Assembly: GCA_903889265.1 (NCBI GenBank)
Contig: CAISWS010000097.1
Coordinates: 1 to 37,782, forward strand
Source: an uncultured Bacteroidota bacterium
GTDB lineage: Bacteria; Bacteroidota; Bacteroidia; Chitinophagales; LD1
DNA length: 37,782 bases
Direction of reading: 5' to 3'
A program made the translations under genes and the position numbers. The notes under the pieces are model-generated. The model had not been told where the DNA came from. It made no database searches and saw only the letters and a program-made list of their open reading frames with translations. Shown here one piece after another: positions 1 to 37,782 of the stretch. Numbering within the stretch: the stretch's first letter is position 1; each line of letters opens with the position of its first letter.

Positions 1-228
1 CCTTTTTACAATCATCCAATTTACAATCTTAAAGTTCATTTTTTATAGCCTGAAAATCAATATCATAAGCAGATCATAAAAATCATAATAAATCAGCGTT
101 CTATTTTTACCGGACACTAATAACAAGATTTAAGAATCAAGATTGAATTAGGACTTGATTGTAGAAGGAAGAGCAAGGAATTAATACTGAACTCTGGTTT
201 TTAAATCAAAAATCATAATTCATAAATC
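1..228. other. AT-rich intergenic stretch, no gene seen
   Basis: This AT-rich stretch at the window edge, downstream of nadK, has no convincing reading frame. It contains runs of the kind 'aaatcataataaatcagcgt', which resemble the degenerate AATC/ATAA-rich dispersed sequences common between Bacteroidota genes. A similar texture recurs at about 23480-23550. I see no clear terminator for nadK. Confidence 0.4.
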
Positions 229-1101
229 CTAATTCCTTTGATCCATCCCCCAGCTTAATTTGCTCTTCAGGGCCGAAAGAAAACTTTGGTCGGTCAGCTG
301 AACGATATTAGCACAGAAAGGCGCCTTTTTAACCGCCAGCTGAAACGACGAATCTATCGACTTAAACCGCGAATCAAGCGTACAAAGGAAACTATCGCCG
401 CGCCCGGTTACTTCAAACGAAAGCACCACCTCATCACTCACCACCATAGGCCTTACATTCAGGTTATGCGGTGCAATTGGCGTAATGGCAAAATTACCCG
501 AGGTAGGGTAAAGTATCGGCCCCCCGCAACTAAGCGAATATCCGGTCGAGCCTGTGGGCGTGGTAACAATCAACCCGTCAGCCCAGTAAGTATTCAGCAG
601 CTCACCGTTCAGGTAGGCGTTAACAGTTATCATACTAGACTGGTCCTTGCGCTGTATCGTCATATCATTCAGCGCAAAACTATCATCAAACAAAGGCTTG
701 TTACATTGCAATTCAATCAGGGTGCGCTTGTCAATCATATATTGCCCGCGTTCAATAGCATCAACCGCCTCATAAATTTTATCCTTTCCCAGGCTCGCCA
801 AAAAACCCAGTCTGCCAAAATTGATACCAAAAATGGGAATTTGCGATTCCTTCACCATCACCACCGAGTCCAGGATAGTTCCATCACCGCCTATACTTAA
901 AACCATCTCAGTATGGTTCTTAACCTCTTTAAAGTGCTCAAAAACCTCAGGTACCCGGTCAAACTTTACATCGTTGCCCATAGCTTCCATAAAGTTTTTC
1001 TCAATCACATATTTCAAACCCTTTTTGTCAAGCAGGTGAAACATTTCCTGCATCAGGATAGCGTTGGAAGGAGTAAATGTTTTTCCGAATATAACAAGCA
1101 T
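229..1101 (-). CDS. nadK: NAD kinase
   Basis: ATP-dependent NAD kinase, which makes NADP from NAD in the cytoplasm. The 290-residue length is normal for bacterial NadK. Diagnostic motifs are present: GGDGT at residues 71-75 (phosphate-binding loop, with the catalytic Asp), the NxxxGxLGFL-type segment near 94-101, the Asn-Asp pair at 145-146, and the glycine-rich TPTGSTGYSLSCGG block at 181-194. The start is an ATG at 1099-1101, immediately before the open frame begins. The next gene upstream on the same strand is more than 540 nt away, so it is probably transcribed alone. The family assignment is secure. Confidence 0.96.
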   Translation of the reverse strand: MLVIFGKTFTPSNAILMQEMFHLLDKKGLKYVIEKNFMEAMGNDVKFDRVPEVFEHFKEVKNHTEMVLSIGGDGTILDSVVMVKESQIPIFGINFGRLGFLASLGKDKIYEAVDAIERGQYMIDKRTLIELQCNKPLFDDSFALNDMTIQRKDQSSMITVNAYLNGELLNTYWADGLIVTTPTGSTGYSLSCGGPILYPTSGNFAITPIAPHNLNVRPMVVSDEVVLSFEVTGRGDSFLCTLDSRFKSIDSSFQLAVKKAPFCANIVQLTDQSFLSALKSKLSWGMDQRN

Positions 1102-1643
1102 GTAAAAAATTAAGCCGCTAAGATAACCTTTACAAACAGTTCAATCACCAGGATTTTTCCGCACGAAGCAACTTTTCGGGGCGGTTATTAAAACCTACTG
1201 ACGATAGCAGGAAGAGATGCCCTGTATTTTGTATTTCCTTCCGGAATCTAAGCAATTTCCGTAAAGAAAATGATTCATGCGCTGCCCAAAGGAAAAAAAC
1301 GCTGTTTGAGATCAACCGAATGTTTGCTAAAAGCGCTTATCGCCGAACAGCCAGCTAAATGGGGTGCCGGTGCATCGAGTTCGTTTATTTCCCTGCGTGG
1401 AGAAGCATTTTTAGGAAATTGCTTAGCAGCCTTGATCTTTTTTGTTACTTTTTTGTGTCAAGACAAAAAAGTAAAAGCTTGAAAAATCAACTAAAAGGCA
1501 TTTATAAATAGCATTTACTATTTGGCTAATATCATACTTGTTATTCTTAGCGGAGTTTAACAAAATGGCACATTCAATCCGGTTTTTCTTAGTTCCCCGT
1601 ATTCCCCTCCGTGGCCTCCGTGCGAAATTTTTTTGTAATCTTC
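1102..1643. other. Long intergenic region with a perfect hairpin, no gene seen
   Basis: This 542-nt gap lies between the DUF5686 gene (stop at 1644) and nadK (start at 1101). A 70-codon frame at 1270-1482 has no family resemblance, and its end runs through a perfect inverted repeat, so I do not call it. The gap contains that hairpin (1445-1474) and a 'CTCCGTGGCCTCCGTGCGAAA' type sequence at 1610-1628. The core of the latter (CTCCGTGCGAAA) recurs at 16930-16942 next to the tryptophan dioxygenase gene, which suggests a dispersed intergenic repeat. Confidence 0.5.
1445..1474. repeat. Perfect 12-bp inverted repeat (hairpin)
   Basis: The arms TTACTTTTTTGT (1445-1456) and ACAAAAAAGTAA (1463-1474) are perfect reverse complements around the 6-nt loop GTCAAG. 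The hairpin is A/T-rich and symmetric, so it could act in either direction. It may end the DUF5686 transcript or be one copy of a dispersed Bacteroidota intergenic hairpin. Confidence 0.6.
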
Positions 1644-4178
1644 TCAGAACCCCGGCTGCAAAGCAAACTTCACCCCAAAGTCCGGCCCGCCGGTGTGGCG
1701 GTAACTAACACGCCATAAAAAATCAACCCTAAACAGGTATGCTATATTTTCAATCCCCACGCCAGCCTCGGCATACGGATATTTACTGGGTGCACCAAGT
1801 TGGGTTGGCACCAAAAGTATATCTGCATTTTTCTGGCTAAAAGTACCATACAGGCTCTTTATAAAAACTACCTCACGCAGTTTCAGCTTACTAACCCCGG
1901 GTATTTTATCCAAAAAAAAGCCATCAAAATGATGCTCCACCCATAACGAAATATACTGGTCTGTTATAAACTCAAACTCGTTAAGCAGGTTATAATTGAA
2001 TTTATCTAAAAGTATACCCAGGTTGCCTTGGGCAAAATAACAGGCCGTATACGGTGCCTGCCCCAATATTTTTGCCGCTTTAAAATTTAAAAACGTATGC
2101 CCCGCAGGCGAAGAAATACGCTGTTTAAGCGTAAACTGAAGGTTATGGTAATTAAAAAAATTATTCTGCATATCAACCAGCCCGGCAGTATAACGAAATA
2201 AAATTACCGGGTACTTGGTGTTTTGAAAAAACCGGAAAAAAGTAGAAGCAAAATACTGGTCGTTATACGAGTAACGGTTATCCATCGTAAACTCAGTTAC
2301 ATTAAACCTGGGCACCGGTATGGCAACACCCTTATCCAAACGGGTAAAATTGAATATACCCGGTATATCATAATATGTTTTCTGATTGAAGGTTTCAATC
2401 GTACTATAATCCTTTACCCATTCCTTCTCGTAAGCAATTCTGAATTCCGCGGTCCGTATTATTTTTGTAAGCACAGTGCCCGAAATCAGCGTAACTACAT
2501 TATCAAAGGATAAAAGGGTCTGGTCTTCATCCTGCCCGGGTACCCGAAGGTCATACCGGTACATGGCCTCCAGCGATTGCCACCGGTCATTTTTTCTTGG
2601 CAGGTTAAAGCGGGTAAGCGCCATATATTGCAGCTTATGGTCGCCAAGGCCATAGGCAGCGTATCCGGTAAAATAAAACTTATGCAAAAAGTTATTGGCC
2701 GGTGTACCCAGGTGCTGAAAACGAACATTTGTTTCAAAGCCAAACCGCAAACGCCAGCCCTCCACGTTATTAAAGCTTACAAAATTTAATACCCGGCCAA
2801 TGCTAATAGGGCCGGCATCGGCATAAGCGGCGGTAAACCATCGGCCAAACCATTCATAAGTTTTCCAGGCTTTTACAAAATGCAGCGTATCAGAAATATG
2901 CAAAGCTTCCTTTTCCTGCCGGGTCAAAGCTTCAAACCGGCTGCTATCCCACCATGCACGGCTGCGGTTGCGGGCGCTGTCCATAACTATTTTGTCCTCG
3001 GGCCCTTTCAAACTATCCGGAAAAATAATATCCGTTTCAATGTTTTTACGGCTGTAAATCTTGGTTACCAGCAATGCTGTGGCAGTTTTCTTTTTCAGCA
3101 GAGAACCAACCGTATGCAGCTCTTCGCGCACCATAAACCAGTATTTGCCATTCACCAGTTTAAAATCCTGCTTAACTGTATAATCATTTACAAAATTCAG
3201 GTTGGCCTTTTCATTCGGCTTAAAAACAAACGACCGGATAGCCCACGTAGCAGAATCTATCCAGGCATAACCCTTTAAAGCAACATCTTCTTTTACCTTA
3301 CCCACAAAATGCAGCTTATACGAGGTGCGCCCGTCTATTTGCGCAGTATCGGTTAAATAGTAGAAGTAAGTATTAAGCCCCGAAGGCGCAAAAGGCGACA
3401 GAAACGAATGGGCTGCTATAATATAAAGGTTCTCGTACGCGTTAATCTCGGCAAAATGATAATTGGCAAGGTTGGCAATACTTACATTGTCAATACCACT
3501 CAGCATTTCAGCACGAACAATTTTTTTTGTCTGATGCGGGCTTTTGCGGTAATACACCTGGCTCAGGGTTTCCTTTACTATGCCGGGTATAAATACATTC
3601 CCCTCATCGGTAGTGTCAATATTTTTAAATACAAATTTGAAGGGCTTAAAAAGAAAGAAGTTGATAAGCTTCTCTTTGGGATTTAATAACGCAATCTGAA
3701 ATTTCTCATAACTGTCAAATTTGTAGCTGTTAATGCTCTCGTTGCGGTTAAGCCCTTTGTTTTTTACCACCTGGTGAAACACATAATTGGCCGTGGTATC
3801 AATCACCCTCTTTTGATGCTTGCCTGCCTTTACGGTTATTTCAGTAAGCTTTAATGTTTCCGAACCCATTTCAATATTCAGGTTCTGGCTTTTGCCCCGC
3901 TTAATAGCTATAGTTCTGGTACGATAGCCTACCGATGAAAATGAGATGGAATCAACTCTGTCAACAGTCCGTATCAAAAACTGGCCTTTCGGATCGGTTT
4001 GTTCAGTTTTAAGCGAGCCTGTAAGCCGTATGTTGCAATAAGGTATCGGTTCTTTGCTCAACGCGTCTATAACCTTCCCTAAAATTTCGGTGGGCTGAGG
4101 TAACCCGGGGGCCTGTGCCGAAATTTTGAAAAAAATGAAAATACTTAACCCAATAACAACAAACAGTCTTCTCCGCAT
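1644..4178 (-). CDS. DUF5686 outer-membrane protein with carboxypeptidase-like regulatory domain
   Basis: Large outer-membrane protein of the Bacteroidota-specific DUF5686 family, about 844 residues. It opens with a clear signal peptide (MRRRLFVVIGLSIFIFF, cleavage after ...KISA). A carboxypeptidase-D regulatory-like beta sandwich follows (about residues 30-115; it begins ILGKVIDALSKEPIPYCNIR and includes DPKGQFLI), then a long region rich in alternating aromatic strands. The C-terminal residue is Phe (LQPGF), typical of beta-barrel outer-membrane proteins. A frame four codons longer would begin with TTG; I prefer the ATG at 4176-4178, which starts directly at the positively charged signal peptide. 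Members often carry the regulatory domain, and their molecular function is poorly known. Confidence 0.88.
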   Translation of the reverse strand: MRRRLFVVIGLSIFIFFKISAQAPGLPQPTEILGKVIDALSKEPIPYCNIRLTGSLKTEQTDPKGQFLIRTVDRVDSISFSSVGYRTRTIAIKRGKSQNLNIEMGSETLKLTEITVKAGKHQKRVIDTTANYVFHQVVKNKGLNRNESINSYKFDSYEKFQIALLNPKEKLINFFLFKPFKFVFKNIDTTDEGNVFIPGIVKETLSQVYYRKSPHQTKKIVRAEMLSGIDNVSIANLANYHFAEINAYENLYIIAAHSFLSPFAPSGLNTYFYYLTDTAQIDGRTSYKLHFVGKVKEDVALKGYAWIDSATWAIRSFVFKPNEKANLNFVNDYTVKQDFKLVNGKYWFMVREELHTVGSLLKKKTATALLVTKIYSRKNIETDIIFPDSLKGPEDKIVMDSARNRSRAWWDSSRFEALTRQEKEALHISDTLHFVKAWKTYEWFGRWFTAAYADAGPISIGRVLNFVSFNNVEGWRLRFGFETNVRFQHLGTPANNFLHKFYFTGYAAYGLGDHKLQYMALTRFNLPRKNDRWQSLEAMYRYDLRVPGQDEDQTLLSFDNVVTLISGTVLTKIIRTAEFRIAYEKEWVKDYSTIETFNQKTYYDIPGIFNFTRLDKGVAIPVPRFNVTEFTMDNRYSYNDQYFASTFFRFFQNTKYPVILFRYTAGLVDMQNNFFNYHNLQFTLKQRISSPAGHTFLNFKAAKILGQAPYTACYFAQGNLGILLDKFNYNLLNEFEFITDQYISLWVEHHFDGFFLDKIPGVSKLKLREVVFIKSLYGTFSQKNADILLVPTQLGAPSKYPYAEAGVGIENIAYLFRVDFLWRVSYRHTGGPDFGVKFALQPGF

Positions 4179-4198
4179 ATAACTAATCAAGACGGCGT

Positions 4199-4206
4199 CA
4201 AAAATA
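4199..4206 (-). promoter_or_regulatory. Possible -7 element for the DUF5686 gene
   Basis: Read on the minus strand, TATTTTTG fits the Bacteroidota primary-sigma -7 element TAnnTTTG and lies about 20 nt before the ATG at 4178. I do not see a good TTG/TTTG -33 element at 19-21 nt spacing, so the call is tentative. Confidence 0.3.
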
Positions 4207-4267
4207 GAATATTTGAACTACTGCCGGATGAAGCCCATTTTAAGATTATAAAACAAACGCCGGCATC

Positions 4268-4400
4268 TTGCTTACATTATCCGGGCGTACCCCTCGCAAA
4301 GCCTCGGGTCGTGCTATCCGCTGCAACTCCTCGCTCACAAAGCATCGCTGCGGGGTTTCCGCTTCTATCACTCACGCGAACAACCACCGTCTCGGACGGT
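4268..4400. repeat. GC-rich dispersed intergenic repeat (probable)
   Basis: The 344-nt gap between the CBS gene (start 5185, stop 4523) and the DUF5686 gene (start 4178) has no credible gene. Its centre is a GC-rich block with segments such as CCTCGGGTCGTGCTATCCGC, CAACTCCTCGCTC and GCGGGGTTTCCGCTTC. This block resembles a repeat I recall seeing between genes in many Bacteroidota genomes, where it is often miscalled as a short hypothetical protein. Its composition differs sharply from the AT-rich flanks. The boundaries are approximate. Confidence 0.45.
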
Positions 4401-4522
4401 GTCACTTTTTTTAAACTAATTAATTATCAATGTATCAAAAGGGTTCCGCCGCAGTTGGGGAAACAGCTTTCAGGCACTCCATTGCAAAAGGGAGATGTCG
4501 CCAAACCGAGGGTTAAAGTTGT

Positions 4523-5185
4523 TTAAACGTTCAAATACCGCATCAAACCATCATAACGGTCCCTCAGTTCTTCAGTGTACTCAGCATCATTGTAAATCGC
4601 TTTCACCTCATAATCAAAGCGTTCAAAGGCGGCAACTATAGGCGATACCTCTGTGGTATTCAGTTTAAGTGTAATTTCCATAATCCCTTCCTGGTGCCTC
4701 AGGTTTGTATAAAAACAAAGTACATTGGCATTATTTTCTTCTACTATCCGGGCAACTTCCGATAACGAATAGTCCGCCTGGGCAGTTTCAAGCTCAATAA
4801 TGGCCCCGGCATCCTTAACCGAGTTCAATATGGCAAAACCCCGTAAACAACTTTCAGCCGAAATAAGCCCTATAAATTCAAAGTCTTCATCCACTACAGG
4901 CACAACCCTTACATTAAAATCAAGCGCAGCCTTCATTACATCAAAAATATGGGCAGTATCCCTTACAAAAGGTTTGCGCACCGGCAGTTGAAAACTTTTT
5001 ATAGTATGGCTAAGGTGCTTTTGGTGCAGTATCTCATCCAGCGTAACCAGGCCCATGTATTTATTCCCATCCAATACCGGTAGCTGGCTTACGTTGTACT
5101 CCTGCATGGTTATAAGCGCAAGCTCGCCGCTGTCTTCCATATGAAGAGGCGGTATCGAATCAGAAATCAGTCCTGGTGCTATCAT
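4523..5185 (-). CDS. Tandem CBS-domain protein with ACT-like C-terminus
   Basis: Small cytoplasmic regulatory protein of 220 residues. Two CBS repeats are visible, one at about residues 5-55 (ALITMQEYNVSQLPVLDGNKYMGLVTLDEI) and one at about 65-118 (AALDFNVRVVPVVDEDFEFIGLIS). The C-terminal half (about 127-205) has an ACT-like pattern (GAIIELETAQADYSLSEVARIVEENNANVL...). CBS pairs usually sense adenine nucleotides, and CBS-ACT proteins resemble AcuB-like regulators; the ligand here is unknown. It lies downstream of the alpha/beta hydrolase on the same strand, 117 nt away. A 16-bp palindrome sits in that gap. Confidence 0.85.
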   Translation of the reverse strand: MIAPGLISDSIPPLHMEDSGELALITMQEYNVSQLPVLDGNKYMGLVTLDEILHQKHLSHTIKSFQLPVRKPFVRDTAHIFDVMKAALDFNVRVVPVVDEDFEFIGLISAESCLRGFAILNSVKDAGAIIELETAQADYSLSEVARIVEENNANVLCFYTNLRHQEGIMEITLKLNTTEVSPIVAAFERFDYEVKAIYNDAEYTEELRDRYDGLMRYLNV

Positions 5186-5261
5186 CGTTTCGCTATTATT
5201 TATATAGACGAAGAAAAAACAAAAAGGTTAATCATTACGCTGTTAATTGTTAGTAATATCG

Positions 5262-5277
5262 TATGACTTTTGTCATA
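5262..5277. promoter_or_regulatory. Palindrome upstream of the CBS gene
   Basis: TATGAC-TTTT-GTCATA is a perfect 6-bp dyad around 4 nt, 77-92 nt upstream of the CBS-gene ATG and 25 nt past the stop of the hydrolase gene. It has no T-tract on either strand, which argues against a terminator. An operator is possible, but nothing identifies the regulator. Confidence 0.3.
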
Positions 5278-5302
5278 ACAAACAATTCAAACAAACCTTT
5301 AA

Positions 5303-6058
5303 TCACTTCTTCAAAAACCGCTCGAGTATCGTATTAAACTCCTCAGGCTTCTCCATCATGGGGGCATGCCCGCAATGCTCAATAATATTCAATTCCGAAT
5401 GGGGCAAAAGCTTATGAAACTCCTCGCCTACAAAAGCCGGGGTAATACTATCCTCTTTTCCCCATATCAGGCATACCGAAGTCTGCATCTTTACAATTTC
5501 CTCACGTAGGTTATGCCGCAGTGCCGATTTAGCCATAACAACCATGCGTATAGCTTTGTTGCGGTCATTTACTATATCAAACACTTCATCAACCAACTCT
5601 TTGGTAGCAAATTTGGGGTCACCAAAAGTGGCTTCAGTTTTTTTCTTTACGTATTCATAGTCACTCTTGCGCGGATAAGTATCACCCAGCGAGTTTTCAA
5701 ACAAACCTGAACTGCCGGTCAGCGTCAGTGTTTTTACCCTTTCGGGGTGTGCCAACGTATATATCTGCGCAATATGCCCACCCAGAGAGTTTCCTATTAA
5801 ATGCACTTTATCGTACTTCTTGTAGGCAATAAACTGTTCAATGTATTCTACCATGCCCGTTACGGTAGTATGTTCAAGCTCAAGGTCATACAAAGGCAAC
5901 AATGGAATAGATACAATATAGTTTGGCGAAAAATGTTCTATCAGGCTGGTAAAATTACTCAGTGCGCCAAACAGCCCATGCAGCAAAACAATAGTATCGC
6001 CTTTAGTTCCTACTTCACAATATTTAAACCGCTCTTCAATTTTAACAGGGAAGGACAT
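5303..6058 (-). CDS. Alpha/beta-fold hydrolase
   Basis: Hydrolase of the alpha/beta superfamily, 251 residues from the ATG at 6056-6058. It has the oxyanion-hole segment HGLFGA (27-32), the nucleophile elbow GNSLGG with Ser91, an acidic residue at Asp203 (IWGKEDSITP) and a catalytic His at 231 (EHCGHAPM). The spacing fits the C-C-bond hydrolase / 2-hydroxymuconate-semialdehyde-hydrolase-like branch, but the substrate cannot be told from sequence. The frame extends 34 codons further upstream to a GTG; that extension is cysteine-rich and unlike the family, so I reject it. The protein has no signal peptide and is probably cytoplasmic. Confidence 0.88.
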   Translation of the reverse strand: MSFPVKIEERFKYCEVGTKGDTIVLLHGLFGALSNFTSLIEHFSPNYIVSIPLLPLYDLELEHTTVTGMVEYIEQFIAYKKYDKVHLIGNSLGGHIAQIYTLAHPERVKTLTLTGSSGLFENSLGDTYPRKSDYEYVKKKTEATFGDPKFATKELVDEVFDIVNDRNKAIRMVVMAKSALRHNLREEIVKMQTSVCLIWGKEDSITPAFVGEEFHKLLPHSELNIIEHCGHAPMMEKPEEFNTILERFLKK

Positions 6059-6189
6059 GCACGCTGAATTGATACAAACCAAAAATAATTTTTTACCGGG
6101 AAAACAAAATTGCTTACGTGTTAAGTTATATGCACAACATATCCGGCCTGTAGTATGCACTAACCAGATTCAGCCCGCTTTTGTTTTAG

Positions 6190-6240
6190 CTTTCTCTTTT
6201 TTCAAAAAGAAGGGCGCCCCAATAAAATCGGGGCGGGATG
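6190..6240. repeat. Third, degenerate copy of the double-hairpin repeat
   Basis: The sequence CTTTCTCTTTTTTC...AAAAGAAGGG followed by GCCCC-aataaaatc-GGGGC and GGGATGAG parallels the elements at 23619 and 26425. The first stem is weaker, with two G-T pairs and one bulge, but the second stem is rebuilt from different bases. It lies between the stop of the amidotransferase gene (6250) and the hydrolase start (6058), in the opposite orientation to its upstream gene compared with the other two copies. Confidence 0.5.
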
Positions 6241-6249
6241 AGTCAGCCC

Positions 6250-6813
6250 CTAAATATTATCAAACCAGTTTTTTAAAATATGCAGCCCATCCGGCGTAAG
6301 TACTGATTCCGGGTGAAACTGTACACCTGCAATTTTTAATTCCGGATGCGCAATAGCCATTATTTCATTTTCGGTGGTGCGGGCAATTACCTTCAACGGC
6401 GTGCATTCAAGTTCATCCAAAATAAGCGAGTGGTACCTCATTACCTCTGTTTGCTGTAATATACCATCAAAAAGAAAATGCCCCGCGTGGGTAATAACTG
6501 AAGTTTTCCCGTGCATTGGCCTGGCCGCTTTAACAAGCTTGGCTCCAAAAAACTGTCCTATAGCCTGGTGCCCCAGGCAAATACCCAATATCGGTTTTGC
6601 TGTATAAAATCGCTCAATAAACTGCATGGTTACACCCGCATTTTCAGGCCTTTTAGGCCCCGGCGAAATTATAGCTGATGAAAAATCAAGCCGCGCTAAT
6701 TCATCCGCAGTCATCTCATCATTGCGCACAACTTTGCATTCCTCTCCCAACTGCAATACATAATCGCGCAGGTTGTAAGTAAAAGAATCGTAGTTGTCAA
6801 GCAGGAGAACCAT
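6250..6813 (-). CDS. pabA: Anthranilate / aminodeoxychorismate synthase glutaminase subunit
   Basis: Class I glutamine amidotransferase that supplies ammonia to chorismate-using enzymes for folate (PabA) or tryptophan (TrpG). At 187 residues it is full length. It opens with the family signature LLLDNYDSFTYNL and has the nucleophile loop GICLGHQ with Cys79, the RYHSL block (127-131), and the His-Glu pair of QFHPES (His167, Glu169). No TrpE/PabB partner lies in the window, so PabA and TrpG cannot be separated; many bacteria use one protein for both. The aspartic-protease gene lies 17 nt upstream on the same strand, which suggests cotranscription. Confidence 0.9.
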   Translation of the reverse strand: MVLLLDNYDSFTYNLRDYVLQLGEECKVVRNDEMTADELARLDFSSAIISPGPKRPENAGVTMQFIERFYTAKPILGICLGHQAIGQFFGAKLVKAARPMHGKTSVITHAGHFLFDGILQQTEVMRYHSLILDELECTPLKVIARTTENEIMAIAHPELKIAGVQFHPESVLTPDGLHILKNWFDNI

Positions 6814-6830
6814 ATAATAGGGACGGCAAA

Positions 6831-7217
6831 CTACCTCAACTCCTTTAGTATTAATTTAGAAACCTTCGGGTCTACTATAACAGTATCATGTTCAAAATCG
6901 AGTTTTATACGCCACTTCTGCAGCGTATTTACCCCAATAATCGCTTCTTCACTTAGTGCAGGAACTACCATAAACTCATCACTTAACCTGATATCGCCAT
7001 AATAAAAGTCGGCCCTTAGCGCTTCATTTATTTTTACATAATGGCCTTCGCTGGCGGTGGCTACTTCCATCGGATGCCTTAACGCTTTTGCCTCCTCTAT
7101 CTGTGCTGCAATATCAGGCCGCAGACAAGAAAACTTTGCCCCGCTATCAAATAAAGCGTAAACCATCTTTTCACCTATCAAGCCCTCAAAACGCAGGGGT
7201 ATTCTTATAATGCCCAT
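6831..7217 (-). CDS. Retropepsin-like aspartic protease domain protein
   Basis: Small 128-residue protein with one retroviral-type aspartic protease fold. The catalytic loop is LFDSGAKFSCL (Asp24-Ser25-Gly26), and the second conserved block EAIIGVNTLQKWRIKLD (about 91-107) matches the flap/ILG-D region of retropepsin-like proteins. A single copy per chain means it should work as a homodimer. There is no signal peptide or membrane segment, so it is probably cytoplasmic. It precedes the amidotransferase gene by 17 nt. DSG replaces the commoner DTG; both occur in the superfamily. Substrate unknown. Confidence 0.75.
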   Translation of the reverse strand: MGIIRIPLRFEGLIGEKMVYALFDSGAKFSCLRPDIAAQIEEAKALRHPMEVATASEGHYVKINEALRADFYYGDIRLSDEFMVVPALSEEAIIGVNTLQKWRIKLDFEHDTVIVDPKVSKLILKELR

Positions 7218-7316
7218 TGATTATTTTTTATAAAGATAGTTTATTTTCAGGCTTAGTATAGCCGCAAAAGACATAAGCAAACCGGCAAATATAACCTATA
7301 TATCCTCTGAGAACCT

Positions 7317-7465
7317 GTTTAAAACTAAAGAAAAGAAATACAGGTTAACACTAAGCACACAAAGTTTAGTACAAAGACCACAAAGAGTATATTTTTTGTG
7401 GTCTTTGTACTGGCATTTCTCTTTGTGCCCTTTGTGTTAGATTGCATTTGGATTTAGTTTTAAAC
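7317..7465. repeat. Palindromic TIR element, copy 1 (149 bp)
   Basis: The element begins GTTTAAAACTAAA (7317-7329) and ends with its exact reverse complement TTTAGTTTTAAAC (7453-7465). Inside are further complementary blocks, for example GTACAAAGACCACAAA against TTTGTGGTCTTTGTAC and CACAAAG against CTTTGTG, so the whole unit can fold into one long hairpin. It ends 35 nt from the stop codon of the minus-strand cvpA gene. Related copies are at 18117-18261 and 19677-19822. It has no coding capacity. Confidence 0.8.
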
Positions 7466-7500
7466 AACTTCTAGGAGACCTGGTCCGGCTGAATTCCGGA

Positions 7501-8031
7501 CTATTTACCCAAATGCGTTCCAAACAATTCGTCAAACTTCTCAAAAGTATCGCGGAACATAGGTATCACTTTACCCGATGCTTCCACCACTTTCGGCGCC
7601 AGGTTTCCTATATAAGGGTAGATATGCGAAGTTTCTTTCTGATGTACCGGAAAAACATCCAGCCTGTTCAAAAACCAGATAAACACGCACAAAACATACA
7701 AACCCACCAGCGAGTGTATCACTCCGCCCAGCACCTGGTTAGGCAGGTTCAGCGAAAACGATTTCAATATCTGCTCAAGGCCCCAGGCCACAAAACGCAT
7801 CAGAAAAAGCACAAATAAAAAAACCAGCAGAAACGATACAATGGCCAGTACTTTCGGGCTTAAATGCACAAAACCATGCAACAGGTTTACCACCAGGTAC
7901 GAAAACTTTAAAGCCGCTATGATACCCAAAAACCAACCCAACAGCGAAAAGATAGAGTAAATAACCCCGTTCTTAAAACCCTGGTAAAAACCCAGCCCAA
8001 TAAATATCAAAAACAGAATATCAAAAACCAT
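7501..8031 (-). CDS. cvpA: CvpA family membrane protein
   Basis: Inner-membrane protein of 176 residues with four hydrophobic segments (about 4-22, 26-47, 60-80 and 103-122) and the CvpA-type start FDILFLIFIGLGFYQGFKNG followed by a GW-x-LG motif. CvpA was first linked to colicin V production. In most bacteria it is a conserved envelope protein of uncertain role, associated with purF in proteobacteria, which is not the case here. A GTG two codons upstream is possible; I use the ATG at 8029-8031. Copy 1 of the palindromic element follows the stop codon and may shape the transcript end. Confidence 0.85.
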   Translation of the reverse strand: MVFDILFLIFIGLGFYQGFKNGVIYSIFSLLGWFLGIIAALKFSYLVVNLLHGFVHLSPKVLAIVSFLLVFLFVLFLMRFVAWGLEQILKSFSLNLPNQVLGGVIHSLVGLYVLCVFIWFLNRLDVFPVHQKETSHIYPYIGNLAPKVVEASGKVIPMFRDTFEKFDELFGTHLGK

Positions 8032-8160
8032 ATACACCTTAATTTTAGCACTTGTCGTTCTGTCAAAAGGAGGAATTTTAAATTAAATTTCCTCTAAATT
8101 TATATGTATGGGGGCAGATAACAAATTGTCGCTACATGGTAAGTTTCGGTAAGCGGGTAT

Positions 8161-8187
8161 GCCAAACCGTGCACCCCGTGGTTTGGC
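8161..8187. repeat. 8-bp inverted repeat between yqeY and cvpA
   Basis: GCCAAACC (8161-8168) and GGTTTGGC (8180-8187) pair around an 11-nt loop. No T-tract follows on either strand. The segment is more GC-rich than its surroundings and may be part of a dispersed repeat running to about 8220. It lies in the 245-nt gap between the yqeY stop and the cvpA start. Confidence 0.4.
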
Positions 8188-8276
8188 GTCCCCGACAACC
8201 ACTTGTATGTGAAACCACCATTTGATATAAACCCCCGACTGCTTAAAATGCCCTTCTTAGCTCACAACAAATTTCT

Positions 8277-8726
8277 TTAAACAAGCAAGCTTTTAACGAT
8301 TTCCGCCACTAACTTATTGTCGGCTTTACCTGCTAATTGCTTAGAGGCAGCGCCCATTACTTTGCCCATTTCCTTTTGGGTAGTAGCGCCTGTTTCGGCT
8401 ATTACTTTTTTAATTATTTCGCGCACCTCATCTTCGCCCATCATAGCAGGCAGGTATTTTTCAATAACTGCTACTTCGTCTTTTTCCTTGGTTATCAGGT
8501 CCTGGCGGTTAGCTTTTTCAAACTCGGTAATGGAGTCACGCCTTTGCTTTACCAGCTTTTGAAGCATTTGCACTTCCTTCTCAGGCGTAATTTCGCCCGT
8601 AGAACCCTTTTCGGTTTTAGCCAGCAGAATAGCACTTTTAATAGCGCGCAGGCCCCTTAAACCAACTTCGTCTTTGGCCATCATGGCGGCTTTAAGGTCA
8701 GTATTTATTTTTTCTTCCAAACTCAT
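8277..8726 (-). CDS. yqeY: GatB/YqeY domain-containing protein
   Basis: Soluble protein of 149 residues, the usual length for the stand-alone YqeY family. It begins SLEEKINTDLKAAMMAKDEVGLRGLRAIKSAI and has the conserved blocks VKQRRDSITEFEKANRQDL, EKYLPAMM and KEMGKVMGA. YqeY resembles the tail domain of GatB and binds tRNA in that context; the role of the free protein is not settled. The longer frame begins with TTG, while the ATG at 8724-8726 fits the family start. A perfect Bacteroidota -7 box lies just upstream. Confidence 0.92.
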   Translation of the reverse strand: MSLEEKINTDLKAAMMAKDEVGLRGLRAIKSAILLAKTEKGSTGEITPEKEVQMLQKLVKQRRDSITEFEKANRQDLITKEKDEVAVIEKYLPAMMGEDEVREIIKKVIAETGATTQKEMGKVMGAASKQLAGKADNKLVAEIVKSLLV

Positions 8727-8744
8727 AATGATATTATTTTGCCG

Positions 8745-8752
8745 CAAAGCTA
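8745..8752 (-). promoter_or_regulatory. -7 promoter element of yqeY
   Basis: Read on the minus strand this is TAGCTTTG, a full match to the Bacteroidota -7 consensus TAnnTTTG, 18 nt upstream of the yqeY ATG. The -33 region (TGAAA at the expected spacing) is poor, so the promoter rests on the -7 box and its position. Confidence 0.45.
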
Positions 8753-8885
8753 AAAAAATGGAACTGACTAATTTCAGGTTATAGAATGCAGATTGTTAAT
8801 AGTTTTGGCTTTGGTACAGGTAAAGCTGAATTTGTCCGGTACCTAAGCCTTGTATAAAAAATTTAAGGTTTTGCAGCGATTGTAT

Positions 8886-8950
8886 TTTGTATTGGCTCTG
8901 GCATCCCCTTTAGGGGACGGGAGGGGCGGAGGCCTTTGGCGCAAATACAA
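8886..8950. repeat. Inverted-repeat-flanked CCCCTTTAGGGG box
   Basis: TTGTATTT near 8889 and AAATACAA near 8943 are perfect 8-bp complements. They flank CCCCTTTAGGGG (about 8903-8914) and a run GACGGGAGGGGCGGAGG. A related core, CCCCTTTAAGGGGCGGAAGGGGCGG, occurs at about 35115-35139 in the WYL intergenic region. Both look like copies of a short GC-rich dispersed repeat. This one lies just before kmo. Confidence 0.45.
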
Positions 8951-9003
8951 TGGATAAAACAAAAACAATTATAGCGCCTTTGTGGCAGTAAAATTAAAGA
9001 ATC

Positions 9004-10353
9004 ATGAAAAAGAAAATTGTAATAGTAGGTGCAGGGCTGGTAGGTTCAATACTGGCCTGTTATTTATCGCGCAGGGGCTATAAAATAGATGTTTACGAAC
9101 GCCGTCCCGATATGCGAACCGCCGGTTTTATAGGTGGCCGTTCCATTAACCTGGCATTAAGCCACCGCGGTTGGAAGGCCCTCACCGCCATCGGCCTGCA
9201 AGACGAGGTGCACAAAATTGCTATCCCCATGCGCGGCAGAATGATACACGACCTCAACGGCGCCACCTCCTTTATCCCATACGGAAAAGACGACCAGGCC
9301 ATCTATTCCGTAAGCCGCGGCCATTTGAACCAAATCATGGTAGATGCCGCAGATAAGAACGCTGATATTGATTTTCATTTCAACCAGCGCTGCGCGGCCA
9401 TTGACTTTAATAAAAACAGTATCACTTTTCAAAACGAACATACTAAGGAACAACACCAGGAAAATGCGGATGTTATTTTCGGTGCCGACGGTGCCTTTAG
9501 CGAGGTCCGTTACGAAATGCAAAAAACCCCCAACTTTAACCTCTGGCAAAATCACGAGGAATACGGGTACAAGGAATTGGAAATACCCGCCGGCAATTAC
9601 GGCGAACATTTAATTGATAAACACGCCCTGCACATCTGGCCCCGTAAAAGTTTTATGATGATAGCCCTGCCTAACCTCGACGGCAGTTTTACGGTTACCC
9701 TTTTTGCCCCCTTCAAAGGCGAAAATTCTTTTGAAACAGTAAAGACCGAAGCCCAGGCAGACGCCTACTTTAAAAGAAATTTCCCAGATGCGGTGGCCTT
9801 AATGCCCGACCGGAAAAAGGATTTCTTCAACAACCCTACTTCATCCTTATGCACCATTAAATGCTTCCCCTGGAAATATAAAGATGCATGTTTGATTGGC
9901 GATGCTGCACATGCAGTAGTGCCATTTTACGGCCAGGGCATGAACTGCGGCTTTGAGGATGTACATGAACTGGACGCCATACTAAATGCCACCGGCGAAA
10001 ACTGGGAAGATGCACTCAACAAATTGCAATACCAACGCAAACCCAATTCAGATGCCATTGCCGACCTGGCTCTATATAATTTTATTGAAATGCGCGACCT
10101 CAGCGGCCGCGAAGATTTTCAGCTACGCCTCAAAATAGAAAAGAAAATAGCCCAGAAATTCGCCGATAAATTTATGACCCACTACGCCATGGTAACCTTT
10201 AGCGACCTCAGCTACTCCGAAGCCAAAAAACGCGGCGAACAACAAAGTGCCCTGCTTGATAAAATTATGGCCCTGCCCGACATTGAAAACAATTGGGAAA
10301 GTGATGTTGTAATGGCAATGGCAGAGGAATGGATTAACAATAACCGGAATTAA
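9004..10353 (+). CDS. kmo: Kynurenine 3-monooxygenase
   Basis: FAD-dependent aromatic hydroxylase that converts L-kynurenine to 3-hydroxykynurenine with NADPH and O2. At 449 residues it is full length. The N-terminal dinucleotide fold reads IVIVGAGLVGSILACYLSRR with GxGxxG at 8-13. The family-specific RSINLALSHRGWKAL segment follows. The second FAD motif, LIGDAAHAVVPFYGQGMNCGFEDV, is intact. With tryptophan 2,3-dioxygenase at 16955-17992 it covers the oxygenase steps of the kynurenine pathway; kynureninase and 3-hydroxyanthranilate dioxygenase are not in the window. It starts at the ATG at 9004. The subtilase gene follows after 48 nt on the same strand. Confidence 0.95.
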   Translation: MKKKIVIVGAGLVGSILACYLSRRGYKIDVYERRPDMRTAGFIGGRSINLALSHRGWKALTAIGLQDEVHKIAIPMRGRMIHDLNGATSFIPYGKDDQAIYSVSRGHLNQIMVDAADKNADIDFHFNQRCAAIDFNKNSITFQNEHTKEQHQENADVIFGADGAFSEVRYEMQKTPNFNLWQNHEEYGYKELEIPAGNYGEHLIDKHALHIWPRKSFMMIALPNLDGSFTVTLFAPFKGENSFETVKTEAQADAYFKRNFPDAVALMPDRKKDFFNNPTSSLCTIKCFPWKYKDACLIGDAAHAVVPFYGQGMNCGFEDVHELDAILNATGENWEDALNKLQYQRKPNSDAIADLALYNFIEMRDLSGREDFQLRLKIEKKIAQKFADKFMTHYAMVTFSDLSYSEAKKRGEQQSALLDKIMALPDIENNWESDVVMAMAEEWINNNRN

Positions 10354-10354
10354 C

Positions 10355-10400
10355 CTTTTCTGTATCTTCACAGTCTTATATATTGAGGATCACAGAAAAG
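10355..10400. repeat. 9-bp inverted repeat just before the subtilase ATG
   Basis: CTTTTCTGT (10355-10363) and ACAGAAAAG (10392-10400) are exact complements with a 28-nt spacer. The right arm ends one base before the ATG at 10402, so pairing would bury the translation start. It could alternatively be a weak kmo terminator. Confidence 0.35.
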
Positions 10401-10401
10401 T

Positions 10402-12513
10402 ATGTTAAAACCGCTTTCCCTTTTACTGTTCGTTTTTATCTCTCTGATTGCATTTTCCCAAACAGAAGATGAAAACAGTATTCCCGATCAGTTCATCGTT
10501 ATGCTAAAACCTGCCCAACAGGTAGGTGAACTGATTAAAGAGTTCCCAACGCTACAGGTAAAAAAGTGCCTTTCAAAGCAAATGAATATCTGGTTGCTGC
10601 AACGCAATACCACCAGCGATGCCGAAGATTTCCTGGCTCGGTTACAATATGGCAAAACAGTAAAACTTGCGCAGTTTAACCACCGGGTCCAAAGCCGGTC
10701 ACTTGTACCCAACGACACTTATTTTAATAACCAATGGAACATGATGAACACCGGCCAGGGCGGAGGAACTGTTGGTGCTGATATTGACGCCACCAATGCC
10801 TGGGCAATTAACCACCGCAATACAACAGCTAATGGCGATAGCATTGTAATTGCCATTATAGACGGGGGTGATGGTGTTGGGTTTGATTACACTCACGAGG
10901 ACATTAGCTTTTTTGTAAACACCCATGAAATCCCGAATAATGGAATTGATGACGACAGCGATGGTTATGTGGATGATTATAATGGCTGGAATGCAATTGC
11001 ATCAAACGGCGATATTAACCAGGGGAATACACTTTCACACGCAATGCATGTTTCTGGTATAGCCGGTGCTATTGGCAATAATACTACAGGCATAGCCGGG
11101 GTATGCTGGGGCGCAAGAATTTTGCGCGTGGTGGGCGCATCAAGCGATGAATCGCAGGTGGTTGAAGCTTATGCTTATGTAAGGGAAATGAGGCGGCTTT
11201 ATAACAACAGCGGCGGAACTAAAGGGGCCTTTGTGGTTTCCACCAATTCTTCGTTTGGAATTAACGGAGGAACACCTGCTGCAGATCCGATTTGGTGCGC
11301 TATGTACGATAGTATGGGATACGTAGGCATTTTAAGTGCTGCGGCTACCGCCGATGAAGATTGGAACATTGATGTTACTAATGATATACCCACCGGTTGC
11401 CGCAGCAAATTTCTTATTACCGTAACAAGCACAAACGACCTGGGACAGCTGGGAGCGTATAGAGCGTATGGAGATACTACAATTGCATTAGCGGCACCCG
11501 GCGAGGGTGTTTACTCTACAATAGAGAATAATGGTTATGGATATATGAGCGGCACCTCTATGGCTTCGCCGCATATTGCCGGTACCGTTGGCGCTATGTT
11601 TGCAGCAGCCTGCCCAAAAATGCTTGCTGATTACAAATTGCATCCCGATACGGTTGCACTGACCATAAAGCAAATGCTTGAAAGTGGTATTACCCGCGTT
11701 TCTGGTCTTTATAATGAAACCATTACCGGCGGCACTTTAAACCTTTACAATGCCATTAAAAACCTGGATGAATATAACTGCGGCGCATGTAATTACACCG
11801 TTTCACTAACCCAAATACAGCCTCTGTGCAGCAACACCTGCAACGGCTCGGCGCAAGTCAGCGTCCAGGGGCCGGGAGTTTACAGTTACTCATGGAGTAA
11901 CAATCAAACCGGCGTTTCATTAATCAATAACCTCTGCCCCGGCGTTTATTCTGTTACGGTTACAGACACCGCAAGCGGTTGCCAGCAAATAAAAAATGCT
12001 TACCTGTATAAACCCGATAGCATTAATGTTTCCTCCATTCACACCATTCCTGTAGTAGGCGGCGATTCGGGTAACATCATCGTTACTGCTCATGCCGGTA
12101 ACTATCCTTTACAATACTCTTTAAACGGTGTTAATTATCAAAATGCATCAACCCTTATCGTAAGCAACAATGGCAATTACAATGTGTTTGTAAAAAATAA
12201 TATCGGTTGCGTGGTAGAAGAAAGTGTTTCTGTGGAGGGCATCCAAAGCCTCTCTTCAAACAATACCTGGAATTTATTCCCAAACCCCGCTAACGGCCAA
12301 CTAAACATCTCATTCAACTTATCGCATGATGCTGACATTGCTTTCAGCATTTCCAATATTCTCGGGCAGAAGATATCATCCGCTGCCCGTATAGTTCCCG
12401 CAGGTATTAGCACCACAACAGCCGATGTTTCCACACTGGCACCAGGCACCTACTTCGTTACCATACAAAACGGAAATGCAACCTCAACACAAAGGTTTGT
12501 CATAGCCCGTTGA
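10402..12513 (+). CDS. Secreted S8 subtilisin-like protease with T9SS sorting domain
   Basis: Exported serine protease of 703 residues. A signal peptide (residues 1-20, LLLFVFISLIAFS) is followed by a propeptide-like region (about 24-100) and a subtilase catalytic domain. The likely triad is Asp154 (IAIIDGG), His213 (LSHAMHVSGIAG) and Ser386 (GTSMASPH), with Asn282 as the oxyanion residue. The usual HGTHVAG motif is changed to HAMHVSG, and the Asp loop is longer than usual. A SprB-like repeat (about 470-540, GVYSVTVTDTASGC) and a type A T9SS C-terminal domain follow (about 625-703, WNLFPNPANGQLNI...GTYFVTIQNG). The product should therefore cross the outer membrane by type IX secretion and be anchored or released. 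Substrate unknown. Confidence 0.92.
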   Translation: MLKPLSLLLFVFISLIAFSQTEDENSIPDQFIVMLKPAQQVGELIKEFPTLQVKKCLSKQMNIWLLQRNTTSDAEDFLARLQYGKTVKLAQFNHRVQSRSLVPNDTYFNNQWNMMNTGQGGGTVGADIDATNAWAINHRNTTANGDSIVIAIIDGGDGVGFDYTHEDISFFVNTHEIPNNGIDDDSDGYVDDYNGWNAIASNGDINQGNTLSHAMHVSGIAGAIGNNTTGIAGVCWGARILRVVGASSDESQVVEAYAYVREMRRLYNNSGGTKGAFVVSTNSSFGINGGTPAADPIWCAMYDSMGYVGILSAAATADEDWNIDVTNDIPTGCRSKFLITVTSTNDLGQLGAYRAYGDTTIALAAPGEGVYSTIENNGYGYMSGTSMASPHIAGTVGAMFAAACPKMLADYKLHPDTVALTIKQMLESGITRVSGLYNETITGGTLNLYNAIKNLDEYNCGACNYTVSLTQIQPLCSNTCNGSAQVSVQGPGVYSYSWSNNQTGVSLINNLCPGVYSVTVTDTASGCQQIKNAYLYKPDSINVSSIHTIPVVGGDSGNIIVTAHAGNYPLQYSLNGVNYQNASTLIVSNNGNYNVFVKNNIGCVVEESVSVEGIQSLSSNNTWNLFPNPANGQLNISFNLSHDADIAFSISNILGQKISSAARIVPAGISTTTADVSTLAPGTYFVTIQNGNATSTQRFVIAR

Positions 12514-12530
12514 CTTGGGCTTACAACTTT

Positions 12531-12559
12531 AACACCTGAACACGTTAACACCTGAACAC
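12531..12559. repeat. Two tandem 16-bp units (AACACCTGAACAC core)
   Basis: AACACCTGAACAC occurs at 12531-12543 and again at 12547-12559, a period of 16 nt, between the subtilase stop and the recJ start. The same pair with the same period occurs at 28381-28409, where it forms one arm of a long palindrome. This locus appears to carry only that half. Confidence 0.6.
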
Positions 12560-12580
12560 ATTTAACCGTTAATTTGCACC

Positions 12581-14272
12581 ATGCAAAAAAGGTGGGTAGT
12601 TAAGGAAGCAGACGAACAAAAAGTTACAGCATTACAGGAAGCCCTGAAAGTACATCCCGTACTTTGCAAACTACTGGTACAACGCGGCATTGAAACCTAC
12701 GAACAGGCAAAAGCATTCTTCCGCCCATCGTTAGAATCCTTGCACGATCCCTTTCTGATGCAGGACATGGATAAAGCCATTAACCGCATAGCCACTGCCA
12801 TAGCCAATAACGAAAAAATATTGATTTACGGCGATTATGATGTAGATGGAACCACAGCCGTGGCAACCGTTTACTCCTTTTTTAAAGAATTTTATCCCAA
12901 CATAGATTACTACATCCCCAACCGGTATACCGAAGGCTACGGAATTTCAACCAAAGGAATTGACCACGCCGCCGAACACCATTTTGCTTTAATCATTGCT
13001 CTCGATTGCGGCATCAAAAGCAACGATAAAGTAGATTATGCCACCCAAAAAGGCATCGATTTTATTATCTGCGACCACCACAACCCGGGTTCCGAAATAC
13101 CCGCCGCAGTGGCTGTGCTCGACCCAAAAAGAAATGATTGCCATTACCCTTATAAAGAGTTAAGTGGTTGTGGCATTGGCTTTAAACTGATACAGGCTTT
13201 CTCTATACAAAATGGCTTACCTCCTGAAAAAGCCTTTCAATACCTCGACCTGTTGTGCCTCAGCATCGGCGCAGATATTGTGCCTATTACGGGCGAGAAC
13301 CGCATACTTGCTTTTCACGGTTTGCAAAAACTGAACAACAACCCGGTAACCGGTCTGCGTCATTTAAAAGAAATTGCCGGCGTGCAAAAGGAAATGGACA
13401 TTACCGATGTGGTATTTATTCTCGGCCCCCGTATTAATGCCGCGGGCCGTATTGATGATGCCAAACACGCCGTAAAACTGCTGATTGCCGAGGACATAGA
13501 TTACGGCTCCGAAGCTAAAGCGCTGCAACTAAACAAATACAACGCCGAACGAAAGGACCTTGACCGCAGCATTACTGCTCATGCCCTGGAAATTATCGGC
13601 GCAGATGAAACGCTCGTTAACCGTAAATCAACGGTGCTGTTTAACCCTGCCTGGCACAAAGGAGTAATCGGCATTGTAGCCTCTCGCTTAACCGATACCT
13701 ATTACCGCCCCACCATTGTGCTTACCGAAAGCGATGGCAAAGTAACCGGCTCTGCCCGCTCAGTAAAAAACTTCGACTTGTATGAGGCCATCTATGAATG
13801 TAAAGACCTGCTCATACAATTCGGCGGCCACAAATTTGCCGCAGGCATGACCCTCCAACCCGAAAACGTAGAGGCCTTTTCTTTAAAGTTTGAAGAAGTA
13901 GTAACCGGCCGGATTACAGAAGAGCAACTGGTCCCCGAACTTGAAATTGATGCTGAAATTGAACTGGAAGATATCACCCCAAAATTTTACAGCATCATTA
14001 TGCAAATGGCCCCCTTTGGCCCTGAAAACATGAAACCGGTTTTTATAACCCGTGGCGTTAGCGATAATGGCTGGAGCAAAATAGTAAAAGAAGACCACGT
14101 TAAATTTTCAGTAAAGAAAAACCGTAGCGCTGCTATAGATGATATCGGCTTCGGCCTTGCACCAAAATTCAACCTTATAAAAAGCAGGCCTTTTAATATT
14201 GCCTACCAGATAGATGAAAATGAGTGGCAGGATAATGTAAGGTTGCAGATGTTGGTGAAGGATGTGTGTTGA
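12581..14272 (+). CDS. recJ: Single-stranded-DNA-specific exonuclease RecJ
   Basis: 5'-3' single-strand DNA exonuclease of recombination and repair, cytoplasmic, 563 residues (typical length). DHH-superfamily motifs are in order: YGDYDVDGTTA (Asp85, Asp87, Asp89), LDCG (Asp142), and CDHHNPG (Asp165, His166, His167). The DHHA1 region includes NPAWHKGVIGIVASRL and later GGHKFAAGMTL, and an OB-like C-terminal part follows. These residues would bind the catalytic Mn/Mg ions. It starts at the ATG at 12581, 67 nt after the subtilase stop. It converges with the DUF4291 gene, with 11 nt between the stops. Confidence 0.95.
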   Translation: MQKRWVVKEADEQKVTALQEALKVHPVLCKLLVQRGIETYEQAKAFFRPSLESLHDPFLMQDMDKAINRIATAIANNEKILIYGDYDVDGTTAVATVYSFFKEFYPNIDYYIPNRYTEGYGISTKGIDHAAEHHFALIIALDCGIKSNDKVDYATQKGIDFIICDHHNPGSEIPAAVAVLDPKRNDCHYPYKELSGCGIGFKLIQAFSIQNGLPPEKAFQYLDLLCLSIGADIVPITGENRILAFHGLQKLNNNPVTGLRHLKEIAGVQKEMDITDVVFILGPRINAAGRIDDAKHAVKLLIAEDIDYGSEAKALQLNKYNAERKDLDRSITAHALEIIGADETLVNRKSTVLFNPAWHKGVIGIVASRLTDTYYRPTIVLTESDGKVTGSARSVKNFDLYEAIYECKDLLIQFGGHKFAAGMTLQPENVEAFSLKFEEVVTGRITEEQLVPELEIDAEIELEDITPKFYSIIMQMAPFGPENMKPVFITRGVSDNGWSKIVKEDHVKFSVKKNRSAAIDDIGFGLAPKFNLIKSRPFNIAYQIDENEWQDNVRLQMLVKDVC

Positions 14273-14283
14273 AATGCAACTTT

Positions 14284-14922
14284 TTAGGTGGTACCAATTT
14301 TTTTCGAAAGACTTAAATTGGAGAGATTATAAATGGTTTCAATAGGCACTAACAGTTCATAAGGACTACCCTTGTCAATATTAAGTTTCTGATCTTTAAC
14401 AAACTCGGTAATGTCCTCAATCTGTTTTATTTGTTTCTTGCCAAAGCTTTCCAGAACGGCCCCCTTCATCCCAAGCTGAATAGCCCGTCTTTCAAGCTTG
14501 CCACCATATGGATCGTGCTCTGGATCCCATTGCAGGCGGACCTCTTTATTGTTCATTTCCTCTTTCCATTTTTCATGGTTTTGATAAACAAACGGATTAA
14601 ATGAAGACCAAACAGCTTGTTGCAAAATATTTTCAAAGTCAGCAAAATCAATCCAAATAGCAAGCACTCTTTCCTGGTTTTCCTTTGAAGCCCAACCGCA
14701 GCGGTACATCATCCACAGAAAATTTGGTTTTATCCATGACATTCTACTGTAACTATAATGCTTTCCTCCTAATTGCTGATGTTTAACAGCATAGTCTGCT
14801 ATCTGATGATTATAGGCCTGGTAAACAACTATTTGTCCAGTACGCGTATGCGCAGTAATATGTTGGCCGTTGTTTGGTAAACGGCGGATAACATCTGCAT
14901 ATTTCTCAATTTCTATTTTCAT
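14284..14922 (-). CDS. DUF4291 domain-containing protein
   Basis: Cytoplasmic protein of 212 residues matching DUF4291. The hallmark segment is IVVYQAYNHQIADYAVKHQQ followed by SRMSWIKPNFLWMMYRCGWASKENQERVLAI (about residues 59-90). The family is widespread but has no established biochemical function. It lies 8 nt after a 157-residue unknown gene on the same strand, so the two are very probably translated from one transcript. It has no signal peptide or membrane segment. The ATG at 14920-14922 directly starts the conserved N-terminus. Confidence 0.82.
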   Translation of the reverse strand: MKIEIEKYADVIRRLPNNGQHITAHTRTGQIVVYQAYNHQIADYAVKHQQLGGKHYSYSRMSWIKPNFLWMMYRCGWASKENQERVLAIWIDFADFENILQQAVWSSFNPFVYQNHEKWKEEMNNKEVRLQWDPEHDPYGGKLERRAIQLGMKGAVLESFGKKQIKQIEDITEFVKDQKLNIDKGSPYELLVPIETIYNLSNLSLSKKIGTT

Positions 14923-14930
14923 TTAAACAC

Positions 14931-15404
14931 CTATAAAAACCATGGCGTATTATAATACTCCTCCAACTCCTTAAAATCTCCTGCTTTCTCACATCCTCTA
15001 ACATACTTTAATGCATCTTCTGCTTCTTTGCTTCTCTGCGTATTCAGGTATTCAATCGTTTGCTCAACACCCATAAAAGGCACCAGTTGAATATCTACTC
15101 CACAGTAAGTGTCAAAATCCGTATCCTTCGCTTCCCAAATTTTCAGACAATCTTCAATTTGCCGATGCATCCCCAACAAAAGGCAGACCAACATCAGGTC
15201 TTCAATATAAACCTCTCCTTCGGGGCTTTTTCGTAATTCAATAAACCGGTTCAACAAAGCGAGCACAAATGGCCTGTTTTGATTTTGTTTGAAATAACCA
15301 ACTAAATCCTTTCTTGTTTGCTCGTCGGAACAAATGGCTAAAACCATTTCGTCAGATATTGACTTAGTTTTCTGGAACGTTTCTAAAAGTATTTCAACTG
15401 TCAT
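14931..15404 (-). CDS. Hypothetical protein upstream of the DUF4291 gene
   Basis: I do not recognise this 157-residue protein. It looks all-helical and acidic, with a leucine-rich middle (FVLALLNRFIELRKSPEG, DLMLVCLLLGMHRQIEDCL) and a motif CGVDIQLVPFMGVEQTIEYL near residues 101-120. It ends in an aromatic EYYNTPWFL. It has no signal peptide or transmembrane helix. It precedes the DUF4291 gene by 8 nt and follows the GH125 gene by 45 nt. The helical repeat-like character recalls contact-dependent immunity proteins or HEAT-like folds, but this is a guess from composition. Confidence 0.7.
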   Translation of the reverse strand: MTVEILLETFQKTKSISDEMVLAICSDEQTRKDLVGYFKQNQNRPFVLALLNRFIELRKSPEGEVYIEDLMLVCLLLGMHRQIEDCLKIWEAKDTDFDTYCGVDIQLVPFMGVEQTIEYLNTQRSKEAEDALKYVRGCEKAGDFKELEEYYNTPWFL

Positions 15405-15449
15405 TTTTATATTAACCGTTATTTTTCTGCTATGTGTAAATATGCTGGT

Positions 15450-16889
15450 TTATTTGCTTTCTCTCTGCAACAACCCTGGATTTTCTTTATAAACCATCCA
15501 CACCATTTCACCAAAAAAACTATTGGCCCAGGCAAACCAGTGGCGGGTAAAGTTTTTCGGGCTGTTGGGTTTAAAACCCTCATGCATAAAACCGGTGCCT
15601 GCATGGGTGGCTTTCAGCATATTGATGCAATGAGTAATTTCTGCATTATCGGTGGATGTAATAGCCCTTGATATAATCCCCATAGGCCAAATCATTTCAC
15701 CCTTATAAGCCAGGTGTTGGCTGCCAATGCCTTCAACAGATTTGCCCTGGTAGAAATAAGGATTGTCCTTACTTAATGCAAACTTCCGGCTGCTTTTATA
15801 CACTTCATCTTCCGTAGTACCATAACCCAGGTAAGGTATGGTTATAAGGCCGGGGATACCTGCATCTTCCATCGCAACCGTATGGTCCAAACCATCACAT
15901 TCGTACGCGTATATTTTCCCAAAGGCCGTATAATCAATAATCCCGTTTTTCAAAGTAGCGTGCTCCACTTCATCCGCAAGGTTCCGGGCGGTCATTACCA
16001 GTTCGTCCCTATGGCTTGTCGCTATTATCATTTCTACCAGTTGCCGTAGGGCAGTTACCGCAAAAAGATTTTCAGGTTTGTTATACAGGTAAGTTGTAGC
16101 ATCATCCGAGTTTCTGAATGCTGAGCATATCATCCCATTGGGTTTTACCGGTTTGCCATATCCATCTCCCGCCAATGTATCGCTCAGCGTTATCGTCCTT
16201 CGCTGAAAGTGGTACTTGCCTTTATCATTTTTCCGCTGCTGGTCTTTCATAGTTTCTACAACCAGCACCATGGCATTATGCCACTCCTCGTCCATGTGCG
16301 CGGTATTACCTGTAATTTTCCAGTACTGGTAAGCCAGGCGGATACAATAACAAAGGGAATCCAGTTCCCACTTCCGCTCATGCACACCCGGTTTCATTTC
16401 GGTTTGGTCCGTTTTCCAGGGGCTTATTTTGTTGCTGTCTTTGTAAAAAGCATTGGCATAAGGGTCCAGTAAAATACATTTTGTTTGCCTGCGTATTACA
16501 CCCTCCACCATTTGCGCCAGGTGCTTGTCCTCCTTACACAAAGGCAGATAAGGATTTACCTGCGCCGACGAATCCCTCAACCACATAGCATCAATATCAC
16601 CGGTAATTACATAAGTATCGGGTTTGCCATCTTTCATTTCAAAAAACACCGTGGTATCCAGTGTGTTCGGAAAACAGTTTTCAAACATCCACACAAGCTC
16701 TTCATCCTTCACATTTTTCTTCACATCAGCTATCAGGGACTCTACCGCATCGCTCGTAAAATTTCTTTTGCCCACCGGCGGCCTTTGAGATGTAAAAGCT
16801 TTACCCGCCGCCGCTTTAAGCATAAAATCCGGCACCATCAAAGCAGAAGTAGCCATTGCACTTATACGCGTAAACTTCTTTCTGTTCAT
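15450..16889 (-). CDS. GH125 exo-alpha-1,6-mannosidase
   Basis: Metal-independent alpha-mannosidase of glycoside hydrolase family 125, 479 residues. The N-terminus (MNRKKFTRISAMATSALMVP) looks like an export signal, so it probably acts in the periplasm. Family landmarks include FENCFPNTLDTTVFF, ITGDIDAMWLRDSSAQVNPYLP (sugar-binding region) and IRRQTKCILLDPYANAFY in the first half, then GDGYGKPVKPNGMICSAFR and KGEMIWPMGIISRA later. Known members remove terminal alpha-1,6-linked mannose from N-glycan-type substrates. It lies 65 nt after the tryptophan dioxygenase gene, with no obvious functional link. Confidence 0.9.
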   Translation of the reverse strand: MNRKKFTRISAMATSALMVPDFMLKAAAGKAFTSQRPPVGKRNFTSDAVESLIADVKKNVKDEELVWMFENCFPNTLDTTVFFEMKDGKPDTYVITGDIDAMWLRDSSAQVNPYLPLCKEDKHLAQMVEGVIRRQTKCILLDPYANAFYKDSNKISPWKTDQTEMKPGVHERKWELDSLCYCIRLAYQYWKITGNTAHMDEEWHNAMVLVVETMKDQQRKNDKGKYHFQRRTITLSDTLAGDGYGKPVKPNGMICSAFRNSDDATTYLYNKPENLFAVTALRQLVEMIIATSHRDELVMTARNLADEVEHATLKNGIIDYTAFGKIYAYECDGLDHTVAMEDAGIPGLITIPYLGYGTTEDEVYKSSRKFALSKDNPYFYQGKSVEGIGSQHLAYKGEMIWPMGIISRAITSTDNAEITHCINMLKATHAGTGFMHEGFKPNSPKNFTRHWFAWANSFFGEMVWMVYKENPGLLQRESK

Positions 16890-16954
16890 ACTCTGAAATT
16901 AATTTATCCCTAAATGCATTTCTCTGTATTTTCCTCCGTGCGAAAACAGGCTGT

Positions 16955-17992
16955 TTAACTCTCAAACCCAAGCCTCACCCGTAAATTGGAAGACAGCACC
17001 GGCAATTTGTGCCGCTCAATCATAAACGATGTCAGCTCCGCAAACTCACCAAAAATATAATGACTATCCAGCGCCCCCTTTAAATATTGCTTTCCCGTAC
17101 TGCCACCGGTACCGGTACGGGTACCAATCATGCGGTGTACCATATTCATATGCCGGTAACGCCAGGTAGCCAAATGTTCATCAATTTCAAGCAGCACATT
17201 CAGCAACTGATAGGGCAGTTGCAATAAAGGGTAATCCCGGTACATCATAATAAACAGGGCTGCCCTGCGCGCCTTCGGGCTTAAACTCCATTCAGGTTTC
17301 CTTTCTGAAGCCAGCATAATTTCTTCAAAGCGCGAGAGGTTGAATTTCTCTCCCTGCACTAAGCTTTCCGAGTAAATCGAATCATACGTTTTCCAAAACG
17401 GGTGCACCGGTTCTTTCATATCAACCCCGGGCCAGAATTCCTTTTTATCGAAAAACGGCATCCGTTCCAGCCAGTCATTCACCAAAGCAATCAGCGGCTT
17501 TTTATCCTCAGCCTTTTTTATAATTTCCACATCCTCGGGCTTTAGCTGGCTCACATAATATTCTTTACCATACCGGTGGTCCATCTTCAGGCCCAGGTAA
17601 GCTTCAAGCAATTTAAACTGTATGCTCTGAAAGCCGGATGCAGGTCGCAGCATATTCCTGAAATCCAGAAAATCAAGCGGGGTCATGGTTTCAAGAATGT
17701 TGATTTTATCAATCAACACCTGCATAATAGTAATAACCCGTTTCAACCGGTGGTTTACAATAAACAGGTCAGGCGAGCTATCCTGTATATTGGGTTGAGA
17801 TAAAATATCCATTACCGAACCCACCTCAAACAATATCTGCTTAAACCAAAGCTCGTACGATTGATGGATAACAATAAAAAGCATTTCATCATGCGCATGC
17901 TGGTGCCCCTCCTTATCGCTTTCTAATTGTTGCGCCCCTAATATTTTATCTAACTGCAGATAGTCGCTGTAGTATACTCCTTCGTTTGCCAT
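16955..17992 (-). CDS. kynA: Tryptophan 2,3-dioxygenase
   Basis: Heme enzyme that opens the indole ring of L-tryptophan to N-formylkynurenine, the first step of the kynurenine pathway; 345 residues. The distal-pocket block HDEMLFIVIHQSYELWFKQ (about 34-52), the RPASGFQSIQFKLLE segment and the LATWRYRHMNMVHRMIGTRT ... TGGSTG region are all present, so the active site looks intact. It begins at the ATG at 17990-17992; a near-consensus -7 box (TTACTTTG on the minus strand) lies about 30 nt upstream. It is unlinked to kmo, which is 6.6 kb away on the other strand. Copy 2 of the palindromic element lies between it and the aldehyde dehydrogenase gene. Confidence 0.95.
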   Translation of the reverse strand: MANEGVYYSDYLQLDKILGAQQLESDKEGHQHAHDEMLFIVIHQSYELWFKQILFEVGSVMDILSQPNIQDSSPDLFIVNHRLKRVITIMQVLIDKINILETMTPLDFLDFRNMLRPASGFQSIQFKLLEAYLGLKMDHRYGKEYYVSQLKPEDVEIIKKAEDKKPLIALVNDWLERMPFFDKKEFWPGVDMKEPVHPFWKTYDSIYSESLVQGEKFNLSRFEEIMLASERKPEWSLSPKARRAALFIMMYRDYPLLQLPYQLLNVLLEIDEHLATWRYRHMNMVHRMIGTRTGTGGSTGKQYLKGALDSHYIFGEFAELTSFMIERHKLPVLSSNLRVRLGFES

Positions 17993-18116
17993 AGTATTAA
18001 CTTTAATTGCGGCTCCAAAGTAATATTATCCTTTTTGTTGGCTGATAGTTTTAAAAATAAAAATGCCACCCGGTCGCAAGATGGCAATTTCATTTACATA
18101 TGATTTTTCCAGCCCT

Positions 18117-18261
18117 GTTTGAAATTAAAAAAAAGACTGCCTGACTCTAAGCGCACAAAATTCAATATAAAGCGCACAAAAAATATACTCTTGGTGGCCT
18201 TTGTATTGGCATTTTCCTTTGTGCTCTTTGTGTTAAATGGTATTGGGATTTAATTTTAAAC
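18117..18261. repeat. Palindromic TIR element, copy 2 (145 bp)
   Basis: It begins GTTTGAAATTAAA (18117-18129) and ends TTTAATTTTAAAC (18249-18261), complementary except for one base. The interior matches copies 1 and 3 (GCACAAA...CCTTTGTATTGGCATTTTC, CTTTGTGCTCTTTGTG). It has the same orientation as the other two copies. Its end is 5 nt from the stop codon of the minus-strand aldehyde dehydrogenase gene. Confidence 0.78.
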
Positions 18262-18266
18262 ACTGT

Positions 18267-19640
18267 CTACGGTTTAAATCCTCTCAAATGATATGCCTTA
18301 GGATGCGTAAACGCCCTCAACCCAACATGCGATAATGTAGCCCCAAATCCCGAGTGTTTACGTCCGCTCCATGGCAGTGGCGCACTTACCCGGTCGCAAC
18401 AGTTCCAATAGCCGGTACCTGAGTTTATTTTTGATAGTATTTTTTCTGCCCTCTCCTGGCTGGCGGTGTAAACCGCCGCAGTAAGTCCATAATCGCAATC
18501 CTGCATCAGCTTTATGGCCTCTGCATCATCCTTCACTTTCATAATACCAATCACCGGCCCGAAAGACTCCTCTTTCATTACACTCATTTCATGATTTACG
18601 TCAACCAAAACGGTAGGCTCATAATAGTAGCCTCTGTGCTCAGGGGCTTTGCCACCAGTTAATATTTTGGCGCCTTTGGCAACTGCATCTTTAACCTGCG
18701 CAGCAACAAACTCAAGCTGTGGTTTGCGGGTTAACGGGCCAATGTAAACGCCTTCCTCATCAGGCCGTGCCATTTTATAGCCTTTTACTTCTTTCACAAA
18801 TTCATGCACATAGGCATCATATACTTTTTCATGCACATAAATACGCTCTACCGAGCAGCAGCTTTGGCCATTGTTATAAAAAGCGCCATCGGCCGTGCCT
18901 GCGGCAATGCCTTTAATGTCTACCACATCATCTGCCACATAAAGCGGGTCCTTGCCACCTAACTCCAACTGGCAGGGAACCATCTTAGGTGCCACCTTTT
19001 CATAAATATACTGACCGGTTTTATACGAGCCTGTAAAGAAATATCCGTCAAAAGGAAGTTCAAGCAAAGCCTTGCCAACTTCACCGCCCCCAATAGCCAC
19101 TTGGAAAACATCATCAGGCACCCCTGCTTTTTTCAAAGCCTTCTCAATTTCCAAACCGGTCAGTGATGAATGTTCTGAAGGTTTGTACAACACTGAATTA
19201 CCTGCAAGCAGCGCAGGTACAAAAACATTAACCCCCACCAGGTAAGGATAATTCCAGGCAGATATATTACAAACCACACCCAGCGGTTCGTAAACTATCT
19301 TCTCACCCAAGCCATCTTCCCGGGTCATCCACTCGTCCGCCAGATATTTTTCAGCATTATTAGTAAGCCAGCTAATCCGGGCGCATGCTCCGTTTACCTC
19401 GTTGGCAGATTGCTGCAAAGGCTTGCCTACTTCCGAAGTCAAAACTTTAGATAATGCATCAATATTCTCCTTCAATATCGCAGCAAATTTCTGAATAACT
19501 GCTACACGTTCATTTAAAGGAACAGCATGCCATTTCTTCTGCCCATGTTGAAGAGCGGTTAACTTTTGATGCACCGTGCTTGCACTATCTTCGTGCAGGT
19601 CTGCAATTACTTCTTCAGTAGCGGGGTTTATTACTTTCAT
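18267..19640 (-). CDS. NAD(P)-dependent aldehyde dehydrogenase
   Basis: Aldehyde dehydrogenase superfamily, 457 residues. Active-site landmarks are Asn130 (ISAWNYP), Glu226 (LELGGKDP) and the catalytic Cys261 in FYNNGQSCC; the cofactor loop FTGSYKTG is at 202-209. It oxidises an aldehyde to the acid. Its context suggests a succinate-semialdehyde- or gamma-glutamyl-aldehyde-type substrate: the next two genes upstream on the same strand are a class I amidotransferase of the PuuD type and an iron alcohol dehydrogenase. A palindromic element sits in the 204-nt gap to the amidotransferase gene, so transcription may be reduced at that point. Confidence 0.9.
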   Translation of the reverse strand: MKVINPATEEVIADLHEDSASTVHQKLTALQHGQKKWHAVPLNERVAVIQKFAAILKENIDALSKVLTSEVGKPLQQSANEVNGACARISWLTNNAEKYLADEWMTREDGLGEKIVYEPLGVVCNISAWNYPYLVGVNVFVPALLAGNSVLYKPSEHSSLTGLEIEKALKKAGVPDDVFQVAIGGGEVGKALLELPFDGYFFTGSYKTGQYIYEKVAPKMVPCQLELGGKDPLYVADDVVDIKGIAAGTADGAFYNNGQSCCSVERIYVHEKVYDAYVHEFVKEVKGYKMARPDEEGVYIGPLTRKPQLEFVAAQVKDAVAKGAKILTGGKAPEHRGYYYEPTVLVDVNHEMSVMKEESFGPVIGIMKVKDDAEAIKLMQDCDYGLTAAVYTASQERAEKILSKINSGTGYWNCCDRVSAPLPWSGRKHSGFGATLSHVGLRAFTHPKAYHLRGFKP

Positions 19641-19676
19641 TTTTATGTTTTAATACTTTTTTAAACCTTACAGGCT

Positions 19677-19822
19677 GTTTAAAATAAAAGAAATACAGGT
19701 CAACACCAAGAGCACAAAGTTCAATACAAAGAACACCAAAAAAACATCCTCTTTGTGGGCTTTGTATTTGCATTTCCCTTTGTGTTCTTTGTGCTAAATT
19801 GCATTGGGATTTAATTTTAAAC
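19677..19822. repeat. Palindromic TIR element, copy 3 (146 bp)
   Basis: It begins GTTTAAAATAAAA (19677-19689) and ends TTTAATTTTAAAC (19810-19822), with complementarity extending outward (CTTA-A--CTG). Interior blocks such as AGCACAAAG...CTTTGTGCT pair with each other. It shares orientation and layout with the copies at 7317 and 18117 and ends 22 nt from the stop codon of the amidotransferase gene. Confidence 0.8.
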
Positions 19823-19844
19823 AGTGTCTAAGTGGTTAATTTCT

Positions 19845-20552
19845 CTATGCATTTCTTCTAACTGCCTCTAAAAATTTCTCCCGCACGTTTTTTGAAAGTG
19901 GATTATTTTCTTTATCCAAAATTCTTTCGGGATGCCACTGCACCGCCAGCAACCAGGGCTCGCCCTCTTTTACCTTCCACTCAATAGCCTCAACTACTCC
20001 ATCGGGCGATACCGCACTAGCCATCAACTCATCACTGATACGGCCAACGGCCTGATGGTGTGCGCTATTAATATTTCCGGTAGCTAGTCCCGAAACCTGG
20101 TTCAATAAAGAATTAGGCACAATTGAAACCGCATGCTGCCCATCCACATCACCATGCCTGCGGTGATCGTTCTTGCCTGCCTCTTCCAAATCCTGGATTA
20201 AATCTCCCCCCAATGCCACATTTACCAATTGTAAACCTCTGCAAATGGCCAGCACCGGATGGTCAAAATTCAATGCCGTCTCAAACACATGCATTTCAAA
20301 TTCATCACGCTTTTCATTAAAGGTTTCAGGCTTGTTGGGATAATCCGTTCTTTCGTTTTCGTAAAACTTCGGGCAGGTATCTATGCCACCGGTTAGCACA
20401 ATGCCATCGCAATCTTCAATATCATCCCAATTCTGTTTTTCCCAACTCAATTCTACCAGTTCAATATCTGCATCATCACCAATTATCCATGTAGGGTAAT
20501 TCTCATACCGGGCTTCAGAAAAAGTAATGCCTATCTTAATTTTTTGCGACAC
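19845..20552 (-). CDS. Class I glutamine amidotransferase, peptidase C26 (gamma-glutamyl-GABA hydrolase-like)
   Basis: Cytoplasmic gamma-glutamyl hydrolase of 235 residues. The catalytic Cys104 lies in LAICRGLQLVN, and the His207/Glu209 pair in VQWHPER completes the triad; the oxyanion segment is LTGGIDTCPKFY. It is close to PuuD, which frees GABA (or another amine-derived acid) from its gamma-glutamyl conjugate. The start is unusual: no ATG is available at the right place, and GTG at 20550-20552 gives the natural N-terminus SQKIKIGITFS. It begins 14 nt after the iron alcohol dehydrogenase stop, so the two are cotranscribed. Confidence 0.88.
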   Translation of the reverse strand: MSQKIKIGITFSEARYENYPTWIIGDDADIELVELSWEKQNWDDIEDCDGIVLTGGIDTCPKFYENERTDYPNKPETFNEKRDEFEMHVFETALNFDHPVLAICRGLQLVNVALGGDLIQDLEEAGKNDHRRHGDVDGQHAVSIVPNSLLNQVSGLATGNINSAHHQAVGRISDELMASAVSPDGVVEAIEWKVKEGEPWLLAVQWHPERILDKENNPLSKNVREKFLEAVRRNA

Positions 20553-20566
20553 TGGCTATAGTTTTA

Positions 20567-21706
20567 TTAAAGTGCTTCTCCGTATATTTTTCTGAAATCA
20601 GCACGGCTAACCGGCTTAGGGTTATTCGGGTGTGCAAAATCAGCAAACGCCAGGTCCGCAAGGGTCTCCAGATGTTCTTCCTTAACGCCTATTTCACGCA
20701 ACCGGTGCGGTATATTTACTTTGGTGTTCAAATCAAAAAGATAATTTACCACACCTTCGCCGCTTTCATCTTTCAATTCAAAAATGCGCGCCATCCTGCG
20801 GAATTTCTCCTCAAAACCATCAATGTTAAACCGCATACCATGCGGAATGTTTACAGCGTTAGCCAAACCGTGGTGCGTATCCAGTAAGCTCGACAACGGA
20901 TGCGCTAACGAGTGCACCACCCCCAATCCTTTTTGAAACGCCACAGCGCCCATCATACTTGCCATCAGCATATTTGAGCGGCTTTCCAAATCAGGCTTGT
21001 TGGTGGCTTTCTCTAACGATAATGAAATCAAACGCATGCCTTCCAAAGCTATACCATCGCACATAGGATGGTAGTTCTTCGCTAAAAATGCTTCCATGTT
21101 ATGCGTAAGGGCATCCATACCGGTTGCAGCGGTAATAAAACCGGGCAATTCCATAGTTAAAACCGGATCGGCAAAAACAATCTTTGCCAATAATTTTGGC
21201 GAGAAAAGTATCTTCTTCTGGTGCGTTACATCATCAGCAATAATAGCACTGCGGCCTACTTCACTACCCGTACCGCTGGTAGTTGGTATGGTTACAAAAT
21301 GAGGCACATCGTTGGTAACGTATATGTCGCCGCCAATCAGGTCATCATATTTAAACAGGTCCTCGCGGTGGTTAACGCGTAAAACTATCGCACGGGCAAC
21401 ATCCAAAGCGGCACCTCCGCCAATACCAACAATACAATCGCTTTTGGTAGCATCCCACATATCGCCACCCTTGTAAACATCACTCTTAACCGGGTTTTTA
21501 TGTATGTCGCTAAATACCTCGGCTGCCAATCCTTTGGCTTTTAAATCAGCCACAATTGCTTTAAAGAAATCAAGCTGGGCAACATTAGGGTCAGTAACCA
21601 CCAGCGGACGGCTCAAGCCGTTTTTCTTTAAATAATCAGGCAGTTCCTTCACAACATTGGCGCCAAAACGGATGGTAGTAGGGAAATTAAATTGCGAAAT
21701 GCTCAT
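20567..21706 (-). CDS. Iron-containing alcohol dehydrogenase
   Basis: Group III (Fe-type) alcohol dehydrogenase of 379 residues. NAD-binding GIGGGAALDVARA (94-106) and PTTSGTGSEV (141-150) are intact. The metal ligands expected from the family are Asp198 and His202 (GMDALTHNMEAF), His265 (VVHSLAHPL) and His279 (DTHHGLANA). It may interconvert an alcohol and a semialdehyde, for example 4-hydroxybutyrate and succinate semialdehyde, given the neighbours, but the substrate is inferred only. It is the first gene of the putative three-gene operon and has a good promoter at 21753-21782. Confidence 0.9.
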   Translation of the reverse strand: MSISQFNFPTTIRFGANVVKELPDYLKKNGLSRPLVVTDPNVAQLDFFKAIVADLKAKGLAAEVFSDIHKNPVKSDVYKGGDMWDATKSDCIVGIGGGAALDVARAIVLRVNHREDLFKYDDLIGGDIYVTNDVPHFVTIPTTSGTGSEVGRSAIIADDVTHQKKILFSPKLLAKIVFADPVLTMELPGFITAATGMDALTHNMEAFLAKNYHPMCDGIALEGMRLISLSLEKATNKPDLESRSNMLMASMMGAVAFQKGLGVVHSLAHPLSSLLDTHHGLANAVNIPHGMRFNIDGFEEKFRRMARIFELKDESGEGVVNYLFDLNTKVNIPHRLREIGVKEEHLETLADLAFADFAHPNNPKPVSRADFRKIYGEAL

Positions 21707-21752
21707 TGCGTTGGTATTTAGAATTTAGTTTTAGGTTTAATGATTCGAGGCG

Positions 21753-21782
21753 CAAACTTACTGGAGTAGAAGCGAAAACAAA
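21753..21782 (-). promoter_or_regulatory. Promoter of the Fe-ADH / amidotransferase / ALDH operon
   Basis: On the minus strand, TTTG (21779-21782) is followed after 18 nt by TAAGTTTG (21753-21760), a full match to the Bacteroidota -7 element TAnnTTTG with a -33 element at near-standard spacing (19-21 is typical). The expected transcript start is about 40 nt before the ATG at 21706. Confidence 0.65.
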
Positions 21783-21846
21783 AATGATATTTGTGAGAAA
21801 TCCCAAGTTTAAGGGGATTTAGCAAAAAAGAGAGCAAAACCGGAAT

Positions 21847-22101
21847 TTAGTCATAAACTTCACTGCGATGTGCCACTTTTAAAACCTGGATTTCATTTCC
21901 CGAAAGGTCGAAAATAACCCTGTAGTCACCAATTCGATAGCGCCATTCTCCTAATAAAGGGTTTGTGAGTTTTTTAACCTCACTGAGATTTTCGGTAGCC
22001 GCGTGTTGAGTAAGCTTTTCTATGATTCGCCTCTGAGTTTGCTTGTCCGGTTTCTTTAATTCCCTTGCAGCTCTATCTGAAAAATTAACTTCAAAGCCCA
22101 T
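21847..22101 (-). CDS. RelE/ParE-type toxin
   Basis: Toxin of a type II toxin-antitoxin pair, 84 residues, typical of RelE/ParE. It has the N-terminal strand-helix (FEVNFSDRAARELKKPDKQTQRRIIEKL), the central LTNPLLGEWRYRIGDYRVIFDL block and the C-terminal strand-plus-His KVAHRSEVY. RelE-like members cut mRNA at the ribosome; ParE-like ones poison gyrase. The GEWRYRIGDYRVIF pattern with a C-terminal H-R-x-x-VY favours the RelE/YoeB-like side. The toxin ATG (22099-22101) overlaps the antitoxin stop by 11 nt, so translation is coupled. Confidence 0.88.
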   Translation of the reverse strand: MGFEVNFSDRAARELKKPDKQTQRRIIEKLTQHAATENLSEVKKLTNPLLGEWRYRIGDYRVIFDLSGNEIQVLKVAHRSEVYD

Positions 22102-22279
22102 TGGCTAAGGATGAAAGTGAAACTTTTTTACCCCGCTTAATTTGTTTACGGCTTTCCTCGATATCCGCCATGTACTCTTTAAGGGAAACCTGCTGATAAT
22201 CAATGTTCAGCTTATTTGCCAATTCCTTTAAAAAGGCTTCTTCCTTTTTTGACTTCGGTTTAAATATCAAATAGCTCAT
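22091..22279 (-). CDS. Antitoxin of the RelE/ParE pair
   Basis: Small 62-residue protein encoded immediately before the toxin and overlapping it. The C-terminal half is highly charged (EYMADIEESRKQIKRGKKVSLSSL), as expected for the toxin-wrapping helix of an antitoxin. The N-terminal half (MSYLIFKPKSKKEEAFLKELANKLNI) is the form seen in Bacteroidota antitoxins that lack an obvious DNA-binding domain. The assignment comes mainly from position, size and overlap. It is divergent from the alcohol dehydrogenase gene at 22432. Confidence 0.78.
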   Translation of the reverse strand: MSYLIFKPKSKKEEAFLKELANKLNIDYQQVSLKEYMADIEESRKQIKRGKKVSLSSLANGL

Positions 22280-22372
22280 ATGCTCCGTTTATTCTCACGA
22301 ATTTAGCAAAATACTCCTCATCAATATGCGTTTCGTTATTGTAAATTAATTTAATGGGCCCGGAAATTTCCC

Positions 22373-22402
22373 TTGCTTTAAAACTTTAAATCCGAATCTT
22401 TG
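22373..22402 (+). promoter_or_regulatory. Promoter of the zinc alcohol dehydrogenase gene
   Basis: TTG (22373-22375), a 19-nt spacer and AATCTTTG (22395-22402) give a good Bacteroidota promoter with one mismatch in the -7 box TAnnTTTG. It lies 29 nt upstream of the ATG at 22432. Confidence 0.5.
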
Positions 22403-22431
22403 TTTCCTCAATTCAAAAAACCACACCAATT

Positions 22432-23475
22432 ATGAGTAACGCAAAAGGATACGCAGCACAAAATGCAACAACGCCCCTGGGGCCATTTAAGTTTGAAAGA
22501 AGGGAACCCGGTGCACATGATGTAGAAATTGAAATACTTTATTGTGGTGTATGCCATTCCGATATCCACCAGGCCCGTAACGAATGGGGCGGCTCTATCT
22601 TCCCAATGGTGCCTGGCCACGAAATTGTTGGCAAAGTAACCCGCGTTGGTGCACACGTTAAGAATTTTAAGGCCGGAGACTTAGCCGGGGTAGGTTGTTT
22701 GGTAGGCTCTTGTAAGTCTTGCCCAAGCTGCGAACAGGGTTTAGAGCAATACTGCGAAAAAGGTATGGTGGGCACTTATAACGGCAGAGATAAAGATGGC
22801 AGCCCTACTTATGGCGGCTATTCCGATAAGATTGTAACCAACGAAGAATTTGTGCTAAAGGTGTCTGAAAAACTTTCATTAGAGCGGGTTGCCCCTTTGC
22901 TGTGCGCCGGAATTACCACTTACTCACCATTACGTCAATGGAAAGTAGGAAAGGGCCATAGGCTGGCCGTAGTTGGCCTGGGTGGACTTGGCCACATGGC
23001 TGTAAAGCTGGGTGTTAGCATGGGTGCTGAGGTAACTGTTCTAAGCACCTCCGCTAAAAAAGAAGCAGATGCAAAAGAGTTGGGCGCTCACAAATTTGTG
23101 GTAACCAAAGATGAAGCGTCTTTAGCCACGGTAAAAAACTACTTCGATTTTATTATTGATACAGTTTCTGCCGAGCATGACCTCAACCTTTATTTATCCT
23201 TACTCCGTTTAGACGGAACCATGATTTTGCTGGGTGTTCCACCCACCGCCCCACAGGTTGCAGCCTTTAACTTAATAGGCAAACGCAGAAGACTGGCCGG
23301 CTCCTTAATTGGCGGAATAAAAGAAACGCAGGAAATGCTGGACTACTGCGCCGAGCACAACATTATGAGCGATGTAGAAGTAATTCCCATCAGCGAAATA
23401 AACAACGCCTACGAGCGGATGATTAAAGGCGATGTACACTACCGCTTTGTAATAGACCTTAAAACCCTGAATTAG
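22432..23475 (+). CDS. Zinc-dependent NAD(P) alcohol dehydrogenase (YahK/CAD-like)
   Basis: Medium-chain dehydrogenase of 347 residues. Catalytic zinc ligands are Cys41 (CGVCHSD) and the His63-Glu64 pair (VPGHEIVG), with a further Cys in APLLCAGITTYSPL. Structural zinc is held by Cys94, Cys97, Cys100 and Cys108. The cofactor loop is VVGLGGLGHMAVKLG. The arrangement matches the YahK / cinnamyl-alcohol-dehydrogenase branch, which reduces a wide range of aldehydes with NADPH. It is transcribed alone, and a strong hairpin (23619-23645) lies about 145 nt downstream of the stop. Confidence 0.93.
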   Translation: MSNAKGYAAQNATTPLGPFKFERREPGAHDVEIEILYCGVCHSDIHQARNEWGGSIFPMVPGHEIVGKVTRVGAHVKNFKAGDLAGVGCLVGSCKSCPSCEQGLEQYCEKGMVGTYNGRDKDGSPTYGGYSDKIVTNEEFVLKVSEKLSLERVAPLLCAGITTYSPLRQWKVGKGHRLAVVGLGGLGHMAVKLGVSMGAEVTVLSTSAKKEADAKELGAHKFVVTKDEASLATVKNYFDFIIDTVSAEHDLNLYLSLLRLDGTMILLGVPPTAPQVAAFNLIGKRRRLAGSLIGGIKETQEMLDYCAEHNIMSDVEVIPISEINNAYERMIKGDVHYRFVIDLKTLN

Positions 23476-23618
23476 GAAATTGTCCAAATCAGGATTGAAT
23501 ACGGATTAAAGGATAAACAGACGATAAATTTTAATCAACTGTATTTGCTGCGTTTAAGCCCTCAAATCCGAACTAAACTTCTTCGATAAATGCCTTTCCT
23601 GAATTTGCATTGGCATTT

Positions 23619-23658
23619 CCCCTCTCTTTTTTTCAAAGAGAGGGGATGTCCGGAGGAC
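23619..23658 (+). terminator. Double hairpin after the alcohol dehydrogenase gene
   Basis: CCCCTCTCTTT (23619-23629) and AAAGAGAGGGG (23635-23645) form a perfect 11-bp stem with loop TTTTC. A second small stem, GTCC-GGA-GGAC (23648-23658), and the tail GGGGTGAG follow. A near copy with compensating base changes is at 26425-26464. There is no T-tract after the stem, so it may be a repeat or structured element rather than a classical terminator. Confidence 0.55.
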
Positions 23659-23758
23659 AGGGGTGAGTTGGCTGCCGGCTATTTTCCTAAGAAGCACATT
23701 CAATCCTGATGCAGGCATTGCCCTTTTTTGCCTAACTTTAAATACAAAATCTCCCGCC

Positions 23759-24589
23759 ATGAAAAATCTGATACTCCTGCTTTTCCTGTACGGAACGCTT
23801 TCTGCCCAAACTCCCTCCTGCTGTTCTGCTCCCATGACTGAGCAAAACCGGATGCTGGCTATGAATTCAGATTTTCTAAAGTCACATCTTCCTCCAACGC
23901 CGTTTTTTCTGCAAAACAGCCAGGGCAACATGGTGAGCTTTAAAACACCTGACGGAAAAACAGGCAGAGCTTACTACGTAAAAAGTGACCAGCCCACAGA
24001 TAATGTGCTGTTTGTGTTTCAGGAATGGTGGGGAGTGAACGATTATATTAAGCAGGTGGCAGATAAATACAAAGAGGAGTTAGGCAACGTAAACATCTGT
24101 GCCATTGACTTGTACGACGGCAAAATTGCCACTACCCCCGAAGAAGCTCAAAAATACATGAGCGAACTTAAAGACGACCGGGCTAACGCCATTATACAAG
24201 GTGCTATAGAGTACGTCGGCTCAAAAGCAAAAATTGCAACCATTGGTTGGTGCATGGGCGGCGGCTGGTCATTACAGGCAGCCTTAATTGCTGGTAATAA
24301 AACAGTTGGCTGCGTAGTTTATTATGGCATGCCCGAAAAAAACATTGAAAGGCTTAAAACCCTCAACTCTGATGTAATTGGCTTTTTCGGCACCCAGGAT
24401 AAATTCATTAATCCTGAAGTAGTAAAGGCTTTTGAGAAAGACATGAATAAAGCTGGCAAAAAACTAACCGTACATAATTACGATGCCGTCCACGCCTTTG
24501 CCAACCCCAGCAACCCCAGGTTCAATAAAGAATACGCCGAAGATGCCCACGCAAAGGCATTGGCTTATTTAAAGGCGAAGTTTAAATAA
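23759..24589 (+). CDS. Dienelactone hydrolase family protein, exported
   Basis: Alpha/beta hydrolase of the dienelactone hydrolase family, 276 residues with an N-terminal signal peptide (MKNLILLLFLYGTLSAQ), so probably periplasmic; Cys21-Cys22 just after the cleavage region could allow a lipoprotein instead. The family triad is visible: Cys165 in GWCMGGGW, Asp214 in GTQDKF and His245 in AVHAFANP. The conserved Glu of the QEWWGVN segment (Glu89) is also present. A frame beginning 32 codons earlier overlaps the double hairpin and destroys the signal peptide, so the ATG at 23759 is chosen. Substrate unknown. Confidence 0.9.
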   Translation: MKNLILLLFLYGTLSAQTPSCCSAPMTEQNRMLAMNSDFLKSHLPPTPFFLQNSQGNMVSFKTPDGKTGRAYYVKSDQPTDNVLFVFQEWWGVNDYIKQVADKYKEELGNVNICAIDLYDGKIATTPEEAQKYMSELKDDRANAIIQGAIEYVGSKAKIATIGWCMGGGWSLQAALIAGNKTVGCVVYYGMPEKNIERLKTLNSDVIGFFGTQDKFINPEVVKAFEKDMNKAGKKLTVHNYDAVHAFANPSNPRFNKEYAEDAHAKALAYLKAKFK

Positions 24590-24659
24590 GCGCGGGTATA
24601 GCCTTATATAAACAACCGTACCGCTTACAAATCTTATGCATCCCTTTGCGCTCTTTGCT

Positions 24660-24675
24660 CCCGATAGTCATCGGG
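24660..24675. repeat. Short CCCGAT/ATCGGG hairpin
   Basis: CCCGAT-AGTC-ATCGGG is a perfect 6-bp stem with a 4-nt loop in the 162-nt gap between the dienelactone hydrolase and tetR genes. No T-tract follows; it looks like a common short Bacteroidota intergenic palindrome. Confidence 0.35.
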
Positions 24676-24701
24676 ATTGCGGTACCCCCCAAAACTAACA
24701 C

Positions 24702-24732
24702 TTGTTTGTTTCAAATACAATTATTAGCTTTG
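24702..24732 (+). promoter_or_regulatory. Promoter of tetR (and probably paaA)
   Basis: TTG (24702-24704), a 20-nt spacer and TAGCTTTG (24725-24732) fully match the Bacteroidota promoter pattern. Transcription would begin near 24739, about 13 nt before the ATG at 24752. This is among the clearest promoters in the window and may serve the downstream paa genes too, because tetR and paaA are only 56 nt apart. Confidence 0.65.
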
Positions 24733-24746
24733 CTATCACTCGTTAG
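24733..24746. promoter_or_regulatory. Possible PaaR/TetR operator
   Basis: CTATCACTCGTTAG begins right after the -7 box and spans the expected transcript start. It matches the Thermus PaaR-type site CNAACGNNCGTTNG, as I recall it, with two mismatches in the left half and a complete right half. A repressor here would block its own promoter. It is inferred from position and one half-site only. Confidence 0.3.
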
Positions 24747-24751
24747 TAAAT

Positions 24752-25330
24752 ATGGCAACAGCAACCTTAACAACCCGGCAAAACATTCGCCAAACGGCGC
24801 AGAAACTTTTTCGCGAACGCGGCTACGCAGCCGTAGGCATGCGCGAACTGGCCAAAGAGGTGGGCATAGAAGCCCCCAGCATTTATAACCACTACAAAAG
24901 CAAGGATGACCTGCTGAGGGAGATATGCTTCGACATAGCCGCGCAGTTTTTCAAAGCTTTTGAAGAAGTTGACCTGAACGAAAAATCAGCTACAAAAAAG
25001 ATGCGTGCGGCTATTAAGGGGCATGTATCCGTTATAGCCGATAACATGGAGGCTTCCGCTGTATTCTTCCAGGAATGGATGTTTTTAGAAGAGCCCAACC
25101 TGGCCCAGTTTAAAAAACTACGGCACGAATACGAGCTCAAATTCAGGGATATTATTGACAAGGGCATGAAGAAAGGTGACTTTAAAACCATGAACCTGAA
25201 ACTGGTTACCTTCACAATATTCTCAGCCCTTAATGCTACCTACGATTTGTATAAAACCAGCGAAAAATTAAGCCCGGATCAGATAGCCGAGGATATTGCC
25301 GGTTTATTATTAAAGGGACTAAAAAGCTAA
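24752..25330 (+). CDS. TetR family transcriptional regulator upstream of paa
   Basis: Dimeric one-component repressor, 192 residues. The N-terminal helix-turn-helix (about 8-55: RQNIRQTAQKLFRERGYAAVGMRELAKEVGIEAPSIYNHYKSKDDLL) is textbook TetR. The C-terminal ligand domain resembles the acyl-CoA-sensing PaaR/FadR-like group, though this cannot be proved by eye. It lies directly before paaABCD in the same direction (56-nt gap), so it probably represses the paa genes and itself until phenylacetyl-CoA appears. Confidence 0.88.
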   Translation: MATATLTTRQNIRQTAQKLFRERGYAAVGMRELAKEVGIEAPSIYNHYKSKDDLLREICFDIAAQFFKAFEEVDLNEKSATKKMRAAIKGHVSVIADNMEASAVFFQEWMFLEEPNLAQFKKLRHEYELKFRDIIDKGMKKGDFKTMNLKLVTFTIFSALNATYDLYKTSEKLSPDQIAEDIAGLLLKGLKS

Positions 25331-25386
25331 ACAACTAAACAGGTATTGTCTGAATACTTTATACTCCATACTAAATACTACGCACC

Positions 25387-26373
25387 ATGTACGGCAACAC
25401 TAATATAACGGAAGAAGAAGCAAAGCGAATGAACTCGGTTGAAGAGGATCCGGTTAAACTTGCGGCTTTTGAAGAACGCATTGCACGTGGCGAAAAAATA
25501 GAGCCCGGCGACTGGATGCCCAAAGAATATCGTAAGCAGCTGATACGCATGATTGAGCAACACGCCCACTCTGAAATTGTTGGCGCTTTGCCTGAAGGCA
25601 CCTGGATAACCCGCGCCCCTAACTTCAGGCGTAAACTGGCTTTAATTGCTAAAGTTCAGGACGAAATAGGCCATGGTCAATTATTATACAGTGCTGCTGA
25701 AACACTGGGCAAAACCCGCGAGCAAATGCTGGAAGACCTGCTGAACGGTAAATCCAAATACTCTAACATTTTTAATTACCCCGCCGAAACCTGGGCCGAT
25801 GTTGCTGTCATTGGTTTTTTAGTAGATGGTGCTGCTATTGTAAATCAGGTTATAAACTCCAAGGGTTCTTATGGTCCCTATTGCCGTGCGCTTGAAAGGA
25901 TTTGTTACGAAGAAAGTTTCCACTTAAAACAAGGCCACGATAATGTGGTGTATCTGGCAACCGGCACCAAAAAGCAACGCGCTATGTTGCAGGACGCAAT
26001 CAACCGCTGGTATCGCCCGCTGTTGCATTTTTTCGGCCCGCCCGACCGGACTTCACAGCACTCCGAAAAACTCATGAAATGGAAAGTAAAACTGGCATCC
26101 AACGACGATATGCGCAACCAGTTTTTAGATCAGTACCTGCCTAAAATATGGGAATTAGGTATCACCTTCCCCGACCCTAATTTAAAAAAGAATGATGCAG
26201 GAATATGGGAGTTTTCAGACCCCGATTGGGAAGAATTTAAGCGTGTAATTAACGGCGGTGGCCCCTGTAACGCCGAACGCCTGGCTGTAAGAAAATATGC
26301 CGAAGAAGCAGGCCGCTGGGTGCGCAATGCGTTAACCAGCAGAAATGAAAGGTATGTGACCCCGCTAGCCTAA
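25387..26373 (+). CDS. paaA: Phenylacetyl-CoA epoxidase catalytic subunit PaaA
   Basis: Catalytic di-iron subunit of the 1,2-phenylacetyl-CoA epoxidase, 328 residues, ferritin-like fold. The metal-site helices are readable: the helix with [15 protein letters not shown] (about 57-71), the ExxH pair in VQDEIGHGQ (Glu93, His96) and [11 protein letters not shown] (Glu176, His179). It inserts one oxygen atom into the aromatic ring of phenylacetyl-CoA, forming the epoxide, with electrons from a PaaE-type reductase. The ATG at 25387 starts the conserved N-terminus. paaB follows after an unusually long 164-nt gap that holds two hairpins. Confidence 0.96.
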
Positions 26374-26379
26374 AGAAAT

Positions 26380-26407
26380 CAGCCCTCATCAATAAATCTG
26401 AGGGCTG
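26380..26407 (+). terminator. Hairpin after paaA
   Basis: CAGCCCTCA (26380-26388) and TGAGGGCTG (26399-26407) form a perfect 9-bp stem with a 10-nt loop, 7 nt after the paaA stop. The following TATTTGTAT is T-rich but not a clean run. It may partly terminate transcription or stabilise the paaA message and so change PaaA levels relative to PaaB-D. Confidence 0.55.
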
Positions 26408-26424
26408 TATTTGTATGGGCTGTT

Positions 26425-26464
26425 CCCTTCTCTTTTTTTCAAAGAGAAGGGTGTCCTGCAGGAC
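26425..26464 (+). terminator. Double hairpin between paaA and paaB
   Basis: CCCTTCTCTTT (26425-26435) pairs perfectly with AAAGAGAAGGG (26441-26451) around TTTTC, followed by the palindrome GTCCTGCAGGAC (26453-26464) and GGGATGAG. Compared with 23619-23658 the first stem differs by paired changes on both arms, so the structure rather than the bases is conserved. Confidence 0.55.
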
Positions 26465-26537
26465 GGGATGAGCTGGCTGTTAGGCCATTTTGTTAAGAAG
26501 TAAATTGTAGTTTTTTGAAGATTTGAAAATAAGTATC

Positions 26538-26894
26538 ATGAATTCGTTAGATCCAAGAGTAAAAAGACTGCATTTAAAGGCAGATGAGACAGAGCCTGTG
26601 CATACCAACTCACACCTGGTAACCTGGGAGGTATTTCACCAGGATAAAAGAGGAAAGCAACATGTACACGCTGGTGTAGTGCATGCCTCATCGCCTGAAA
26701 TAGCCTTAATCATGGCAAAAGAAGCATTTGGCCGCCGGGGCAAAACTGCCAATTTGTGGGTGGTTAAAACCAGCGATGTATTCACGTTTCAATCCGAAGA
26801 CGAAGATATGTTTGAAACCACGCCTGAAAAAACTTTCCGCGATCCCGCTTATTATAAGGTGCGGGATAGAATTGAGAAATTTCAAAAGCAATAA
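26538..26894 (+). CDS. paaB: Phenylacetyl-CoA epoxidase subunit PaaB
   Basis: Small structural subunit of the PaaABCE epoxidase, 118 residues. It carries the PaaB core WEVFHQDKRGKQHVHAGVVHA, SSPEIALIMAKEAFGRRG and NLWVVKTSDVF. It bridges PaaA-PaaC heterodimers in the known complex. The frame is open five codons further upstream to a TTG (26523), but the ATG at 26538 gives the family N-terminus MNSLDPRV. paaC begins 39 nt later. Confidence 0.95.
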   Translation: MNSLDPRVKRLHLKADETEPVHTNSHLVTWEVFHQDKRGKQHVHAGVVHASSPEIALIMAKEAFGRRGKTANLWVVKTSDVFTFQSEDEDMFETTPEKTFRDPAYYKVRDRIEKFQKQ

Positions 26895-26933
26895 TTGCAA
26901 TAATTAACCGGCTTTCTGATAGAATCAAAAACC

Positions 26934-27692
26934 ATGAACAACAACGCTTTAAAAGACATGCTTTATAAAATGGCAGACGATGCCCTCATCATTGGTCACC
27001 GCAATTCTGAATGGACCGGTATTGGCCCGATGCTGGAGGAAGACCTTGCCTTTTCATCTATGGCACAGGATAAAATCGGCCACGCTCAGGCCTTATACCA
27101 GATACTCCACGAAGTACTGGGAGAACCGGAACCCGATAAAGTGGCGTTTTTAAGAGAAGAAAAGCTTTTCAAATGTTGCCAGTTGGTTGAACTGCCGATT
27201 GGCGAATACGATTTTAGCCTGGTGCGCCATTTTTTATTTGACCATGCTGAAGCTATCCGTTACGAAATGTTGGCTACTTCCTCTTTTCAACCTTTGGCAC
27301 AACTGGCAAAAAAAATAAAAGGCGAAATAAAGTATCACACCATGCACGCCGATACTTTTTTAAAACAACTGGCGGCCGGAAATGAAGAAAGCCATGCCCG
27401 CATGCAATCGGCATTAAATTACGCAATGCCTTATGCACTGGGTATTTTTGAAAATGGTGGCTTTGAAAGCGAACTCAGCAGCCAGCAGGTTTTTGCCGGT
27501 GAGGACGCCTTAAAAACTAAATGGCTTGAAAAAATTACAACTGTTATTGAATCTGCCGGCCTTCAACTACCAAAAGTGGCCGATGATAAAATAGCTTTCG
27601 GCGGCCGCAAAGGATTCCATTCTGAATACCTGAAACCACTGTTGGAAGAAATGGGTGAGGTAGTTCGCCTCGACCCGGAGGCAGAGTGGTAA
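26934..27692 (+). CDS. paaC: Phenylacetyl-CoA epoxidase subunit PaaC
   Basis: Structural partner of PaaA with the same ferritin-like fold, 252 residues. The sequence DDALIIGHRNSEWTG is the PaaC hallmark. The position of an iron ligand is occupied by lysine (AQDKIGHAQ, Lys47), where PaaA has Glu (QDEIGHGQ). This agrees with what is known of PaaC, which has lost the metal centre and serves a structural role. paaD follows 11 nt later, or overlaps if a GTG at 27686 is used. Confidence 0.95.
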   Translation: MNNNALKDMLYKMADDALIIGHRNSEWTGIGPMLEEDLAFSSMAQDKIGHAQALYQILHEVLGEPEPDKVAFLREEKLFKCCQLVELPIGEYDFSLVRHFLFDHAEAIRYEMLATSSFQPLAQLAKKIKGEIKYHTMHADTFLKQLAAGNEESHARMQSALNYAMPYALGIFENGGFESELSSQQVFAGEDALKTKWLEKITTVIESAGLQLPKVADDKIAFGGRKGFHSEYLKPLLEEMGEVVRLDPEAEW

Positions 27693-27703
27693 AGCGAAAT
27701 AAC

Positions 27704-28252
27704 ATGGAAATTTTGTTAAACAATAATGCCTTACCTAAAACCGCTACTGTTACAAAATCAATAGCTTCAGACGCAGTATGGTCCGCACTCGAAAATGTCA
27801 AAGACCCCGAAATACCGGTATTGAATGTAATTGACATGGGCATTATCTACAACGTTGAAATAATCACCGCACCCAATAACCAACAAACCTGCACGGTTAC
27901 CATGACCCCTACCTTTGTAGGCTGTCCTGCAATTGACTTAATCAAAAAGTCTGTGGCCGAAGAAGTATCCAAACTGGGTTTCAAGCAGGTAAACGTAAAA
28001 GTCGACTTTGATAACACATGGACCAGCGACCGGATGAGCGCAGATGCCAAAATAAAGCTGGAAAAATTCGGCCTCGCCCCTCCGGTAGTTATTGAAGGCG
28101 AACTTACCGAAGCCCAGCTTAATAATGTCCGCTGTCCTCACTGCCATAGCACAGATACCACACTTCGGTCAGCATTTGGTTCAACACTTTGCAGGGCCAT
28201 CCGCTTCTGCTTTAACTGCAAACAGGGTTTCGAGCAGTTTAAACCTGTGTGA
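27704..28252 (+). CDS. paaD: Phenylacetate degradation protein PaaD (MIP18/DUF59 type)
   Basis: Iron-sulfur-maturation-type protein thought to help assemble the cofactor of the epoxidase or its reductase; 182 residues. The MIP18/DUF59 domain (VWSALENVKDPEIPVLNVIDMGIIYNVEI and TPTFVGCPAIDLI, with Cys74) is followed by a C-terminal zinc ribbon, CPHC (144-147) ... CFNC (169-172). The ATG at 27704 is preferred over a GTG at 27686 that would overlap paaC. It is the last paa gene here: no paaE, paaG, paaZ or paaK follows in the window. Confidence 0.93.
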   Translation: MEILLNNNALPKTATVTKSIASDAVWSALENVKDPEIPVLNVIDMGIIYNVEIITAPNNQQTCTVTMTPTFVGCPAIDLIKKSVAEEVSKLGFKQVNVKVDFDNTWTSDRMSADAKIKLEKFGLAPPVVIEGELTEAQLNNVRCPHCHSTDTTLRSAFGSTLCRAIRFCFNCKQGFEQFKPV

Positions 28253-28261
28253 AGTGCGCAT

Positions 28262-28409
28262 GTGTTAATGTGTTAAGGTGCGCATCTTGTAATACAAGTA
28301 AAGATGGGAAGATAAAACCCTGTTATTGCTATTGTTAGGCAGTAATACCACCGGAACCAGGTTTTTATTGTATTAACCTGAACACTTGAACACATTAACA
28401 CCTGAACAC
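28262..28409. repeat. Long imperfect palindrome between paaD and the cyclase gene
   Basis: GTGTTAATGTGTT (28262-28274) is an exact reverse complement of AACACATTAACAC (28389-28401). Between the arms, TAATACAA pairs with TTGTATTA and ATAAAACCCTG pairs with CAGGTTTTTAT with one mismatch. The right arm holds the 16-bp-period units AACACTTGAACAC (28381) and AACACCTGAACAC (28397). The whole ~148-nt unit can fold into one hairpin just after the paa genes. Confidence 0.6.
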
Positions 28410-28468
28410 ACCTTATTTCCACTTGTGCTTTTTATGTTTTAAGTTTATCTTAACCTAAAGTTCTGTGG

Positions 28469-30370
28469 ATGAAGAAATTTTACCTCGCCTTTTTTTGCAG
28501 CCTGTTAGTTGTGCTTGGCACAAGTGCGCAAACTCCGGCTGAAATTGATAAGCAGAACGACACCGCTGAATCTGCCTTGAATCAAAACCCAAAAGATGTC
28601 CTGATACAAGCCGGAAAAATAAAACTGGCGGCCGAAAATATCAACTATAAAAAAGGTATGGCCCGTGCCATTGCCATTATGGGTGTTGCCAGTTATAAAG
28701 TGGATGATTATACGCAGGCTAAAATATTAATAAGCAACGCAGCCACTATCAATCAGCAAATAAGCGACACTGGTAACCTGGCTTTTTGCAAATACTGGCT
28801 GGGCAATATCGAATTGAATCAAAGCAAATACAACAACGCGCTCGACCTTTTTCAAACCGCTTACGAGCTAGCCATAAAAATTAACGACAAAAAAAATATC
28901 GCCCGCAGCCTTGATGGAAAGGCCTCTATATACGAGGCGCTTGGTGAGGATGACAAAGCGCTTACCCTATATCAGGCTGCCCTAACCGCAGCCAAACAAG
29001 GCAATTTTAATGTTTGGTACCCGGGGGTTATGCAAAGCATGGGCAATCTCGCTTATAAAAAAGGCAAGGTAGATTCAGCCATACAAATATATAACCAGGC
29101 TATTATTGCATCCGACGCAGTTGGCAATCTGAATAACAAAGCCAATTGCTACCAAAAGTTGGCCGAAATATATTATGAAAAAAAACAGTATAAAAAAGCC
29201 ATGGAATATATCCAGCAGGCTATGGCTCTTTTTCAGCAAACCGGTTCCATGTCGTCGTTCAGTTACAGCCGCCTGTTAATGAGTTATATTCTGCTTAGCG
29301 ACCGGGCTTATAAAGTAGCCATTGACCTGGCCGAAATGTCGCTTGAGGAGGGTAAGGCAACCGGCGAAATTCAACTTCAGAAAGATGCGGCGCAGGTGTT
29401 GTACTATGCCTACCTGGGCATGGGAAATAAAGGCAAAGCCCTGGATTACCACATTCTCTTTCATGAACTTTCCGAGGCAAACAATAACGAAACCCTTACA
29501 AAAAAACTGGCCAGTATGGAACTGGAAGCCAACTTTGAAAAAGAGCGCCAGATTGCCAAAGTACAAGAGGCCAAAAGGGATGCCGAACTGGGGGCCCAAA
29601 TCGACAAACAAAGGCTGATAAAAAAGTTTGCAATCATAGGTATCTTTATGTTTGCCATAATAGCGGGCCTTGCAATTTTTGCATTTAATCAAAAACGAAA
29701 AGATAGCAGTTTGATAGCCAGCGAAAAAAAGCGCACTGACGAATTGCTTCAAAATATTTTGCCGGAGGAAATTGTCAATGATTTAAAGAAGGCCGACTAT
29801 AAAGTAAATGGCCAGGCAACAGTATTGTTTGCCGATATTAAAGCTGTGGCCGGAAAAAACCAGGGCAACGCATTTGTTAAGCCTATGCTATCCGAGCTTG
29901 ATTATTATTATAAGGCTTTCGATGAAATAACAGCACGCCATAAAATTGAAAGAATAAAAACAGTGGGCGATGCCTACCTGTGCATTAGTGGTGCAGCCGT
30001 ATCGGATGAAGATAACGCAATTAATGTTACACGCGCAGCACTTGAAATTAAGGAGTTTGTAAAACAGGCCCAACTGCAAAAAGAGGGTACTGGTGAGTCG
30101 TTTTTTGAGGTTAGTTTCGGAATCCATACCGGCCCGGTCGTTGCCGGTATAATTGGCATCCGTAAATTTTCATATGATGTTTGGGGCGATACCGTAAATA
30201 TTGCCGCCCGTATGGAACAACACGGCGAGGAAGGCAAAATCAATATCTCAGGCGGAACCTATAAACTTATCAAAGACCGGTTTATCTGCACTTTCCGTGG
30301 CGAAACAGAAACCAAAAAGCGCGAAAAAATTGACATGTATTTTGTTGAAGGGCCAAGTAGTCCTGGTTAA
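28469..30370 (+). CDS. TPR-repeat transmembrane adenylyl cyclase (class III)
   Basis: Membrane-bound class III nucleotide cyclase, 633 residues. A signal peptide (1-20) leads into TPR-like repeats (about 45-330, e.g. YNNALDLFQTAYELAIKIND and YKKAMEYIQQAMALFQQTG), then a coiled coil (about 345-385), one transmembrane helix (about 386-407, FAIIGIFMFAIIAGLAIFAF) and a catalytic domain (about 445-628). Metal ligands are Asp456 (LFADI) and Asp501 (VGDAY). Lys497 and Asp570 at the base-recognition positions indicate ATP, hence cAMP, rather than GTP. Asn577 and Arg581 complete the site. The TPR part should face the periplasm and the cyclase the cytoplasm, suggesting a sensor. The ligand is unknown. 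Its stop is 2 nt from that of the converging DUF4442 gene. Confidence 0.92.
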   Translation: MKKFYLAFFCSLLVVLGTSAQTPAEIDKQNDTAESALNQNPKDVLIQAGKIKLAAENINYKKGMARAIAIMGVASYKVDDYTQAKILISNAATINQQISDTGNLAFCKYWLGNIELNQSKYNNALDLFQTAYELAIKINDKKNIARSLDGKASIYEALGEDDKALTLYQAALTAAKQGNFNVWYPGVMQSMGNLAYKKGKVDSAIQIYNQAIIASDAVGNLNNKANCYQKLAEIYYEKKQYKKAMEYIQQAMALFQQTGSMSSFSYSRLLMSYILLSDRAYKVAIDLAEMSLEEGKATGEIQLQKDAAQVLYYAYLGMGNKGKALDYHILFHELSEANNNETLTKKLASMELEANFEKERQIAKVQEAKRDAELGAQIDKQRLIKKFAIIGIFMFAIIAGLAIFAFNQKRKDSSLIASEKKRTDELLQNILPEEIVNDLKKADYKVNGQATVLFADIKAVAGKNQGNAFVKPMLSELDYYYKAFDEITARHKIERIKTVGDAYLCISGAAVSDEDNAINVTRAALEIKEFVKQAQLQKEGTGESFFEVSFGIHTGPVVAGIIGIRKFSYDVWGDTVNIAARMEQHGEEGKINISGGTYKLIKDRFICTFRGETETKKREKIDMYFVEGPSSPG

Positions 30371-30372
30371 TT

Positions 30373-30885
30373 CTACAGGTTATTTCTTGCCGCCAGTTTC
30401 TTTTTATAAAACTCCTTACTGGCCGCATAAATAGTTTTATTAAAAACCGCATAAACAGCCCCTTTATCATCCTCGTATTTCAAAGGCAGGTCAAAAGTAT
30501 ATTCACCCAACTCGCTTATTTTTTGTTTCACTTCGCTCACCAGTTCATCCGGTATCAGAAACCTGCATTTTACCGCATCAACAATAGGCCTTACAAATTT
30601 TACCGAAGCCGCCTTATCCCACACCACAAAATCTTTGCCCAGTATCTGCATAAACATCAGCATATAATAAGGATCTACTGAACTGTAAATACTGCCGCCA
30701 AACACGGTGCCTACCCGGTTACGGGTACGGATATTCAGCTTCAGGCCAACATGCATTTCACTATGGTCTGCAGCAATAAAATGAATCTTACTGCCGGTAC
30801 ACCATATACAGGGCCAGAAATTAAAACCCCATTTCATCAATCTCGATTGCCTTGATTCGGTTTTCGTAGTTTCGTATAGTTTCAT
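30373..30885 (-). CDS. DUF4442 hotdog-fold thioesterase-like protein
   Basis: Cytoplasmic protein of 170 residues matching the DUF4442 / YiiD C-terminal-like hotdog family related to acyl-CoA thioesterases. Landmarks are the NRVGTVFGGSIYSSVDPYYM helix region (about 56-75) and the WDKAASVKFVRPI strand. It could cleave an acyl-CoA or act on a fatty-acyl carrier; the substrate is not shown by sequence. It is convergent with the cyclase gene, with no room for a terminator, and divergent from the M29 peptidase gene across 92 nt. Confidence 0.82.
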   Translation of the reverse strand: MKLYETTKTESRQSRLMKWGFNFWPCIWCTGSKIHFIAADHSEMHVGLKLNIRTRNRVGTVFGGSIYSSVDPYYMLMFMQILGKDFVVWDKAASVKFVRPIVDAVKCRFLIPDELVSEVKQKISELGEYTFDLPLKYEDDKGAVYAVFNKTIYAASKEFYKKKLAARNNL

Positions 30886-30977
30886 GTTTGCCGGTTTGGT
30901 TTAATTCATTTCCTGAAATCCAGACAGATATATTCTGAGCGTATTTTATATTTTCACAACTCAAAACAAAGTCTTTT

Positions 30978-32102
30978 ATGTCAACCATCGTTCGGGATAA
31001 CCAGGCCATCCAGATAAAGTACGCCAATCTGTTAGTTAATTACTGCCTTGCTGTAAAAAAAAGCGACAAGGTTTATATCAGCGCATCAGCGCTGGCCGAG
31101 CCGCTTATCAGGGAGGTGGTTAAGGCCGTTTACATGGCAGGAGGAATTCCGGTGCTAAGTGTTGAACTGAACGGAATCAGCGATTTGGCACTTAAATACG
31201 GCGAAGAACATCAGCTCAGCTGGGAAAACCCCATGAAAAAATATATCATGGAAAACTTCGATTGCTACCTGGTAATCAGGGCGCCTTACGAAAAGGGTGA
31301 CGATGAAAAGGAGCCGGAGGATGCTGAAAAATTTAAAATTCTTCAGCAGGCGCAAAAAGAAACAAACCAGATATACTGGAACCGTATTGGTAATGGCACT
31401 ATGCGCCGGGGTCTTTGTCAATACCCCACCAAGGCAGCCGCCGATGATGCCGAATTAAGCCTGGAAGAATACGAACACTTTGTTTATCAGAGCTGCTATT
31501 TGTATGATGAGGACCCCATAGCAAAGTGGCTTGAAGTGCGCAAAAAGCAGCAGGTATATGTAGATTACTTAAACAAGGTTGAGTTTGTGCAATACAAAGG
31601 GCCAAATATTGATATCTCCTTTTCAGTAAAAGGCCGCACTTGGATTAACAGCGATGGCCGCGCCAACATGCCCAGCGGCGAAGTGTTCAGTGCACCGGTT
31701 GAAGACAGTGTTAACGGCAAAGTATATTTCAGCTATCCGGGCCTGTACATGGGCAAAGATGTTGAAGGCGTATCGCTGGAAGTAAAAGACGGCGAGATAA
31801 TTACCTGGAATGCTGAAAAAGGAAAAGATGTTTTAGATAAAGTGTTTGCAATATCCGGGGCCCGCCATTGGGGTGAGGTAGCCATAGGTACTAACTATAA
31901 CATTCAGCGCACCACCCGTAATATTTTGTTTGATGAAAAAATAGGCGGCAGCATACACATGGCCGTGGGCCAATCATACAAGCAATGCGGTGGCAAAAAC
32001 GAAAGCAGCGTGCACTGGGACATGATAACTGATATGAAAAACGGCGGAGAAATCTGGGCCGATGGAGCGAAGATTTATGAGAATGGTTTGTTTTTAATTT
32101 AA
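30978..32102 (+). CDS. M29-family aminopeptidase
   Basis: Cytoplasmic metallo-aminopeptidase of the thermophilic aminopeptidase (M29) family, 374 residues. The dinuclear metal ligands expected from the family are Glu235 (MPSGEVFSAP), Glu300 (HWGEVAIGTN), His327 (GGSIHMAVGQSY) and His346/Asp348 (SSVHWDMI). It removes N-terminal residues from peptides. It begins at the ATG at 30978; an imperfect -7 box (TATATTTT) lies about 30 nt upstream. It is not obviously in an operon. Confidence 0.93.
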   Translation: MSTIVRDNQAIQIKYANLLVNYCLAVKKSDKVYISASALAEPLIREVVKAVYMAGGIPVLSVELNGISDLALKYGEEHQLSWENPMKKYIMENFDCYLVIRAPYEKGDDEKEPEDAEKFKILQQAQKETNQIYWNRIGNGTMRRGLCQYPTKAAADDAELSLEEYEHFVYQSCYLYDEDPIAKWLEVRKKQQVYVDYLNKVEFVQYKGPNIDISFSVKGRTWINSDGRANMPSGEVFSAPVEDSVNGKVYFSYPGLYMGKDVEGVSLEVKDGEIITWNAEKGKDVLDKVFAISGARHWGEVAIGTNYNIQRTTRNILFDEKIGGSIHMAVGQSYKQCGGKNESSVHWDMITDMKNGGEIWADGAKIYENGLFLI

Positions 32103-32138
32103 AGAAACCCGGTCTTTATCTTTTCAGGCCCGTACCGT

Positions 32139-32582
32139 TTATTTATGCTTCAGGTCAAACATATGTTCGCCTAATTCTTCCCTAAGGGCCTCCAATAACT
32201 CATCATCGCTCCATACATCCGCCATATCCAGTTGAAAGATTTCTCCGCTCTTCAGCTGAATCCGGAGTATTACTGTGTTATATCCACCCACCCCGCGGTA
32301 CACAGATCCTTCAAATCCTCTTAGCGTATATAATTTTACCATCTCATCAAACAAAATCTCGTCAAATTTCATCCCAAAATAATTGGAAACATAAAAGCCA
32401 TCGTTGGTTACCGTATACAGGCGGAAAGAAAAAAGGAAAAACAGAAAAAAAGAACAGGCAGATAGGATAAGAATCAGGCTGAACGAATAAGATCCGGTTG
32501 CTGCAAAACCTAGGGCTAAACACAAAAAAAGTATGGTAAAACCTAATGGGCCAAAGCTCCGTCCAACAAATTGTTTTTTCAT
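32139..32582 (-). CDS. Hypothetical membrane protein with PH-like C-terminus
   Basis: I do not recognise a named family. This 147-residue protein has two adjacent transmembrane helices (about 12-31 and 34-54, very rich in Leu, Phe and Ser) followed by a soluble part of alternating strands (TVTNDGFYVSNYFGMKFDEILFDEMVKLYTL...VILRIQLKSGEIFQLDMADVWSDDELLEALREEL). The soluble part resembles the bacterial PH-domain layout seen in many small two-helix membrane proteins. A leftward terminator lies 76 nt upstream of its ATG, so the leader may be regulated. Confidence 0.75.
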   Translation of the reverse strand: MKKQFVGRSFGPLGFTILFLCLALGFAATGSYSFSLILILSACSFFLFFLFSFRLYTVTNDGFYVSNYFGMKFDEILFDEMVKLYTLRGFEGSVYRGVGGYNTVILRIQLKSGEIFQLDMADVWSDDELLEALREELGEHMFDLKHK

Positions 32583-32657
32583 ATAACAATATTAGGCTTT
32601 TCCGGTATTTTTTTTGTTTTTGATCAACCACTATTTTCGGGTCATTTTAAAACAAAA

Positions 32658-32678
32658 CAGCCCCGTAAACCGGGGCTG
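32658..32678 (-). terminator. Rho-independent terminator (leftward) upstream of the membrane-protein gene
   Basis: On the minus strand, CAGCCCCG-GTTTA-CGGGGCTG forms a perfect 8-bp GC-rich stem with a 5-nt loop and is followed by TTTTGTTTT. This is a good intrinsic terminator for a leftward transcript. No leftward protein gene ends here, and the nearest leftward gene starts 76 nt further on, so it must end a small RNA or act as an attenuator. Confidence 0.6.
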
Positions 32679-32679
32679 C

Positions 32680-32810
32680 AAGCAGATGGGGTGGGAACCT
32701 GTAATTTGCGATAACCTATTCTTAACCTATACTGCTAAACCACTTGCGTGGCCATTTCTTTTAGACTCTGAAATTGTCTTTAGCGTATCCTGTAAATGAT
32801 AACCGCCTTG
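32680..32810 (-). ncRNA. Candidate small RNA or leader ending at the terminator
   Basis: The terminator at 32658-32678 has no protein gene feeding it. The minus-strand sequence before it contains AGCAG/CTGCT pairing (about 32730 against 32681) around GGTTCCCACCCC. It resembles no RNA family I know. The 5' end is not defined, and no clear leftward promoter box is seen, so this is a low-confidence placeholder for the transcript the terminator implies. Confidence 0.25.
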
Positions 32811-32912
32811 GTTGTTTAACGTAATTATCATTAACAAGTTGCCGTATAATGACCGTTTTAACCTGAATTATGAGTCTTTTCGACGCTTTAATGAAGAGTT
32901 TGCTTAAAATAT

Positions 32913-32920
32913 TATATTTG
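32913..32920 (+). promoter_or_regulatory. -7 promoter element of the secreted-protein gene at 32955
   Basis: TATATTTG is a full match to TAnnTTTG, 34 nt before the ATG at 32955. The nearest TTTG upstream is only 10 nt away, and nothing better lies at 19-21 nt, so the -33 element is weak. Confidence 0.45.
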
Positions 32921-32954
32921 TATTACCTTTTTGACTCATTAAACTCTCGACTCA

Positions 32955-33413
32955 ATGCAAACCAATTATTTCCGCAAGGCAATAACCCTTGGCGTATTTT
33001 GCCTGTTATGTGCCGCAAGCTTTGCCCAATCCCGAACAGATGGCGATAACTTTATTAATGCCTTGGGTAAAAGCGCCCAGGCTTCCGAGCTAAGCGACCT
33101 TAAATCAAGTTACAATTTCCAGATGGCCAATGAGAACCACTACCTGTCAAAAGAGGGTATTGAGCTGCTGCTTCAAAACGCCCTCCTTAGTGAAATCCGT
33201 ATTTACAAGGATAGCCCCGTATATGGCAGCTTTAAAGGTAGGTTACCCCGGGGCCTTAGCTTTAACCTTACCAGTACAGAAGTGAAGAAAATTTTGGGCA
33301 AACCATCCGTAAGCTACAACACCGGCTATTGCGAGTTTGAGGTGCAAGGACAGGTAATTTCCTGCTGGTTTGATAAAGACCGCCTTAGCCAGGTAGACCT
33401 GGGGACAAAATAA
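32955..33413 (+). CDS. Secreted hypothetical protein
   Basis: Exported protein of 152 residues with a signal peptide (MQTNYFRKAITLGVFCLLCAASFA, cleavage before Gln25). The mature part has a helix-rich start and a C-terminal sheet (SEIRIYKDSPVYGSF, LPRGLSFNLTSTEVKKILGKPS, YCEFEVQGQVISCWFDKDRLSQVDL). The 'GLSF-x-x-x-TEVKK-x-LGKPS' segment is a pattern I associate with small BamE-like or lysozyme-inhibitor-like folds, but I cannot place it. The two cysteines in the last strands (Cys127 and Cys136 approximately) could form a disulfide in the periplasm. Confidence 0.75.
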   Translation: MQTNYFRKAITLGVFCLLCAASFAQSRTDGDNFINALGKSAQASELSDLKSSYNFQMANENHYLSKEGIELLLQNALLSEIRIYKDSPVYGSFKGRLPRGLSFNLTSTEVKKILGKPSVSYNTGYCEFEVQGQVISCWFDKDRLSQVDLGTK

Positions 33414-33490
33414 TTAATTGATTGTCATATAGTTAGCGCTTCAGGCAATACTATGGCCTTATTGTTGCCGTTGTATTTAAAAGTGCGGCT

Positions 33491-34030
33491 ATGAAACGTT
33501 TAACCGGAGTCTCCTTACTGATCATATTACTTATGTTGGGCTCTTGCAAGGCTATCAAAAAGCTCGGGCAATTTTACGTGGATTATAATACCCAGGCCGT
33601 GTTTCCGGCAAATATTCCCGTAAATGTCCCGCTCACCATTTATTCGCCCGAAATTGCTACCAATTCCACCCAGGTATTTCAAAACAACAATACCAATTCA
33701 AGCCTTATTCAAAGTGTCACGCTTAGCCAGTTAACCCTCACCATTTCTTCGCCTCCCGGGCAAAACTTTTCTTTTCTTCAGAATATTAGCGTTTACATAT
33801 CCTCTGATAGTTTGCCCGAAGTTGAGATTGCCGGCAAACAGAATATACCAGCCAATGTAGGCGATACCTTACAATTGGATGTAACCAATGCTGACCTGGA
33901 AAATTACATTAAAGCCAGCCGTATAAAACTACGGGTATCAGGCACCACCGATCAGCTGACAACAACCAATATCAACGCCAATGTTTATGCCCGGTTTTTT
34001 GTGCAGGCCAACCTGCTCGAACTACTTTAA
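33491..34030 (+). CDS. Putative lipoprotein
   Basis: Lipoprotein of 179 residues: the signal peptide MKRLTGVSLLIILLMLGSC ends in a lipobox (LGSC) with the acylated Cys at 19. The rest is an all-beta sequence rich in Asn, Ser and Thr (FPANIPVNVPLTIYSPEIATNST, VTLSQLTLTISSPPGQNFSFLQNISVYISS, LRVSGTTDQLTTTNINANVYARFFV). This resembles an LEA-type/immunoglobulin-like beta-sandwich fold. It is probably anchored in the outer membrane. It follows the secreted protein gene by 77 nt and converges with the WYL gene. Confidence 0.8.
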   Translation: MKRLTGVSLLIILLMLGSCKAIKKLGQFYVDYNTQAVFPANIPVNVPLTIYSPEIATNSTQVFQNNNTNSSLIQSVTLSQLTLTISSPPGQNFSFLQNISVYISSDSLPEVEIAGKQNIPANVGDTLQLDVTNADLENYIKASRIKLRVSGTTDQLTTTNINANVYARFFVQANLLELL

Positions 34031-34034
34031 AGTA

Positions 34035-35033
34035 TTACTGGTATAACTCCACTATTCTTTTAGCCGATTCTTTTAGCTCATCGGCCAGCTTTTGTGGCTT
34101 CAATACTTTTACCTTATCTCCGTAGCTCAGCAGCTGCATTTTAAGTTCTGTATTAATTACCAGGTCTAGCGAAATGCGCAGTTCAGTTTTGTTATCTTTT
34201 AAAATGGTTTGTGAAAGGTGTAGCGGTATGGTTTTTATATAATTGCCTTGCTGGGGCAAAAAAGATAACACCACCTTTTCCGGCTCTCCACCACCCACAG
34301 TTACACCAAGCACATTCTTGTAAAAATTCTTCCGGTCTATCTTATCATCACTAAAGGTTTGATTTGTTAATTGCAGGTCCTGTATCCGGTCAAGTGCAAA
34401 CGTAAGTATCTTATGGTCCTGCTTACTGATGCCATTGCCAATCACGTACCAAAAGTTTTTCGATTCACGTATCAGGTAGGGCTCCAGCAGGTTTTGGGAA
34501 ACAGTATCACTGCCATGCCGCTGGTAACTAAACTTTAAAACCTTTCTTTCCGATATCGCTTTCAATATAGGCTCAACAAACTCAATGCCCTTAATAATAA
34601 ACGGCTTATCCAGTTGTATATGGTCGCTTTCTCCCCGGGCCTCTTTATTCAGCTTTACGGTACTCGCAATTTTGTGTATAGCCTCTTCAAACTCCTTTAT
34701 GGCAGGCAGGTGCTTAAACTGGTCCAATATGCTGATGGCAAAATCAAGGCCATGTAATTCATCCGCGCTTACCGGAAGGTTGTGGATCGTATAGTGCTCA
34801 TCGGTATATCTGTAAGTATGCTCCTTTTTAGAAAAAGCGATAGGAGCATTAAAATTAAGCGACTGGTTGTAACGCATTTCCTGCAAATCAAGCTGCATAG
34901 TACGTTTTGACACCTGCCTGTCAAGGTTCGCGCTTACAAACTCCATTAACTCCTCCAAACGCGGATAGGGCCGCTTGCGCAGGCGCATATCTATCAGTTT
35001 GTATCGGGTGTACGCATCTCTGTTCTGGGGCAT
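34035..35033 (-). CDS. WYL-domain transcriptional regulator
   Basis: DNA-binding regulator of 332 residues. A winged helix-turn-helix occupies about 5-60 (RYKLIDMRLRKRPYPRLEELMEFVSANL...SKRTMQLDLQEM). The WYL domain (about 155-222) includes LEPYLIRESKNFWYVIGN, with the signature tripeptide as Trp-Tyr-Val at 195-197. A WCX-like C-terminal domain follows. WYL regulators bind nucleic acids or nucleotides and often control stress or phage-defence genes, but this one has no defence genes beside it. It is divergent from two small unknown genes, and related 23-bp dyads lie before each side. Confidence 0.9.
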   Translation of the reverse strand: MPQNRDAYTRYKLIDMRLRKRPYPRLEELMEFVSANLDRQVSKRTMQLDLQEMRYNQSLNFNAPIAFSKKEHTYRYTDEHYTIHNLPVSADELHGLDFAISILDQFKHLPAIKEFEEAIHKIASTVKLNKEARGESDHIQLDKPFIIKGIEFVEPILKAISERKVLKFSYQRHGSDTVSQNLLEPYLIRESKNFWYVIGNGISKQDHKILTFALDRIQDLQLTNQTFSDDKIDRKNFYKNVLGVTVGGGEPEKVVLSFLPQQGNYIKTIPLHLSQTILKDNKTELRISLDLVINTELKMQLLSYGDKVKVLKPQKLADELKESAKRIVELYQ

Positions 35034-35077
35034 GGGTTCGGTGTTTCTTAAAACTCAATCAATAACAGCACTGCTTA

Positions 35078-35100
35078 ACTGCAAAGAATCCCTGCGCAGT
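35078..35100. promoter_or_regulatory. Operator-like dyad, degenerate copy, before the WYL gene
   Basis: ACTGCAAAG-N5-CTGCGCAGT has the same 23-bp length as the dyad at 35175. The right arm matches it in 8 of 9 positions and the left arm in 6 of 9. It lies 45-67 nt upstream of the WYL ATG, the position for autoregulation. Confidence 0.5.
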
Positions 35101-35174
35101 TATCAACCGGGCTCCCCCTTTAAGGGGCGGAAGGGGCGGCTGTTTATTCCTGCAATATCCGAAAAATAAATTTT

Positions 35175-35197
35175 ACTGCGCAAATACATTGCGCAGT
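35175..35197. promoter_or_regulatory. Operator-like perfect dyad before the small-gene pair
   Basis: ACTGCGCAA (35175-35183) and TTGCGCAGT (35189-35197) are exact reverse complements around ATACA. The dyad lies 39-61 nt upstream of the ATG at 35236, in a divergent intergenic region where no terminator is expected, and no T-tract follows. It is the best candidate site for the neighbouring WYL protein. Confidence 0.6.
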
Positions 35198-35235
35198 GAC
35201 CGGCCAACTTTGTGCTATCAATTAAAACAAACGAT

Positions 35236-35682
35236 ATGTTAACAACACCTTCAAACACATTTGCCAAACACGAGTTGTATGTCAATGAAATTGAGTTTAC
35301 CCATAAGGACGAGGTTTCCCTCTTCGGGTTTCTGCAGGAATGTGGAAAATTCTTCGAAACCCAGTATGTCATCTCGCGTAAAGACTTACAGATACTGTTG
35401 AGTCAGAACAAGGCGGGAATTGAAATACTGTGGCAGATTGAGAAACTTTTTGCCGGCCCCCATGCAGCCCCGGCCTCGCTTAACCTTATAGACCTGTTTG
35501 GTACCACACAGGTTTTTGATACTTGTGAAGTAAAATTAGATGTGCCCCATTATCAGGACGAGCAAGGCAACCTGAAGCCATGCCAGACTAAAGAACTGTT
35601 TTTTATTGAAGAAGTAACCCCGCTGAACCGGATTGGTAAAGCCCCGGGTGCACGCCCTGCCACAATCTCTTCCACATTATAA
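35236..35682 (+). CDS. Hypothetical protein divergent from the WYL gene
   Basis: I do not recognise this 148-residue protein. It is cytoplasmic by appearance (no signal or membrane segment), with mixed helix and strand: KHELYVNEIEFTHKDEVSLFGFL, YVISRKDLQILLSQNKAGIEILWQIEKLF, then VFDTCEVKLDVPHY and a Pro/Ala-rich tail (GKAPGARPATISSTL). A GTG eight codons earlier is possible; the ATG at 35236 is preferred. A second small gene follows 25 nt later, so the two should be cotranscribed under control of the dyad at 35175. Confidence 0.7.
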   Translation: MLTTPSNTFAKHELYVNEIEFTHKDEVSLFGFLQECGKFFETQYVISRKDLQILLSQNKAGIEILWQIEKLFAGPHAAPASLNLIDLFGTTQVFDTCEVKLDVPHYQDEQGNLKPCQTKELFFIEEVTPLNRIGKAPGARPATISSTL

Positions 35683-35707
35683 ATCATGCTATAAAAACCA
35701 AAAAATC

Positions 35708-35905
35708 ATGCAAGTACTTAAATATAACCTCATTAACGGCCCAAAACAGACAGTAACGGACTACCTGGAATCGTTAAACAACGATGAACTACAAAACAAT
35801 TTCAACTCCTTGCTTGTTTACGGCATAAGGCTGCCCGACCTGGTAAGAAAAATGCGCGATGAACTGCGTAAAAGAAAAATAGACACCCAGGCCATTCTTT
35901 TTTGA
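35708..35905 (+). CDS. Small hypothetical protein, second gene of the WYL-linked pair
   Basis: Sixty-five residues, not recognised. It has one short strand-turn start (MQVLKYNLINGPKQT) and a long charged helical part (VTDYLESLNNDELQNNFNSLLVYGIRLPDLVRKMRDELRKRKI). The open frame continues 25 codons upstream, but that part overlaps the previous gene and reads as noise. The ATG at 35708 lies 25 nt after the upstream stop. A strong rightward terminator at 36045 ends the transcript. Confidence 0.65.
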   Translation: MQVLKYNLINGPKQTVTDYLESLNNDELQNNFNSLLVYGIRLPDLVRKMRDELRKRKIDTQAILF

Positions 35906-35914
35906 CCGGTGTGG

Positions 35915-35936
35915 AAAATCACCGGTTGCCATGTTC
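35915..35936. repeat. 7-bp inverted repeat after the WYL-linked pair
   Basis: ACCGGTG and CACCGGT pair around TGGAAAAT about 10 nt after the stop at 35905. No T-tract follows, and the real terminator is further on at 36045. The 139 nt between the stop and that terminator hold no reading frame of note. Confidence 0.35.
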
Positions 35937-36044
35937 CAAAAGGCACTTAATATCGCCCCGCGTTTGGTATAAGCGCTGTGAAAATCTGAAATAACCGGTT
36001 TTATGGAATAAGATCTGATTTTGTTTTTGTTGCCTTGGTTTCTT

Positions 36045-36080
36045 AGCCCTGAGTTCGTGGATGTTCTCAGGGCTTTTTTT
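36045..36080 (+). terminator. Rho-independent terminator of the WYL-linked small-gene transcript
   Basis: AGCCCTGAG (36045-36053) and CTCAGGGCT (36066-36074) form a perfect 9-bp stem with a 12-nt loop, directly followed by TTTTTT. It ends the rightward transcript of the two small genes, leaving a 3' untranslated part of about 140 nt. It also lies 30 nt past the stop of the leftward MFS gene. Confidence 0.75.
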
Positions 36081-36109
36081 AAATAACAGTTGCCTATTTA
36101 ATTTTTCTC

Positions 36110-37372
36110 TTACAATTTCAGCTTCCTCATCTTAGGCGCCAAAACATAAGTAGTAGCCACCACCACCAAAGTCATACATCCTCCAAAAACTACTGAGGGG
36201 ATAGTACCCATTATTTTAGCGGCCAAACCCGATTCAAAAGCACCTATCTCGTTGGAAGACGAAATAAAGATTTGATTCACAGCACTAACGCGTCCACGCA
36301 TATGGTTGGGGGTCATTACCTGCAATATCGTTTGGCGGATAACTACGCTTACATTATCAAACGCACCCGTCAGAAACAACATAACAAACGATAGGATAAA
36401 ATTATGCGATACGGCAAAACCAATAGTAGCCAATCCGAAACCAGCTACCGCCACAAGCAGGTTGCGTCCGGCATTATTGGTAGGCGGGTTAAATGCCAGA
36501 AAAAGCCCCATCACTACTGAGCCTAAGAAGGGTGCAGACCGCAGAAATCCTAATCCCATAGGCCCGGCGTGTAAAATATCGCTGGCATAAACCGGTAGCA
36601 ATGCCACTGCACCGCCAAACAAAACCGCAAATAAATCAAGCGAAATGGCCGAAAGCATCTCCTGCTTGTTATAAACAAAGCTCAACCCCGCCTTCAGCGA
36701 CTCAAACAAGGTTTCCACCTTTTCCTTCGGCGGGTTCTCCCTTACCTGCAACCTGCTAAACGCAAACCACGAAATACCAAGCAACACCAGCGCAAATGAA
36801 AACGAAACAATTTCAGCCGTATCTGACTGGTAGTGGCTTTTCAAAATACCATAAATTAAACCACCCGCTGCCGGGCCGGTTACTGCTGCGGTTTGCCAAA
36901 CATTACTGCCCCAGGTAGCAGCATTCGCGTAAAGCTCCCTGGGCACTATTTGCGGAATAATTGATTGCATACAAGGCGCCATAAACGCCCGTGCAATGCC
37001 CGAACAACCTATCAGAAAATAAATAGGCCACATCCCCTGTTCGCGTAAAAACAAAGCATCGTTAAACATCAGGCCGGTAATACCGGCAAAACACAACAGC
37101 ATGATAAAAATAGTGCGCTTTACAATCCTGTACCGGTTATAAGTATCAGCAGCATGGCCCGAGTAGAGGGCAGTTAGTATAAACGGAAGCGCCTCGCTTA
37201 ATCCAATTAAACCAAGCGCCAGTTTATCGTGTGTAAGTTCATAAACCTTCCAGCCCAGAATAGTTTCGGCCAGCTGAATGCCAAAAGTTAAACTGAACCG
37301 CGATAACTGAAAGTTTCTGAATTCGGCAATGCGCAATACCGCATAGGGGTCATTCTTCTTCACATCGTTCAT
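36110..37372 (-). CDS. MFS transporter (EntS-like exporter family)
   Basis: Inner-membrane major facilitator of about 420 residues with roughly 12 hydrophobic segments. The sequence start YAVLRIAEFRNFQLSRFSLTFGIQLAETILGWKVYELT and the loop SGHAADTYNRYRIVKR (motif A-like) are typical of the MFS_3 / enterobactin-exporter-like group. The C-terminal half carries MTPNHMRGRVSAVNQIF, a family block. Its substrate is unknown; siderophore or drug export is plausible. A longer frame begins with TTG at 37390, but the ATG at 37370-37372 fits the family start (MNDVKKNDPYAVL). Confidence 0.9.
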   Translation of the reverse strand: MNDVKKNDPYAVLRIAEFRNFQLSRFSLTFGIQLAETILGWKVYELTHDKLALGLIGLSEALPFILTALYSGHAADTYNRYRIVKRTIFIMLLCFAGITGLMFNDALFLREQGMWPIYFLIGCSGIARAFMAPCMQSIIPQIVPRELYANAATWGSNVWQTAAVTGPAAGGLIYGILKSHYQSDTAEIVSFSFALVLLGISWFAFSRLQVRENPPKEKVETLFESLKAGLSFVYNKQEMLSAISLDLFAVLFGGAVALLPVYASDILHAGPMGLGFLRSAPFLGSVVMGLFLAFNPPTNNAGRNLLVAVAGFGLATIGFAVSHNFILSFVMLFLTGAFDNVSVVIRQTILQVMTPNHMRGRVSAVNQIFISSSNEIGAFESGLAAKIMGTIPSVVFGGCMTLVVVATTYVLAPKMRKLKL

Positions 37373-37409
37373 ACACGCAAAGGAATACAAAAATTATTAC
37401 TGCGAAAGT

Positions 37410-37440
37410 GAAGGCGGTCCAACTTTCGTTGACCGCCTTC
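37410..37440 (-). terminator. Stable hairpin after the edge gene
   Basis: GAAGGCGGT pairs with ACCGCCTTC, and within it CAAC pairs with GTTG around TTTC with one bulged base, giving a strong hairpin at 37410-37440, 48 nt past the stop of the leftward edge gene. No clean T-run follows on the minus strand. An alternative pairing CGAAAGT (37403-37409) with ACTTTCG (37422-37428) excludes the main stem. Confidence 0.5.
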
Positions 37441-37488
37441 ATATAAGTTCGCTTTTATCAAAAATTTACATTCGCAAAGGCACCGGAT

Positions 37489-37782
37489 TTACTTCTCTGT
37501 TCTGATACCGTTTTGCTCCATCAAATTGCGTAATTGCTCCAATTGTAATTTTAGCTGCTTAATATCACTTGCATCCACTTTGCCATCAACGCTTGTTTTC
37601 AGCATAACGTTTTCCTGTTTCAATGTTTCCAATTCTTTTTTCAACGCATCAATTTCAGCAACCTTGGCTTTTAACTCATCGGTTCTTTTCTTCAGCGCCT
37701 GTATACCCGCCATGTTTATGCCATCAATGTCCAAACTGTTAATGGTGGTGTCACTTTCACCATCCAAATGGAAAGCAACGTA
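37489..37782 (-). CDS. C-terminal coiled coil of a truncated large protein (window edge)
   Basis: Only the last ~97 codons are in the window; the frame stays open through base 37782 with no start needed, so the gene continues outside. The visible part begins YVAFHLDGESDTTINSLDIDGINMAGIQALKKR and runs into a heptad coiled coil (LKAKVAEIDALKKELETLKQENVMLK...IKQLKLQLEQLRNLM). This resembles the C-terminal part of tail-fibre / peptidase-S74-like Bacteroidota proteins ('NMAGIQALKKRTDELK'), but the defining domain lies upstream of the edge. Confidence 0.65.
   Translation of the reverse strand, partial: YVAFHLDGESDTTINSLDIDGINMAGIQALKKRTDELKAKVAEIDALKKELETLKQENVMLKTSVDGKVDASDIKQLKLQLEQLRNLMEQNGIRTEK

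Follow-up and report, generated by a model that had tools for sequence, protein, structure and literature searches.

The WYL-domain regulator described here is likely an activator of the DriD/PafBC type, which would run a second DNA-damage regulon in Bacteroidota, independent of LexA. Its gene lies in a 37,782 bp stretch of DNA from an uncultured member of Chitinophagales, referred to below as the window. Sequence comparison strongly supports the view that a 23 bp dyad near this gene is a genome-wide operator, common to recA and to the gene of a 148-aa protein and paired with the WYL regulator. The elements of the locus are as follows.

34035..35033, minus strand: WYL-domain transcription regulator of 332 aa, wHTH-WYL-WCX, recognition helix VSKRTMQLDLQEMR (ORF and Pfam)
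35078..35100, no strand: degenerate dyad-like sequence ahead of the WYL gene (7 of 9 complementary pairs; unconserved)
35175..35197, no strand: putative regulon operator ACTGCGCAA-ATACA-TTGCGCAGT, core TRCG-N11-CGYA (sequence, recurrence and conservation)
35205..35212, plus strand: CAACTTTG, a 5/6 match to the Bacteroidota -7 box TAnnTTTG, 7 nt past the dyad (sequence)
35236..35682, plus strand: 148-aa protein with a predicted SSB/RPA-like OB fold (AlphaFold2, Foldseek, VIA-align)
35708..35905, plus strand: 65-aa protein with three predicted helices and a C-terminal QAILF, a putative QxxLF sliding-clamp-binding motif (motif conservation, model)
36045..36081, plus strand: intrinsic terminator of the small-gene unit, AGCCCTGAG-N12-CTCAGGGCT-T7 (fold of -17.4 kcal/mol, z -4.3)

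The three genes of the first-pass annotation were borne out by the open reading frames and Pfam, and the strong terminator it placed after the small genes is real. Both the WYL (residues 152-221, 2.7e-13) and the WCX (residues 250-327, 8e-11) domains of the regulator score above the Pfam cut-off, and its N-terminal wHTH was deduced from alignment. The two small genes are separated by 25 bp, and the terminator sits about 140 bp past the stop codon of the second. A perfect LexA-type box CTAA-N5-TTAG (CTAACCGGCTTAG) occurs at 20607-20619 of the window and may be there by chance.

The perfect dyad is the sole match in the window at up to three mismatches (chance expectation 0.03) and, since copies of this 23-mer are also found ahead of recA and further genes, the site is real and far beyond chance. 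The operator consensus, ACTRCGCAA-N5-TTGCGYAGT, is present across two genera of the family. We compared 30 genomes of this family, belonging to four genera (g1-g4). The window's own genome contains 11 dyads at up to three mismatches versus none for a reversed-pattern control; its relatives in g1 and g3 have up to 17, perfect copies among them. When 149 genomes of the order were scanned at up to two mismatches, at least eight sites were found only in members of g1 and g3, with no more than four elsewhere. One subgroup of g1 has just one or two dyads at this threshold, and its copies before the 148-aa gene have drifted in the outer arms.

Among the genes that follow the dyads are recA (seen in six of the genomes read first), radA, dnaB, a topoisomerase/gyrase B subunit gene and an SNF2 helicase gene, so that the regulon holds repair and replication genes, as expected for a regulator of the DriD/PafBC type. 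IS1- and IS1595-type transposases, AAA ATPases, a repeated wHTH family and small unknown genes are also found there, and many of the targets are mobile-element genes or genes without known function. The operator is located directly upstream of IS1- or IS1595-type transposase genes at L064, L072, L077, L081 and L096 (genomes G000, G001, G009 and G023), an arrangement that suggests damage-linked transposition. The repeated family comprises probable wHTH proteins of about 210-260 aa (METTPxIPQKFDDLLKLEKIE...), with several copies per genome, each having its own upstream dyad (L063, L068, L070, L078, L082-L085). Phage use of the dyad was considered as well: two exact dyads were present in IMG/VR contigs, both inside coding sequence, and therefore provide no evidence for it.

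Relatives of the 148-aa protein are encoded in 25 of the 30 genomes, covering every member of g1 and g3 but no member of g2 or g4. Close orthologues of the WYL protein (48-100% identity over nearly the full length) have the identical 25-genome distribution and are missing from all five g2 and g4 genomes. In a scan of 84,980 species genomes, the WYL orthologue was found in 24 loci, all of them in uncultured Bacteroidota MAGs, some of which are titled Chitinophagales. The divergent arrangement of the WYL gene and the small genes is kept in nearly all relatives, and in every one of them a dyad, degenerate in some, precedes the 148-aa gene by about 40 bp; both features had been noted in the window alone. 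In G002, G005 and G013 the WYL gene is unlinked, yet the dyad remains before the 148-aa gene (degenerate in G002 and G013). Among the g1 and g3 loci compared, those of g1 have the 65-aa gene after the 148-aa gene, and no 65-aa gene was found in those of g3. The g3 homologues of the 148-aa protein (L019-L025), which have no 65-aa partner, end in AGLF or SGLF, possibly a weak clamp-like tail absorbed into the same protein. A distant relative of the 148-aa protein is encoded on contig C459 of G000 (L030:1486-2100), 8.5 kb from a second perfect dyad (L001:5846). This contig also carries an S24/XRE repressor gene, a helicase-like gene and a lysozyme-like gene and is probably part of an integrated element.

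The first-pass annotation had proposed a pair of related dyads, one before each side of the divergent unit. The perfect copy is conserved; the degenerate one at 35078-35100 was found neither in the closest relative (95% identity between the WYL proteins) nor in any of the other relatives read. It also has no TAnnTTTG box at the 7 nt distance that most sites show. We rejected it as a functional regulon site after this conservation test; it is probably not one. Because this copy is unconserved, the 97 bp between the two centres, although measured correctly, has no comparative support as a spacing of nine helical turns.

The dyad was also found outside the family, which bears on the question of which protein binds it. 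In six other families of the order, it lies 35-385 bp before WYL genes whose products are 30-35% identical to that of the window (G083, G050, G159, G049, G061, G144, G158, G055, G118 and G128); at least the first five of these genomes were first met through a search for the dyad pattern alone. No site scoring 16 or more was found at WYL genes with higher overall identity (35-39%) whose products have another recognition helix. Outside the family, the dyad accompanies 10 of 11 WYL genes with a shared recognition-helix type and none of 13 others when the class is drawn strictly (p 6e-6, the class having been set after seeing the data), and 10 of 13 versus 0 of 11 when it is drawn loosely enough to fit the window protein too (p 2e-4); as the genes are related, these p values are guides only. 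Taken together with the co-occurrence inside the family, the association singles out the WYL protein as the likeliest binder of the dyad, and the pairing of the two is strongly supported by these comparisons. The earlier suggestion that the WYL protein binds both sites of the locus is thus kept in part: it very probably binds the conserved dyad, and binding to the second is unsupported.

In several of these other-family loci, an rtcB or TROVE gene, identified by Pfam, is divergent from the dyad-bearing WYL gene, with the dyad located between the two at L182, L184, L185, L187, L189, L190 and L193. Such loci likely represent WYL-controlled RNA-repair operons. As relatives with the same dyad stand beside rtcB or TROVE, the ancestral signal may have been damaged RNA. 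This raises the possibility that the window's WYL protein itself senses RNA damage, in the form of RNA ends or tRNA fragments, and that its regulon is a general nucleic-acid-damage response. The ligand pocket could be taken to point the same way. Among solved structures, the WYL profile best matches PafB, PafBC and one further WYL protein, which we take to be DriD. Of the PafB residues that ssDNA binding requires, the window protein has equivalents of Y196 and R214 and none of R211, R208 and R181; Ala at the R211 position is common among the Bacteroidota WYL proteins examined. Since the ssDNA contacts are only partly kept, we inferred the ligand from the regulon rather than from the pocket. 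However, the identifiable chromosomal targets in the family are recA, radA, dnaB, the topoisomerase subunit and the SSB-like protein, and rtcB was not seen next to this WYL gene, so we regard RNA sensing as an unlikely account of the present-day regulon.

Until 2021, LexA was believed to be absent from the Bacteroidota. The SOS response of Bacteroidetes has since been described as run by a non-canonical LexA, for which CTAA-N5-TTAG is the published motif (PMC8565304). In 11 genomes (G000, G001, G004, G009, G010, G016, G020 and G022-G025), the dyad is located before recA with a score of at least 16 out of 18, and the same genomes have a perfect CTAA-N5-TTAG box 79-102 bp before the reference point at the recA start. 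The WYL-type dyad is distal and the LexA box is proximal. Only the LexA box is present at recA in genus g2, which has no WYL protein. In G002, G005, G006, G012, G014 and G017 the dyad-like sequence at recA is degenerate and apparently lies inside the end of the upstream coding sequence.

This layout argues against the dyad being the operator of LexA itself, of the S24 type known from Bacteroidetes, or of another S24 repressor, with the WYL gene as a mere target. Such an assignment would suit the SOS-like composition of the regulon (recA, radA), the N5 spacer of the known LexA sites, which are likewise dyads (PMC8565304), and the dyad lying about 280 bp upstream of an S24 gene in G000 and G001. 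However, recA has a perfect LexA box of its own besides the dyad. Most genomes contain the conserved LexA orthologue (about 262 aa, S24), represented in the window's own genome by a fragment at 97% identity, and its promoters have no dyad; several of them contain CTAA-type sequences. Neither LexA nor a LexA box at recA was detected in G002 and G005, both of which retain the WYL gene; dyads are not lost along with LexA, as G005 keeps eight of them and G002 keeps a degenerate one at the 148-aa gene. The dyad also marks WYL genes in other families, and control by LexA or another S24 repressor is very improbable. The S24 protein near the perfect dyad on C459 was rejected as the regulator because few genomes have this type and the conserved LexA has boxes of its own. 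We likewise rejected the WYL protein as a replacement for LexA, since LexA orthologues are found in most genomes.

The geometry of the sites speaks for activation. In 117 oriented views of 58 distinct sites with flanks, the distance from the dyad to a TAnnTTTG box (at least 5/6) is exactly 7 nt in 45 views and 6 nt in 11; the background, taken over five offsets combined, is 3.9%. The dyad occupies the position of the -33 promoter element at a fixed distance from the -7 box, as is characteristic of operators of the DriD/PafBC type. Since it replaces the -33 element 7 nt before the -7 box, the WYL protein most likely activates; the rigid spacing favours an activator, and a repressor could occupy the same position.

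The two small proteins have no family in Pfam, NCBIfam, PHROGs or PADLOC. The AlphaFold2 model of the 148-aa protein (pLDDT 79.8) has a strand-rich fold with inserted helices, and its top Foldseek matches (E about 0.01) are almost exclusively OB folds of the SSB and RPA kind and their relations. VIA-align gave Z of 5.0-5.5 against RPA, PriB and SSB, moderate values of a kind that can mean a shared fold only. Judging from this model and these moderate scores, the protein is predicted to have an OB fold, and it likely binds ssDNA. The model of the 65-aa protein (pLDDT 74) gave no match in the fold search. Its C-terminus is QxxLF in 16 of 19 orthologues, with varying x positions; a C-terminal Q-x-x-L-F with variable x is the pattern of sliding-clamp-binding motifs, and the protein is a probable clamp binder. 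Two of the three orthologues without QxxLF are those of the LexA-less G002 (L018:1900-2097) and G005 (L026:1897-2118), where this end of the protein is lost and the WYL gene is unlinked.

These properties also bear on the idea, put forward in the first-pass annotation with reference to CapW/BrxR-like proteins, that the three genes form one system. In a local system of the CapW/BrxR kind, the WYL protein would repress the small genes, a defence or toxin-antitoxin pair, and release them on infection. BrxR is a repressor of defence genes and islands which binds 11 bp repeats, and defence islands often contain WYL repressors that have inverted repeats close to their own promoters (PMC9122601). The window locus shares with them a WYL regulator adjoining an inverted repeat with an N5 spacer, and its divergent layout is conserved. 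However, the dyad recurs genome-wide as an operator and has recA among its targets, and a self-contained three-gene system is not supported; one and the same locus is conserved across two genera, without adjacent defence genes, a PADLOC match for the small proteins or a repression signature. An SSB-like fold and a clamp motif are not effector domains, and a site that replaces the -33 element in fixed phase with the -7 box suggests activation, all of which makes a local defence system of this sort highly doubtful.

We therefore prefer the DriD/PafBC-type reading, under which a WYL dimer would bind ACTRCGCAA-N5-TTGCGYAGT and, in the manner of DriD and PafBC, help RNA polymerase to use promoters that have no -33 element, probably upon DNA damage and in parallel to LexA. 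The signal would most likely be a nucleic-acid ligand of DNA damage, e.g., ssDNA held in the WYL/WCX groove. Products of the adjacent operon, a putative ssDNA-binding OB-fold protein and a putative clamp-binding small protein, would act at damaged forks, while the distal, WYL-driven recA promoter would work beside the LexA-controlled proximal one. Other replication and repair genes, along with mobile-element genes, would be further targets.

DriD of Caulobacter, a WYL protein, activates a DNA-damage regulon that is independent of SOS (PMC12340889, PMC4211646). Its consensus ATACGAC-N7-GTCGTAT occupies one position relative to the -10 element, overlapping a poor -35, and leads to activation (PMC12340889). 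The two systems have in common a wHTH-WYL-WCX regulator, the operator core TACG-N11-CGTA, the replacement of the -35 element at a fixed distance from -10, and a small-protein target (DidA in Caulobacter) alongside replication and repair genes. They differ in phylum and in the operator, which here has an N5 spacer and longer arms versus N7 in DriD; moreover, the present regulon includes a recA promoter, its small-protein targets bear no relation to DidA and the ssDNA contacts are partly conserved.

PafBC activates via sigma adaptation (PMC11804915), and mycobacterial recA has both PafBC and LexA promoters (PMC11804915, PMC5656591). Here too recA combines WYL-type and LexA-type promoters, LexA is retained, and PafBC is the best solved sequence match. 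In contrast to the PafB/PafC heterodimer of mycobacteria with its asymmetric -26 motif, a single gene is present, whose product is presumably a homodimer on a symmetric dyad, and the WYL operator at recA is distal rather than proximal. The non-canonical LexA of Bacteroidetes (PMC8565304) shares with the present system the phylum and the recA target, and its CTAA-N5-TTAG boxes occur in these genomes, but it is an S24 protease regulator with another motif, and the WYL regulon persists without it in G005. Searches of the literature on WYL proteins and DNA damage in Bacteroidota, and on WYL proteins with RtcB or TROVE, turned up no title or abstract that describes this system.

A broader scenario, on which we are evenly divided, is that the family has evolved a second SOS response. 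A WYL regulator whose relatives in sister families stand before RNA-repair genes would have taken a recA promoter beside LexA and added a fork module made of an SSB-like OB-fold protein and a clamp-tethered helper; transposons and integrated elements would have put the operator before their own genes, tying their movement to damage of the host. If the proposed regulon is real, dual control of recA by LexA and a WYL protein, which has so far been described in mycobacteria, would be found in a further phylum too, and this would suggest repeated origins of such control. With so explicit an operator, targets can be predicted in any genome of the group, and the system yields two new candidate replication-fork proteins together with a possible link of mobile elements to damage signalling.
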